DNA of 64,000 nt from Hippopus hippopus. Its lineage: Eukaryota; Mollusca; Bivalvia; Cardiida; Cardiidae. The position numbers and the translations under genes are program-made. Of this stretch, positions 1 to 64,000 are shown one piece after another. The notes under the pieces are model-generated. The model saw only the letters and a list, made by a program, of their open reading frames with translations. It was not told the origin of the DNA and made no database searches. The number at the start of each line of letters is the position of its first letter. Position 1 is the first letter of the stretch. The stretch covers positions 42,966,845 through 43,030,844 of the forward strand of contig OX328105.1 of the NCBI GenBank assembly GCA_946811185.2, written 5' to 3'.

Positions 1-175
1 GAAATTGGTGAAAGTCTGCTGATAAATATTTAGGCCACTTGAGGAAAACAAAGAATTTCCCACTGGCAGGATTCAGGGTTTCAAAGTCCCATAACTCTTG
101 AAGAAATTGTTATTAAACACATTTGGCATTTCATTGATTGAAAGCCATTATACATAATTTTTTTAAATCCTTTCC

Positions 176-382
176 TATGAGACAAATTTTAGACTCTTCC
201 ATATGCAAATAAATCTGAATATAACAATCTCAAAATTGCTTCAAATGAATTCTCTGAAAGGATAGAAAACATTGTAAAAAGGGGGGAAATGCTAGTTACC
301 AGCATTTTCTCCTTTTCCCATAATGTTCTCAAAAGCCGTTTTCAGGGGTGTTCAAAGTCAGAATTGTATGGTAAAGGATTAA
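176..382 (+). repeat. MITE-A copy, nearly full
   Basis: First copy of the commonest repeat in the window. The family has TTAA at both ends, CCCTTTACC/GGTAAAGGG ends and a central palindrome GGAAAAGGAGAAAATGCTGG plus complement. Plus orientation is defined here as the end with GACAAAATTTTAGAC first. This copy has a degraded left end. Confidence 0.85.
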
Positions 383-813
383 TAGTCTTTGTACCTAACA
401 GATGAATCATTATACTGAATCTATGTACCATATACTTCCTAATAAAAGCTCCTGGGAGCTATGCAAAACATAGATAAGGAGCCTGTATTTTGTACCCAAT
501 TTGCAAAGCAAAAAGTCTGTCCTATTTTGTATTTCTTTGTTTTTCAGTGATTGTTAAGAGGAAATATTAATCAAATTTGAGGAAATATTCATCAAATTCT
601 TCAAGTATTGTCATTTTAATCAACTAATGTACATCAGGTTATCATGACTTAAGGGTTTTTTTGGGGAGGGGGGAGCTAATATTAGGGAGGGCGCTTTTAT
701 TAGGAGAAATACGGTATGTTGCAATATAATGGACTTTGGTTACTGGCATACATTCTCCAGTTACAAGTCACATGGCCTGTTTGGCCAACCCTTTTATAAC
801 CTGGGTCTAAATT
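383..813. other. No recognised feature
   Basis: AT-rich sequence with a short G-run (663-676). No gene, known repeat or long open frame was seen. It lies downstream of the ZP gene's last exon. Confidence 0.5.
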
Positions 814-962
814 CATCAAACATTCTTAAGAACATTCTCAAGAATTTTTTCTAACTTTGAAAGTAACAAAGCTTCTGATTGGCTAAACCAAATGGTTTAG
901 CCAGTCAGAGGTTGTGTTACTTTCTATATCTCAAGTTAGACTTTGAATGAAATTAAGAATGG
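814..962. repeat. Palindromic hairpin MITE (GATTGGCTAAACC type)
   Basis: About 150 bp that folds on itself: TTCTGATTGGCTAAACC pairs with GGTTTAGCCAGTCAGAG, and the outer parts (AACATTCTTAAG... / ...ATTAAGAATGGA) pair less perfectly. A second copy lies at 29469-29612. Confidence 0.7.
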
Positions 963-1008
963 ATGGTGAATACAGACACAGACAAAAAAAATGTTCATCT
1001 CATACATA

Positions 1009-1179
1009 TTAACTCTTTACCATGCAACAAAATTTCAGACTCATCCAAATTCAAAGCATGTGCAGACGACAAATTAAATGTGGCTGAAATTGTAAAAATC
1101 CTTTTGGGAAAAGGAGGAAATTCTGGTTACCAGCAGATGACAGGGTCATTAAAACTCAGGATTGTGTGCTAAATGGTTA
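1009..1179 (+). repeat. MITE-A copy, right half of palindrome deleted
   Basis: It opens TTAACTCTTTACC and ends near TTAA, but sequence stops at GCTGGTTACCAG and resumes at the GGGTCATTAAAAC segment, so about 50 bp are missing. Confidence 0.8.
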
Positions 1180-1199
1180 AAGGTGTTTGCAGTTCTTAG

Positions 1200-1612
1200 A
1201 CAAATTGTTGCTGAAATGATGAATTGTAGCTATAAATGGGTAGAGAACACTGTGGAAAAAAAAGGAGAAAACAATGGATTTCCTTGTATCCAACTCTTTC
1301 TCTCTACTCCGATCTGCGCCCGTCAGATATGTGTATATAATAACAAGCACATGTACCTAAATGTCACACGAAAGTTTGAAAATTAAGTTTGAAAGTTAAT
1401 TGACTAACTCACTAAACCTGTACAGAAATGTCTCAAAAAATGAGATTAACAACCAACACTGAAAAGTGGTACTCCAGCCTAGTGGAGGGATTTATATAAC
1501 AAAGCAAGTCACCAGCATTTTCTCATTTTCTCATAATGTTTTTAAAAGGCTTCTTCCTCAAGGTCACTGAAACATGGGATTGTTTCAACAATTTGGCCAA
1601 GGTTTGAAGATA
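1200..1612 (+). repeat. Two MITE-A fragments separated by unique sequence
   Basis: Positions 1200-1277 match the left-middle part of MITE-A and 1511-1612 the right part (CATTTTCTCATTTTC, then TTCTTCCTCAAGGTCACTG). They could be one copy split by the unrelated 230 bp between them. Confidence 0.55.
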
Positions 1613-2259
1613 CATCCTTACAACTAGAGGAAAAAAAAAAAACACTATTAAAACTCAAAAATGTGTAGAATGGCTCAGCTGTGTAAACAGATAAATTACC
1701 AATATACATGGTGTGTGGGGTTGAAAACACATTGGATATGTCCTCATTTAAAAACCAGAAATGGCGACAGTGATTGCTTTCAAGACCTCCAAAATATGAA
1801 ATGCATTTTCCATCTGTCTAATCTGTGCAATCTAACAATCATCAGGGGCAACATTTGGTATTAAGATACAATCTGAATGATTACAGTTTCATAAAATAAG
1901 GATTAATTGGGTTAAAAATTGCCTGAAAATTGCCTGAAAATGAGTATAGAATGTATCTTTAATCCTATCCGAATTTAAGTACGTCAAAATAGGATTCAGT
2001 AAGTTTACTGGTATTTAACTCGAATCATGTGACTGAAACCATAAGATGCAAAAGAGAGGTGGAAAATATATGTCTCGATCTGACTGCATATTACATCATG
2101 TATGTGTATGCTGATCTTTATCTAAATATTGTAAATTGCGTATGTCACAATGAGATTTACAGATATTCTTTTATGAAAATGACATCTCTCTGTTCTTGTA
2201 TCTCTGCTCTTCCATTCACTGTATGAAAACCAGGCAAAGCAATCACTTTGAAGTGATCT
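1613..2259. other. No recognised feature
   Basis: AT-rich, no open frame of note and no repeat recognised. Downstream flank of the ZP gene. Confidence 0.5.
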
Positions 2260-2481
2260 TTACCAAACAAAAAAAATTTTAGACTTGTCCAGATTGAAAG
2301 CATTTCCATACAACAAAATAACAGGACCCAAACATTGAAATTTGTCTTTGAAAGGGTAGAAAAAATTGTAGGAAAAGGTGAAAATGCTGGTTACCAGCAT
2401 TTTAACCTTTTCCCACAATGTTTTCAAAAGTTTTTCTGTCTAGGGGTTGTTAATACCTGGGTTCTGTGGTACAGGGGCTAA
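2260..2481 (+). repeat. MITE-A copy, full length
   Basis: Both ends and the central palindrome are recognisable, diverged. It lies 68 bp past the ZP gene stop codon and may be inside the 3' UTR, where the palindrome would fold in the mRNA. Confidence 0.85.
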
Positions 2482-2548
2482 ATGTTCTTTATGAAGTTGT
2501 GATAGGAAACTCAATTCCAAGTTAAGATTCAATGTCTGGATGGTTTTA

Positions 2549-2709
2549 TCAACTACTAAGCATTCTGTCTGCCTCCACACCTGTCTCCACATGATTGCGT
2601 TGGTCTCCGGCTGTTTGAAGTCTTCTTTTAATACCCCATACAGTAAGTACCATAGCCAGGAACCCAATGAAGCCACCAACCAGCAAACAGACAATCACCA
2701 TACCTTTAT
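2549..2709 (-). CDS. ZP gene last exon: transmembrane helix, cytoplasmic tail, stop
   Basis: The exon follows TTTGTAG. It encodes DKG, then a hydrophobic helix of about 22 residues (MVIVCLLVGGFIGFLAMVLT...), a basic stop-transfer patch (GIKRRLQ) and a tail of about 30 residues ending DRMLSS before TGA. This gives the type I membrane topology expected of a ZP precursor cut at RKRR upstream. The 3' UTR continues below 2549; a MITE-A copy (2260-2481) lies inside or just beyond it, and no clear poly(A) signal was assigned. Confidence 0.7.
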
Positions 2710-2767
2710 CTACAAACAAAAATACAAGTAACAATATATCACAGTTACCTATAAACTCAGCAAAGAG

Positions 2768-3155
2768 AAAGTGAGCCATGCTCTGGCAAAAGGGGATTTA
2801 ATGTATCTGGGTGAAGCACTACACCAAGCAAGTCATCAGAGTATTATGGATCTATAAAGTCTATTTTGTATAACAACCGACTGGACCAAAAGCAAAAAGT
2901 ATTGACCCAGGTCAGGTCACAAACTTTATCGGCTCTGGGAAATAAGACTTTTGAAAACACTGTGGGAAAAGGAGAAAATGCTGTTACCAGCATTTTCTCC
3001 ATTTCCCACAATATTTTTTTTACGTCTCATAAAGATTTCCAATTATATGAGCCACATCAAATTGGTCGTCTGCAAATGTTTTTTGATTGGACCAGTCTAT
3101 AATATTGTCATGTGGTAAAGAGTTCAGACCCCTTTTCAGAGAGCATGGCTCATAT
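2768..3155. repeat. MITE-B copy interrupted by a MITE-A
   Basis: The left end GTGAGCCATGCTCTGGC is complemented by AGAGCATGGCTCATA at 3142-3156. Between them lies the usual MITE-B core up to about 2925, then a MITE-A (2940-3123). MITE-B was therefore there first. Confidence 0.7.
2940..3123 (-). repeat. MITE-A copy nested in MITE-B
   Basis: Central palindrome at 2964-3010 and a right part with GTCGTCTGCAAATG and GGACCAGTCTATAAT. The outer left end is missing. Confidence 0.8.
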
Positions 3156-3184
3156 ATAATCAACTCTTCTTTCATGTTGATGCA

Positions 3185-3487
3185 ACAGTTCTGACCAATG
3201 ACGTCCCAAGGCAGGGACTGAACCCAGGACCTCCAGAACCCAAGGTGAACACTCTACCACATCGCTACAAAAGCTAGCTCTATAGCAAGGCAGTGTAAGT
3301 GTCCCCTTATACAAACACAAGCTACACATTTATATCTATCTGTTGGATAGACCAGTATACTACAAACAAGACAAGTATTGAACCCTGGACCTCCAGTTCC
3401 CAAGGCGAACACTCAACCACGTTGCTACAACAGCTAGCTTTATAGCAAGGCAGTATAAGTGTCCCGTTACACAAACACAAACTATAC
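3185..3487 (-). repeat. Two direct copies of a tRNA-like pol III promoter unit
   Basis: Two units about 160 bp apart (3195-3300 and 3366-3470) read on the minus strand as TAGCGATGTGGTAGAGTG (A-box-like) then GGGTTCAGTCC / GGGTTCAATAC (B-box-like). Each is preceded by TGCCTTGCTATAGAGCTAGC, which is also present in the LTR of the miniature retrotransposon at 36887-37333. They may be the two LTRs of a decayed relative or a dimeric SINE. Confidence 0.5.
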
Positions 3488-3752
3488 AATGAGCCATGCT
3501 CTGGAAAAAGGGGGCTTAATGCATCTCCATAATGCATCATACCAAGCATGTCATCATATGACAATAGATCCATAAAATCCATTTTGTCTAATAACTAACT
3601 TAATTATGAGGTAGATTTGTCCTTTGACATGCAGAAATTGATCAACAGCAAAAAGTTTAGGCCCAGGTTAGCCTGCGCAGCATGCACAGGCTGACCTGGG
3701 CCGGTACTTTTTGAAGATGCATTAAGCCCCCTTTTCACAGAGCATGGCTCAT
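3488..3752. repeat. MITE-B, complete
   Basis: Ends TGAGCCATGCTCTGG and CAGAGCATGGCTCA are inverted repeats continuing through AAAAAGGGGGCTTAATGCAT and its complement. The middle has a second hairpin, CCCAGGTTAGCCTGCGCAG against CAGGCTGACCTGGG. The flanking sequence TTATATCTATCTGT...ATAGACCAGTATACTAC occurs on both sides (3330-3364 and 3751-3787). Confidence 0.8.
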
Positions 3753-3787
3753 TTATATCTATCTGTAGCATAGACCAGTATACTACA

Positions 3788-4304
3788 TTGATAATCTAGG
3801 TTTCAAAGTCATCTGCCGGAAATTCGTTCAGGGAAGTAATGGTACATTTGACACTGAAAAAGTTGACCCTACCAGATGACAATGTTTCAGTCTTATCTAA
3901 ACTGGAAGCCTTTGCAGACCACAAATTAAGTCTGACTGAAATAATAGTCTGAGGGTCATTCTATATTTTTCTGCACTTTCACAGCCACTGTTCATAGCTT
4001 AATAATAATTAAAGATAAACAGAATATGGCCAAAAGTAAATGACATTTCATCATTCTCAAAGGAAATCATACCTAATAAAGACGCTAGTTAAACCTCAAC
4101 TTCGATATTTTCCCCCAGGATCAGACATTTGAATTCAGTAATTCTATTAAACAATATGTCCTGTGCGCCTGAACGTTCTCCATCTCATTAAAATTTGTAC
4201 TTGAAAAAAATTACAAGAGTTACTTTTTAGCGTGGATTCACAAAGTAGTGTGTACACGTGTAGTTCTTACATGTTGAAATCATCTTGCTTACTTCTTTTT
4301 CCTA
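3788..4304 (+). repeat. MITE-A half copy (3869-3943) in otherwise plain intron
   Basis: Only the left arm of MITE-A (TACCAGATGACAATG... to GTCTGACTGAAA) is recognisable. The rest of the stretch has nothing I can name. Confidence 0.45.
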
Positions 4305-4772
4305 ATAAGTGCACCAGTGCTCCAAAGTTAACTTTTTATGTATTTCCTGGGTTCCACCAGTACTCAGCTTGGCATCTGAAGTATCTTACCCATGAACATT
4401 CTAACGTGTCCAGTGCCGCCCTTGGAATTTGAACACGGGACCATTGGAGTAAAATCCAGCGCTTATAAGCTCAAGCCATTGACGACTCTACTAGAAGTAA
4501 AGGGTTTAACACTGTGTGGAAATGTACCCATTTATAAACCGTTTTGACAGTCAATGCAGGGAGGCAAGACAATATCTTGGTGGATGGTGTTAAATTCCAA
4601 AATGGATCCGAAAGAAAACTGCATCAGCGCTAATGTAGCTCATTAACAAATGATGCATTGTAGACTTTTCAAAAAAAAAAAACAGGAAATATATGAATAT
4701 GTTATAGTTGTCGCCGTGATATGACTGAAGTAATGTTGAAAGTGGCGTAAAACACCATTCAATCAATCGATC
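4305..4772. repeat. Decayed SINE pieces
   Basis: 4305-4480 resembles the body and tRNA-related head of an inverted SINE (TTGGAATTTGAACACGGGACC). 4696-4772 is a SINE 3' end in the plus direction: GATATGACTGAAGTAATG and AAACACCATTCAATCAATC. Both are old. Confidence 0.5.
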
Positions 4773-5362
4773 TTTTCCAAAATGAATGCAGATGAAACAC
4801 TAAACATATAAATTATTATTTATGAGACATAATGAGAAAACAATATTCTAATTTCCTTTACCACACATTTCAGAAATATCTACCCAACACTTCAGAAATA
4901 TCAAAAGAAAAGAGTGCCTGTTGCCTCTAATCGATTCTTATCTCACAATATTTTCGAATTGCATTTGTATCAGATATGTTAAAATACAGAATATTTGGTA
5001 AAACTTTAATTGTAGGGCATGGTGAATCTTTATTGTTTGCGACACTCCCCGCCAAAATGTGTCCCAATGAATCCGTGTATTTAGTTCTCATTTACCTATG
5101 GAAAACAAAGTGTCTGATCGATTTCTTCAAGTTTGGCAGTTCATGCATTTCCTGTGTAAATCAGACCCAATGACGACGAAATATACTGATTGCCTAAAGC
5201 AATGGTTCATATAAGCCTGCGCGAGTTGTGGAGATTTATCTGTGGCGTTGCTTTAAGCAGAAGTCTTTGGGGATCCACCGTGCAAATTGCAACTCTCAAT
5301 ATGCCTTGCATGTTTTTCAAACAACTTTGCTTACGGCAGTTACCATTGTTGAAGAGACCTAA
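4773..5362. other. No recognised feature
   Basis: Two open stretches of about 60 codons (4976-5173, 5190-5381) show no family resemblance. The second runs out of frame into the remnant below. Confidence 0.4.
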
Positions 5363-5479
5363 GTGGGCCGGTATGTTGTAGCAGAATATGATAGGCTTCC
5401 CTACCCAGGGATAGTTCTGGATGTCGACGACGAAGAACTCGAAGTCAAAGTCATGAATAGAGTTGGTGCAAATTTATGA
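5363..5479 (+). pseudogene. Short coding remnant of a mobile-element-associated protein tail
   Basis: The frame reads VGRYVVAEYDRLPYPGIVLD and then VDDEELEVKVMNRVGAN before a stop. The pattern (YVxVEYD, YPGxVLDVDDxDxEVxxM) is one I associate with the C-terminal ends of proteins from invertebrate mobile elements; the parent family is not certain. A stop at 5360 closes the frame upstream, so only about 38 codons remain. Confidence 0.4.
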
Positions 5480-6199
5480 TAGCGGAAATCCACCATGAAC
5501 TACTGCTATATTTTTGAGGACTGAAAATTGGTTTGAAATAAGACCATCTTTATTTTGAAAATGAATCTGTTTCATTGCATAATAAAGAATTATCGGTTTG
5601 AACTGTTGAAATTATTGAGTCCAGCTATGGGAGGTCATCCCCGTAACGTGTCATTACCGCATCGTCATGTCATTACCGAAACAACAAATAAAAACAATGA
5701 TTCTAGGATAGCTGTGTTTTAATACTATACTATGACAAGTTTAATTTGTTGCTGTAAAAGAATGCCGTAGGATTCACAATGAAAAATAAAAATATTGCAC
5801 GAATTTGAGTAGCTATCGAAAGTTGTAACGCGACGCTGATGATAAAAATCTGAGGTGTTTAGTATTTTTATTATAGACAGTAATAAAACCTTAAAATTTT
5901 GGGTTTTTGTTCAATAACATATAATAACTGGTTTATACTCTACCTCGTTGTAAATTATTAAGAAATCCTTCAAATAAGATAAAAAATGTGCTTGAAAATA
6001 GCCGTTTCGGTAATGACGTGAACGAGACGGTGCATGAATTTTGTTGATGTTATAAAATGTGTACAAGCTAAAACAGCTCTGCTTGTTTGTGAAATGTACA
6101 CAGCGGTGTATAAAGTTTTATTGGGATACATAATATCAAGTAAAAAGGCAAGTGATAAATTATCTTAAAAAGAAAAGCTCATTGTAAAAAAATATAGAA
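5480..6199. other. Unclassified intron sequence with a 14-bp inverted repeat
   Basis: GTCATTACCGAAAC at 5669-5682 and its exact complement at 6004-6017 face each other; GTGTCATTACCGCATC (5649) is a second near copy. They could be ends of a small DNA element of roughly 350 bp. No gene. Confidence 0.4.
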
Positions 6200-6353
6200 T
6201 GACCCAAGACTTCTTTCTGAAAGGTTAGCAAACATTGTGGTTAAAAGAGAAAATGCTGGTTACCAGCATTTTCTTCTATTTCCACAAGGTTTTCAGAAGG
6301 CTATATCCTCTGGGTTTATCAAACTTGGGATTGTGTGGTAAAAATTTAACCTT
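6200..6353 (+). repeat. MITE-A copy, left end missing
   Basis: It starts at the TTCTGAAAGG segment, has the palindrome at 6246-6290 and a normal right end. Confidence 0.8.
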
Positions 6354-6573
6354 TTAACAGACAATGATGACTTTTAACGACCCCGAGGAAGAAGCCTTTT
6401 GAAAACATTGTGGGAAAAGGAGAAAATTCTGGTAACCAGCATTTTCTCCTTTTCCCACAGAGTTTTCTACCCTTTCAAAAAAAGTTGTGTCATTTGAACC
6501 ACTATAAAATTGTTGTCTGCAAATGCTTTCAATTTGGATAGGTCTACTTTTGCCATGTGGTAAAGGGTTAAAG
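6351..6573 (-). repeat. MITE-A copy, full length
   Basis: Full copy head to head with the previous one, the two sharing the boundary TTTAACC. Palindrome at 6413-6462. Confidence 0.9.
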
Positions 6574-6997
6574 AATTCATGCAGACTGCTTGAAGATAAC
6601 AATGTGCATGATAAAAGGTTTTCATCCTAAAAGCTCACATGTCAACGGTTAATGCTAGAATTTTTTTCCTTTTTCCGTAAAGTTTTCAAAAGGAGTCTTT
6701 GTCAGGATTGTTGAAATACAGATTTGCTTGGACAAGGGTTTAAGAATTCACAAGGGACTGTTTGAAGATAACAATGTGGATGATTATAGGTCTATCATCT
6801 AAAAAGGTCCAAAGTCAACAGTGAATACTAGCATTTTCTCCTTTTTCCATAATGTTTTCAAAATGAGTCTTCGTCAGGGTCCTTAAAATACGATATTGTT
6901 TGGTAAAGGGTTAAAGAATTCAAAAGGGACTGTTTGAAGATAACAATGTGGACGAAATTAGGTTATCATCCAAAAAGGTCCAATGTATATAGTGTAT
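6570..6997 (+). repeat. Tandem array of a MITE-A-derived unit (about 2.5 copies)
   Basis: A unit of about 175 bp repeats: AAGAATTC(A)...GGGACTG, TTGAAGATAACAATGTGG, GGTCTATCATC..AAAAGG, then the MITE-A right part (CATTTTCTCCTTTTTCC to GGTAAAGGGTT). The unit thus joins a non-MITE segment to half a MITE. Confidence 0.75.
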
Positions 6998-7045
6998 ACT
7001 TGGGCCCTTCACTTTGTACAAAACATAACAAAAACAAAATGGCAG

Positions 7046-7276
7046 AATGACTCATTGATTGAATGACGTCTTACTCCGTTTTCAATATTATTTCAGTCAT
7101 ATCACTATGACAGCTCACATAATCATGCATTTCTTAAGTTTCATTAGCACTACACTACAGCCCTGAAGTGTCTTGCCAAAGGACACAACCACAAAAGCTG
7201 AGTGCTTCCAGTCAGGCTGGAAATCAGAGCCTACAGGTTACGAGTCCCACACTTTACCACTGAGCTGTGTAGGACC
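7046..7276 (-). repeat. tRNA-headed SINE
   Basis: Tail-first: TTGATTGAATGACG, TTCAATATTATTTCAGTCATATCAC, body with CTTGCCAAAGGACACAACC, and a tRNA-like head (complement of CAGGTTACGAGTCCCACACT..CCACTGAGCTGTG). It contains A-box-like and B-box-like blocks in the right order. Confidence 0.7.
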
Positions 7277-7351
7277 CCTGGTAGAGTAAGAAAATTGATA
7301 ATTTCTCTTTTCTTGTGTATAGCTTTGGGTTTTTTATCCCTTCACCAAATA

Positions 7352-7490
7352 AACCAAAGTTTTAATGACCCTAATCAAGAATGCTTTTGAAAACAATATA
7401 AGGAAAAAATGCTGATAACCGCCATTTTACCAATCATTTACAAAAGCCTTTTTCATCAGGGTTCTCAAAACATTTGACTGCGTGGTAAAG
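7352..7490. repeat. Chimeric MITE-A copy
   Basis: The left part is minus-oriented (TTTTAATGACCCTAATC, GAAAACAATAT) and the right part plus-oriented (GGGTTCTCAAAAC to GGTAAAGGATTTAA), so it is a palindrome-exchange product or a gene-conversion chimera. Confidence 0.65.
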
Positions 7491-7532
7491 GATTTAACTT
7501 CTGATTGCATATGACCAAGGATCAGACTTGAT

Positions 7533-7753
7533 TTAACCCTTCACCACACAATGCCGACCTTTAACGACCTGGTGGAAGAAGCCTTTTGGAAAACATTGTG
7601 GGATATGGAGAAAATGCTCATTTTCTCCTTTTACCACAATGTTTTCTACCCTATCAAACAAAAATCGCATCATTTGAGCCACATTTACATTGTCGTCTGC
7701 AAATGCTTTCAATTTGGACAGGTCTAAAATTTTGTCGTCTGGTAAAGGATTAA
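7533..7753 (-). repeat. MITE-A copy, full length
   Basis: Complete with ends. The palindrome loop (GCTGGTAACCAGC) is reduced to AATGCTCATTTTC. Confidence 0.9.
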
Positions 7754-7977
7754 CCCTTCACCACACAAAGATGTTTTAGACTTGTCCAAATCAAAGCTCT
7801 TGAAGATCACAAATTAAATGTGGTTCAGATGATGAAATTTGTCATTGAAATGGCAAAAAACATTGTTGGAAAAGGAAAGAATGCTGGTTACCAGGATTTT
7901 CTCATTTTCCAACAATGTTTTCAAATACTTTCTCCTCAGGGTAGTGAAGACACTGGATGGTTTGGTAAAGGGATGAA
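7750..7977 (+). repeat. MITE-A copy, full length, abutting
   Basis: It shares the TTAA at 7750-7753 with the previous copy: one element inserted into the terminal TTAA of another. Confidence 0.9.
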
Positions 7978-9216
7978 TATTATAAGAGGAAATATTTTGA
8001 CAAATTTGATGTTTCATGGAGGAAAACTGGCCTCTGGATCCAAAACATAATTATATCTGATCAATCCATCTAGTATTTGGCCTCAAAAGACCACCAGTGT
8101 TTGTTCTTAACTTTGTACTTGAGTTCTAGGTAGTAAACTTTCAAAAAAATATCACCCATGATTTATTTTCTATTTCTTTGTAAACTGGATTATGTGATAC
8201 CATCTTAAAGTAATCAATAAAAATAATGGTTTTCAGCATAACAATATATTTGAAAGTAAAATGTTTGTGCTTTTCCTTCAAGTATTTAAAGTGTGTTACA
8301 AGAAAAATAAGTCTTGTGCTATTTTCAGATCGTATCACTAACAGAATGGCAATTGTTTGATGCAAAGTTAATGTATTTTCAAGGTGAATAATACCTCAGT
8401 TTAAGGATGCATCTTTACTTGTTTTTATCCACTTTTATAACCAATTTTATCTGTATTTTATGAAATTATGATCATTCTTGTACCTTCGTGCCAAATGTTG
8501 CCCCTGACGGTTGCAAGGTTGCACAGATTACAACGGATTCTAGAAAATGCATTTCATTCTATTGCGGCTAGCCATAGACATAACAACCACAGTTTCCGGT
8601 TTAAATTGAAGACAAATCCCTGGCGTCTCTTTATCACATACACCTTATATCGCTTTTTAATCTATGTTTACACAGCTATCTAGATTCCACACACTGTAAA
8701 GTTGTAACAGCGTTTGTTTACTCTCAGGCTGTTAGGGTGCATCTTTAACACATTTATGGCAATTTTATGTGATGAACTTATTTCTTTCCTAAAACTATTT
8801 ATTGCACATGAAGGGGAAAATACGATGTAACTCACACACAGTTTCCTGTTCTCTTTTTCACTTAGGTAAATTTTGAAATAGTTGCCATGCAATTGTCATG
8901 CAATTAGCACAACTTACTTGATTTGGATGCTAATTAACAACCCTATGCAGGGTCATAGGCACAGGGGAGGGAGGGGAGGGGGCAGGGAAAGAGTGGGCAG
9001 TTTGAAATATTTTGGTAAATAAAAGCTTAAATAAATCTCCTTAATAATAAGATGACCAACCCACATTTTTAAGATAAAGAAATACATAGCAAAAACTATT
9101 TTTAAGATAAAGAAATACATAGCAGAAACTAAACCTGCATGTCTAACCTATGTTCCTACTAATCTTGATCTCAAGCCAAAGATAAAGTAGAGGGGCTTCA
9201 TGATACATGTTTATGT
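7978..9216. other. No recognised feature
   Basis: Unique-looking AT-rich intron. An imperfect direct repeat of about 45 bp (TTTTTAAGATAAAGAAATACATAGCA twice, 9067-9125) and a purine-rich G tract at 8965-8994 are the only structures seen. Confidence 0.5.
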
Positions 9217-9882
9217 ATGGTGGCATATTTCTGCCGCGAGATACGAGATAGCTATTGCGATAATTAAAGAGAACTATCATGATAAAACAAAATTTCCTGG
9301 AAATATTATCTAGATAATAAAAATTTTCACGATAAAAATATCGCGATAATTCTAACTGTTATCATGATTTTTTTTGCTTTCGTGCCCATAACTGACATTC
9401 ACGGTATCTATAATTATATACGGTTTCGGAACATCTTCTACAACGTTATGAATTTGCCTTTTCCCTGAATGGTTTTAAAGTTGTTTGTAGGAGGCATTTC
9501 GAGTTGTCTTTGTGATTTAACAGACTTCTGTTTATTTCGGGTCTTGTAAAAATTTACTAATTAAGCTACAACTGATGATAATTCGAATTTCTACTTACGC
9601 AATCTTGTGAAATAAAAAACTACCGAGCTCATCCAAATGGTGAATTTTCTATTTATAGATATCGAGAAACGGATAGAACTATCACGATAATTTCATCTCG
9701 AATGTCAGCTTCGTGCACCATTGAGAAATTTTGAGTTAAAATATTAAGTTTATCGTGATATTTTTTTCAGGAAACTTTTCACTATCTCGATAAAATTTTC
9801 AGGAAACTTTAAGTTATCGCGATAGTTTTCTAAAATTATCATAATAGCTATCTCGTATCTCGTGGCAGAAATATGCCACCAT
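9217..9882. mobile_element. Terminal-inverted-repeat element, non-autonomous, 666 bp
   Basis: The ends ATGGTGGCATATTTCTGCC and its complement at 9864-9882 are matched inverted repeats of at least 39 bp with one mismatch, continuing imperfectly to about 53 bp. The interior is rich in CGATAA/TTATCG words. No open frame. The superfamily is not clear; no firm target duplication was found. Confidence 0.75.
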
Positions 9883-10159
9883 ATTTATGAGATTGATATT
9901 GCAACCAAATGTTTTTCTGTAGCCCCCATCCAGAAAATCTTCCTATGGGCCCGTTCAATATCATTGTAAACACACAAGTGAAACAATGCAATAGGCTAAT
10001 GCAACAGCCTAACTTTAAAACTGCATTTTCAAGCAAGATAAACATTATGAGATGCAAAGTTAATTCTTAGAATGCCAAATAAAACAAACAGATGTTCATC
10101 CAAGAAATATGACCCCAATAACTGCAATTTCATGGTTTCTCTTGTTTACAGTACTGCAG

Positions 10160-10225
10160 CAAAGCCGACAGTGTAGATCAGTGCAGCCAGATCTTGATCG
10201 ACACTGACCGCAAGGTAACTATGGT
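10160..10225. repeat. Hairpin-C repeat fragment
   Basis: Contains GACAGTGTAGATCAGTGCAG and CTTGATCGACACTGACC, the two arms of the GGACAGTGTAGATC hairpin family, diverged. Confidence 0.5.
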
Positions 10226-10284
10226 TGTGAAAGACGTTGTGAAAGGGTTAGGAAAAAATACTGATAATCAAAAGTCAAACTCAC

Positions 10285-10342
10285 CATCGTCAATCTTTTC
10301 TTCTATAGGGTCAGAGTCCATGAGCGAATGTTGAATCTTTGG
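10285..10342 (-). CDS. ZP gene penultimate exon (acidic juxtamembrane segment)
   Basis: A 58-nt exon between GTTTTCAG and GTGAGT; the only open phase is 0 in and 1 out. It encodes PKIQHSLMDSDPIEEKIDD, an acidic stalk. Its exit phase fits the transmembrane exon at 2709, completing an Asp codon (G + AT). Confidence 0.6.
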
Positions 10343-10375
10343 CTGAAAACAAATAGAGTTCTGCTTGGAAATGAG

Positions 10376-10455
10376 TGAACCCTTTACCAAACAACAAAAT
10401 TATAGACTGGTCCAATTTGAAAGCATATACTGACAACATTAAATTTTGCTACAAT
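10376..10455 (+). repeat. MITE-A left-arm fragment
   Basis: Runs from CCCTTTACCAAACAAC to the TTAAATTTTGCTACAATG segment and is cut by the SINE that follows. Confidence 0.7.
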
Positions 10456-10597
10456 GATGATTGATTGTAGGGTGTTTAATGCCATTTTCAACTTATTCCA
10501 GTTAAATCACAGCGGCTAGTGCGCCTATCCATGCTTTCCAGGAGTCTCTTTTACCAGTACTCCGCACAATTTTCTTTCCAAGCCACTGGCTGGTTAC
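10456..10597 (-). repeat. SINE 3' half
   Basis: GATTGATTGTAGGGTGTTTAATGCC then TATCCATGCTTTCCAGG and TTTACCAGTACTCCGCACAA, as in the 27.7 and 42.3-kb copies. The tRNA-like head is missing. Confidence 0.75.
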
Positions 10598-10599
10598 GA

Positions 10600-10760
10600 T
10601 GATGATTTCTGTCTTTAAAAGGGTAGAAAATAATATGGGAAAAGGAGAAAATGCTGGTCATCAGCATTTTCTCCTTTTCGCAAACTTCTGCATTTTCCCA
10701 AACTTCTGCATTTTCAAAAGCCTTCTCTTTCAGGGTTGTTAAAGTCCAGACTGTTAACCC
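10600..10760 (+). repeat. MITE-A copy, right two thirds, with internal duplication
   Basis: The palindrome is present; the segment CAAACTTCTGCATTTTC is duplicated in tandem before the right arm. Confidence 0.8.
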
Positions 10761-10914
10761 TTTTCCATACAATCCTGAGTTTTAAGAACTGAGAGGAAGA
10801 CACCTTTCAAAAACATTGTGGGAAAAAGAGGAAATGCAACCAAAGACAAACTCCATCATTTAAGCCGTCTTTAATTTATGTCTGCAAATGCGTTCACTTT
10901 GGGCATGTCTTAAC
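10757..10914 (-). repeat. MITE-A copy, internally deleted
   Basis: Both ends are present; the right half of the palindrome is lost after AAAGAGGAAATGC. Confidence 0.8.
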
Positions 10915-11135
10915 TCTTTACCAAACGACAAAATTTTAGACTGGTCCAAATTGAAAGCACTTGCAGATGACAAAATAAACGTAACTCAAAAACTGAAATT
11001 TGTTTCCAGCAGGGTAGAAAAGATTGTGGGAAAAGGAGAAAATGCTGGTTACCAGCATTTTCTCCTTTTCCCACAGTTTTCAAAAGGCTTCTATCTCAGG
11101 GTTGTAGAAACCAGGGATTGTTTGGGAAAGGGTTA
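10910..11135 (+). repeat. MITE-A copy, full length and well kept
   Basis: One of the best copies, useful as a reference: TTAACTCTTTACC..., palindrome at 11028-11075, and ...GGGAAAGGGTTAA. It abuts the previous copy through a shared TTAA. Confidence 0.95.
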
Positions 11136-11157
11136 ATCTTTGTAGTTTGGTAAAGAG

Positions 11158-11371
11158 TTAACTCTTTCCATACCATAGACAACACAAGAAGCTTATCTGG
11201 ACAGTGTAGATCAAGATCAGACTGCACAGAACATGCAGTCTGATCTTTGATCTATATTGTCCAGCGCTGTGTTCTAGATTTTGATCGAACTGTCTCTTGA
11301 TCTTGCAGTGGAAATGTCTTTTTAGCCTTTGAGAAAATGCTATTTATTTATTCAGTAGTGGAAGAGTTAAA
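11158..11371. repeat. Hairpin-C element
   Basis: TTAACTCTTTCC at the left and GAAGAGTTAAAG at the right bracket a hairpin, GGACAGTGTAGATCAAGATC against GATCTTTGATCTATATTGTCC (11195-11263). Confidence 0.7.
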
Positions 11372-11577
11372 GTCCCTTGCTGTATAAATAAATGAGTAAA
11401 ATTTCAGTTGATAACTAGGTAATCCCTAGATTTATAATATTTATTTTGCACTGGATTGTTAAATAAGTTTTACAACTTGCATTAATCACTCTCAATGTTT
11501 GATGCTTGGAAACCTTAACCAGTACATGTACTCACACTGTGATGTGGGTAGTTCCAAAGGTCTTTTTTTTGCAAGGT

Positions 11578-11802
11578 TCAACCCTTTACCAAACAATCCC
11601 TGGTTTTTACGACCCAGAGGAAGAAGCCTTCTGAAAACATTGTGGGAAAAGAAAATGCTGGTAACCAGCATTTTCATCTTTTCCAACAATGTTTTCTACT
11701 CTTCTATAGTCAAGTTTCAATTTTTGAGTCACGTTTTATTTGTCGTCTGCAAACACTTTCAATTCGGACAAGTCTAAAATTTTGTCATTTGGTAAAGAGT
11801 TA
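11578..11802 (-). repeat. MITE-A copy, full length
   Basis: Good ends; the palindrome is shortened by a few bases on one arm (GGGAAAAGAAAATGC). Confidence 0.9.
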
Positions 11803-11867
11803 ATTGACCCCTTTGAGGATCAAAGAGTTACATATCCATCTCTATGTCTTATTACATACTTCATTTA

Positions 11868-12092
11868 ATTCATTACCAAACGACAAAATTTTAGGTTTGT
11901 CCAAATCGAAAGCATTTGCAGACGACAAAATAAAAGTGACTGAAAATTTGAAATTTGTTTTGTGAAGGGTAGAAAACATTGTGGGAAAAGGAGAAAATGC
12001 TGGTTATCAGCATTTTCTCCTTTTCCCGCAATGTTTTCTAAAGGCTTCTTTCTCAGGGTCGTCAAAAGTAGGGATTGTGTGGTAATGGGTTA
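11868..12092 (+). repeat. MITE-A copy, full length
   Basis: Good copy; left end TTCATTACC instead of CTTTACC. Confidence 0.9.
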
Positions 12093-13008
12093 ACTTGATC
12101 CTGACCTTTATCCTGAATATATAAGTAGGTATATAAATAGAACTTCAACCAGTATTCAGGAAGTTAAATATACACGGGAAGGTAAAGGTAAAGAATATAA
12201 TTCGCGCATACCATGCGAAATATTTCCGTGACCATTTGGGACATATGCCAAAGGCTGCCCCGTGCAATGCTGAGGGTAAAAATAGAATTTAGATTTATGT
12301 AAATGATGTTGACCTGGGTCAGGTGAAAAAAAGTAGGCAATACAATCATAGAGTATTGAATATATACAGTTAAGGACAATATCGGTGATAAATCGAAGTG
12401 CTGTCAGCACTGTAATCGGTCGACACTGAATAACTACAATGGTTTGAAATCACAAATCAAATGGCAGTTGTTTGAACTATGTATGGGATAGACATTTTAT
12501 AACTGAGTCACGTAGAAACTCTCTGTCCCTTACAAATTAGTACATGTAGTTTAACGGAATGCTAAAGATGTATGTCTGCCAGTCGACGGCAATAAAACGT
12601 AGAATGTAAGTGACTATTCTGACCAGAAATACCGATTTTCAAGCTTTAGATATCACTCATCATGAATAACAGTACCTACCAACCCTTTATAAAAGATTAA
12701 GAAAATATAAATACATGCATTATTTTCTGTAACTTTTGCAACTTTTGAAACTATACTGTAACATATTGTCAGATATTATCAATAATATCCATATTGAATG
12801 ATGGACATGATGAATATGTCGTATAGAATGTGCCTGTATTATGGCTATCAAAGTGATTACTTTTGGCTGCTCACGTTTATCTTGACAAATTGTCCTACCA
12901 TACGTTTTTCGGCTGGCTAAATTGTCCTTGGCAAGATTGTTCTGTTCAAAACATCGGCTGGCCAATTTCTCCCTCATTACTTTCAAAGCATGTAGTATCT
13001 ACCAAACC
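12093..13008. other. No recognised feature
   Basis: Intron. Two short segments (12885-12970) contain repeated AATTGTCC-type words also seen at 40310-40375. No exon with usable splice sites and an open frame was found. Confidence 0.45.
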
Positions 13009-13230
13009 CTCAACCCTTTACCAAATGATGTAATTTTAGACTTGTCCAAAACGAAAGCATTTGCACACGACGAATGAAATGTAGACCAAATTAATGATGA
13101 TTTGAATCTTTGAAATGGTAAAAAAAAAACATTGAGAAAAGGAGAAAACGACAGTTATTTGCATTTTTCCACGATGTTTTTAACAGCCTTCTTCCTCGGG
13201 GTCATCAGAATCTGGAAAGATTGGTTAAAA
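13009..13230 (+). repeat. MITE-A copy, degraded palindrome
   Basis: Left arm good; the centre is reduced (GAAAACGACAGTTATTTGC). The open stretch 13132-13470 begins in it and is not a gene. Confidence 0.8.
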
Positions 13231-13862
13231 CACTCAGTTTTGGCCTTTTATAGTCAGAAAAACAATATCCAAACATTACAATTTCAGTGTCGAGTTTTTT
13301 TTCCATATGAATTATTCATAAACAGACAATTAAGATATTCAATATGTATGTCTGCGATACTGATCTGCATTGCATTCAAAGGACAGTCTGATCTTGATCT
13401 TTTATTGTCTTCAAAGGCGACTATATATATGTCACTGGAGAACATGGGCCATTGTATTGAATCATTGTAATGAGCAAGAGCATCACTAGAGTAAACCTTG
13501 TGCTTTTAATCTGGAATATGGAGAGGATGAGAGTCAACCAGAATGCTGATGAGACAAACATGTTACTGAGAGTTTTACACTAAAGCGCTCAATTAATGAA
13601 ATAGATCTGATAAGCGTGGAAAAGCAACCTAATTATTGCAGGGTCATTGCTGTCTTGACTATGATATCTCAAGTAATAGGAATAGCAGATCCAAAATTTG
13701 AGTGACTGCATGTTTTGTGCAGTCTGGTCTGAATCTGGTCTGAATCTGTGCTCTCCGAAGAGGCTTTTTCCCTGGTCAGTTGATTCAGACATGGAGAATA
13801 TGACGTTAAGTGAGTTTTTTGTGTTGCAGATTCAGGGTTTTTTCCATCTATGAAAATGATCT

Positions 13863-14010
13863 GTTTAACTCTACCAAATGACAAAATGTTGAAAATCTTT
13901 CAAATGATGAAAAAACGCTGTGAGGAAAAAGAGAACATGCTTAATACATGTATGCTGTTTTTCCCACTACATTTTTAAAGCCCGACAAGATTGTGTGGCC
14001 AACGGTTAAT
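13863..14010 (+). repeat. MITE-A copy, internally deleted
   Basis: Ends TTAACTCTACC and GGTTAATAG; the centre is strongly diverged. Confidence 0.65.
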
Positions 14011-14227
14011 AGACTGATTCCAGTCTTAAGAATGTCATAAAAAAGAAATATGTTAGTGAGCGTGTAAAATGGTAGAGCCGTGGTTGGAAGGAGAGGAATA
14101 GGGGTTATGAAAACAATTTAACCTTTAACCTGCTAAATAAGTGAAATGAAACTTTCAAGCTGACAGTAAAAACCCAGTTCTTTACTATTTCAAAGGTATT
14201 TTTGTTTTGGAAAAAATATCTTCTTGT

Positions 14228-14345
14228 CGGACATTATAGATACAAAATCAGACAGCATGTAGTATGCAGTCTGATCTTGATCTACAATGTCCGGAGAAGG
14301 TCATAAATTCGCGCTTAGTAGCCCAAGGTTTAATACATCCTATGC
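14228..14345. repeat. Hairpin-C copy
   Basis: CGGACATTATAGATAC and CTTGATCTACAATGTCCGG are the arms of the hairpin; the usual TAGCCCAAGG... tail follows. Confidence 0.65.
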
Positions 14346-15423
14346 TGAAAGATGCATAATCAAATATATGCTGGTCAGTATAGTGAATGGACAGTCTGGT
14401 TTCTAAGGTTGAAAGCATGGGATAACCAGACCATTCTGAAAATGTTTATGTAATGGCTTCTCCACTAGGGTAATAACTCTTAAACAACTCTACATCCTCT
14501 GTCCCACACTGCTTCACACGCTTCACCTTGCTTACATTAAACTACCAACGGCAGATTACTTTTTTAAACAGCTTTCACCACCAGCATGTACATCAGTTTG
14601 CTCCAAGGCAAGACAATCTAAATTTTCAAATTCTTTTAAAGCAATGTTTCCTTACAAATTCTGTTTCACTGCAAGTTTATCCTTGCTCCAGGCCAAATGA
14701 CCTATCATCTTTTCAACACGAGGTGTGCTCGTAACATAATCCAGATACTCCTGGATTCGCTCTTGTTTCATTCATAAGTTGTTGCTTTATCACAGACACC
14801 ATTCCTTATGGCATATTTGGGTTAAAAGTTCAACATAATAAGGTCACAACAGTTAGTATTAGTGTTATTAGACTGTAGGAAAAAGCTGTCACAAGTTGCA
14901 GTTAGATCAGTTTGCCCTCAGCAGACGGATTTCCGAAAGTTGTGGTCTCTCTAATCGTCCGGCTCATGCCGACCAATTAAAAACTAAATTTAAACATAAT
15001 AATGGAGAAAAGTAACTAACAGTAGCTCCAAAGTTTGACCCTGCTCATACCAGGATTCAAACCCCAAACCCACACAATGCTTAGCACAACTTTTGTTGCA
15101 TTTGAGGACCATGTGGGTCAAAATCAAACTAACAAAACATGCAGTCTGTTAAGACGTATATAACAAATGTTCCCCCGCAACCTACTGCGCATATACTTTT
15201 TTCATGGATAAGGAATGAGAAGTGCACCCATGTATTTTTTGCACATAATGGTAACACTATTGGTGCAGGGAAACAAATAGCACTTTCTTCAGGTAGTATT
15301 AGCAAAGAGAAAAAAAATGGATCTCTGAACTGTCACCATGAAATAATTAAAATACTGTTGACACAATTTTACACACCAATTAAGCAAACAAATGCAGGAA
15401 ATTTAAAAGCTGTGGAAACATAG
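14346..15423. other. No recognised feature
   Basis: Intron sequence; the open stretches 14528-14734 and 15139-15423 show no known motif. Confidence 0.4.
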
Positions 15424-15506
15424 CTGTTTCTACTTTGAAAATTATTGTTGGAAAAGGGGAAATCACTCCTTATGTGCATTTTCTACTTTTCCAAGTATGT
15501 TTGCTG
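15424..15506 (+). repeat. MITE-A central fragment
   Basis: Only the region around the palindrome (GGAAAAGGGG...CATTTTCTACTTTTCC) is left. Confidence 0.6.
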
Positions 15507-15913
15507 AGCTTTTATCCTTTTTTTCCTTGAAAAAAAAAATAACTTCCACAGTGACCTTCAGCCTTGTTTTCTGGCAAAATAAGCATGTATGGGTACCATT
15601 TTTATATTTTCTTATTGTTTAAAATTATAAATACTATAAGTGTGGAAATTTTCAGAAAAATCTGTCTGTTAGAAAGTGTGTATCTATCTGACTATTAAAG
15701 AAAGGCATGTTAAATCCAATACGAGGGCTGTTCGATATGTAATGTGTATTGTACCACAGCACGATAACGCTTTCAACGATTTCGTGGATGATGATATGCT
15801 TGAATAGCTCTATTCAATACCTTTCCAACGGTATAAACACGAGCCTTTAGCTCCACATAGTTTTAAACTTATAGTCATTTCATTAGAGTTAGTCGTTGAC
15901 CACTGTTGTAAAA

Positions 15914-16918
15914 ATGGTTGGGAAACGGATTAAGAATATTGAAGAAATTAGAGCTTATATAAAAGTTCACAGAAAACTCGGTCATTCGGTAATGCAGATT
16001 TTTACTGAATTGGGGGAAGTTTATGGGTCTGATAAGGTATCTTATGAGACAGTTCGTAGGTGGATAAAGAAATTTCTGACTGGCACAGAGTCCGTCAAAG
16101 ATGCAGCAAAATCTGGCCGACCTGTGACTGTAACAGGCAAGGCAAATGTCTCAAAAGTCAGGGAAATAATTGAAAGTGATGACAGATACACAATTCGTGA
16201 CATTGCCAACGCTGTTGGCATATCGCTATCGCGGGTGCATTTCATTTTGAAGTGTATTTTGAAAGTACGAAAGATTTCTGCCAGATGGATACCGCATATA
16301 TTGACAGATGACCAAAAATGGGTACGAGTACAAACTGCTAAGCAATTGCTCAAAATGTTTCCCAAATTCAATCAAAGACAATTTGCAAACATTGTTACTG
16401 GTGACGAAACATGGGTTCACTATTTCGAACCAGTAAGAAAAATTGGAAACAAAATATGGCTAACTAAACACGGTAGAAGGCCTGTATTTGCCAAAAGAAG
16501 CATAAGCACAAAGAGGGTTCTTTATTGCATATTCTTCTCATGTGATGGTATAGCATTACAAATTCCAGTGCCGAAGGCCAAAATTGTTACAGGTCGGTAT
16601 TACCGAGATGTTATACTAAAAAAGCTCAAGAAATATTATCTTAAACAACGCCCTGTGTCAGGATTTAGGCATGTTCGTCTACTTCATGATAATGCTCCAT
16701 CACATACATCTGAGCTTGTGAAGCAATTTTTGAAGTCGGAGAAGGTTACTGTCTTCCCACACCCACCATACTCTCCAGATCTAGCCCCATGCGACTTTTT
16801 CCTTTTTCCAAAACTTAAAAAGTTCTTATCTGGTCGTCGTTACAAGTCCCGACAAGCCCTTGGCTCAGCCATCAGTCAGTGCCTCAGAGGTCTACCTAAA
16901 TCAGCGTACCATAAATAA
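15914..16918 (+). CDS. Mariner-family transposase, C-terminus cut off
   Basis: A DD34D cut-and-paste transposase. From the ATG at 15914 the product is 334 residues. An N-terminal helix-turn-helix (RAYIKVHRKLGHSVMQIFTE and YETVRRWIKKF, residues 14-54) and a second DNA-binding helix (RDIANAVGISLSRVHFIL) precede a WIPHIL linker near residue 125. The catalytic aspartates are D164 in VTGDETW, D259 in LLHDNAP and D294 in YSPDLAPCDFFLF, with 34 residues between the last two, which is the mariner signature. The frame is uninterrupted. It ends SAYHK where the inverted copy begins; the missing last 20 or so residues are present in the minus copy. In-frame TTG at 15896 is not a likely start. All catalytic residues are intact, but the short C-terminus may matter. 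Confidence 0.9.
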   Translation: MVGKRIKNIEEIRAYIKVHRKLGHSVMQIFTELGEVYGSDKVSYETVRRWIKKFLTGTESVKDAAKSGRPVTVTGKANVSKVREIIESDDRYTIRDIANAVGISLSRVHFILKCILKVRKISARWIPHILTDDQKWVRVQTAKQLLKMFPKFNQRQFANIVTGDETWVHYFEPVRKIGNKIWLTKHGRRPVFAKRSISTKRVLYCIFFSCDGIALQIPVPKAKIVTGRYYRDVILKKLKKYYLKQRPVSGFRHVRLLHDNAPSHTSELVKQFLKSEKVTVFPHPPYSPDLAPCDFFLFPKLKKFLSGRRYKSRQALGSAISQCLRGLPKSAYHK

Positions 16919-17645
16919 AATATTCTCCGCGGTTTGAAATACATAATTTCAATCTCTGAATCCATTTCTGAAATGCGTCACGGTACGCTGATTTAGGTAG
17001 ACCTCCTGACACAGGGCGTCGTTTAAGATAATATTTCTTGAGCTTTTTTAGTATAACATCTCGGTAATACCGACCTGTAACACTTTTGCCCTTCGGCACC
17101 GGAATTTGTAATGCTATTCTATCACATGAGAAGAATATGCAATAAAGAACTTTCTTTGTGCTTGTGCTTCTTTTGGCAACTATTTTGAGCAATTGCTTAG
17201 CGGTTTGTACTTGTACCCATTTTTGGTCATCTGTCAATATATGAGGTATCTATCTGGCAGAAATCTTTTGTACTTTCAAAATACGCTTTAAAATGAAATG
17301 CACCCGCGATAGCGATATGCTAACAGCGTCGGCAATATCACGAATCGTGTATCTGCCATCACTTTCAATTATTTCCCTGACTTTTGAGACATTTGCCTTG
17401 CCTGTTAAAGTCACAGGTCGGCCAGATTTTGCTGCATCTTTGACAGACTCTGTGCCAGTCAGAAATTTCTTTCTCCAACTACGAACTGTCTCATAAGATA
17501 CCTTATCAGACCCGTAAACTTCCCCCAATTCAGTAACAATCTGCATTACTGAATGACCGAGTTTTGTGCGAACTTTTACATAAGCACTAATTTCTTCAAT
17601 ATTCCTAATCCGTTTCCCAACCATTTTTACAACAGTGGTCAACAA
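16896..17645 (-). pseudogene. Mariner transposase, inverted copy, deleted and interrupted
   Basis: Minus-strand partner of the plus copy. The N-terminal half (from 17627) is intact up to ISAR, where TGG has become TAG (complement of 17247-17249). The frame then continues, but two blocks are missing: one between LLKI and VAKRS, which removes the first catalytic Asp, and one between RPVSG and GLPKSAYRD, which removes the second and third. The C-terminal end (FQKWIQRLKLCISNRGEYF) survives only here. It cannot encode an active enzyme. Confidence 0.85.
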
Positions 17646-17818
17646 CTAGCTCTATTGAAATGACTATAAGTTTAAAACTATGTGGAGCTGAAGGCTCGTG
17701 TTTATACCATTGGAAAGGTATTGAATAGAGCTATTCAAGCGTATCATCATCCACGAAATCATGCACAGTGTTATCGCGCTGTGGTACAATACACATTACA
17801 TATCGTACAGCCTTCGTA

Positions 17819-18737
17819 CGTTGATCATTGAATCAGGTGGAATCACCAAAACCCCAGCATGTCTGGCCTGTTACACACTGAAATACCCGACGCCAATCTA
17901 GGCTGAAGAGTTATCAATATGACATTATCACTCTGTATTTATTAATTCTTTGAATGATAAACACACACAAGAGAGCACTAACCCACTTCATTTGCGAAAG
18001 AAGTAGATCTAGATCCAAATCAGACATTGTATAATGTAGGTCTCTGATCCGTTGAAGCGCACAAGTATCTTGGCACGTTCTGTTCTTTTCTGTTTAGGTA
18101 AAGTGAAGCAATCATAATTGAAAGTGTTCGGCTGACATTATCAAACTTGTCTAATGTGTATTTTTTTTTTCATTCTAATTTTTAAAGTGATACGATTATT
18201 TATAATATTATCTGTGGAATTATAATTGTCTTATCAGTTTATGTCTGGTAATGTGTTAACTATGGATTCAAAATGGCTGCCAGCTTCTACTTTGGTGATT
18301 GTTTAATTTCATATTCCCACTATAAAAAAGAAAAACTATCTTTTCTAGCATACTTATGGATAAAGATCAGGCACACCAACCTTGCACAAAAGCTACTGTA
18401 GATATATTGCAGAGGTGGATCCCTGTGGTAACCTATTTTACTACGGGTATTTCGGTGGACATTTACAACTAGGGTAGGCTATTCCGGTGCACATTCTTCA
18501 TGGCAGGACTCAATGGCAGGTTGTTATTTTGACACTAGGTATTAAACTAACCCCTCTTCATCAATATGATTACAATTTGTACCAAAAACTATTAACTTCT
18601 GTTATCTGATTTCAATAAAACAGTGTTTCGGTGGTATTTCTGTATTTAGGTGATTCGTCGAACACATCTGCTACCTTGTCAGACAATCTGGCTATATTAA
18701 CTGAAACTATTTGACTGTTTATCCCAATAAATAATTT
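17819..18737. other. No recognised feature
   Basis: Intron without repeat or exon that I could recognise. Confidence 0.45.
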
Positions 18738-18956
18738 ACAACACAATCCCAAGTTTTAACTACCTTGATGAAGAAGCCTTTAGAAAACATTGTGGGAAAA
18801 GGAGAAAATGCTGGTACCCTGCATTTTCTCTTTTTCCCACAATATTTTTACCCTTACAGAAGTGAATGTCTTTTTTTGAGTCACAGTTATTTTGTCCTCT
18901 GCGAAAGGTTTCAAATTAGGCAAATCTGAAATTTTGTCATTACATAAAAAGTTAAT
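18738..18956 (-). repeat. MITE-A copy
   Basis: Nearly full; palindrome at 18793-18842. Confidence 0.85.
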
Positions 18957-19054
18957 TTGTTCTGCAAAGAGAAGGACAGACTGATAGACAATGGAATGAA
19001 CTGAGACCACTGAATTGTCACTGAAGTGAATAAGAAAATAAATTTGAATTGCAA

Positions 19055-19150
19055 CACAGCTGGGTCTAGATCAGACTGCACAGGAAATGCAACCTATTCA
19101 TGAATTTATACTGCCTGCTACTTTGTCAAGTGAACTGGCTAAAAAAAATC
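19055..19150. repeat. Hairpin-C fragment
   Basis: GGGTCTAGATCAGACTGCAC and a weak second arm. Confidence 0.45.
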
Positions 19151-19183
19151 TTTAACTTGGAATTATTTGCCTGATAATCTGAA

Positions 19184-19413
19184 TTTAACCCTTTTATCAC
19201 ATGATGCAGAGTTTTGACAACCTTGATGAAGAAGCCTTTTGAAAACATTGTGGGAATAGGAGAAAATGCTAATAACCAGCATTTTCTCCTTTTCCCACAA
19301 TGTTTTCTACCCTTTTACAGATAAGTTCCATCATTTTAGCTACATTTAAATTGTCCTCCGGAACTGCTTTCAATCTGGACAGGTCTACATTTTTTTTGTT
19401 TGATAAAGAGATA
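19184..19413 (-). repeat. MITE-A copy, full length
   Basis: Both ends; palindrome at 19251-19301 with loop AATAA instead of GGTAA. Confidence 0.9.
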
Positions 19414-19468
19414 AAAGATCCTCTAAGGTTTGATATGTTCTGCAAAGAGGTAAACAGAAAGGTATTGA

Positions 19469-19742
19469 GATGTTTTGTATGGTGTTTGCGCCAATTTCAA
19501 TATTATTTCAGTTACATCGTGGCTGCCAGTGCACCTATCCATGCTTTCCTGGAGTTCATCTTTCCAAGCCACTGGCTGCTGTCCTATGGAACCATTGTTG
19601 AGACAATGGTCAGCAGTTAGAGAGGAATGAATCCTGTCGCAATAACTAACACCAATCCTCGTTTAGAAATTGGCTGAGCCAGGGGTAGAAACAGTGACCC
19701 CCTGTTCTCAAGTCCTGTACACTACCAACTGAGCTACTTGGG
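19469..19742 (-). repeat. tRNA-headed SINE, full length
   Basis: The body TATCCATGCTTTCCTGG, GGTCAGCAGTTAGAGAGG and the tRNA-like head at 19715-19742 (complement begins GCCCAAGTAGCTCAGTTGG, A-box TAGCTCAGTTGG) match the copies at 20.7 and 27.7 kb. It lacks the AATC tail. Confidence 0.8.
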
Positions 19743-19929
19743 CTCAGCAGCATGTGGATTACCGGTACCTGAGACATTGCCACTTGATTGAAAAAAAAAT
19801 ACAAGAAATTTGAACTGCAAGGCTCTTTTTGTACAAAAATCTAACAAAAGTGTCAGAAAATATAGATCAAAGATCAGACTGCAGATCCTCTGTAATCCAA
19901 TTTTGATCCAAATAGTTTGTAAAAGCAAC

Positions 19930-20016
19930 ATAGCCTTTAACCAAACAATCACATGATTTAACGACCCTGATGGAGAAGCCCTTTGAAAACACTGTGGGAA
20001 AAGGATATCCACCATC
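19930..20016 (-). repeat. MITE-A left-end fragment
   Basis: From CTTTAACCAAACAATC to GGGAAAAGGATATCC. Confidence 0.75.
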
Positions 20017-20044
20017 TTTCTAAATCTTCGAAAATTATAACTAA

Positions 20045-20277
20045 CCGTTTAACACTGTACCATACATTTGCAGGTTTTAACAACCCTGAGCAGAAAGTTT
20101 CTTGTAAACATTGTAGGAAAAGGAGAAAATGCTGATGACCAGCATTTTCCCCCTTTTCCCACAATGTTTTCTTCCCTATTATAGGACTTGGCTCATTTAT
20201 ACCAATTTTTAAGTTGTCATCTGCAGATATTATTTGAATTTGGAAGAGCTCAAAATTTGCCATTAGGGAAAGCGTTA
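20045..20277 (-). repeat. MITE-A copy, full length
   Basis: Ends GTTTAACACTGTACC and GGGAAAGCGTTAAG; palindrome at 20116-20162. Confidence 0.85.
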
Positions 20278-20378
20278 AGCCACAATTACTTTGTGGTCTG
20301 ACAGCAAATTTTACGAACAGACTTGACCACTACTGGCAAACACAGATCTCCAAATATGAGTCATGGCTCTGCCAATAG

Positions 20379-20606
20379 CTTAACTCATAACCAAACAACA
20401 AAATTTTAGACCTATCCAAATCAGAAGCATTTGCAGACAACAAAATAACTGTGATTCAAAAGGTGAAATTTGTTTCGGGAAGAGCAGAAAACATTGAGGG
20501 AAAAAGAGAAATACTGGTTACCAGCAATTTCTACTTTTGCAACAGTGTTTTCAAAGGCCTTTTCCCTCAGTCGTTAAAAGTTCAGATATAGTGGTAAAGA
20601 GCTGAA
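20379..20606 (+). repeat. MITE-A copy, full length
   Basis: Diverged centre (GAAATACTGGTTACCAGC). Confidence 0.85.
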
Positions 20607-20702
20607 CTCCTATAAAAATTGTAAAATGCTGTCACTATGGATGAGTCCAAAATTTTGTTGCGGGGTGAAGGGTTAAGTTGGGCTCATTATCCTATGGAAT
20701 AA

Positions 20703-20998
20703 GCCCAGCCCCGGTAGCTCAGTAGGTCGCATACAGGACTTGAGAACGGGGTTGCTGGTTCAAACCCCTGCTCGGCCAATTTCTCTCTGGGGTTTGATGA
20801 TTGCAATAACCACAGGATTAATTCTTCTCCCACTGCTGACCGTTGTTTCAATGATCTTGTGAGAAAGCAGCCAGTTGCTTGGAAAGAAATAGAAACTCCA
20901 GGAAAGCATGGATAGGTGCACTGGCTGCCACAACATAACTGAAATAATGTTGAAAAAGCATTAAACACTATACAATCAATCAATCAATCAATCCTATC
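20703..20998 (+). repeat. tRNA-headed SINE, full length
   Basis: The head CCCCGGTAGCTCAGTAGG (A-box) with GCTGGTTCAAACCC (B-box) resembles a tRNA over about 70 nt, followed by the shared SINE body and an (AATC)4 tail at 20982-20998. It is not a tRNA gene: the acceptor stem does not pair and the body continues. Confidence 0.85.
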
Positions 20999-21201
20999 AA
21001 ATAAAATACATCCAAACCTAGTCACTTTTCACAGACTGCTCCGGTCCCAATCCATGTAAACCACTCTAGTACTTTGATATGTAAAACAACCAGCAGATAG
21101 TTTTTTATCAGACATGTAGATAGTGCTGCATTTCCATATAAGGCAGTAATCTTCCCTTTTCTCCTCACATAACTGTATGAACAAAAACAGATGTATATTC
21201 C

Positions 21202-21432
21202 TTTAACCCTTTACCGCACAATGCAGACTTTTAATGACCCTGGGAAAGAAGCCTTTTGAAAACATTGTGAGAAAAGGAGAAAATGCTGGTAACCAGTATT
21301 TTCTCCTTTTTCCACAATGTTTTCTTACCTTTCAGAGAAAATTTGCACCATTTGACCCACATTGAAATCGTCGTCTGCAAAATGCTTTCAATGTGGACAA
21401 GACTAAAATTTTGTCGTCTGGTAAAGGGTAAA
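21202..21432 (-). repeat. MITE-A copy, full length
   Basis: Good ends and palindrome at 21273-21320. Confidence 0.9.
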
Positions 21433-21500
21433 CTCTTAACCACACATGAAAATTTTTGACTGGTCCAAATTTTTAAAAGATGACCAATTAAATGTGGCTT
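21431..21500 (+). repeat. MITE-A left-arm fragment
   Basis: From AACTCTTAACC to AATGTGGC; then the next copy begins. Confidence 0.7.
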
Positions 21501-21727
21501 AACTCTTTACCACATAATCCCGAGTTTTAACGACCCTGGAAGAGAAGGCTTTTGAAAACATTGTGGGAAAAGGAGAAAATGCTGGTAACCAGCGTTTTCT
21601 ACTTTTCCCACAATGTTTTCTACCCTTCCCATAACAAATTTCAACTTCTAAGTCACATTTATTTTGTCGTCTGCAAATGCTTTCAATTTGGACAAGTCTA
21701 AAATTCTGTCGTTTGGTAAAGAGTTAA
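21499..21727 (-). repeat. MITE-A copy, full length
   Basis: Well kept. Confidence 0.9.
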
Positions 21728-21931
21728 CCCAAACGGCAAAATTCTAGACTTGTCCAAATTGAAAGCACTTGCAGACGACAACATAAATAGGACTCAAAAA
21801 TTGAAATTTTTGGGGGGAAATTTGTAGAGAACAGTGTTGAAAAAGGAGAAAATGCTGCCCTTTCCCACAATGTTTTTAAAAGGCTCCTTTATCAGAGTCA
21901 TGAAAACCGGGGATTGTTTGGGAAAGGGTTA
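21723..21931 (+). repeat. MITE-A copy, one palindrome arm lost
   Basis: AAAATGCTG is followed directly by CCCTTTCCC. It shares TTAA with both neighbours. Confidence 0.85.
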
Positions 21932-22866
21932 ACCCTTTACCAATCTATCCCATGTATGAACAATCCTGAAGAAAAGGGCTTTTGAAAACAATTTGGGAAA
22001 AGGAGAAAATGCTGGTAACAAGTATTTTCTCCTTTTGCCAAATTGTTTTCTACACTTCTAGAGTCAAACTCATCATTTGAACCACATTGAAACTAGAGCT
22101 GTCACTGAATGTGACTAAATACCCCCGCCAGCGCTTTGACAGAAACAGGCAATTTAACAAAAGATTTTCTAAGTCCAAGGGGAGATTACCCTTGAATCAT
22201 AGGGAGTAGATGATTGAAAACTGCATCTTGCACAACTTCAATATATGATCAATATATGTGGAAAGTTTCAATACAATTGAAGAAAACTGTAGGAGTACGC
22301 GACACAAAATTACTAGTATTCTATAGACAGATGGATGTTAAGAAAAAAAAAGTGTGAAGTTTCCTAAACCAGGAGGAGTTGACACTTGAAAATTGCGTCT
22401 TGCAAACCTTCAATATATGATCAATATATGTGCAAAGTTTCAATACAATTGAAGGAAAACTGTAGAAGTTTGCAACACAAAATTACTAGTATTTTATAGA
22501 CAGATGGATGTTAAGAAAAAAAAAAGTGTCAAGTTCAAGGGGAGATAATTCCTCAACCAGGAGGAGTTGACACTTGAAAATTGCATCTTGCAAACCTTCA
22601 ATATATGATCAATATATGTGCAAAGTTTCAATACAATTGAAGGAAAACTGTAGGAGGAGTTTGCGACACAAAATTATTAGTATTTTGTACACAGACAGAC
22701 AATCGGACGGACACACGGACTGACACAGACGGACACACAGACGGACAGACAGGCTGATTCCAGTATACCCCCGAAAACATTCGTTTTGCGGGGGTATAAA
22801 AATTTGTCGTCATCAAGTGCTTTCAAATTGGACAAGTCTAAAATTTTCTCACCTGGTCAAGGGCTA
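21928..22866 (-). repeat. MITE-A copy split by a 0.7-kb insertion
   Basis: The left part is 21928-22094 and the right part 22800-22866 (AATTTGTCGTCATCAAGTGC to GGTCAAGGGCTAA). Together they make one full MITE-A. Confidence 0.85.
22095..22799 (+). mobile_element. Inserted element with three 188-bp tandem units
   Basis: It starts CTAGAGCTGTCACTGAATG and ends in a hairpin around TTCGTTTTGCGGGGGTATAA, where ACCCCCGAAAACA pairs with TTTTGCGGGGGT. Inside, a unit with CTTCAATATATGATCAATAT and GACAGATGGATGTTAAG repeats three times (about 22204, 22381, 22569; period 188 between the last two). No open frame. The start, tandem core and 3' hairpin resemble the pearl-type elements of bivalves. Confidence 0.75.
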
Positions 22867-23015
22867 AATGATGAAATTTGTCTCTGAAAGGATAGAAAGC
22901 ACTGAGGGAAAAGGAGAAAATGCTGGTTACCAGCATTTTCTCCTTTTCCCACAATGTTTTTAGCATTCCTCTTTTTGAGGGTCATTAAAACACAAGATTG
23001 TTTGGTAAAGGCTTA
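22863..23015 (+). repeat. MITE-A copy, left third missing
   Basis: Starts at GATGAAATTTGTC; palindrome perfect for 22 bp per arm at 22908-22951. Confidence 0.85.
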
Positions 23016-23108
23016 ATCCTAAGCCATATAATTCAAAAATTTTCTTTTCTTCCCACAATATTTTCTATCCTGTCTTAGACAACTTTCCCTATTTGAACCA
23101 CTAACAGT
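23014..23108 (-). repeat. MITE-A fragment
   Basis: Left end plus CTTCCCACAATATTTTC; the palindrome is missing. Confidence 0.55.
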
Positions 23109-23600
23109 TAACCTCTTACCAAACAATCCCACAATGTCATGACCCTGAGGAAGAAGGCTTTTGAAAAAATAGTGGAGAAAAGGATATGCTGGATACCAGC
23201 AGCTTCTCCCTTTCCCACAATGATTTCTACCCTTTCAAAGACAAATTCCATGAAGAGTTTAGCCAATTAGTAGATTTTTTACAGAATTGTAGTCTGCAAA
23301 TGATTTCCGGGTCCAGCGTCATGTGAGGCTATATGGCTAAAGTGTAGGACTCGTGACCTGGGGGCCCCTGGTTTGAGCCTCACTGGATCTACTGAGCTTT
23401 TCAAGAGAGTGTCCTTGGGCTAGATACTTCAAAGCCCTAGACTAGTACTGGTAAAACCCAGGAAATATATGAATTAGTGAGCTTTTTCTATGATAACACT
23501 GAAATAATGGTGAAAGCGGTGTAAAGCACCATTCAATCAATCAAGCAAGCAACAATTTCAATTTGAACAAGTTAAAATTTTGTTGTCTGATGCTTCAGTG
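23107..23600 (-). repeat. MITE-A copy split by a SINE
   Basis: Left part 23107-23308, right part about 23553-23600 (TTTCAATTTGAACAAG..). The SINE sits in the AAATGCTTTCAATTTGG segment. Confidence 0.8.
23309..23552 (+). repeat. tRNA-headed SINE inserted in MITE-A
   Basis: Head with GGCTAAAGTGTAGGACTCG and GGTTTGAGCC (A- and B-box-like); body has GTGTCCTTGGGCTAGATACTT; tail TTCAATCAATCAAGCAAGC. Confidence 0.8.
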
Positions 23601-23795
23601 TTTGCCAAACCAACCCCATTTTGAATGACCCTGATGAAAAAGGTTTTAGAAATCATTGAGAAAATGTTGGTAACCATTGTTTTCTTTCTTTCCTAAGACG
23701 CATAAAATCCTATCATTTGAGGCACATTTAAATTGTCATCTGCAAATGCTTTGAATTTCAACAAGTCTAAAATTTTGTCATGTGGTAAAGAGTTA
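23598..23795 (-). repeat. MITE-A copy, reduced palindrome
   Basis: Ends GTTTGCCAAACC and GTGGTAAAGAGTTAA. Confidence 0.8.
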
Positions 23796-23907
23796 ATTGT
23801 GCTGAGTGAGTACAGACTGATGTCAGATGCATAGCCAGGTAGAAGCCCTGAAGCCTGGGCTTCAGCATTAACCATCAAAGCATCAAATAAACAAAATGGG
23901 CTATCTT

Positions 23908-24090
23908 AACCCTTTACCACATAATGCCGACTTTGAATGACCCTTGGAAAGAAGCCTTTAGAAAACATTATGCAGGCTGTCAGCCAAGTCTTCTTCAAAA
24001 TACAGGAAGAATATTGGAATATTTTTTCAACAAATATGGGAGTTTTTTGCTAGTTTTGAGGCAAAATATAGGAGTTTTCCAAACGATAAT
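23908..24090 (-). repeat. MITE-A fragment joined to a TGCAGGCTGTCA-starting insert
   Basis: The MITE breaks at GAAAACATTA and continues as TGCAGGCTGTCAGCC, then AT-rich sequence with ATATGGGAG/ATATAGGAG words (to about 24090). The same junction is seen at 26640. Confidence 0.6.
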
Positions 24091-24168
24091 CATTTATTCA
24101 AAGGCATTTATACTAACAATTCTTACCTTCACTTACTGTTTCTACATTAATCAATGATTAAAATCTAC

Positions 24169-24255
24169 CTTAAAGTAACCATTCACTTCAACAGCATCAC
24201 AATCCAGGCAGAGAGCTGCTGCATAGCACATCATTATCATCATCTGAATGGGCAC
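24169..24255 (-). CDS. Candidate ZP gene exon (phase 0 to 0)
   Basis: Exactly 29 codons between ACATTCCAG and a GTAGAT donor. The open frame starts VPIQMMIMMCYAAALCLDCD and ends VNGYFK. It can be skipped or included without changing frame between the candidate at 32.1 kb and the exon at 10.3 kb. No family recognised. The hydrophobic start could also be a chance reading of repeat-free intron. Confidence 0.35.
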
Positions 24256-24815
24256 CTGGAATGTATTTTTTTATTTCAAATGAGGTTCACATAACAACAA
24301 ATAATAACAATGGATTAATACATAACAGAATGTTAACAAGAATACAATATGAAATGAGTAAGAAATGGTATCTTTACTTTAGATAAATCTTCATCGAAAC
24401 TTAAGAGCTAGCAGCATTATTCACCCATTTAGTCCAGAGCATCTGTCCCTTCTATTTAATAATCACCATACTGCTTCTGTTTAATAATCATCAACTAGCT
24501 TTGAAAAGAAGCAGGATGATTAAGAACAAAATCATAAAGCAAGAATCCAATGAAAACTACTAAATATGAAACTTATTATACATGTATACGTGTATATAAT
24601 AAGTACAAAGAAACTCAGCAACATTTTCATGTGTTGGTCAAGATGACTTAGACTGCAATGATTCTTAACACAACAAAATCAGTTACTTGAAAAATTGAAA
24701 AGGTAACAATATGAATACAGAAACTGACTAGATACATGACAGAAACATAGCATTCTGAAAATTGTAAAATATGTCTACAGAATACAAGTCACATTTCCTG
24801 TATGGCTTATGACAG
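24256..24815. other. No recognised feature
   Basis: AT-rich intron upstream of the candidate exon at 24169-24255. An imperfect duplication of TTTAATAATCATC-type sequence lies at 24456-24500. Confidence 0.4.
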
Positions 24816-25912
24816 ACAAGAGGGCCAAGATGGCCCTGTATCGCTTCATTGGCTAATAAGTAACACCCTACAAGCCAAATATTACAATACTTGACAAACT
24901 AGTTTCGAACTAGAAGACATACAGAAATTTTTCTATAAAATCCTACAAGAAATTTATGACCCCAGGGCAAAGCCATTTTTGATCAAAGAGCTATGATTAC
25001 TTGAATCCTGGTAGAGGTCTACAAGATAAAGCCCTATACCAAATATTGCAGATCTAGAATATGTGGTTATAAACAAGAAGATTTTCAAAGTTTCCTCAAT
25101 AAAAACATGTGACCCTCAATAAAAACATGTGACCCTCAATAAAAACATGAGACCCCTGAGACATGGCTAGATTTGGTAGCCCTAGGTCTTATGAATAGTA
25201 ACAAGAAGATTTCTAAAGTTTTCACTATATAAGCCCATGTAAAACTTCTGACCCCTAGGGTGGGGCAAAACTTGACCTCGGGACAATTAGATAAAGCTTC
25301 ATGCCCTATGGCTAGGTACGAGAAGATTTTCAAAGTCTTCCCTATATAAGCCCATGTAAAATTTGTGATCCCCGAGGCGAGGCCAAATTTGACTCCAGGG
25401 CTACAATTTTGACATTCTTGGTAGAGGCTCACTAGTAAAAGCTACATGCAAAATTTGGTAGCCCTAGGCCCTATGGCTAGGTACAGGAAGATTTCTGAAG
25501 TTTTCACTATATAAGCCCATGTAAAACTTGTGACCCCCGGGGCGAGGCCAAATTTGACCCCAGGGCTATAATTTGAAGAAACTTGGTAGAGGTCTACTAG
25601 ATAAAGGTACATGCCAAATTTGGTAGCCCTAGGCCTTATGGTTTCAGACAAGAAGATTTTCAAAGATTTTCAATATTTTTCAGTTTTGTTGCCATGGCAA
25701 CCAGAGTTTTTGAAGGAATCAAATTCCTTTTAGAAATCGAAACGAGACCATGGCAGGATCATTTCTGTCAAGTTACATCAAAATTGGATTGGTAGTTTCA
25801 GAGAAGAAGATGTTTGAAAAAAAAGTTAACGCACGCACAGACAGAAGCACAAATGCACAACGGACACCAGGCTATGACATAAGCACCCGGCCTTTGGCCA
25901 GTAGAGCTTAAA
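24816..25912 (+). mobile_element. Tandem-repeat-bearing element, type 1
   Basis: Start ACAAGAGGGCCAAGATGGCC, end CGGCCTTTGGCCAGTAGAGC. The inside repeats a unit of about 120 to 165 bp marked by TATATAAGCCCATGTAAAA and GAAGATTTTCAAAG, plus a triple 18-bp repeat (AAAAACATGTGACCCTCAAT, 25102-25150). No coding capacity. The inverted hairpin near the 3' end and the fixed start fit non-autonomous Helentron/pearl-like elements of molluscs. Confidence 0.7.
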
Positions 25913-26134
25913 ATTTGAGATCACAAAAGTTCAATCACAATATGTGTAACACTTCACATATGGCTTTTAAACATCACAGTCTTTAGATATTTCTTCTGGA
26001 AACATGAAGTAACACAGTCCTAGTACAGTTCTGTCACAATGCACATTTTACAGCAACACTGATGCACCTAACCCCTATTGTTTTAGTAAGTAGAACTTTG
26101 TGTTTAATGCTTAGTACTAGATGAAGGTTTAGTC

Positions 26135-26240
26135 TTTTCTTCTGACCTCATATTCTTCATGGCTGGCTCCTGGGGGTCACAGTCTGCTAATGTCCTTCAA
26201 TTCCAGTTTGGAAGAGCACATATGGTCCCCTCAGTACGTA
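26135..26240 (-). other. Possible alternative terminal exon (weak)
   Basis: After ATTAGCAG the minus strand reads, in the phase left by the 27.5-kb candidate, NCDPQEPAMKNMRSEEKTKP and then a stop. It could end an alternative transcript. The acceptor lacks a pyrimidine tract, so this is speculative. Confidence 0.2.
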
Positions 26241-26287
26241 AGAAAGTCTCTGAAAAATCCTGATGGCAATTGAATTTATTTAATGGA

Positions 26288-26400
26288 GATACCTTTTCCA
26301 AAACAAATTTCAAGTTTTGAGTCACATTCATTTTGTCTTCTGCAAATTCTTTGAATTTGGATCGTCTAAAATGTTGTTGTTTGCGGTAAAGAGTAACTAC
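26288..26400 (-). repeat. MITE-A right-half fragment
   Basis: From ACCTTTTCCAAAACAAATTTC to GCGGTAAAGAGTAAC. Confidence 0.75.
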
Positions 26401-26565
26401 TGACTAAGAATGTCCACTTCATATTGCATACAAAGACGGACATGATGCTTATAATTCTGTAAGGGGGGGTCAAATATGTTCTTTCTCTTCCACAGAGTTT
26501 CACAAACTATACATGCCAGCAATATACACGGCCAGTAGGGGACTCGGTATTAGAATGCTTGTTCT

Positions 26566-26775
26566 TTAATAGGGTGGAAAACATTGTGGTAAAAACGGGA
26601 AAATGCTGGTAACCAGCCTTTTCTCCTTTTCCCATAATGCAGGCTGTCAACCGATTCCTATATTCCTATATTTTCCTATATTTTAGTTCAAAATCCTATA
26701 TTTTGAAGAACCTCCTATATTTCCTATATTTTCCCATTTTTTAAAAAATATTCCTATATTTTTTAGGAAATTTGT
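26566..26775. repeat. MITE-A fragment plus CCTATATTTT low-complexity insert
   Basis: The MITE piece ends at CTTTTCCCATAA and is followed by TGCAGGCTGTCAACC, then about ten copies of CCTATATTTT-like words (26660-26770). Confidence 0.65.
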
Positions 26776-27152
26776 AGCCGATAAATTAAGAGATTGTAAA
26801 TATTTTTTTGATACTGCTTTTGGCTTCTTTATTTTACAGGTTAGAGAATTCTTATGTCTTTAACAGCATCACCAGCCATCAGAAAATGCTTCAGTGCATC
26901 TCTTTATCACCTGTATGGACACCTTTCAAGGCAGTACAACAGGATATTGGCCTTTTAGGTACATGTAAATGAAAGTCTTGCTGTATTTAGATTTTCTTTC
27001 AGGTACTCCCCAGTGATGAAATACAGGGCAAGTCTCTGAAATGACATCAACATAACTCCAAAAGCAGTACTAAAGTTGACAGACTGGTACATAAGTACCA
27101 TGTCTGATTTAAATTATTTATTAATATTCATTTCAGTTTTACCGAAATTCAA

Positions 27153-27353
27153 AATCTTTACCAAATGACTAAATTTTCACTAGATCAAACTGAAAAGATT
27201 TTCCAGCAACAAATTGCATGTAGCTGAAATGGCGATTTCCGTCTTCAATGCGGTAGAAAGCCTTATTGAAATTAAGAAAATGTTTCTTTCCCACAATGTT
27301 TTCAAAAGCTAAATCTTTCAGCTATAACTCAGGATTGTGTGGTAAAGACTAAA
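27153..27353 (+). repeat. MITE-A copy, palindrome arm lost
   Basis: Ends AATCTTTACC and GGTAAAGACTAA; the centre keeps one arm only. Confidence 0.7.
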
Positions 27354-27354
27354 A

Positions 27355-27420
27355 ATGATCCTCTGGAAATGCTTTAAATTGGATATTCTAACATTAGGGT
27401 TTTTTGGGTGAAGAGTAAAA
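27355..27420 (-). repeat. MITE-A right-end fragment
   Basis: CTCTGGAAATGCTTTAAATTGG to GGGTGAAGAGTAAA. Confidence 0.55.
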
Positions 27421-27496
27421 CAATTTTTGGGACAAAATACAATGAATTTTACGATCAGGAAATAAATTCATATTACTTACAAGACAAACCACTTAC

Positions 27497-27610
27497 TTGT
27501 TAACTGGACAAAAACATAGAACTTGTGTTTTACTAAACCAAACATTTGTACAGCATCTCCACCAATGCAAGTTTCCAGCAGCAAGACTCTCTGGTCATCA
27601 ATATGGACAC
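27497..27610 (-). CDS. Candidate cassette exon (phase 1 to 1), unplaced
   Basis: A 114-nt open stretch between AATTTCAG and GTAAGTGG. The only open phase reads VHIDDQRVLLLETCIGGDAV and ends VFVQLT. It could follow exon 7 directly (phase 1) but then does not fit the 24.2-kb exon, so it would be an alternative cassette joining straight to the last exon (2709-2549, phase 1), or an exon of another transcript. The C-x3-DAV-x3-G spacing resembles that in the 24.2-kb candidate. Confidence 0.35.
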
Positions 27611-27730
27611 CTGAAATTATTCATTGAAATAATTGATCCTTAAGTAAAGCCGGAGAAATATAGGGTAAATGCACGTAATTTAAGTCATATTTCCCTCTGG
27701 TTGAATAGCATACTGCTGTTTTCCTAGATA

Positions 27731-28051
27731 CCTAGATTGATTGATTGATTGATTGTATGGTGTTTATCACCGTTTTCAACATTATTTCAGTTATATCGCG
27801 GCAGCCAGTGCACCTATCCACGCTTTCCTGGAATCTCTTTTACCAGTACTCCGCACAATTTTCTTTCCAAGCCACTCTGCTGCTTTCCCACATAACCATC
27901 ATCGAAACAGTGGTCAGCAGTGGGAGAGGAATAAATCCTGTTGCAATGCCTATCATCAATCCTCAGAAAGAATTTGGCCAAGCCAGGGATCGAACCCACG
28001 ACCCCTTGTTCTCAAGTACTGCACGCTACCGAATGAGCTACCTGAGCCCTA
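27731..28051 (-). repeat. tRNA-headed SINE, full length
   Basis: Tail (TTGA)n at 27732-27756, body, and a tRNA-like head (complement: GGGCTCAGGTAGCTCATTCGG ... GGGTTCGATCCC). This copy gives the fullest picture of the family, about 320 bp. Confidence 0.85.
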
Positions 28052-28861
28052 GGTAACTAGAGCGCGGGAACTACTGTTTCCGCCTTCAATTGAAGAGTTA
28101 CATAATCGGTATTTTTCACTGGTCGTAACCATGAGAAATGAAACTATAATCCACCATTATTTCTCAATAAAAGACCGAAAAGCATGAAATAGTTGTTGTT
28201 ATTTGCCCTTATGATGATGAATAGTGTTTTAAGGCCCTCGACAACTTAAGTCATATTGGGCACACTTACTTAGTAAACAATAATGCGAGGTGAAAATAAC
28301 ATACATGTGCAACAACATAAGACAAACATGATAAATGAGGAATGGACGAAACACAAAATGATGCCCCTTTTGTTGCCTTTTACGACATGCATGCTGTCAC
28401 TTTTGTTCCGCCAGATGAAATGGCAGATGTGACGATCGCGGGACTGCAGTGGTTTATTCTTATACCCCCGATTAAACCACACAGGGTCCCACAGGCCAAT
28501 TGATTCCCATTCCAAACCCTATTTACATCAAGAAAAGAATACAGGATTTGGAATAAGAACTACCCAGCCTGCTGCAATCCTACGAATTACGAGGAAAGCA
28601 GCCGTTTGTCTCTAATTTTAGTCACCTTCTACGACATGCCATAGAGAAAGGCCGAGGTCCTATTCTATAAATTTAAAAAAACCCGGGACCCCATGGGGAT
28701 ATTTGCCCTTAATCTAAAACACTTTAAATCAGACATTGATAGCATTATGTTAGTGTATTTGTGTTGCAGTTTAATTTTATGATTTTTTTACAAATGAAAA
28801 TGCTTTATTTAACGGACGGATACTGGGTCAGTCTAGTCAAATATTAACATCAGGTAGCACA
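28052..28861. other. Unclassified, with a doubled TACGACATGC segment
   Basis: TTGCCTTTTACGACATGCAT (28373) and GTCACCTTCTACGACATGCC (28618) are about 245 bp apart and look like two copies of a conserved repeat core. No gene. Confidence 0.4.
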
Positions 28862-28970
28862 CTGTGCAGATCAAAGATCAGGCTGCATGTTTTGTCCAGT
28901 CTGATTTTGATCTACGCTGTCTGCAAAAGCTATCCAAGGTGACGCTAGCAGTAAAAGAGTTAAGGTCGCC
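28862..28970. repeat. Hairpin-C copy
   Basis: GCAGATCAAAGATCAGGCTGC and CAGTCTGATTTTGATCTACG arms. Confidence 0.6.
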
Positions 28971-28985
28971 TTTGTCAGAATATAA

Positions 28986-29214
28986 TTGGCCTGCAACACG
29001 CGAAAAGGGGCATTCAGACATTTGCGTAAAGTGTCGTCTTGGATCAGCCTGCGCAGTCCGCACTTTCCGTTTTTATGTAATTTTCTGTTTTGCGCAAGTC
29101 TACTTTAGGACAAAATGTAATGTAGTCATAAAGTGCTGTCTCGGATTAGCCTTCGCAGACTGCGAGACGACACTTTACGCAAATGTCCGAATGCCCCTTT
29201 TCGCGTGTTGCAAG
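28986..29214. mobile_element. MITE with about 50-bp inverted ends
   Basis: CTGCAACACGCGAAAAGGGG at the left pairs with CCCCTTTTCGCGTGTTGCA at the right, continuing through CATTTGCGTAAAGTGTCGTC and its complement. The inner part GATCAGCCTGCGCAG/ CTTCGCAGACTGCG is hairpin-like. The MITE explains the open frame over 28864-29280. Confidence 0.8.
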
Positions 29215-29349
29215 CCATATCACAATGATCGAAGTGTAAATCCTAGATCATCAATCATTCTTAATCCTTTTCCTAAATAACTTAAACGAAATTTTTATTT
29301 CGATATTAAAAACTCAAATATTGCAATTTCAAAGTTATGTTTAGGGGAA

Positions 29350-29467
29350 TAATATCTCCTTATCGGACAGTGTAGATCCAAGATCAGACTGCACGTTCTG
29401 TGCAGTCTGATCATGATCTACACTGTCCGCAAAAGCTCAGTGAGTCATGCTTAGCAGCCTAAGGGTT
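29350..29467. repeat. Hairpin-C copy, well kept
   Basis: CGGACAGTGTAGATCC...AAGATCAGACTGCAC pairs with GTGCAGTCTGATCATGATC...TACACTGTCCG over about 30 bp per arm with a 7-bp loop (ACGTTCT region). Confidence 0.75.
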
Positions 29468-29468
29468 A

Positions 29469-29612
29469 AGAATATTCTTTGTCTAATTCCCAAGAACTTT
29501 CTAAGTTTGAGAATAACACAACTCCTGATTGGCTAAACCATTTCGTTTAGCCAATCAGAGGTTGTGTTACTTTCAAATCTAGAAAATTCTTGAGAATTTG
29601 ACAAAGAATTTT
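29469..29612. repeat. Palindromic hairpin MITE (GATTGGCTAAACC type), second copy
   Basis: CTGATTGGCTAAACCATTTC and CGTTTAGCCAATCAGAGG meet at the centre; the outer arms AATTCCCAAGAACTTTCTA and TAGAAAATTCTTGAGAATT pair. The whole of about 140 bp folds on itself. Confidence 0.75.
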
Positions 29613-29724
29613 TAAATACATACATAAATACATACCGCACGTTCTGTGCAGACTAAACTTGAATGGCATTGCCTAAATAGGTAACCAAAATCGCCTTTGT
29701 TGCTTGTTTGCAAGCCCGTTTCTC

Positions 29725-29996
29725 TGTTTGGTTTGTTTGTTGGAGTTTATTGCCGTTTCAAAGAGCTTGGTCATATCATGGCAGTCAGTGCACCTAGGCA
29801 TGTGTTTCCTTGCTTTCTCACACCAGTACTGATACAACTTTCTTTCCATGTCACTGACTGCTTTTCTCACATGCATCAGAGGTGACAGGCAAAAAATCGC
29901 CGGAATGAAAGTTTGCCTCAACCGGCTATCTAGCTTGCCGCAGTACCACCAGATCACGAGTCAGATATGCTAACCACTGAGCTTCCTGGTCGGGCT
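29725..29996 (-). repeat. tRNA-headed SINE, type B
   Basis: Starts TTTGTTGGAGTTTATTGCCG; body with TCACATGCATCAGAGGTGA; head (complement) with GAAGCTCAGTGGTTAGC (A-box) near 29980. Same family as 38566-38838. Confidence 0.75.
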
Positions 29997-30004
29997 TCTC
30001 TGTT

Positions 30005-30320
30005 TGGTCTTTTACGCGGCTTTCAACATAATTCAGTCATGACCCTGCGTCAAGTGTAGTCTTTTCTGTTTCTAGCGCTGAGCTTGATGCACTTTCTAGG
30101 TCACTTAGCGCTTTTCCACGCCGTCTGCATGGTGGAAACAATGTTCAGTATGAAGAGCTATATGAATCCTGTCGCCATAACTACCATTTATCCAACAATC
30201 TTGACCCTGGAGGAGAAGGTTTTTGAAAACATTGTGGGAAAAGAAGAAAATGCAGGTGGCCAAGTTGAGATTCGAACCCTCTTGCCGTGTACGTGACCGA
30301 CTAAATTAAAAGGGCTACAC
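30005..30320 (-). repeat. Old SINE with a nested MITE-A piece
   Basis: The body at 30005-30185 and the head at 30256-30320 (GAGATTCGAACCCTCTTGCC) are separated by a MITE-A fragment at 30186-30255. Confidence 0.6.
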
Positions 30321-30365
30321 AAAGTGAGTGTCCTTTATGTAACCAGGTCTGACTAACTGACAGAC

Positions 30366-30560
30366 TGACTGACTGACTGATTGATTGAATGTTTTTAACA
30401 CAACTTTCAACATTTTTTCAGTCATTACAGCGATAGCTCACTTGTTTATGAATGTCCTGTTTCATTGGTACTACGCTAGGGTACTCAAGTGTCTTGCCCA
30501 AGAACTTCCTCTAAAAAACCTCAGTACTTTGAGTAACTTCAAAACTGAGCTAGTCAGGAT
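30366..30560 (-). repeat. SINE tail and body
   Basis: (GACT)n(GATT)n run, then TTTTAACACAACTTTCAAC and CTCAAGTGTCTTGCCCAAGAA. The head is unclear. Confidence 0.6.
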
Positions 30561-30619
30561 AATTGACTGTAGTTGACTTTGTTTCATGACAAAATACAAG
30601 AAAGTAAGAAATTGATTGA

Positions 30620-30690
30620 TTTATGACCGGAAATGCTTTTTATATTTAGACGAGTCTAAATATTAGTCATCGGGTGAAGAGTTCATTTCA
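30620..30690 (-). repeat. MITE-A right-end fragment
   Basis: GGAAATGCTTTTTATATTTAG to GGGTGAAGAGTTC. Confidence 0.5.
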
Positions 30691-30982
30691 TTGCTGGTAC
30701 ACTCGTAGGTGTTGTCTGTTGTTTCGCTCTAAAGCTCCAAGATCTACGGTATTCATAAGGTAGCGTCAAACATTAATCTGGGTCTCTGAGTCAGATCATT
30801 TTTTTTTCCTTTCATACATTCTTGCATTAGTTCTTCAAATAACTATGAAGGCAATAAACAGTTTTGCCACAGATCTGTTCAGACCATGAGAAATGACCAC
30901 AAAAAGGAGATTTGAAAATTATTACCGCCAGGACCAAGGTTAGTCAAACTATGACGCAGGCAAATCTGACGTCACATTTTTA

Positions 30983-31094
30983 AATCTTTACTAGAGGACA
31001 AAATTGTAGACTTGACAAAATTAAAGGCATTTTCAGATGACAAATTCATTAGAGCTGAAAAACCATTTTTTGTCTTTGAAAGAGTTGAAAAAAA
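30983..31094 (+). repeat. MITE-A left half
   Basis: Runs from AAATCTTTACTAGAGGAC to AGAGTTGAAAAAAAC and is then cut by the next element. Confidence 0.75.
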
Positions 31095-31705
31095 CAAGAG
31101 CACCACATGCCGATGCCAAAGCTCGGCTGCAAGTACTTGATTTTTCAGTGAGAATTTTAATTCGAAAAATGTGCGAAAAATATTTTACGGTCATCTACCC
31201 CTGTTGTATAGGTTATCTTTTAGACAGTTAACCCACAAAAAAAGTGCCCTTCACGACTATAGTTGCCTTTGCAGCCAGTGTAGATCAAAATGAGGTCGCC
31301 TAAAGCATGAAGTCAACAATGAAATTGCAATTATTTGGGTCATATTTCTCAGATGCAAATGTCTGATGGGTTTATTTGGCGCTCTAAGGGTTACCAACTT
31401 GTGTAAGTTTGAAGTAAATGCCTTCAGTAATAAAAGAGATATTACAAAATGTCAAAATTTTTGCACGACGACTTCAACAACAGGTCTATGACAATTCCTT
31501 GACGTTTTTTTCGAAAACAGCAGATCTAAAAATGTTGGAAAAAATGTTGTATTCATTGCAGTGTATTTATAGGTGTCAGAATGCAAATGGAGAAGGAAAA
31601 ATAAAGAGCAAAATCAAACTTTACATGATCTTGCATCATCAAATATCAAGTTGGATATATACAACAGCGATCTCTTCCATTCTTCTATATCAATAACGTA
31701 AAACT
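31095..31705 (+). mobile_element. Element with AACAAGAGCACCACATGC start
   Basis: The same start words (AGAGCACC/AGCACCGCATGC) and the motif CTACCCCTGTTGTATAGG occur at 33960-34490, so it is a dispersed family. Units of 150 to 200 bp seem to repeat. No coding capacity. Confidence 0.5.
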
Positions 31706-31921
31706 TAACTCCTTACCAAATAACAAAATTTTACAGTCGTCCAAATTCAAAGCTATTGCAGACGACAAATAAATGTGGCTCAGTTGATGAAACCTGACTT
31801 TACAAGGACAGAAAACATTGCGGGAAATGAAGAAAATGCTGGTTATCAGCATTTTCTTCTTTTCCCACAATGTTTTGAAAAGATTTGTTCTCCAGGGTTG
31901 GAATTGTGTGATGAAGGGTTA
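31706..31921 (+). repeat. MITE-A copy, full length
   Basis: Both ends are present; palindrome at 31826-31865. Confidence 0.85.
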
Positions 31922-32062
31922 GATCAGAGATCTCTTCAAAATCAATATTAATTTAGTATTAACATAATGGTGAAATAGGAAATCTTCTTCTATACAGTAC
32001 AGTCATTCGGCTGACAAGGAGCCGCTATACCATCTCCTTTAGTACGACAGAAGGAGACTTAC

Positions 32063-32121
32063 TGCCAGCAATACTAATGTTGACCATGAAACACAGTATC
32101 TGTTCAATGTGGAAGCATCAC
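32063..32121 (-). CDS. Candidate ZP gene exon 8 (small, phase 1 to 0)
   Basis: A 59-nt stretch between CACATTTCAG and GTAAGTCT. Only the phase that exon 7 supplies is open, and it ends in phase 0, which is what the 24.2-kb and 10.3-kb exons require. It would encode GDASTLNRYCVSWSTLVLLA. No domain is recognisable, so support comes from splice sites and phase only. Confidence 0.4.
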
Positions 32122-32196
32122 CTGAAATGTGCGAAAAATAGGAAAATTTGTTTGTTTATTAGGTGTTGAAATAAGGTTGTTAAAAAATGAGATTGC

Positions 32197-32420
32197 TTGG
32201 TACATGGTTTACTTTTTATCGAAAGACAAAATTGAAAGCATTTGCATAAGACAAACCAATTGGACTCATTTATTTAAATTTGTTTTGGTAGCGAAGAAAA
32301 CATTGTGGGAAAAAAAGAAAACGCTGGTTACCAGCATTTTCTCCTTTTCTCACAATTTTTTGAAAAGTCTTACTTTTTTTTGGTCGTCAAAACTCTGGAT
32401 TATGTGGTAAATGGGCTAAC
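32197..32420 (+). repeat. MITE-A copy
   Basis: Left end diverged; palindrome at 32310-32355. Confidence 0.8.
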
Positions 32421-32499
32421 TGACTACAGGGAAAACAAATGCAGACCAGGTGTTTCACATTCCATTTTGTTTTTATTTTCTCCCATTATCGACTAAGCC

Positions 32500-32764
32500 T
32501 TGTAGCTTGGTTGTTTATGCACAGAGCTTGAAACCAGGGTCACTGGTTCAATTACCCAGCTTGACCAAATTGTTTCCAAGGATTGATGATAGTTACTGTG
32601 ACAAGATTCATTCCTCTCTCACCACTGAACATTGCCTTGAGGATGTTTACAAGAGGAAGCATGAAGTGGCTAGGGAATTATCTTGCGAGGTACTGGTGAA
32701 AGAAACCGTGGCAAAGTATGGATAAGGGCACTGGCAGCTGCAACATAACAAAATAATGTTGACA
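32500..32764 (+). repeat. SINE (tRNA-headed), older copy
   Basis: Head with GTAGCTTGGTTG..., GGTTCAATTACCC; body matches the 20.7-kb copy; 3' end CAACATAACAAAATAATG. Confidence 0.7.
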
Positions 32765-32873
32765 ATACCAATAAAAAGAAAGACCATTGCAAGCAGGTGC
32801 CAAGACTTGGCTGATTTTAGAAACAGAGCCATTTTCAATGAAAATTTCAAGTCAAAAGGGTGCATAACTGAAT

Positions 32874-33957
32874 TAACAAGGAACCATGATAGCCCTGAAG
32901 TCGCTCACCTGAGCCATTTGACCATGCACGACCCATTTCCAATCTTTTCAGAGATATTATGACAAACATTATAAAGGATACACCAGGTATTTAAAAGATT
33001 TGACCTGGTGACCTAGTTTTTACCAAATGTGACCCATTTTCAAACTGGATCGAGACATTATCAAGACGAACATTTGGACCAATTTTCATTAGTATTGGAC
33101 TTAAAATGAGGCCTCTACAGTGTACACAAGTTTTTCTAAAATTTGACCTAGTGACCTAGTATTTGACCCGACATGACCCATTTTCAAACTCTTCCAAAGT
33201 TTCTATAATACAGTGATTCTGACCAACTTTTAGGGGTATTGGACTGAAAATGTGCCTTAAAGAGTGTAGAGATTTTTTTTTTTTTTTCAAAGATTTGACC
33301 TGGTGACCTAGTTTTTGACCAGACATGACCCATTTCTAACTCATCAAAGATGTCATAAAGACAAACATTCTGACCAATTTTCAAAAGTATTGGACTCAAA
33401 ATGTGGCCTCTAGAGTGTACACAAAGTTTTTCTAAGATTTAACCTTGTGACCTACTTTTTGACCCACCATGACCCATTTTCAAACTTGTTTGGGATATTA
33501 TCAAGACAAACATTTTCACAAAGTTTCATGAATATTGGACTCAAAATGTGGCATCTGGAGCATAAACAAGGTTCGTCTAAGATTTGACCTAGTGACCTAG
33601 TTTTTGACCTGACATGACCCATTTTCAAACTCGTTTGAGATATTATCAAGACAAACATTCCAACAAACTTTCAAGAGTATTGGGGTGAAAATGTGACCTC
33701 TGGAGTGTACACAAGGTTTTTCTAAGATTTGGCCTAGCGACTTAGTTTTATACCCAACATGACCCATTTTCTAACTCGTTCAAGATATCATCAAGACAAA
33801 CAATCTGACCAAGTTTCACGAGTATTGGACAAAATAAGTAGCCTCTTGATCGTACACAAAGTAAAATTTGGTGACACACAACACACACTGGACAATGGAC
33901 ACGGCTCAATCACAAAAGCTCACCATCAGCACTTTGTGCTGAGGTTAGCTAAAATTA
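32874..33957 (+). mobile_element. Tandem-repeat-bearing element, type 2
   Basis: Start ACAAGGAACCATGATAGCCC, then GTCGCTCACCTGAGCC; end CACAAAAGCTCACC...GCACTTTGTGCTGAGG, a hairpin. Between are six or more units of 144-152 bp marked by CATGACCCATTT (about 33028, 33172, 33324, 33468, 33612, 33758), each with GACCTGGTGACCTAGTTTTT. Non-coding. Confidence 0.8.
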
Positions 33958-34500
33958 GGATGACGATTACCTGCCCATGTTGTATTGGTTCCCCTTTTGA
34001 TAGTGAACAACTTGTCCAAGACTGAATCAAATGTTTTTAGGAATTACAGAGATATTACAAAATGTAAAGTTTTCGCATAACAACGCTAAAGATGATGACA
34101 ACAACAACAAACCAGACAATACAAGGCCACAACAATACCTCGATGGTATCTTTGAAGACAGCCGAGTTAACAATAGCACCGCATGCACGTGCCAACACTC
34201 AGCTGCTATTGATTTTAGTAAAAATTGTAGTAAAGTTTAGTAAAAGGTCATAAAATGGGCATAACTGTGTTTATATATTTTGACGGACACCTGCCCCTAC
34301 TGTATGTGTTGCCCTTTTGATCGTTAACAACTAGTCCAATTTTGAAGTCAATAACTTCAGTAATGACAGAGATAAAATAAAATGATAAAGTTTTTGCAAG
34401 ACGACAACACAGAAGACCCCAAGGCCATGACAATAACTCAACATTTTCTTTGAAAAACAGCAAAGCTAAAAAGCAAGCACAAGTGAATACAGTCAAATTC
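33958..34500 (+). mobile_element. Second copy of the AGCACCGCATGC family
   Basis: Two units share CTGCCC..TGT(A/T)TTG..TT and CCTTTTGAT(A/C)GT(G/T)AACAACT (33970 and 34295). It ends at the donor of ZP exon 7. Confidence 0.5.
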
Positions 34501-34508
34501 GTACCTAC

Positions 34509-34737
34509 CTATCAACAATTCATCAATGATGATATTTGATTTCCCTACAACCTGCAGGGACGCATACACTCTGCCATGTCGAAGTGCACTTCTCTTTTGT
34601 TTCATTGAGGGTGTTGAACTAGGGGTCTCAGTGGTACTTATAACTTTCGGTGTACTGGGACTATATTTCCTGGAAACCATGTCCTCGGCCGTCAGGTCCT
34701 CGTCCTCATCACGTCTTTTTCTCTGTGATGCGCAGTC
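34509..34737 (-). CDS. ZP gene exon 7: last ZP cysteine, furin site, Ser/Thr-rich linker
   Basis: A 229-nt exon, phase 0 in and 1 out, ending at a GTAGGT donor. It starts DCASQRKRRDEDEDLTAEDM. RKRR directly after the last ZP cysteine is the consensus furin cleavage site expected in ZP precursors. A Ser/Thr/Pro-rich stretch (STPKVISTTETPSSTPSMK) with a second basic pair (KQKR) follows, then HGRVYASLQVVGKSN and a hydrophobic end. The acceptor is weak in pyrimidines (TTTGTCAAG), so the exact 5' edge could shift, but DC and RKRR must be inside. Confidence 0.75.
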
Positions 34738-34807
34738 CTTGACAAAGTCAAGATGCATATTTGCTTTATTTGTTTATTTGGACAATTTCGTATGGCATTT
34801 TCAACAG

Positions 34808-35041
34808 TTATTAACTCTTTACCACACAACAATAGTTTAGACCTGTCCAAATTGAAAGCATTTGCAGACAACAAGATACACGTGACTCTAAAATAGAATT
34901 TTTTTTTCTATAGGGGTAGAAAACATTGTGGGAAAAGGAGAAAATGCTGGTTACCAGGATTTTCTCCTTTTCCTACATTTGTTTTCAAAAGTTTACTCTC
35001 TCAGGATCATTAAAACTCGTGACTACGTGGTAAAGGGTTAA
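34808..35041 (+). repeat. MITE-A copy, full length
   Basis: It lies 70 bp upstream of the exon 7 acceptor on the gene strand, so it is in intron 6. Confidence 0.9.
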
Positions 35042-35179
35042 GGCATATGACAGTGCCGGCTCAATCTGTCGATGTTTTCCTGTATTTCAACAGTGCCAGA
35101 TATTGGGTTCTGCAGTGTGTTTCTTGAGAACAACAACATAACCAGCCGATGAATCAGAATTAAACCATTTCAGCACCAC

Positions 35180-35270
35180 AGGCACAGATAGGCATAGATC
35201 AAGATCTGACTGCACAAAACTTGAACACTGATCTTGAATTGACAGAGTCTGCTTGTTCAGTCAAGCCTAT
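35180..35270. repeat. Hairpin-C fragment
   Basis: GCATAGATCAAGATCTGACTG and the weak second arm GATCTTGAATTGACAGAG. Confidence 0.45.
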
Positions 35271-35325
35271 AATACTTGTATGATTAAAAAAAAAAATACT
35301 GTCTTTCAGTAGATTGTATTTACAG

Positions 35326-35470
35326 CCATTTTCTCCTTTTTCCAAAATGTTTTCTACTCTCTCTCACAGTGAAAAGGAATCATAATTTGAGCAATTTATT
35401 TTTTCATCGACAAATACTTACATTTTCAATTTGTTACCAGCATATTCTCCTTTTTCCACAAGATTTGAAG
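35326..35470 (-). repeat. MITE-A fragments next to exon 6
   Basis: CATTTTCTCCTTTTTCCAAAA and a second CATATTCTCCTTTTTCC; the second lies just 30 bp past the exon 6 donor. Confidence 0.6.
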
Positions 35471-35498
35471 GAGGGTATGAATACACAGCAATACTTAC

Positions 35499-35661
35499 AA
35501 AGTCACAGTTTGACGAGGTGGGGGGACAACCTCTAACACTACAATACAAATGTAACTGGTCGCCGTTCGGGAACCGGAAAGCATAGACATCAGCCACCAC
35601 TAGGTTCAGGGAGGCATTGAAATGTCCGAAATCACTGACTAGAGATTCTTCGAGAGTACAC
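35499..35661 (-). CDS. ZP gene exon 6: C-terminal core of ZP domain
   Basis: A 163-nt exon between TTCTAG and GTAAGT, phase 2 in and 0 out. It is the most recognisable exon: ACTLEES carries C6, and AFRFPNGDQLHLYC then SVRGC is the classic ZP-C signature (aromatic-rich strand followed by C7 and Ca). NASL is a potential glycosylation site. The exon ends NCDF, with DC in the next exon giving the last two ZP cysteines. Confidence 0.85.
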
Positions 35662-35667
35662 CTAGAA

Positions 35668-35800
35668 TATAAATCAGATGACAAAATTTAAAACCTGTCC
35701 ATCTTTATAGTATTTGCAAACAATACTTCCATTTAAATGTAGGATTTATCCTTGACTGTGAAGAAAACATTTATGGGAAATAGAAAATATGCTAGCTGAC
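35668..35800 (+). repeat. MITE-A left-half fragment
   Basis: CAGATGACAAAATTTAAAACC to GCTAGCTGACAATA. It begins 7 bp from the exon 6 acceptor and may supply part of the intron 5 branch region. Confidence 0.6.
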
Positions 35801-36039
35801 AATAATATTTATTTTGTGCAATCTAATCTTGATCTATGCCATCTGCAAAAGCTGAGGTTTTGTTTCAATAAACGTGTTTAGTATGTTTTGAAGTATTGCA
35901 TATCTGTATAAATGAGATTTAATGAAAGCTATGGTACTACAACTAGTTGTATGTTCTCTACATGGATTAAGATGGGAAAATACTTTAAATATTGATGAGA
36001 GCTTAAAAATAGCTTGCCTCAACCACTTACCACTATCTA

Positions 36040-36197
36040 TCCCGCCAGGCCGTAAATCAAGCTCAGTGATTATCAGACCCATGACCTGGTGGTTGTGAGT
36101 TCTATACACGGTTGAGGCAAGCTTTCTTTCTGACGATTTTTCGCTTCTCACCCCTTATGCATGTGAGCAAAGTAGTCAGTGACTTGGAAAAGAAAGT
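36040..36197 (+). repeat. SINE type B fragment
   Basis: GCTCAGTGATTATCAGACCC and GGTTGTGAGTTC with ACGGTTGAGGCAAGC; the body stops at GACTTGGAAAAGAAAG. Confidence 0.6.
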
Positions 36198-36377
36198 TGC
36201 CTTTGCAGCCAGTATAGATCAAGATAAGACTGCTGAAACAGTACAGACTAAAGGCAGCCACAAAATTGCAATTATCTTGGTATCATCTCAGCATGTAAAC
36301 GTCCATCGGGTTTATTCGGCACTTTAAGGGATAAAAAAAATATCATCTGCTAAAGCGAGTGATTCAAACATACTTAC

Positions 36378-36468
36378 GCATTGATGTGGGTATCTATGGA
36401 ATATCTAGTTGTGTCTGCTAGTTCCTCGGAATAGGCTGTGCAATATTCTGGTTCTATAATATAGTCAG
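36378..36468 (-). CDS. ZP gene exon 5: ZP-C middle part
   Basis: A 91-nt exon between CTTACAG and GTAAGT; phase 1 in, 2 out. It encodes DYIIEPEYCTAYSEELADTT and ends in THIN, with the EYCTAY cysteine that matches C5 of ZP-C. Only the phase inherited from exon 4 is open throughout. Confidence 0.8.
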
Positions 36469-36654
36469 CTGTAAGATAAAAGATTTCTGTCAGCCAGATC
36501 AGCTCAAGTAGTTCACTAATGGATGATGTAATCTAGGGATACTTGAGGGTGTGGTTCGGTTCCTACGGTTGGCCATTTAAAATTGCTAATTGTCTTTTGG
36601 ATGAGACTTTAAACCCAGGTCACGTGCGACTATACCATAAACTGAGCATGTTAA

Positions 36655-36882
36655 CTAACTCTTTACCAGATGACAAAATTTTAGACTGTTCCAAATTGTA
36701 AGCATTAGCAGACAACAAAATTAAAGTGACTCAAAAACAAAATTTGTTTTGGGAAAGGTAGAAAACATTGTGGGAAAAGGAGAAAATGCTGGTTACCAGC
36801 ATTTTCTCCTTTTCCTACCATGTTTTCAAAAGGCTTTTTTCACAGTCGTGAAAACCAGGGATTGTTTGGTAAAGAGTTAATT
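36655..36882 (+). repeat. MITE-A copy, full length
   Basis: Excellent palindrome (36775-36820). Four bases after its terminal TTAA the miniature LTR element begins. Confidence 0.9.
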
Positions 36883-36886
36883 AAAG

Positions 36887-37043
36887 TGTAACGTGCAACG
36901 ACCTGGTCACCCACCCAGGTACTAACCTAGAGCACGTTGCTTAACTATCACGGAGAGAAATACACCAAACCACATCGCTGTAAAAGCTAGCTCAACAGCA
37001 AGGCAGGTTTCAAGTGCTTATATATCTAACTCTCTCTGTGACA
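36887..37043 (-). repeat. 3' LTR of the miniature element
   Basis: 157 bp, same 5S-like region (complement of 36901-36951). Confidence 0.8.
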
Positions 37044-37156
37044 TTACTTCTCCCTTCGACAAGTCTCGACCTCGAGACTTATATACAAACATGTATATAT
37101 AAATAAACCAGGGGAATATACATGGGTAAGGCAACTCCAGTCCGGCAGTTGTCATA

Positions 37157-37174
37157 ATCCCACCGCTGCCACCA
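37157..37174 (-). promoter_or_regulatory. Primer-binding site, tRNA-Leu type
   Basis: The plus strand here reads ATCCCACCGCTGCCACCA, identical to the 3' end (with CCA) of tRNA-Leu(UAG) as I know it. Confidence 0.8.
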
Positions 37175-37176
37175 AA

Positions 37177-37333
37177 TGTAACGTGCAATGACCTGGTCAC
37201 CCATCCAGGCACTAACTATAACCACATTGCTTAACTTGCACGGAGAGAACTGCACCAAACCACATCGCTGTAAAAGCTAGCTCAACAGCAAGGCAGGTTT
37301 CAAGTGCTTATATATCTAACTCTTTCCGTGACA
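37177..37333 (-). repeat. 5' LTR of the miniature element
   Basis: 157 bp. A TATATAAG word near its 5' end could be a TATA box. The 5S-like region is the complement of 37191-37241. Confidence 0.8.
37191..37241 (-). promoter_or_regulatory. 5S rRNA-like internal control region in the LTR
   Basis: AAGTTAAGCAATGT corresponds to 5S box A (AAGCTAAGCAGGGT), TAGTTAGT to the intermediate element and TGGATGGGTGACC to box C (TGGATGGGAGACC). The A-to-C spacing is 30 bases here against 31 in typical animal 5S rRNA. The other LTR keeps GGTTAGTACC, even closer to 5S. Confidence 0.75.
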
Positions 37334-37337
37334 AAAG

Positions 37338-37730
37338 AATCATGAGTAACTTATGGTTAGTTTCATCCTGTATTTTGCTCTATCACCAACTAAAATGACT
37401 GACCATTCAAAATCAGTTAAAAGAGCAAATTCATGCTAGAAAATGATAAAAAATGAAAGTAATGTCAATAAATATTTAACTTTAGTTTAACATCTATTAA
37501 CCTCAACTCCAATAGAAAACATGAATGGGGTCATTTTACCACTTGCTGTTTTTACAGTACAATTACTTTTCAAATAAATCAAGAAAAAAAACCTGTGACA
37601 GAGAAAAGACGAAAAGCCAAATTTACTGATTTTGAATGTGACAGCCTTCTTGGGGGCATAGCCCATGTGGTCAAACTGATGGTGATGAAAATAAACGGAA
37701 AGTAAACATTTAGGCAAGGTCTCAAAAAAG
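37338..37730. other. No recognised feature
   Basis: AT-rich intron 4 sequence without recognised repeats. Confidence 0.45.
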
Positions 37731-39636
37731 AACAAGAGGGCATGGTGGTGGCTCTAAGGTCGCTCACTTCAGCCTTCTGACCAAACATTACCCACTTCCA
37801 ATCTCATCTGAGATATTATGACTAACAGTCTAACAAAATGGCCTCTAAAGTGTAAATAAGCTTTTTCTAGAATTTGCTTCAGTGACCTACTTTTTAGCCC
37901 AACATAGCCCATTCCCGACCTATTGAAGATATCAAAACCATTCTGACCACCTTTCAAGGTATTGGATCAAAAATATGACCTTTAGATTGTATACAAGGTT
38001 TTTTCCAAAATCTGACTGGTCACTTAGTTTTTGATCCAATATGACCCACTTACAATCTCATCAGAGTTATCATCAATACAAACATTCTGATCAACTTTCA
38101 TGAGTATTGGACTGAAATTGTGGCCTTTTCTAAGACTTGACCTGGCAACTTAGGTTTTGATCCTAATAAACCTATTTTCTAAATCATCCAAGATATCAAG
38201 ACTTTCTTTGACCTATTTACAATCTCATCTGAGTTATCATCAAAACAAAGATATCCATTTTCATACTCATCCGATAAAACATTAAGACAAATTTTTTAAG
38301 CATATTTCACAATCATTGACTAAAAATGTGGCCTCTAGAGTGTACAAAAGGTTTTTCCAAGATATTTCCTAGTGATCTAGTTTCTGACCCCACATGACCG
38401 ATTTTTGACCATGTCCCAGTTATCATCAAGACAAAGATTCTAAACAACTTTCAACCAAGATTCAAGAGTATTGGACGGAAAATGTGACCTCTAGAGTGTA
38501 CACAAGCTTTTTTTCTGAGATTTGACCCGGTGACCTAGTTTTTCATCCCTCATGACCCATTTTCAAGTTTGGTTTGTTTGGTTTGTATTGGAGTTTAACG
38601 CCATTTTAACAGCTTAGGTCATATCATGGTGGTCAGTGACGCACCCATGTGTTTCCTGGCTTTCTCACACCAGTACTGACACAGCTTTCTTTCCAAAGCC
38701 ACTGACTACTTTTCTCACATGCATCAGAGGTGAGGGGCGAAAAATCGCCGGAAAGAAGGTTCGCCGCAACCGGGTATCGAACCAGCAACTTCCAGGTCAC
38801 GAGTCAGATATGCTAACCACTGAGCCATCCGGCTGGGCCATTTTCAAGTTCAACTGATATATCAAGACAAACCTTCTGACCAAGTTTATGAGTATTTTGA
38901 GTAGCTTAAGAGTATTTGACTGAAATGGGGCCTCTATAGTGTTCACAAGGTTTTTCAAAGATTGGACCCAGTGACCTAGTTTTTGAAAAGACATGACCCC
39001 TTTTCAAACTTCTTTGAGTTATCATCAAGACAAAAATTCTCACCAAGTATAAAGAATATTGGACTGAAAATGTGACCTCTAGGATGTAAACAACATTTTT
39101 TAAGATTTGACAAACTGACCTAGTTTTTGACCTTATGTGACCTATTTTCAAAGTCATTAGAGATATACTTTTTATACTTGTCCAAGGTTTAATCAGGACA
39201 AACATTCTGACTAAGTTTCATGAGTATCGGACTTAAATGTGGCCTCTAGAGTGTAGATTAGGTTTTTCCCAAATTTGACCTGGTAACCTAGTTTTTGATC
39301 CAACATGACCCATTTTCAAAGTCATTAGAGGTATCATCAAAACAAATATTCTGACAATTGTTGAAGAGTGCTGAACCAAAAATGTGGCTTCTAGGGCATA
39401 CACATGGTTTTTCTTAGTTTTCACCTGGTGACCTTGAATTTTGACCCAATGTGACCAATTTTCAAAGTTGTATGAGATATTATAATAACAAACATTCTGG
39501 CCAAGTTTCATGAGTATCAGACTGAAGGAAAGACTCTGGAGCATACACAAGGTAAAAGTTGACACTATATGTCAGACACAGCATGATCACAAAAGCTCAA
39601 CTTGAGCACTTTGTGCTCACCTAGGTGAGATTAAAA
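37731..39636 (+). mobile_element. Tandem-repeat-bearing element, type 2, long copy with nested SINE
   Basis: Start GAACAAGAGGGCATGGTGG and GTCGCTCACTTCAGCC; end GAGCACTTTGTGCTCACC. About ten units of roughly 150 bp (CATGACCCATTTTCAA, GTATTGGACTGAAAATGTG, CCTCTAGAGTGTACACAAG). Same family and orientation as 32874-33957 and more diverged. A SINE interrupts it at 38566-38838. Confidence 0.8.
38566..38838 (-). repeat. tRNA-headed SINE, type B, nested
   Basis: Complement of the right end reads CAGCCGGATGGCTCAGTGG (A-box) ... GGTTCGATACCCGG (B-box). The flanking array words CCCATTTTCAAGTT (38549) and CCATTTTCAAGTTC (38838) are duplicated at the insertion, a target duplication of about 13 bp. Confidence 0.85.
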
Positions 39637-39689
39637 TGACTGGCAAGAACTTCAATTCCTGTTTTTGTGTGGGTGGGGTTTTTTTTGGT

Positions 39690-39704
39690 TTGTTTGTCTG
39701 TTTT

Positions 39705-39735
<31 letters not shown>
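39690..39735 (+). repeat. T-run followed by a 20-G run
   Basis: T-rich tract and then G20 at 39716-39735. A second G19 run stands at 39894-39912. Confidence 0.9.
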
Positions 39736-39736
39736 A

Positions 39737-40466
39737 TCGGGGAAAGAGGATTTTAATATCTTTATGACCATTTTAATATGAAACTAGAGGCCTTTGAGGT
39801 TACACTAGCAGTGATTTTATTTTGCTTATTTTCTATCATATATCATTTAAGTCATGATGCAAAAAGGGAAAAGACAAACATGCATGTAAAATTGGGGGGG
39901 GGGGGGGGGGGGCTTGAACTAGGCTTGAACCCATTAAGACAGTATAAGTAGGCATAGCGAATTGAACAAAATTTAATAGTAAAAAAAATAAAGTACAATC
40001 AAAACCAATTAACTGGAATCCAGCCAAATTTGATAGGGATTAAGAACTCCTTGCTTTAAACACTCCCAGCAAGCTTCAAAGAAATCTGACTAATTATGTG
40101 GACTGTGTTGAGTAAACAATACTAAGTCATCAAATAGCTGCTTTTCCTATACTGATTACTGGATTTTCTTCATTTTTGATATGGTTTAATCCCTTGATGA
40201 TCCAAATGATCTGTGGAAGTGATAGAAATAGTGATAAAAATTTGTGATAACAAACAGAAAAAGGTGGGTGCGCAAATGTACTTGTTGCTACTACTGTGGG
40301 TGGGCTTTTGTCAAGGTGGTAATTGTCCAGGTGGCAATTGTCCTAGTGGGCATATGAACAGGTGGGCAACTGTCCATCCTCAGATAGCTGCATTTAATTA
40401 TACTTCATTCATGATGCCATTGATCTTGGTTTACATGTGGTCCTGGTAGTTGGTCCAATCATGCCT
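39737..40466. other. Intron with G-run and a short GGTGGCAATTGTCC-type repeat
   Basis: Positions 40310-40375 contain four AATTGTCC/AACTGTCC words about 15-25 bp apart (GTGGTAATTGTCC, GTGGCAATTGTCC, GTGGGCAACTGTCC). No gene. Confidence 0.5.
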
Positions 40467-40677
40467 TTAACCCTTCACTGCACAACTCCGAGTTTTAACA
40501 ACCCTGAGGAAAAAGCCTTTTGAGAGCCTTTTGGGTACCAGCATTTTCTCCTTTTCCCACAATGCTTTCTACCCTTCCCAAAACAAATTTAATTTTTGAG
40601 TCACATTAATTTTGTTGTCTGCAAATGCTTCCAATTTGGACTAGTCTAAAATTTTGTCTTTAGGTAAACAGTTAACT
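40467..40677 (-). repeat. MITE-A copy, one palindrome arm lost
   Basis: Ends are good; GAGAGCCTTTTGG replaces the first arm. Confidence 0.85.
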
Positions 40678-40689
40678 TGAAGAGTTCCA

Positions 40690-40872
40690 CTCATGGAAAG
40701 AAGTATTGAAGGCCTTTGCAGATGACAAAGAAAATTAATGGATCTCAAATCTCCCGGTTTATCTTTGGACAGTAAGAAATAGAAAATATTGTCCCTGTCC
40801 TACAATGTTTTAATAGTCTCCTTTCCCAGGATTGTTGAAACTGTGGATTTTATTTTTTGCTAAAGTATTAGC
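40690..40872 (+). repeat. MITE-A copy, degraded
   Basis: Left arm AAGGCCTTTGCAGATGAC; the centre is lost. Confidence 0.6.
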
Positions 40873-41240
40873 TTGGAAAATGTGAGCTCTGAAAAAACTA
40901 CTTGTAAAACTTTGATGTAAAACATCCAAGTCTAGGACCTTGACCTTAACATCATGGGTGTGGGCATTGCTAGAAGAAAATTTGGTCATATACAGTATCT
41001 GTCATCATACCAAATATGAACCAAATCTATCACATGGATAGGAAAATGTGAGCTCTTAAAAATTTTAACATAAATGTGGACGCCGACTCCAAGGCTGATG
41101 TCAACGCTAACACTGCAGGTAGCCCAATAACTTCACCTGGACTCTGTCCAGGCAAGCTTAAAACAGATTGTTCAGGAATGTCAGGAATTTTACATTTTTA
41201 CTAGCTTTTTTTTCACCTACACTTGCAAGAACTTTTATTT
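40873..41240. other. No recognised feature
   Basis: Includes a short imperfect repeat of GGAAAATGTGAGCTCT (40875, 41040). No gene. Confidence 0.4.
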
Positions 41241-41779
41241 GAACCATACTCTTTGAAAAAAGGACTTCGTACATCCATGAAAAATATTGGCCAAGGTCAG
41301 CCTGCGTGGTCTGCCCTTGGCCAAAACTTTGCTATTGATCAATTTTCTGTATGTCAAAGGACCAGTCTACCTCATGATTCAGTCATACGTTAGACAAAAT
41401 TCATTTTTATGGATCCATAATTATGTGATGTCCAGTGCTCAATCTAGAGCGCACCATTGCGCCATAGGCCCCCTAAAGTCTCAGATGGTGCAATTCTTAA
41501 CCAACCTCAGGCCTGTCGGGTGCACTCGATCTTAAAAGCGCCACTCCAAGAATTTGGGTCCTTTTCACCTGTTTCTGTTTTTTCTGCTCAATAAACATAA
41601 TGTCGAGCTTTCTAGTGAGAATTTATAGATAACCCGATAGATGTTATGGTTAAGGTACAATGATAGCCTGTTATCGATCTTCGTATCAGACGGTTTCGCA
41701 AGAAAAACAGGTACCAGAAATAACAGTTCTGATCATTTAACATGGCAATGAAGGCGAGTGTCTGAGTATTTTGGAAGCC

Positions 41780-42008
41780 TTAACTCTTTACCAAACGACA
41801 AAATTTTAGACTGGTCCAAATTGAAAGCACTTGCAGATGACAAAATAAAAGTGACTGAAAATTTGAAATTTGTTTTGTGAAAGGTAGAAAACATTGTGGG
41901 AAAAGGAGAAAATGCTGGTCACCAGCATTTTCTCCTTTTCCCACAATGTTTTCTAAAGACTTCTTTCTCAGGGTCGTTAAAAATCGGGATTGTGTGGTAA
42001 AGAGTTAA
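41780..42008 (+). repeat. MITE-A copy, full length, nested in the hAT-like element
   Basis: Very well kept; palindrome at 41897-41943. Its closest look-alikes in the window are those at 10910 and 11868. Confidence 0.95.
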
Positions 42009-42317
42009 CTGGGCAAAAAAAAGGCAAAAGCTGTTGAAAATATTACTGTTGTTGAAAGTATTATGGGGCTAGTACCTACCCTTAGTTCAAGCGACGATAA
42101 TAGAACCCAACCGAAACACAAGTTTCAAGCAAAATGGCTCCCAGGCCATCGGTTCAAAAGTTAGTCAATTTATGTTGAGAAAATCAAACTCTAGTTCAAG
42201 CGATCGACCGGAAAATTAAATTCTCTGTGACGGTATATCAGAGTTTTCGAAAATTTACCATTTACACACATATTTCGTCATTTTCTTTCTTTTTTAGTAT
42301 TAAATTATTGGTGGAGA

Positions 42318-42472
42318 AAATGATTGATTAACTGTATGGTGTTTAACGCCGTTTTCAACATTATTTCAGTTATATCACAGCGGCCAGTGCACCTATCCAT
42401 GCTTTCCTGGAGACTCTTTTACCAGTACTCCGCACAATTTTCTTTCCAAGCCACTGGCTGCTTTCCCACATA
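42318..42472 (-). repeat. SINE 3' half, nested in the hAT-like element
   Basis: Tail ATTGATTAACTGTATGG, body to CTTTCCCACATAACTG; the head is missing. Confidence 0.75.
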
Positions 42473-42875
42473 ACTGTCGACGAGATTGGTGAAGGAAAGG
42501 ATGCATCAATAGCAATGATAATTTCTGCAGTGTTGCAGTTTTACTGGCGTAGATACGTGAACGAGAATATACTTGTTGAATAAAAAGGCAACACTTGTTA
42601 AAAATAAAAAAGGTCAACATTTCAGTAATAAAGTATGATTCTTTATGTGTGGGCCCCAGTTTTCCAAAATGGCCCCCTATTTCGATGTCTGTGGGCCCGA
42701 TGGGCCCCCTTACAAGCAAAGCTAGATTGAACACTGGATGTCCCCAATGGTGAAATGGATCACGGAGATGCATTAAGCCCCCTTTTGCTGGAGCACATCT
42801 CATTTATATATTTTAAACCAAAAAGTGATACATAAACATCTATCACACAGAAATACATCAGCATAATTCCCCACC

Positions 42876-43013
42876 AAGTAATGATTGAACTCTCTGGAAA
42901 ACAGTGTGAGAAAAGAAGCAATTGGTTGCTGCAAGCAAAAGCTCCTTTCCCTACAATGTTTCCTAAAGCTGTTTCCTGCAGGGACCTTAAACACTGTATG
43001 CAATCGATTAAGG
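42876..43013 (+). repeat. MITE-A fragment
   Basis: Diverged palindrome region and right end, just past the ZP exon 4 donor. Confidence 0.55.
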
Positions 43014-43036
43014 AAAATTATAAGAAAGAAACATAC

Positions 43037-43170
43037 CGGGTCCCCAAATATACCACCTAAAATGTTCTCCTATCATGGCAATTGACTTAACTTGGCCAGT
43101 TTCAGCATCGACCAGGGTCGTGTTGATGACAATCTCGGGAAGCACCGTGGGTGGTATTGCGGTACTTACT
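43037..43170 (-). CDS. ZP gene exon 4: start of ZP-C
   Basis: This exon has a TTTTCAG acceptor and GTATGT donor, 134 nt, phase 2 in and 1 out. It encodes TAIPPTVLPEIVINTTLVDA, then ETGQVKSIAMIGEHFRWYIW, the usual start of a ZP-C half: a proline-rich linker, beta strands, a G-E pair (IGEHF) and one NxT glycosylation site. Intron 4 (36469-43036) contains the hAT-like element, the 37.7-39.6 kb tandem-repeat element and the miniature LTR retrotransposon. Confidence 0.8.
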
Positions 43171-43198
43171 CTGAAAATCAGAAACAAAATTGATTTAT

Positions 43199-43318
43199 CC
43201 TTTAACTCTTTGCCAAAGAAACAAATATTTAGTCTTGTCCAAATTGAAAGCATTTTTAGACGATAAAATAAAGGTGGCTCAAATGTTGAGATTTGTCTTT
43301 GATGATACAGAAAACACT
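43199..43318 (+). repeat. MITE-A left half joined to a SINE piece
   Basis: TTTAACTCTTTGCCAAAG to GATACAGAAAACACTG; from there to about 43470 the sequence is SINE body and head (GAGGAATGAATTCTGCC, GTCCTGTTTGTTGCTGATTG). Confidence 0.65.
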
Positions 43319-43487
43319 GATCATCCGTGTGGGAGGAATGAATTCTGCCCCAAACCTTGGAAAGAAACTGGCCAAGCTGGGGATTCAAGCTGACAATCTT
43401 CTTGTTTCAAGTCCTGTTTGTTGCTGATTGAGCTGCCATGTTAGGCCACAGTATACATTGTTTGTTTCTTTGTTTGCATGGTGTTTA

Positions 43488-43712
43488 ATCCTTTACTAAA
43501 CAATCCCATGTTTTATCAACTCTGAGACAGAAGCTTTCTGAAAGCATTGTGGGAAAAGGAGAAAATGCTGATTACCAGCATTTTCTCCTTTTTCAACAAT
43601 GTTTTCTAAACTGACAAAGACAAATCTCATCATTTGAGCAAGAATTAATTTGTCATCTGCAACTTCTTTCTGGACCAGTCTAAAATTTCCTCATATTTTG
43701 GTGAGGGGTTAA
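43488..43712 (-). repeat. MITE-A copy, full length
   Basis: It lies 76 bp past the ZP exon 3 donor, in intron 3; palindrome at 43551-43596. Confidence 0.85.
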
Positions 43713-43787
43713 TTCCATTTTCAACTTTTTCTCGGCAGCCAGTGCACCTATCGATGCTTTACTAATAAATACATGTATATTACTTAC

Positions 43788-43936
43788 TGATGTATGATAT
43801 GGGTTTCGTCCAAAACGGTCCTTGTGATTCCCTCAGGGGGTATGGCACTGCATGAGAGTCTGTAGGACTTGATAATTGAGGTAATGATCACCGGCAATTG
43901 GTTCTCATTGCTAAGTAACATTGTCAGGGATTCATT
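43788..43936 (-). CDS. ZP gene exon 3: end of ZP-N and linker
   Basis: This 149-nt exon follows a T-rich tract and TTTTTTAG acceptor and ends at a GTAAGT donor; phase 0 in, phase 2 out. It begins NESLTMLL and contains SYRLSC, the fourth ZP-N cysteine, then SAIPPEGITRTVLDETH, which looks like the linker toward ZP-C. The product joins exon 2 without gain or loss of frame. Confidence 0.8.
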
Positions 43937-43989
43937 CTAAAAAAGACAACAGTATATAAAGCCTTTGATACATTGCATTTAACCCTTTA

Positions 43990-44218
43990 TTAACCCTTAC
44001 CAGACGACAAAATTTTAGCATTGTCCAATTTGAAAGCATTTGCAGACGACAATTTCACTGTGGCTCAAATGGTGCAATTATCCTTTGATACAGTAGAAAA
44101 CATTGTGGGAAAAGGAGAAAATGCTGGTTACCAGCATTTTCTCCTTTTCCCTCAATGTTTTAAAAAGGCTTCTTTCCCCGGGTCATTAAAAGTCGGCATT
44201 GTGTGGTAAAGGTTTAAC
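43990..44218 (+). repeat. MITE-A copy, full length
   Basis: Well kept; palindrome at 44107-44152. Confidence 0.9.
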
Positions 44219-44242
44219 AACAAAATTTCAGATTTGTCCATA

Positions 44243-44450
44243 TTTAACCCTTTTCCATACAATCCCGTGTTTTAATGACCATGAAGAAAAATGGTTTTGA
44301 AAACAATGTAAAAAAGGAGAAAATGCTGCTAAACACTATTTTCTCCTTTTCTTACAATCATCGATTGGGTTACATTAGCTTTGCTGTCTGCAAATGCTTT
44401 GAATTTAGTCTCGTCTAAAATTTTGTCGTTTGATAAAGGATTTAAGAGTT
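44243..44450 (-). repeat. MITE-A copy, some internal loss
   Basis: Ends TTTAACCCTTTTCC and TTTGATAAAGGATTTAAG. Confidence 0.8.
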
Positions 44451-44572
44451 TGCAGATGACAAACTAAACATAGTTCTAAGTACATTATTCATCTCTGATA
44501 GGGAAAAAACATTGTAGCAAAAGATTTCTTCCCACAGGTCCTAAAACTCAGGATTGTTTTGTAAAGGCTTAC
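44446..44572 (+). repeat. MITE-A copy, palindrome lost
   Basis: GCAGATGACAAACTAAAC to TTTTGTAAAGGCTTAC. Confidence 0.65.
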
Positions 44573-44684
44573 TGTGATTTCTCTACAATGCCATAGAATT
44601 ACGACAATTCAAGTTGGGACTGGGACAAAATAGTGACATTACTTCTATCTGTTGATTACGGGGTGTGGCAAAAATCTGATTTGT

Positions 44685-44795
44685 TCTGTCCTATCAAAGA
44701 CAGAATCATCATCTGTGCTGCATTTAGTTTGTTGTCTGCAAATGCTTTCAATCTGGTGGAGTCCCCAACGTTTTGTTGTTTGGTAAAGAGTTATG
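44685..44795 (-). repeat. MITE-A right half
   Basis: CTATCAAAGACAGAATCATC to GGTAAAGAGTTA. Confidence 0.75.
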
Positions 44796-44902
44796 GTAGG
44801 CAGGGCACAAGAACACCTGGATTACATATATCTTCATTACTGAGCCACCACTAGGCCCCCTACCAAAATCCTCCATCCCTACCTCAACCCAAAAAAGGTA
44901 AT

Positions 44903-44905
<3 letters not shown>

Positions 44906-44936
<31 letters not shown>
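44906..44936 (+). repeat. (GAT)n microsatellite
   Basis: About ten uninterrupted GAT units. The minus frame across it gives a false His-run. Confidence 0.95.
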
Positions 44937-44999
44937 TTCGAGGAGTAGCAGTGGCAGCAGCAGGACCAAGAACATGTGCTGGCGTAGATTTATTTGTTT

Positions 45000-45175
45000 A
45001 CCAGTAAATGGTCTTATATACTGATTTCAACCACCAGTATTTTTACTCTATTACAGTGACAGGTAAATTCTGCAAGGTTACCATCAGTATGACGCTGGAG
45101 AGTCCTGCAGTGTCTTGCCAAAGGACACATTAATGGAGCAGTGTGGCCAGCCGGGATCAAACATGTAACTTTTTG
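45000..45175 (-). repeat. SINE body and head fragment
   Basis: GTGTCTTGCCAAAGGACACA and GCCGGGATCAAACATGTAAC, like 7046-7276. Confidence 0.6.
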
Positions 45176-45192
45176 GTGTCAATCCAATACTC

Positions 45193-45425
45193 ATAACTTT
45201 TACCATACAATCCCATGTTTTAAAGACCCCTAGGAAAAAAGGATTTTGAAACCAGTGTGAAAAGGAGAAAAAGCTGATAACCAGCAATTTCTCCATTTTC
45301 CACTGTAAATGTTTTTAACCCACCACAAAGACAAATCCCATTATTTGGACTGCATTTGATTTATAGTCTTCAAATGCTTTCAATTTGGAAAAGTTGAATT
45401 TTTTTTTTTGTAAGAGAGAGGTAAC
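45193..45425 (-). repeat. MITE-A copy
   Basis: Diverged; palindrome at 45260-45300. Confidence 0.8.
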
Positions 45426-45504
45426 TTTAGATCTATGGAGTACAATTTGTAGCCCATACCAGTGCACTTAAACACATGGTATTTACAAAACAGTCATAAA
45501 TAAG

Positions 45505-45702
45505 TTAGCCATGCTTTGTGAAAAGGTGGCTTAATGCATCTGCAAAATGTATCGTCCCATGTCGAGCCTGCGGAGTCGGCTAAGGCTGACACGGTTTGAA
45601 ATTTTTTGCTATTTGTTAAAGGACAATTCTACCCCAAGCTCGAGATGGTTGTTGGATAATAACAGATTGTATGGTTCCATAGTTATATGATGACTTGCCT
45701 GG
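45505..45702. repeat. MITE-B copy, one end lost
   Basis: TTAGCCATGCTTTGTGAAAA at the left; middle GTCGAGCCTGCGGAGTCGG; it runs through GGTTCCATAGTTATATGATG and has no matching right end. Confidence 0.65.
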
Positions 45703-45731
45703 CAGTCTGGCATAAATAAAGCGTTACAGAG

Positions 45732-45878
45732 ACCTTTTACCACTTAATACCGAGTTTTAATGACTGAAAAAGAATGCTTATGAAAACATTGTGGGAAAAG
45801 GAGAAAATGCTGGTAACCAGCATTTTCTCCATTTCCCAGAATGTTTCCCATCACTTAAAAGAAAATTCCACTTGTCCA
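45732..45878 (-). repeat. MITE-A copy, right end missing
   Basis: Stops at AGAAAATTCCAC, 60 bp before the exon 2 donor. Confidence 0.8.
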
Positions 45879-45936
45879 CTTATATCAGTGAACAACTTGC
45901 AGCATGTACAAGTATAGCAAAGTTTATGGTACTTAC

Positions 45937-46070
45937 AAAACAATCATAGATGAATATCTTGTCCGACAATAACGATGAGTTACATATGTAAGTTGATGCA
46001 TTCACTTGTGCCCAGATATATGTGCTTGGGTCTGGATTGGTGACAGATATTATGCCAGTGTTGGAACATT
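45937..46070 (-). CDS. ZP gene exon 2: ZP-N subdomain, first part
   Basis: This 134-nt exon is bounded by TTCCAG (acceptor) and GTAAGT (donor), phase 1 in and phase 0 out. It encodes about 45 residues with three cysteines in the contexts ECSN, YICNSS and YDCF, which fit C1 to C3 of a ZP-N module. Two NxS/T sites (NAST, NSSL) are potential N-glycosylation sites. The frame is open across the whole exon only in the phase set by exon 1. MITE-A copies sit just outside both splice sites (46186-46588 and 45732-45876). Confidence 0.8.
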
Positions 46071-46185
46071 CTGGAATATAGTCATGAATGGATGAAAAAG
46101 ATTATGGTGCACAGGTGTGTGCACACCCACCGTGGCTAGCTTGTTAGGAAATGCCAGGAAGGCATGAAAAGTCCACAAGCCACAT

Positions 46186-46425
46186 TTAACCCTTTCCCAA
46201 ATGAGTAAATTTTAGACAAGTCCAAATTGAAAGCATTTGCAGATGAAGAAATGAATACAACTCAGAAATTGAAACTTGTATTGGGAAGGATAAAAAACAT
46301 TGTGAAAACATTGTAGGAAAAGGAGAAAATGCTGGTTACCAGCATTTTCTCCTGTTCCCACAATGTTTTCAAAGGCTTCTTTCTCAGAGTTGTTAAAAGT
46401 CGTGATTGTGTGGTATAGTGTTAAG
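46186..46425 (+). repeat. MITE-A copy, full length
   Basis: Contains a small duplication (AAACATTGTGAAAACATTG); palindrome at 46319-46360. Confidence 0.9.
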
Positions 46426-46444
46426 TGACTGAAATGCTCTAATA

Positions 46445-46590
46445 CTATGCTGGTAGCCAGCATTTTCTCCTTTTCCCACAATGTTACTGACCCTTTCACA
46501 GACAAATCAAATAATCTGAGCCAAACTTGTCGTCTGCAAATGCTTCTGAGTTGACTCAGTCTAAAATTTTGTTACATGTGAAAGGTTGCA
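46445..46590 (-). repeat. MITE-A copy, left end missing
   Basis: Starts inside the palindrome; ends at ACATGTGAAAGG. Confidence 0.75.
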
Positions 46591-47218
46591 GGCTCATTTA
46601 CTACGGGACTCCCTTTTACTCTGTTTACTCTGTTGTTGGATGTATCTAGGCCTTGGCCTCTGGGATCCGTTTTGATAGGGTTTTTCCTTTACCGATTGTG
46701 GTTCCGGTCTGTAGCACTCAGCTTCGAACTTGACTGGTAGGTGTTTCCAAACTTCATTTAAACAAGTTGGCTTCTTTACAAAAGAAACCAGGAGAGGTCA
46801 GCATCCATGTTTTCAAATGGTTTATTGGCTTTTAATTTCAATATATTTTGGTACATGTAAACAAACAAGTAAAAAAAGCCGCCGCGTAGAAACCTCTTAT
46901 ATGCTTTACATGACGGTCATTTGACTTTCTTCCCGCGTTTTCAAGTCGCATGATCTTGTCCAGCGGTCTTCTTTCTCTTTTTTAACGAATTTTTTCTTAT
47001 TTTTTCTTCTGCTTAGATTTATTTGCTTAATGAAAAATTACAATTATTTGAGAGGTCATTTGCAAACATGGCAAATAAATATAACAAATCTTTTCTGAAA
47101 TTCGTGATATAAAAATAAACCACGTCTATTTCCTGTTTCGGTTTTTTGATTTCGCTTTATTTACAAAACCATGACGAAACAGACTGTGTATCAGAACAAT
47201 TTCGCAAGAAAAATGGAT
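46591..47218 (-). other. Likely LINE 3' untranslated region and flank
   Basis: No gene. It follows the LINE stop codon on the minus strand, but the 3' boundary was not found. Confidence 0.35.
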
Positions 47219-47563
47219 TTAGACAGCAAATTCTGTGACAGTCTGCCTTTTAAACTCACCTATTGGAGAGGTCTGATGACCTCTCCAATTACGTTTAAAA
47301 CTATTTACAGTTTTACATAAAATTAAGTCCTCAGGCAGCCTATTCCAATCATCAACAATTCTTTGAGAAAATGAATTCTTTTTTACATTTGTATGGCTAT
47401 ACTTTTTGAAAATTCTTTGGTTGTGTCCTCTGGTATTGTATTGTTGGTTCTCGTTCTTTGGAAACAGTTTATCAACTTTTCTCAAACCCCTGATGAATCT
47501 TGTAAACTTCGATAATGTCAGTTCTTCTCCTCCTATACTCCAATGTTGGTAATCCAAGGGTCC
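47219..47563 (-). pseudogene. C-terminal end of a LINE (non-LTR retrotransposon) ORF2
   Basis: The minus strand reads TLGLPTLEYRRRRTDIIEVYKI and, after a frameshift near 47470, NTRGHNQRIFKKYSH, NSFSQRIVDDWNRLPEDL and NSFKRNW, then a stop at 47219. These are the conserved segments that follow the reverse transcriptase domain in jockey/CR1-like LINEs (LPTLEYRRRRxDxIEVYK; FSQRVVxxWNxLPxxVV; SFKxxLD). The sequence continues upstream at 51147, the two parts having been separated by the element at 47568-51142. Confidence 0.8.
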
Positions 47564-47772
47564 TTAAAGGGCAAATCCTAAAATATTTTGACCAGACTGT
47601 CTTTTTCCTTTAATCAGCTGCAAATGATGTCAGTTAAACATGTGTCCGTGATTTTTCATAAATACCACCCTGTAACATGCCATAAACCACGGCCGAATTG
47701 TCACGCTGATACACGGCCCTAAAAATGGTACATGGCTTACTTCCCCTGATTCGCTTATCTCCCGTGCATGTG

Positions 47773-47780
47773 TGACGTCA
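47773..47780 (+). promoter_or_regulatory. TGACGTCA (CRE) palindrome, left promoter of the element
   Basis: A full consensus CRE 100 bp upstream of the THAP start codon; the same site stands at the other end of the element. Confidence 0.55.
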
Positions 47781-47880
47781 TTGTCGAGTCACTCTGTGTA
47801 TACCGTCAGTAGACATTAAGTAGGAACGCGGATGATTGTATGCAGATATCTGAGTATTAACTGAGAATTGAGCTGAAAAA

Positions 47881-48258
47881 ATGGTAAATTGTGCAGCCTA
47901 TGGCTGCAACGTCGATTCGGGAACTCAAAGAAGTAGTATTTTCAAATTTCCGAAGGAATTAAAAAGGAGGAAACTATGGATTCAACGTTTAAACCGGGGC
48001 CGGACAGTAGCGACGGATTTTTTGCCATCGGTTCATTCGAAATTGTGTCTGAAATACTTCGATGACAGTCAGTTCTTAACAAGTCCAAAACTCGCAAAAG
48101 AAGTTGGTTATAGGAATTTTAGGCTGCGGTTAAAACCTGACGCTGTGCCGACATTATTCGAAACTCCGAGTCGAAAGGAGATAGGCCTTAAACCGAAACT
48201 CCGAAAGACAGACATTCCGCAACGGCAATTTCCAAAAAGAAAATCCAACATGAAGTAG
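47881..48258 (+). CDS. THAP-domain protein, N-terminal part of an element-encoded protein
   Basis: 125 residues. THAP zinc-finger features: start MVNCAAYGCN (first two zinc cysteines), SIFKFPKELKRRKLWIQRL (conserved F-P and W helix), then LCLKYFDDSQF where THAP domains have C-x2-H: the zinc-binding His is replaced by Tyr. AVPTLF after about 90 residues is the C-terminal AVPxxF motif. The stop TAG is immediately followed by GTAATT, a possible splice donor, so the product may be a first exon closed by a nonsense codon. Expected role: DNA binding by a transposase; with the altered ligand, the finger may not fold normally. It is in the plus direction, opposite to the ZP gene whose intron 1 holds it. 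Confidence 0.7.
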   Translation: MVNCAAYGCNVDSGTQRSSIFKFPKELKRRKLWIQRLNRGRTVATDFLPSVHSKLCLKYFDDSQFLTSPKLAKEVGYRNFRLRLKPDAVPTLFETPSRKEIGLKPKLRKTDIPQRQFPKRKSNMK

Positions 48259-48282
48259 GTAATTTCTTTTTTCTTGAAATTG

Positions 48283-48472
48283 GAATACCGAAAGTATTTG
48301 CAGATCACAGATCAAATGTGGCCTTGACAATAGGTTTGAGGGTAGAAAATATTGTAGGAAAAGAAGATAACTCTGGGAATCAGGACTTATTCCTTTTTTC
48401 ACCCTGTCCTCAAAAGCCTTCTCCATTAGAGTGGTTGAAGATCAGAATTTTGAGATAAAAGGTAAAAGAATT
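48283..48472 (+). repeat. MITE-A copy inside the Kolobok-like element
   Basis: Diverged: GTATTTGCAGATCACAGATC to TTTGAGATAAAAGG. It starts 25 bp after the THAP stop. Confidence 0.65.
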
Positions 48473-48938
48473 GGTGTGTGAGCCTGGTCAAAAACATTCT
48501 GTTTCTTAATTTAAAAAAAAAATGTGTTATTTAAATTTTCTCACTTTTGTCTGATTATCAGAGAAAATGACTTGTGTCAAATTATATGCATTTTCAAAAT
48601 TTTCATACTGACATGTTCAAAACATTTTTCTCAGTAGCCTGTCTAGAAGACATAATATGGATAGGAAAAGGAAATATCCACAAATCAAAATTGTATAGAT
48701 ATAATTCAAAATTTGTTCAAAATGCATGTAAGTTGTCAAATCATTTTTAAGAGTGAAATGTCAAAGAGAAGTAGTGTATGGGATAAAAGCTGTAACATGG
48801 GTTTACTGTCACCAACAAACATTACAGTGTAAAGGGGTGAGATATGCAAATGTTATGTAACCATTTCCTGTATTGTTTCAACTGGTCGGTGATGGATTTA
48901 CATTTATGACCATGATTAGGGGTAGCCAGATACTGATT
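48473..48938. other. No recognised feature
   Basis: AT-rich interior of the Kolobok-like element; no transposase motif. Confidence 0.4.
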
Positions 48939-49145
48939 TCACCTTTTACCATACAAACCCTAGATCTAGTTTCCAATACCCAAAGAAAGAGTGTTTGAAA
49001 AACAGTGTGGGAAGAAAATGATGTTTGCTGTTCAAAGAATGATTATTATCCCTTGAAAGTTTACATCATTTGAACAATGTCGACTATGTTATTTGCAAAA
49101 TTTATGTTATGAATTTGGATGAATCTATAATTTTGTTAGCCTAAC
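48939..49145 (-). repeat. MITE-A copy, degraded
   Basis: CCTTTTACCATACAAACCC to TTTGTTAGCCTAA; palindrome gone. Confidence 0.65.
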
Positions 49146-49240
49146 CCTTACCCAAATGATAAAAAATTAGAATATTTCAAATCCACATCATTTAAATATG
49201 ACCGATAAAATGTGATTGTTTATTGGAATTTAGTTTAACT
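49143..49240 (+). repeat. MITE-A left-arm fragment
   Basis: CCTAACCCTTACCCAAATG to AAAATGTGATTG. Confidence 0.55.
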
Positions 49241-49245
49241 TAAGT

Positions 49246-49480
49246 TTAACCCTTTACCAAACAATCCTTTGTTTTAACGACCCTTGTGAAGAAAGAAAAA
49301 CCTTTTGAAAACATTGTAGGTAAAGGAGAAAATGATGGTAACCAGTATTTTCTCCTTTTTCTACAATGTTTTCTACCCCATCAAAGACAAGTCCAAACAT
49401 GTGAGTAAAATTTAATTTGTTGACTCCAAATGCTTTCAATTCGGTTGAGACAATAAATTTGATGTTTGGTAACAATTTAA
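49246..49480 (-). repeat. MITE-A copy, full length
   Basis: Palindrome at 49323-49365; ends TTTAACCCTTTACC and TTTGGTAACAATTTAA. Confidence 0.85.
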
Positions 49481-49594
49481 ACTTGTATTTTACACCTGTT
49501 GAGAAACAAGTTCATACAACTCGTACTAATCTCTTCGGATACTGCTTCCTGGGAACCAAAACAAAACTCGTGCCCAATGTGTGGGATTTATATT

Positions 49595-49826
49595 GAACCC
49601 TTTACCAATCAATCCCTAGTTTTTACGACCCTGAGACAGAAGCCTTTTAAAAACATTGTAGGAAAAGGAGATAATGCTGTTAGCTAGCATTTTCTCCTTT
49701 AACCACAATGTTTTCTACTCTGCTGGAAACAAATTTCAATTTTTGAAATATTTAACTTTATTTTGTCGTCTGCAAGTGATTTCAGTTTGGACCTGTTTAA
49801 TATTTTGTCGTTTGGTAAAGAGTTAA
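49595..49826 (-). repeat. MITE-A copy, full length
   Basis: Ends GAACCCTTTACC and GGTAAAGAGTTAA; loop changed to GCTGTTAGCTAGC. Confidence 0.9.
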
Positions 49827-49937
49827 AAATAGAAAATATTGTGGATAAAGGACCAATTGATAGTTACCAGCTCTTTCTATGTTTTTACAATGAATCTGAA
49901 GTCGTCTATACTGCAATTTGACCGGAATGTCAGTATT

Positions 49938-50025
49938 AACCGCTCAGTCCCTAGTAAACGGTAGACCAATTTGAGACTTGCCCAAATTGAAACAATTTGC
50001 ATAAGACAAACAAGAACTGAACAAA
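49938..50025 (+). repeat. MITE-A left-arm fragment
   Basis: CTCAGTCCCTAGTAAACG then GACTTGCCCAAATTGAAAC. Confidence 0.5.
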
Positions 50026-50817
50026 TTACAATTCAGAGTTTAAGACTTTCACAGAGAAGCTCTATATGGAACATACAATAGCTATACATGTATGATAAAT
50101 TTTTGCATTGAATGGATCATGTGGACAAGGTAAACAGCAAAAAAGTATTTCACACAGGTAGATCCCCTCTCCCTCTCTCTGATGTTCATGTATTTCTGTA
50201 TGGTAAGAAAAACAACTAAAATAATTTTCAAAATAATTTTGAGAATTAAGTCTTAATAATCTCGGAACATATTCTTTTATCAAATTTCAAGCTGGTTAAC
50301 AGCATTTCAAAATATTCTTATTCTCATGAAAATCGTGATTTATTGTGTAACCCTTCACCCACGAGAGAATAAACTTGTACCCGTCAATGTTTACAGAATT
50401 CTTTACAAGGTACAAATATGAACAAGAACCCATCAACAAATAGTTAGAACTAACATCTCACGATTATCAATCGTAAAAGTCAAGAAAAGGGTTATTTGAC
50501 ATGAAACTAAAGTGTCAGGGAAATGTCTTCAAAAGTGTCGGGGAACTGTCTTGTCGTGGAACTGTCTTGAAACCGTATTTTTTTGTTGTTGTTTAATTCC
50601 GCCCGTTAATCTACTGAAAATGCTTCACGTGAAACAAAGTTTATGCCATACACTTAATTTTATCATGTATAGAAGAATATTTCTGTAAGCGATGTTCGCC
50701 CCGTAATAGACGTATTTCAATAGCGCGCAATACTCAACACGTTGAAAAGTCCGGCACAACATCGTCATTTTCGTCATCAGTGGGCGAAAAGTTACTTTTA
50801 TCCTCATCATCAGAAAC

Positions 50818-50928
50818 TTAATAAGTTTCTTTAAAAATTGGCTCGTACATGTACGGCCTTACCGGCCCAGAATCGTCTATTTCTTCGTCTTCAATATCGC
50901 TCAGTTCACTATCGTAAACAACGTCCAT
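50818..50928 (-). pseudogene. Acidic N-terminal fragment of a second element protein
   Basis: From ATG at 50928 the minus strand reads MDVVYDSELSDIEDEEIDDS, then RPYMYEPIFKETY before TAA. The same frame goes on past the stop with more acidic sequence (DDEDKSNFSPTDDENDDVV) to a TGA. The RPYxxEP motif after an acidic start is like the N-terminus of the animal family whose proteins carry a P2X7-C-terminal-like zinc domain; the rest here is too decayed to confirm that. It begins beside the right CRE copy, so it looks like a second gene pointing inward, convergent with the THAP gene. Confidence 0.4.
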
Positions 50929-50947
50929 ATTGAAACAAGCTCTCCTA

Positions 50948-50955
50948 TGACGTCA
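50948..50955 (-). promoter_or_regulatory. TGACGTCA (CRE) palindrome, right promoter of the element
   Basis: Mirror of the left copy, 20 bp upstream of the acidic ORF. Together with TCGCTTATCTCCC (50983-50995, minus) it forms a subterminal inverted repeat with the left end. Confidence 0.55.
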
Positions 50956-51146
50956 CAAATCAAGAGACGCAACAATAAGTAAGGGAGATAAGCGATGCAA
51001 TAAAAATTAATAAGCAGAAATATGAATTGAAAAAAAGTACTTTTACTAATTTTTTTTTTTTCTAATTACAACATTACCAGGTTACAATTTGATAAGTATA
51101 GATTTGAAAATTAACCATATCTGAAACTTGTTGATTTGCCCTTTAA

Positions 51147-51186
51147 GCGATTACTGTAAGACAGGTCTTTAATTTTTTGATGGTTA
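51147..51186 (-). pseudogene. LINE ORF2 continuation, 5' side of the insertion
   Basis: The minus strand reads NHQKIKDLSYSNRL, matching the segment (LKxLSYSxRL) that precedes LGLPTLEYRRRR in this LINE type. A TAG stands just before it, and a 35-bp palindrome (GGTTAACCTAGGGAT / AGATCCCTGGTTAACC, 51182-51216) marks the place where the LINE sequence ends. Confidence 0.65.
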
Positions 51187-51229
51187 ACCTAGGGATGTAA
51201 GATCCCTGGTTAACCCAAGAAAAAATACT

Positions 51230-51325
51230 GAAAAATTCTTTCATTTGAGACATGTTTATCTTCTGTAAATATGTTGAATTTGGGCCAGCCTAACTTTCTT
51301 TCATTTGATAAAGACTTAACAACTA
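51230..51325 (-). repeat. MITE-A right-half fragment
   Basis: TTTCATTTGAGACATG...GGGCCAGCCTAAC to TTTGATAAAGACTTAAC. Confidence 0.55.
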
Positions 51326-51843
51326 GCCTGAATATAAAAAAAATAACTCCCATAATGACCGAGGTAACGTGTATCAGAAAATGGCCATAAAAGCATTCGC
51401 CTTTGATTAGTCTCCCATGCTGCATCCAGTCTAGCCCCAGTCTAGCAGTCAACATTGAGAGGGGCTTGACCATTGCAGAAAATTCTGATAACGAATGTGT
51501 TTTTAAACTTTCTAGCCGTACTACTTTCTCTTTCTTGGAAAATAATTTTACTAATCTATTCATTGCATATATATTTTTCAACAACTGTTCCAAGACGACG
51601 CGCCCGCTTGTAACAATCTTTAATGATTGTAAAGCAGGAAGAAGTAGAACTCTCACCCGTTCTGATTGGAATTTGCTTTATATTTTGGGGGAATGAAGCA
51701 AAAAATGTGCGGGACGAATGTTGATACGGTGAATACGCAGCCCCAATGTATTCATCGTCTCAACATTCATTCCTAAAGTTTCTTGAGCTGTCCGCTAAAA
51801 GTGCAAAGCAAAATCCATCGGGGCATTTCCCAGTATTATGCCC
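51326..51843. other. Unclassified, with a 25-bp-arm hairpin
   Basis: Open frames on both strands (51210-51656 minus, 51403-51696 plus) have no recognisable domain. GGACGAATGTTGATACGG...GTATTCATCGTCTCAACATT (51709-51772) form a hairpin. Confidence 0.4.
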
Positions 51844-51987
51844 CACAGGAATTTGACATTCTATAATGAAAATATATGATTAAATATGAAAAAAATACTC
51901 CCCTATATATAAAGAAACACATATATAGGGGAGTATTTTTTTCATATTTAATCATATATTTTCATTATAGAATGTCAAATTCCTGTG
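51844..51987. repeat. Perfect 67-bp-arm inverted repeat with 10-bp loop
   Basis: The left arm 51844-51910 (from CACAGGAATTTGACATTC) is the exact complement of the right arm 51921-51987; the loop is AAAGAAACAC. It lies 78 bp past the donor of ZP exon 1, in intron 1, and would form a 67-bp RNA stem in the pre-mRNA. Confidence 0.95.
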
Positions 51988-52064
51988 TTATGCCCATACA
52001 AGTGGTACCAGTATACAGCTTAGAACAAGACAAAGTTATCAAGAAACTAAAAGCGAAAACTTAC

Positions 52065-52143
52065 CGTATTCTAGCACATCTTGTGACGATACAGATGCGA
52101 CGGCAAGCGCTACAACGCAAAATACCAAACAAGCAGAATACAT
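52065..52143 (-). CDS. ZP gene exon 1: start codon and signal peptide
   Basis: The ATG (complement of 52141-52143) opens a 26-codon exon whose first residues, MYSACLVFCVVALAVASVSS, form a typical signal peptide: hydrophobic core, then small residues before a likely cut near SVSS/Q. The exon ends TAC G and is followed by a perfect GTAAGT donor (complement of 52059-52064), phase 1. The split codon completes as Glu in exon 2, giving mature residues QDVLEYE before the first ZP cysteine. The 5' UTR and promoter lie above 52143 and were not resolved. Intron 1 runs to 46071 and holds MITE-A copies, a LINE fragment, the THAP-bearing element and long hairpins. Confidence 0.75.
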
Positions 52144-52310
52144 GTCGTGCGCCAAAGCTATAATCAATCTACCAATCTTAATTTCATGGCAACACTCAAT
52201 TCTTATATGTTACAATTCTCGTTCATCATGATGTATCTGTGCACGTGAAAATTTCTATCGCTCGTGCAAAGCTATGTGTACGACAATGGCGTTTTGACAC
52301 AACCTTTACT

Positions 52311-52532
52311 CTCTACTCGACAACAAAGATTTAGGGTTGTCCGAATTAAAAGAATTTGCTGAACGTAATACAAATAACTAAGAATATATGCGACAAAGGT
52401 GATTGAATTTGTGTTTGAAAGGGTGGAAAAGTTGGGTATAACCGGTTACCAGCATTTTCTCCTGATTCCACAATGTTTTCGAAAGCTTCTTTCCGAAGGG
52501 TAGTTTAAACACGATATCTTTGGTAAAGGGCA
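52311..52532 (+). repeat. MITE-A copy
   Basis: Palindrome arm lost (GTTGGGTATAACCGG); right end GGTAAAGGGCAAAC. It lies upstream of the ZP gene. Confidence 0.75.
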
Positions 52533-52847
52533 AACTCAAGTTCAAATTGTTGGCGGTCATCCACAAATGTGTTGGACGGAATCGCGGTATTTCGCACAGT
52601 TGCGACGCGGAATAGTCCCTCGTCACAACTCGGCCGATCCCGTAACTACGTCTTTGATCTACGGATCACCCGAGATTTGTCGAATGGCGTACGAGTCTTA
52701 GCTTTGCCATAGTGATTGCAGAAGAACCCTCTGACGTACTAAGCTCGCGGAGATCGAACAATGACTGGATGATAACAAAATCAATATATATATCCATCTG
52801 CCAAATGTAAACCAGGGGAGTGGTAAAATGCGTTTGATTTTAAATCA

Positions 52848-53093
52848 TACCATTTTAAGGTATGGAAATTATTATGAAGATGGCAATCTGTTATTGTACG
52901 ATCTGTCCAAGAGTTAGTCACCGGCAAGGAAATGGACTTTAAAACTAGGTCAAAAGTTTCCAGGTCGCTCTATCTTTTGTTCACGTTTTAGCAGGTTTTA
53001 ATATTCATTTTCCTGCCTGTGACTAACGCAAGGACCGATTGTCCAATCACAGATTGTCATCCTCACAATAATTTCCATACTTTTAAGTGGTAT
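52848..53093. repeat. Inverted-repeat (foldback) element of 245 bp
   Basis: TACCATTTTAAGGTATGGAA...AGTTAGTCACCGGCAAGG at the left and the imperfect complement CCTGCCTGTGACTAACGC...TTCCATACTTTTAAGTGGTA at the right; arms of about 84 bp. Confidence 0.75.
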
Positions 53094-54184
53094 TTATACT
53101 TAGAATTTAGATGCATTTCAACACTCTATGGTTTACTTTTGGTTGCTACCGGGACTTTAAGTTCTGAGACACAGCGGACAGCTTCTTGCGCAAACCCCTC
53201 CACCCCACCCCCGTTTTTTTGCCAAATTCAAAGTACTTAGGGTCCTGAAAAGCGGATACGAGGGGCAATTACTAGTATATGGAGGAATTGAAAATAAACC
53301 TTAGATCAAATGAAACGAATTTTTTCATTAAATAATTAGTAGATCTACATGTAACTAGATGACAAAAGCGGCGGAAAAGAAAAATTAGAGTTGAAGATTC
53401 TCGCAGGCTTACTGTGATTCTATCGTTTATGATGGTGCTCTATTGAATACTTGGATCCGTGGTGATAAGATAAACCGACTTCTTTGGTTACTGTTGCCAA
53501 GGGCTCACAAACAACCACAGTAAGTACATATACAGTATAGCAGATAGGCTACTTAAATCGTGCTGTCATGACTGTTTCTCTAGATAAAATTCCGAAAAAA
53601 AATATTTCTGCCATAATTATGTCTCTGGCGTTGATGAATTCTCGGTAAGAAATTTAAAGATGCTTGAACTAATTTACATAAAGACATGTACAAAAAGGGT
53701 GATTTACGGGGGCTACGGACAATGTTAAAGATCTACTTGTTTTAGCAAAGTTTTGAACTTCAATATGAAAAAAGAATAAAACACCTCAACAAAACTCTGT
53801 TTTGCCACATTTAAATAGAATTAAAGATACTTATTGTTATCGTAAGGCTAGTAAAGTCGTCTCAACATCATACCAAATTAAACAACACTGAATTACAAGC
53901 ATTTCGAAAACATTATAGATTGTCTGATTCTACAGAGAGGTGTAAGTTTGTGGAAAAATTGACTATGACTTGACTATGAAAAAATTCAATTTCAGGTTAA
54001 GGGAAAAAGGGTTGTCTTATGATTTCAAAATGTGTTAAGTGTGCTGTCAATTAACAAACTTGTTAAAATCAGTGACGGTAGTTTATCTTATGATATACTG
54101 AAGACAACGGGTGGTCAAGTTGATTAGAGCGGCAAACTGGTTTGCAACCAAACACACTTATCAGCTATCAGTTTACCAACACAT
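53094..54184. other. No recognised feature
   Basis: Between the ZP gene promoter side and the foldback element. No gene or repeat recognised; poly-C/T stretch at 53195-53220. Confidence 0.45.
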
Positions 54185-54191
54185 CCTTTGG

Positions 54192-54590
54192 AAGATAGGT
54201 AAAGTTAGCTACTAGTAGCCAGCTACTAGTAGCCAGCTACTTGTTCAGGTAAAGTTAGCTACTAGTAGCCAGCTACTTGTTCAGGTAAAGTTAGCTTCTA
54301 GTAGCCAGCTACTAGTAGCCAGCTACTTGAGCTGGTAAAATTGGTTATTTGTAGCCAGCTACTGGTAGCCACCTTCTAGAAAGCAGTCACTTGTAAAGGA
54401 AAATCTGGCAATTCGTACCAAGCGACCAATATATAGGTTATTAAAATGGAGGTTTTTATTATTTCCCTAAAGATACAAGTAGCTGAAAAACCAAATGTCG
54501 ACGCTTTAAACGAAATGTTTTTCTTCCATCCAGAATACTATATAAATGCATCAGAAAAATCAAAATCAAATAATTTCCTGTATTAAAGGG
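54192..54590 (+). repeat. Left inverted end of the foldback element
   Basis: It holds five to seven imperfect copies of AGCTACTAGTAGCC and AGCTACTTGTTCAGGTAAAG, then GGTAGCCACCTTCTAGAAAG, GCAATTCGTACCAAGCGACC and CTTCCATCCAGAATACTA, all found inverted at the right end. Confidence 0.9.
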
Positions 54591-55955
54591 TCAAGCTGCG
54601 AGATCTGTCACTAGGAATTTTTTTTCACATTTGTTTTTAATTAAGGATCCATAATGTACAAGTAGCTGACGACATTAAGACAGACATTTCAAAATATTTC
54701 AAAGAATCACATTCACTGTACTACAGAGAAATGGAAAATATCATTTTCAATTCATTTTTAATTATTAAAGGGGCGAGCGACTCGTCATGAAAATTGGGAC
54801 ATTTTTCAATTTCACTTAGAAAGGAATTGAAAGGTACAAGTAGCCGGCGAGTCTAAGAGCTGTTTTTGTAATTAAGTACTTGTTTTGAATAAAGTAGACT
54901 ATAAATGCGTCAGAAAACTCAAAATTGAAGCATTTCCGGTTATTAAAGGGGCCAGCTACTTGATATAAAAACTAGACAACTTTGCTGTTTTTCGAAGTAA
55001 TGATTTCAAATGTACAAGTAGCTGGCGAGATTAAAAGAGATTTTTCAAAATATTTCAACAAATCTTTTTGGGGACACTTAGGAGAAATTAAAAATATCAA
55101 AATCAATCCATTCTCATCCATTTTAGGGGCCAGCTACTCGTCATGAAAATGTGGATATTTTTCAATTTTATTTAGAGTGAAATCAAAAGGTACAAGAAAC
55201 TGGCGAGCCTAAGAGCGAATTTTGAAATTAAAAGCTTGTTTTGAATAACAGATACTATAAATGTATAAGAAAACTCAAAATTGAGTCATTTCCAGTTACT
55301 AAAGGTGCCAGCTACTTGACTTGAAAACTGGACGACTTTGCTGTTTTTCGAAGTAATGATTTCAAATGTACAAGTAGCTGGCGAGATTAAAAGAGATTTT
55401 TCAAAATATTTCAACAAATCTTTTTGGAGACATTTAGGAGAAATTAGAAAAATCAAAATCAATCCATTCTCATCCGTTTAAGGGGCCAGCTACTCGTCAT
55501 GAAAATGCCGATATTTTTCAATTTTACTTAGAGTGAAATCAAAAGTTACAAGTAGCTGGCGAGCCTAAGAGCGAATTTTGAAATTAAAAGCTTGTTTTGA
55601 ATAACAGATACTATGAATATATAAGAAAACTCAAAATTGAGTCATTTCCGGTTATTAAAGGGGCCAGCTACTTCACTTGAAAACTGGACGACTTTGTTGT
55701 TTTTCGAAGTAATGATTTCAAATGTACAAGTAGCTGGCGAGATTAAAAGAGATTTTTCAAAATATTTCAACAAATCATATTCAGGATACGTAGGGAAAAT
55801 TAAAAATATCAAAATCAATCCATTCTCATCCGTTTAAGGGGCCAGCTACTCGTCATGAAAATGCGGATATTTTTCAATTTTACTTAGAGTGAAATCAAAA
55901 GGTACAAGTAGCTGGCGAGCCTAAGAGCGAATTTTGAAATAAATGCTTGTTTTGA
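54591..55955 (-). repeat. Satellite, short block (about 4 units of 356 bp)
   Basis: Units read in the reverse sense to the long block (GTACAAGTAGCTGGCGAG). The first unit next to the inverted end is the most diverged; the later ones are close to each other. Confidence 0.9.
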
Positions 55956-58900
55956 ATCTCTTTTAATCTCGCCAGCTACTTGTACATTTGAAATCATTAC
56001 TTCGAAAAATAGCAAAGTTGTCCAGTTTTCAAATCAAGTAGCTGGTCCCTTTAATAACCGGAAATGATTCAATTTTGAGTTTTCTTATACATTCATAATA
56101 TCTGTTATTCAAAACAAGTATTTAATTTCAAAATTCGCTCTTAGACTCGCCAGCTACTTGTAGCTTTTGATTTCACTCTTGGTAAAATTGATAACTATCT
56201 GCATTTTCATGACGAGTAGCTGGCTCCTAAAATGAATAAGAATTGATTAATTTTGATATTTTTAATTTCTCCTACCTGTCCTCAATATGATTTGTTGAAA
56301 TATTTTGAAAAATCTCTCTAAACCTCGCCAGCTACTTGTACATTTTAAATCATGATTTCGCAAAAGTACGAAACTGGCACATTTTGTGATCAAGTAGCTG
56401 GCCCCTTTTATAACCAGAAACTCTTCAATTTGGAATTTTCTGACACATTTATACTCTCTTTTATTCAAAACAAGCATTTAATTTCAAAATTCGCTCTTAG
56501 GCTCGCCAGCTACTTGTACCTTTTGATTTCACTCTAAGTAAAATTGAAAAATATCCGCATTTTCATGACGAGTAGCTGGCCCCTAAAATGGATAAGAATG
56601 GATTGATTTTGATATTTTTAATTTTCCCTACGTATCCTGAATATGATTTGTTGAAATATTTTGAAAAATCTCTTTTAATCTCGCTAGCTACTTATACATT
56701 TGAAATCATTACTTCGAAAAACAACAAAGTCGTCCAGTTTTCAAGTCAAGTAGCTGGCCCCTTTAATAACCGGAAATGACTCAGTTTTGAGTTTTCTTAT
56801 ACATTCATAGTATCTGTTATTCAAAACAAGCATTTAATTTCAAAATTCGCTCTTAGGCTCGCCAGCTACATGTACCTTTTGATTTCACTCTAAGTAAAAT
56901 TGAAAAATATCGGCATTTTCATGACGAGTAGCTGGCCCCTTAAATGGATGAGAATGGATTGATTTTGATATTTTTGATTTCTCCTAAGTGTCCCCAAAAA
57001 GATTTGTTGAAATATTTTGAAAAATCTCTTTTAATCTCGCCAGCTACTTGTACATTTTAAATCATTACTTTGAAAAACAGCAAAGTTGTCCAGTTTTCAA
57101 GTCAAGTAGCTGGCCCCTTAATAACGGGAAATAATTCAATTTTGAGTTTTCTTATACATTTACAGTATCTGTTATTCAAAACAAGCATTTAATTTCAAAA
57201 TTCGCTCTTAGACTGGCTAGCTACTTGTACCTTTTGATTTCACTCTAAGTAAAATTGAAAACTATCCGCATTTTCATGACGAGTAGCTGGCCCTTAAAAC
57301 GGATGAGAATGGATTGATTTTGATTTTTTTAATTTCTCCTTCGTGTCCTCAATATGATTTGTTGAAATATTTTGAAAAATCTCTTTTAACCTCGCCAGCT
57401 ACTTGTACATTTGAAATCATTACTTGAAAAACGTGTGAAATTGTCCCATTTTCTGATCAAGTAGCTGGCCCCTTCAATGACTGGAAATGATTCAATTTTG
57501 AGTTTTCTTATACATTCACAGTCCCTGTTATTCAAAACAAGCATTTAATTTCAAAATTCGCTCTTAGGCTGGCCAGCTACTTGTACCTTTTGATTTTACT
57601 CTAAGTAAAATTGAAAAATATCCGCATTTTCATGACGAGTAGCTGGCCCTTTAAATGGATAAGAATTAATTGATTTTGATATTTTTAATTTTCCCTACGT
57701 ATCCTGAATATGATTAGTTGAAATATTTTGAAAAATCTCTTTTAATCTCGCCAGCTACTTGTACATTTTAAATCATGATTTTGGAAAAGTGCCAAATTGT
57801 CCAATTTTCAGATCAAGTAGCTGGCCCCTTTAATAACCGGAAATCATTCAATTTTGAGTTTTCTTATACATTCATAATATCTGTTATTCAAAACAAGCAT
57901 TTAATTTCAAAATTCCCTCTTAGGCTCGCCAGCTACTTGTACCTTTTGATTTCACTCTAAGTAAAATTGAAAAATATCCGCATTTTCATGACGAGTAGCT
58001 GGCCCCTAAAATGGATAAGAATGGATTCATTTTGATATTTTTGATTTCTCCTAAGTGTCCCCAAAAAGATTTGTTGAAATATTTTGAAAAATCTCTTTTA
58101 ATCTCGCCAGCTACTTGTACATTTGAAATCATTACTTCGAAAAACAGCAAAGTCGTCCAGTTTTCAAATCAAGTAGCTGGCCCCTTTAATAACCGGAAAT
58201 GACTCAGTTTTGAGTTTTCTTATACATTCATAGTATCTGTTATTCAAAACAAGCATTTAATTTCAAAATTCGCTCTTAGGCTCGCCAGCTACTTGTACCT
58301 TTTAATTTCACTCTAAGTAAAATTGAAAAATATCCGCATTTTCATGACGAGTAGTTGGCCCCTTAAATGGATAAGAATGGATTGATTTTGATATTTTTAA
58401 TGTCTCCTAAGTGTCCCCAAAAAGATTTGTTGAAATATTTTGAAAAATCTCTTTTAATCTCGCCAGCTACTTCTACATTTGAAATCATTACTTCGAAAAG
58501 CAGCAAAGTCGTCCAGTTTTCAAATCAGGTAGCTGGCCCCTTAAATAACCGGAAATGATTCAATTTTGAGTTTTCTTATACATTCATAGTATTTGTTATT
58601 CAAAACAAGCATTTAATTTTAAAATTCGCTCTTAGGCTCGCCAGCTACTTGTAGCTTTTGATTTCACTCTAGGTAAAATTGAAAAATATCTGCATTTTCA
58701 TGGCGAGTAGCTGGCCCCTAAAATGGATAAGAATGGATTGATTTAGATATTTTTAATTTTCCCTACGTATCCTGAATATGATTTGTTGAAACATTTTGAA
58801 AAATCTCTTTTAATCTCGCCAGCTACTTGTACATTTGAAATCATTACTTCGAAAAACAACAAAGTCGTCCAGTTTTCAAGTGAAGTAGCTAGCCCCTTTA

Positions 58901-61900
58901 ATAACCGGAAATGACTCAATTTTGAGTTTTCTTATACATTCATAGTATCTGTTATTCAAAACAAGCATTTAATTTTAAAATTCGCTCTTAGGCTCGCCAG
59001 CTACTTGTACCTTTTGATTTCACTCTAGGTAAAATTGAAAAATATCAGCATTTTCATGGCGAGTAGCTGGCCCCTAAAATGGATAAGAATGGATTGATTT
59101 TGATATTTTTAATTTTCCCTACGTATCCTGAATATGATTTGTTGAAATATTTTGAAAAATCTCTTTTAATCTTGCTTGCTACTTATACATTTGAAATGAT
59201 TACTTCGAAAAACAACAAAGTCGTCCAGTTTTCAAGTCAAGTAGCTGGCCCCTTTAATAACCGGAAATGACTCAGTTTTGAGTTTTCTTATACATTCATA
59301 GTATCTGTTATTCAAAACAAGCATTTAATTTCAAAATTCGCTCTTAGGCTCGCCAGCTACATGTACCTTTTGATTTCACTCTAAGTAAAATTGAAAAATA
59401 TCGGCATTTTCATGACGAGTAGCTGGCCCCTTAAATGGATGAGAATGGATTGATTTTGATATTTTTGATTTCTCCTAAGTGTCCCCAAAAAGATTTGTTG
59501 AAATATTTTGAAAAATCTCTTTTAATCTCGCCAGCTACTTGTACATTTGAAATCATTACTTCGAAAAACAACAAAGTCGTCCAGTTTTCAAGTCAAGTAG
59601 CTGGCCCCTTTAATAACCGGAAATGATTCAATTTTGAGTTTTCTTATACATTCATAATATCTGTTATTCAAAACAAGCATTTAATTTCAAAATTCGCTCT
59701 TAGGCTGGCCGGCTACTTGTACCTTTTGATTTCACTCTAAGTAAAATTGAAAAATATCCGCATTTTCATGACGAGTAGCTGGCCCTTTAAATGGATAAGA
59801 ATTAATTGATTTTGATATTTTTAATTTTCCCTACGTATCCTGAATATGATTAGTTGAAATATTTTGAAAAATCTCTTTTAATCTCGCCAGCTACTTGTAC
59901 ATTTGAAATCATGATTTTGCAAAAGTGCCAAATTGTCCCATTTTTAGATCAAGTAGCTGGCCCCTTTAATAACCGGAAATGATTCAATTTTGAGTTTTCT
60001 TATACATTCATAGTATCTGTTATTCAAAACAAGCTTTTAATTTCAAAATTCGCTCTTAGGCTCGCCAGCTACTTGTACCTTTTGATTTCACTCTAAGTAA
60101 AATTGAAAAATATCCGCATTTTCATGACGAGTAGCTGGCCCCTTAAATGGATGAGAATGGATTGATTTTGATATTTTTGATTTCTCCTAAGTGTCCCCAA
60201 AAAGATTTGTTGAAATATTTTGAAAAATCTCTTTTAATCTCGCCAGCTACTTGTCCACTTGAAATCATTACTTCGAAAAACAACAAAGTCGTCCAGTTTT
60301 CAAATCAAGTAGCTGGCCCCTTTAATAACCGGAAATGATTCAATTTTGAGTTTTCTTATACATTCATAATATCTGTTATTCAAAACAAGCATTTAATTTC
60401 AAAATTCGCTCTTAGGCTCGCCAGCTACTTGTACCTTTTGATTTCACTCTAAGTAAAATTGAAAAATATCCGCATTTTCATGGCGAGTAGCTGGCCCCTA
60501 AAATGGATAAGAATGGATTGATTTAGATTTTTTTTAATTTTCCCTACGTATCCTGAATATGATTTGTTGAAATATTTTGAAAAATCTCTTTTAATCTCGC
60601 CAGCTATTTGTACATTTGAAATCATGATTTTGCAAAAGTGCCAAATTGTCCCATTTTTAGATCAAGTAGCTGGCCCCTTTAATAACTGGAAATGATTCAA
60701 TTTTGAGTTTTCTTATACATTCATAGTATCTGTTATTCAAAACAAGCTTTTAATTTCAAAATTCGCTCTTAGGCTCGCCAGCTACTTGTATCTTTTTATT
60801 TCACTCTAAGTAAAATTGAAAAATATCCGCATTTTCATGACGAGTAGCTGGCCCCTAAAATGGATAAGAATGGATTGATTTTGATATTTTTAATTTTCCC
60901 TACGTATCCCGAATATGATTTTTTGAAATATTGTGAAAAATCTCTTTTAATCTCGCCAGCTACTTGTACATTTGAAATCATGATTTTGCAAAAGTGCCAA
61001 ATTGTCCCATTTTTAGATCAAGTATCTGGCCCCTTTAATAACTGGAAATAATTCAATTTTGAGTTTTCTTTTATATTCATAGTATCTGTTATTCAAAACA
61101 AGCTTTTAATTTCAAAATTCGCTCTTAGGCTCGCCAGCTACTTGTACCTTTTGATTTCACTCTAAGTAAAATTGAAAAATATCCGCATTTTCATGACAAG
61201 TAGCTGGCCCCTAAAATGGATAAGAATGGATTGATTTTGATATTTTTAATTTTCCCTATGTATCCTGAATATGATTTGTTGAAATATTTTGAAAAATCTC
61301 TTTTAATCTCGCCAGGTACTTGTACATTTGAAATCATTACTTCGAAAAACAGCAAAATTGTCCAGTTTTCAAATCAAGTAGCTGGCCCCTTTAATAACTG
61401 GAAATGATTCAATTTTGAGTTTTCTTACACATTCATAGTATCTGTTATTCAAAACAAGCTTTTAATTTCAAAATTCGCTCTTAGGCTCGCCAGCTACTTG
61501 TATCTTTTTATTTCACTCTAAGTAAAATTGAAAAATATCCGCATTTTCATGACGAGTAGCTGGCCCCTAAAATGGATAAGAATGGATTGATTTTGATATT
61601 TTTAATTTTCCCTACGTATCCCGAATATGATTTATTGAAATATTTTGAAAAATCTCTTTTAATCTCGCCAGCTACTTGTACATTTGAAATCATGATTTTG
61701 CAAAAGTGCCAAATTGTCCCATTTTTAGATCAAGTAGCTGGCCCCTTTAATAACTGGAAAACATTCAATTTTGAGTTTTCTTATATATTCATAGTATCTG
61801 TTATTCAAAACAAGCTTTTAATTTCAAAATTCGCTCTTAGGCTCGCCAGCTACTTGTACCTTTTGATTTCACTCTAAGTAAAATTGAAAAATATCCGCAT

Positions 61901-63189
61901 TTTCATGACAAGTAGCTGGCCCCTAAAATGGATAAGAATGGATTGATTTTGATATTTTTAATTTTCCCTATGTATCCTGAATATGATTTGTTGAAATATT
62001 TTGAAAAATCTCTTTTAATCTCGCCAGCTACTTGTACATTTGAAATCATTACTTCGAAAAACAGCAAAATTGTCCAGTTTTCAAATCAAGTAGCTGGCCC
62101 CTTTAATAACTGTAAATGATTCAATTTTGAGTTTTCTTACACATTCATAGTATCTGTTATTCAAAACAAGCATTTAATTTCAAAATTCGCTCTTAGGCTC
62201 GCCAGCTACTTGTACCTTTTGATTTCACTCTAAGTAAAATTGAAAAATATCCACATTTTCATGACGAGTAGCTGGCCCCTAAAATGGATAAGAATGGATT
62301 GATTTTGATATTTTTAATTTTCCCTACGTATCCTGAATATGATTTGTTGAAATATTTTGAAAAATCTCTTTTAATCTCGCCAGCTACTTGTACATTTTAA
62401 ATCATGATTTTGCAAAAGTGCCAAATTGTCCAATTTTCTGATCAAGTAGCTGGCCCCTTTAATAACCGGAAATGATTCAATTTTGAGTTTTCTTATACAT
62501 TCATAATATCTGTTATTCAAAACAAGCATTTAATTTCAAAATTCGCTCTTAGGCTCGCCAGCTACTTGTACCTTTTGATTTTAATCTAAGTTGAAAAATA
62601 TCCGCATTTTCATGACGAGTACCTGGGCCCTTTTAATGATAAGAATGGACTAATTTTTAAAATCTTTAATTTCCCCTACATATCCTCAATATGATTCGTT
62701 GAGATATTTTGAAAAATCTCTCTAAATCTAGCGAGCTGCAAAAGTGCAAAATTGTCCGATTTATATTAAGTAGCTGGCCCCTTTAATTACTGGAAATGCT
62801 TCAATTTTGAGTTTTCTGACGCATTTATTGTCTACTTTATTCAAAACAAGCACTTAATTACAAAAATAGCTCTTAGACTCCCCAGCTACTTGTACTTTTG
62901 AATTCCTCTCTAAGTGAAATTGAAAAATGTCCCAATTTTCATGACGAGCAGCTGGCCCCTTTTATAATTAAAAATGAATTTAAAATGATATTTTCCATTT
63001 CTTCGTAGTACAGTGAATGTGATTCTTTGAAATATTTTGAAATGTCTGTCTTAATCTCGTCCGCTACTTGTGTATTTTAAATCCCTAATTAAAAACAAAT
63101 GTAAAAGAAAATCTATTGACGGATCTCGTAGCTTGACCCTTTAATACAGGAAATTATTTGATTTTGATTTTTCTGATGCATTTATGTAG
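55956..63189 (+). repeat. Satellite, long block (about 20 units of 356 bp)
   Basis: Each unit is a diverged dimer of two halves of about 178 bp. Each half has CTCGCCAGCTACTTGTAC and, 50-60 bp later, AAGTAGCTGGCCCCT or GACGAGTAGCTGGCCCCT. Half-unit types alternate (TTACTTCGAAAAAC versus GATTTTGCAAAAG; CCCTACGTATCCTG versus CTAAGTGTCCCC). The 63-codon open frame in most units shifts frame between units, as 356 is not a multiple of 3, and is not a gene. Confidence 0.95.
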
Positions 63190-63587
63190 TATTCTGGATG
63201 GAAGAAAAACATTTCGTTTAAGGCGTCGACAATTAGTTCGTCAGCTACTTGTACCTTTAGGAAACTACTAAAAAACCTCCATTTTAATTACTTATACATT
63301 GGTCGCTGGGTACGAATTGCCAGATTTTCCTTTTATAAGTGACTGCTTACTAGAAGGTGGCTACCAGTAGCTGGCTACAAATAACCAATTTTACCAGCTC
63401 AAGTAGCTGGCTACTAGTAGCTGGCTACTAGAAGCTAACTTTACCTGAACAAGTAGCTGGCTACTAGTAGCTGGCTACTAGTAGCTAACTTTACCTGAAC
63501 AAGTAGCTGGCTACTAGTAGCTAACTTTACCTGAACAAGTAGCTGGCTACTAGTAGCTGGCTACTAGTAGCTAACTTTACCTATCTT
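63190..63587 (-). repeat. Right inverted end of the foldback element
   Basis: Complement of the left end, with one more subrepeat copy or so (CTGGCTACTAGTAGCTAAC, 63460-63580). Confidence 0.9.
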
Positions 63588-63594
63588 CCTTTGG

Positions 63595-64000
63595 AATGGC
63601 AGATGCGCTAATCCACTTTAATACGAATAAGTAAAAAGTTTATTTAATTAACATAAGTTGCCTTTTTAACTGAACTTCCACCGGTACAGAATAGAGTTAG
63701 ACTTAATTTCAAAACTGAATTCTACTTTTAGTGAGGAATATGTAGTGAGGAATACATGTTAATATGCTTATTGTAAATAGCAGATAGTTTTAATTAAAGA
63801 TTAAACTGCATGTTATTTGTTTGGGAGCCGAAATAACAGACAATGAGGCTGCACATCGGGTAAAATAAATGCGATGACCTGATTGGTCAAATATCGATTT
63901 CCACGGATCCATGTATTGTTAATTGGTCCAGCAGACTGACAAGCAAACGCGTCAACCTGACAGGACTCTTAGCGCACGACACCGTTTTAGACTCTCCCAA
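63595..64000. other. No recognised feature
   Basis: Flank of the foldback element; nothing identified. Confidence 0.5.

Follow-up and report, generated by a model that had tools for sequence, protein, structure and literature searches.

A TRIM family with 5S-derived promoter sequence in its LTRs in the bivalve Hippopus hippopus

The gain of polymerase III promoters by TRIMs has so far been argued from sequence leftovers. Among the systems described to date, Ajax (Kojima 2024, PMC10886601) is a 5S TRIM reported, in the available part of that article, from two species only, the nemerteans Notospermus and Lineus; it measures 421 or 434 bp, is flanked by 5-bp duplications and carries a tRNA-Leu primer site. 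Helenus, a tRNA TRIM whose animal copies have 4-bp duplications, is reported there from the same two nemerteans and, among bivalves, from Pteriomorphia only, and Gypsy elements are suggested as its helper in animals. The available text also proposes SINE insertion as the source of the 5S sequence in both Ajax and the plant family Cassandra, gives the terminal repeat of Cassandra as 18 bp, and contains neither 'TATA' nor 'TTTT', with 'terminat' occurring only in relation to Cassandra. A 2026 meeting report names Ajax and Helenus and, in its available part, adds no new hosts. In bivalves, biv-TRIM elements have been described with terminal repeats of 202-218 bp and internal regions of 77-80 bp (Satovic et al. 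2019, PMC6934838, available part).

The element reported here is a 447-bp TRIM at positions 36887-37333 of a 64-kb stretch of the Hippopus hippopus genome (the window), with its sense on the minus strand, and full-length copies are present elsewhere in the genome. Its 5' LTR (37177-37333) and 3' LTR (36887-37043), each of 157 bp, enclose a non-coding internal region of 133 bp (37044-37176), and the target-site duplication AAAG (CTTT on the minus strand; locus L009) is found at 36883-36886 and 37334-37337. Read on the minus strand, the internal region starts with TTTGGTGGCAGCGGTGGGAT, encompassing the tRNA-type primer-binding site TGGTGGCAGCGGTGGGAT (37157-37174), and finishes with GAAGGGAGAAG TAA, placing the polypurine tract GAAGGGAGAAG (37047-37057) 3 nt ahead of the 3' LTR. 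We take the primer-binding site to be that of tRNA-Leu. With 157 + 133 + 157 bp, a total below 1 kb and no coding capacity, the element has the dimensions of a TRIM, and its primer site and polypurine tract adjoin the LTRs, as is typical of this class. All these components had been listed in the original prediction, as had the lack of coding sequence, and no ORF of at least 70 aa (standard code, stop to stop) overlaps the element.

Cassandra keeps a larger 5S part than this element, and the extent of the 5S sequence, the primer site and the host rule out membership in that family; of the Cassandra-like nature originally proposed, what stands is a TRIM with a 5S promoter and a similar anatomy. 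Both have a 5S promoter in the LTR, tandem LTR-internal-LTR arrays and a hypervariable spacer between box A and the intermediate element (IE), according to the available parts of PMC7215508 and PMC10853983, and both have, as a prediction in the case of the clam TRIM, a short terminal repeat with start and stop inside the LTRs. They differ in primer site (TGGTATCAGAGC in PMC7215508 against TGGTGGCAGCGGTGGGAT in the clam), in host (plants against a bivalve) and in length (565-860 bp against 447 bp). Compared by published description only, Ajax resembles the clam element in being a TRIM whose LTR retains 5S sequence for the promoter boxes (A, IE and C) alone, but it has 5-bp instead of 4-bp duplications and nemertean instead of bivalve hosts, and the upstream part of its LTR has been likened to SINE3 families, whereas that of the clam element matches a tRNA TRIM (PMC10886601, available part). 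Helenus, as described in the same source, has 4-bp duplications like the clam element, which contains the start, T4 and A-box stretch of a Helenus-like TRIM of its own genome; Helenus LTRs, however, carry tRNA-like sequence with both A and B boxes, and a B box was found in 0/62 LTRs of the clam 5S TRIM. Elements of the biv-TRIM type, present in bivalves including the cockle Cerastoderma edule, also form tandem arrays, but differ in their lengths and have no clear primer site, and the term '5S rRNA' is absent from the available main text (PMC6934838). The view that 5S TRIMs are established from plants was overtaken by the 2024 publication of Ajax from animals (PMC10886601, available part), while its other half holds in that no bivalve 5S TRIM was found, by title and abstract start, among the listed matches in the open-licence PMC literature. 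We conclude that the clam element represents a 5S-promoter TRIM new for a bivalve, best filed as a family of its own, which by its anatomy should work like Cassandra and Ajax.

The search for this family covered the 1.07-Gb assembly (34 contigs), with the best 40 of 886 candidates scored, and identified at least 46 matches, the true number being probably higher. Eighteen of the contigs are of chromosome size, while the largest of ten others sampled measures 57 kb; contig C34 (24 kb) is mitochondrial, and its cytochrome b, at 91% identity to the Hippopus hippopus cluster and 74-76% to the next-best matches, three other cockles, marks the host as a tridacnine-like bivalve. Exact 4-bp target duplications were observed at 31 of the 40 loci examined with 1.5-kb flanks (21/30 in L009-L038 and 10/10 in L051-L060; binomial P <1e-50), against 5-bp duplications at none of the 30 loci in the first set. 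This genome-wide pattern, which had been put forward as a check on the repeats, indicates that they are indeed LTRs, and the 4-bp duplications rule out a tandem duplication or a SINE. Among the nine loci without an exact duplication, L011, L015 and L018 have one common set of flanks and go back to one insertion that was copied together with the neighbouring sequence; L012 is truncated on the right, L035 continues into another primer site, and the duplications of L022, L026, L034 and L036 are off by 1-2 bases. LTR-internal-LTR-internal-LTR arrays account for five of the 40 loci (L012, with a truncated last LTR; L013; L024, with an insert; L036 and L059). The commonest form of the primer site, TTTGGTGGCAGCGGTGGGAT, is present in 20 of 44 internal regions. 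Since the median K2P distance between neighbouring LTRs is low (0.019; 32 pairs, first 30 loci) and the LTRs are identical within L011 and within L028, the activity of the family appears to be recent in relative terms. A further copy (L075) is cut within its 3' LTR, and another (L078) was recognized by eye as a diverged 5S TRIM.

The two LTRs of the window copy are less alike, with 90.4% identity (15 differences in 157; K2P 0.103) and zero differences between LTR nt 11 and 81. The copy is a hybrid of two subfamilies, its 5' LTR presenting CA at columns 97-98 and GGTTATA at columns 112-118 ('CA/GGTTATA') and its 3' LTR being of the 'AT/GCTCTAG' type, and it nevertheless has a perfect target duplication. 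Mixing of subfamilies within one element or array was also observed in L012 and L013, and both L009, the window copy, and L013 retain exact duplications. This suggests that exchange between elements, perhaps before integration, accounts for the mixed LTRs better than age.

The 5S sequence in the LTRs was analyzed against the native 5S gene of the same genome, for which 47 RF00001 matches were available (all 47 candidates were scored, of 18,950 in the first look). Columns 99-140 of the LTR are collinear with nt 50-92 of native 5S, encompassing box A, the IE and most of box C, so that each LTR contains 42-43 nt of host-type 5S. In the window, these segments map to 37195-37237 in the 5' LTR (native 5S nt 49-92) and 36905-36946 in the 3' LTR (nt 50-92), both on the minus strand, with the promoter blocks in the order originally described. 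The majority LTR aligns to native 5S with a score of 44 (z 13.6; shuffle mean 14.7, sd 2.1, maximum 25, n=2000), against 14 for the antisense alignment, and the window 5' and 3' LTRs reach scores of 36 (z 10.0) and 49 (z 15.9). All real scores lie above those of the 2000 dinucleotide shuffles generated per LTR, and this range of z values (10-16) rules out a chance match. When native 5S was compared with the whole window, the two LTRs ranked at the top (83.7% and 77.3% identity; E 1.3e-6 and 2.8e-4), with the third-best match reaching only E 1.5. The covariance-model search recommended with the original prediction, which had named the lack of a 5S score above shuffled sequence as grounds for refutation, turned out differently, as the Rfam 5S model returned no match at the gathering threshold, nor at E<=10 on the TRIM stretch. 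This silence is explained by the retention of only the promoter part of 5S, about 43 of 119 nt, and it rules out a full 5S gene copy or a functional 5S RNA.

Conservation across 62 LTRs was assessed through the frequency of off-majority letters: boxes A and C show 1.1% and 1.0%, respectively, and the IE 5.1%, whereas the 6-nt spacer that separates box A from the IE (columns 112-117) reaches 23%. A short hypervariable motif in this same position has been reported in plant Cassandra (PMC10853983, available part). Elsewhere in the LTR the frequency is 1.7% in columns 1-49, 0.8% in columns 50-63 and 4-5% in the rest of the 3' half, so that boxes A and C are not better conserved than the first 63 columns, nor the IE better than the 4-5% stretches, and differences in the boxes between LTRs of single elements are about as frequent as in the first 49 columns. 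The boxes thus differ from the spacer and from the remainder of the 3' half but not from the 5' half, and it is the contrast with the spacer that argues for constraint on them. Judged by its sequence, the LTR carries a 5S-type (type 1) promoter, that is, the small-RNA-derived promoter that is a feature of TRIMp3 elements.

The position of this promoter block outlines a putative transcription unit. The +1 position of 5S projects to approximately LTR nt 50, and a TATATAA motif is located some 23-29 nt upstream of it, at nt 20/21 in 62/62 LTRs and near there in 18/21 more (80/83 in total; 37308-37314, minus strand, in the window 5' LTR), although such a TATA box is equally suited to polymerase II. 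A run of four T (T4) is found at LTR nt 59/60 in 61/62 LTRs, with one LTR presenting a T4 at nt 85, and in 21/21 LTRs of the second set (82/83 in total), whereas the internal regions lack T4 in 33/33 and 10/11 cases in the first and second sets, respectively (43/44). The only T4 runs of the window copy are those of its two LTRs (37272-37275 and 36982-36985, minus strand), and a single T4 at the observed place arose in 1.6% of 5000 single-letter shuffles of LTR plus internal region (probability 0.016). These features are consistent with TFIIIA, TFIIIC and TFIIIB starting transcription near LTR nt 50, from where polymerase III would probably pass the T4 of the 5' LTR, which follows the expected start by about 10 nt and is probably too early to terminate, traverse the nearly always T4-free internal region and stop at the predicted terminator at nt 59-63 of the 3' LTR. 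The resulting RNA of about 0.3 kb would have a terminal repeat (R) of 10-14 nt and a tRNA primer (called tRNA-Leu), and a Ty3/Gypsy lineage would provide its reverse transcription and integration in trans. On this basis, we infer that the TRIM is transcribed by polymerase III.

A second TRIM in the same window bears on the origin of the 5S LTRs. LTR nt 38-75 of the 5S TRIM recur with 89% identity at window positions 3256-3293, and more weakly around 3409-3453. The former lie within a complete LTR (3181-3364, minus strand) of a Helenus-like TRIM with a putative tRNA promoter, accompanied by partial LTRs at 3368-3490 and 3748-3787 (minus strand), and the tRNA and 5S versions thus stand side by side within 64 kb. 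A segment of about 260 bp (~3491-3747), with ends resembling inverted repeats by eye, seems to interrupt one of these LTRs. The Helenus-like LTRs are 184-185 bp long (TGTAGTATAC...GTTACA), their internal regions measure 90-92 bp and open with TTGG (n=3), and they form arrays with a period of ~276. The set analyzed comprised 13 LTRs from the 8 of 12 loci fitting a fixed start/end pattern, five of the eight having one such LTR, and exact 4-bp duplications were found at 7 of these 8 loci. All 13 LTRs contain a T4, a tRNA-type A box and a B box, according to box patterns drawn up after inspecting the same LTRs. ARAGORN called no tRNA in the 12 Helenus-like loci, in three 5S-TRIM loci or in the window, and the tRNA character of these LTRs is hence read from the A-box and B-box patterns.

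Pairwise alignment of the 5S LTR of L028 with the Helenus-like LTR of L040 recovered 34 common nt out of 38 (score 56; shuffle maximum 31, n=2000), three other Helenus-like LTRs scored 46, 46 and 37, and an HMM of the Helenus-like LTR matched both window 5S LTRs (E 2e-7 and 4e-7). The common stretch spans the expected start, the T4 and the A box, with the TATA box at its edge, outside most of the common alignment; TATA is present at the matching place in 10/13 Helenus-like LTRs. An A box is detected in 57/62 5S LTRs, represented in the window by the apparent relic CAGCGATGTGG (37260-37270, minus strand), and a B box in none of the 62, the 5S block occupying its place. The 5S block of box A, IE and box C appears to have taken the place of the B-box half of a tRNA promoter in an LTR of the Helenus-like kind, a swap that would have kept the start, the terminator, the A box and probably the TATA box; we infer its direction from the orphan A box rather than from a phylogeny. 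The independent capture of a polymerase III promoter that had originally been proposed is therefore plausible, and the LTR stretch that also occurs in a tRNA-promoter TRIM of this genome gives it the sharper form of a swap. That this represents an in-place change from a type 2 to a type 1 promoter, with both versions surviving in one genome, and that 5S capture by TRIMs has been repeated, traceable and separate from Cassandra and perhaps from Ajax, is a proposition that we regard as evenly balanced. If true, the swap left the RNA start, the R region and the T4 end in place.

The original prediction had also called for an autonomous partner with the same LTR ends and primer site. With <=2 mismatches, the genome contains 209 occurrences of the pattern joining LTR end and primer site, a count that mixes TRIMs with other elements, and the reversed control gave 0. 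A non-TRIM copy on C3 (pieces L074, L076, L081 and L082, with L076 extending the copy) is a Ty3/Gypsy element with a gag zinc knuckle (by eye), an aspartyl protease domain and an integrase end; L077 is a near-identical Gypsy copy, and L079 and L080 carry the same primer site. The C3 element has LTRs of ~854 bp (TGTAAC...GCACGTCACA) and a 4-bp duplication, GTAC, at both sides, its LTR ends in GCACGTCACA against the near-identical GCACGTTACA of the 5S TRIM, and it is identical to the TRIM over 20 nt from the primer site onward. The correspondence is partial, as the LTRs start differently (TGTAAC in Gypsy against TGTCAC in the TRIM), the Gypsy element has AAA ahead of TTTGG, which is absent in the TRIM, and the primer site is the sole common part of the internal regions. 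An alternative Gypsy LTR start, TGTGACGG, was ruled out by the 3' LTR of the element, which begins with TGTAAC. Given the same primer site, the near-identical LTR 3' end and the equal duplication length, this Ty3/Gypsy lineage is a likely helper of the 5S TRIM. In L081 (C3:476100-477700), the Gypsy integrase frame runs on into a C2H2-like zinc-finger tail, with weak Pfam matches.

We consider it fairly probable that these observations are jointly explained by a TRIM with a 5S polymerase III promoter, mobilized by a Gypsy helper and originating from a Helenus-like element by a swap. A chance resemblance, or a plain tandem duplication that is not a retroelement, would agree with the silent Rfam model, but is scarcely credible in view of the dispersed copies, of the 4-bp duplications at 31/40 loci and of a 5S match with z >=10. 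A more substantial objection is that the 5S block could be a mere passenger, with polymerase II transcribing from the LTR TATA box as in ordinary TRIMs: TATATAA is present in 62/62 LTRs, its spacing to a start near nt 50 is a normal one, and boxes A and C are not better conserved than the first 63 LTR columns. The same LTRs, however, contain AATAAA or ATTAAA in 0/62 cases, the spacer between the boxes varies where the boxes themselves are conserved, and T4 is positioned just past the expected start and missing from 43/44 internal regions, making transcription by polymerase II rather unlikely.

SINE3 elements are 5S-headed SINEs mobilized by LINEs; like the clam TRIM they have a 5S-type polymerase III promoter within a mobile element, but they are devoid of LTRs, primer site and 4-bp duplication. 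The 5S part of the LTR might have arrived through a SINE3 inserted into the LTR of a TRIM, instead of through exchange with a Helenus-like LTR, and a Helenus-like LTR that took up such a SINE and afterwards lost its B-box half would have much the same sequence; this route has already been proposed for Ajax and Cassandra (PMC10886601, available part). The LTR showed no obvious SINE tail or insertion boundary, however, and upstream of the 5S block its similarity to the tRNA LTR extends through the A box, so that we see in SINE3 insertion an unlikely, if still appreciable, alternative. It is likewise doubtful that the clam TRIM is a true member of Ajax, both being parts of one old or horizontally moved lophotrochozoan lineage of 5S TRIMs. 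The element class, the near-identical length, the promoter-only 5S and the tRNA-Leu primer site of Ajax would fit such a relationship (PMC10886601, available part), and the occurrence of Helenus in the same two nemerteans makes a common chassis possible there too. Against it stand the 5-bp duplications of Ajax, compared with 0/30 loci with 5-bp and 31/40 with 4-bp duplications in the clam, the report of Ajax from two nemerteans only, and an upstream region that is SINE3-like in Ajax and tRNA-TRIM-like in the clam.

Under the preferred reading of a promoter swap in a Gypsy-dependent TRIM, one chromosome-scale genome contains the gene that was captured, a plausible chassis relative and a candidate helper, and this allows direct tests of the capture, of the Gypsy dependence and of the logic of an R region with start and T4 inside the LTR. 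The family would add bivalves to the plants and nemerteans in which 5S TRIMs occur, and a heterodont bivalve to the hosts of Helenus-like TRIMs, the available part of the 2024 paper having, among bivalves, Pteriomorphia only. It also suggests a way for such parasitic elements to switch to other cellular machinery for their own copying.

Other features were observed in the window and in the mitochondrial sequence. A mariner-type transposase frame without stops (15893-16918, plus strand) is 86-87% identical to annotated proteins of Saccostrea cucullata, and a second, broken mariner-type copy adjoins it in the opposite orientation (16896-17645, minus strand). Hairpin (MITE-like) repeats are abundant, at 36761-36827 and in many other places, with chance ORFs resembling VGKGENAGYQHFLLFPQC, and one long hairpin lies ~60 bp from the TRIM. 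A THAP-domain frame is located at 47872-48258 (plus strand; Pfam PF05485, E 1.8e-13). In piece L070 of the 24-kb mitochondrial contig, a piece in which ARAGORN called no tRNA, COX2 (7574-8509; named by eye) presents a long serine/acid-rich C-terminal extension.
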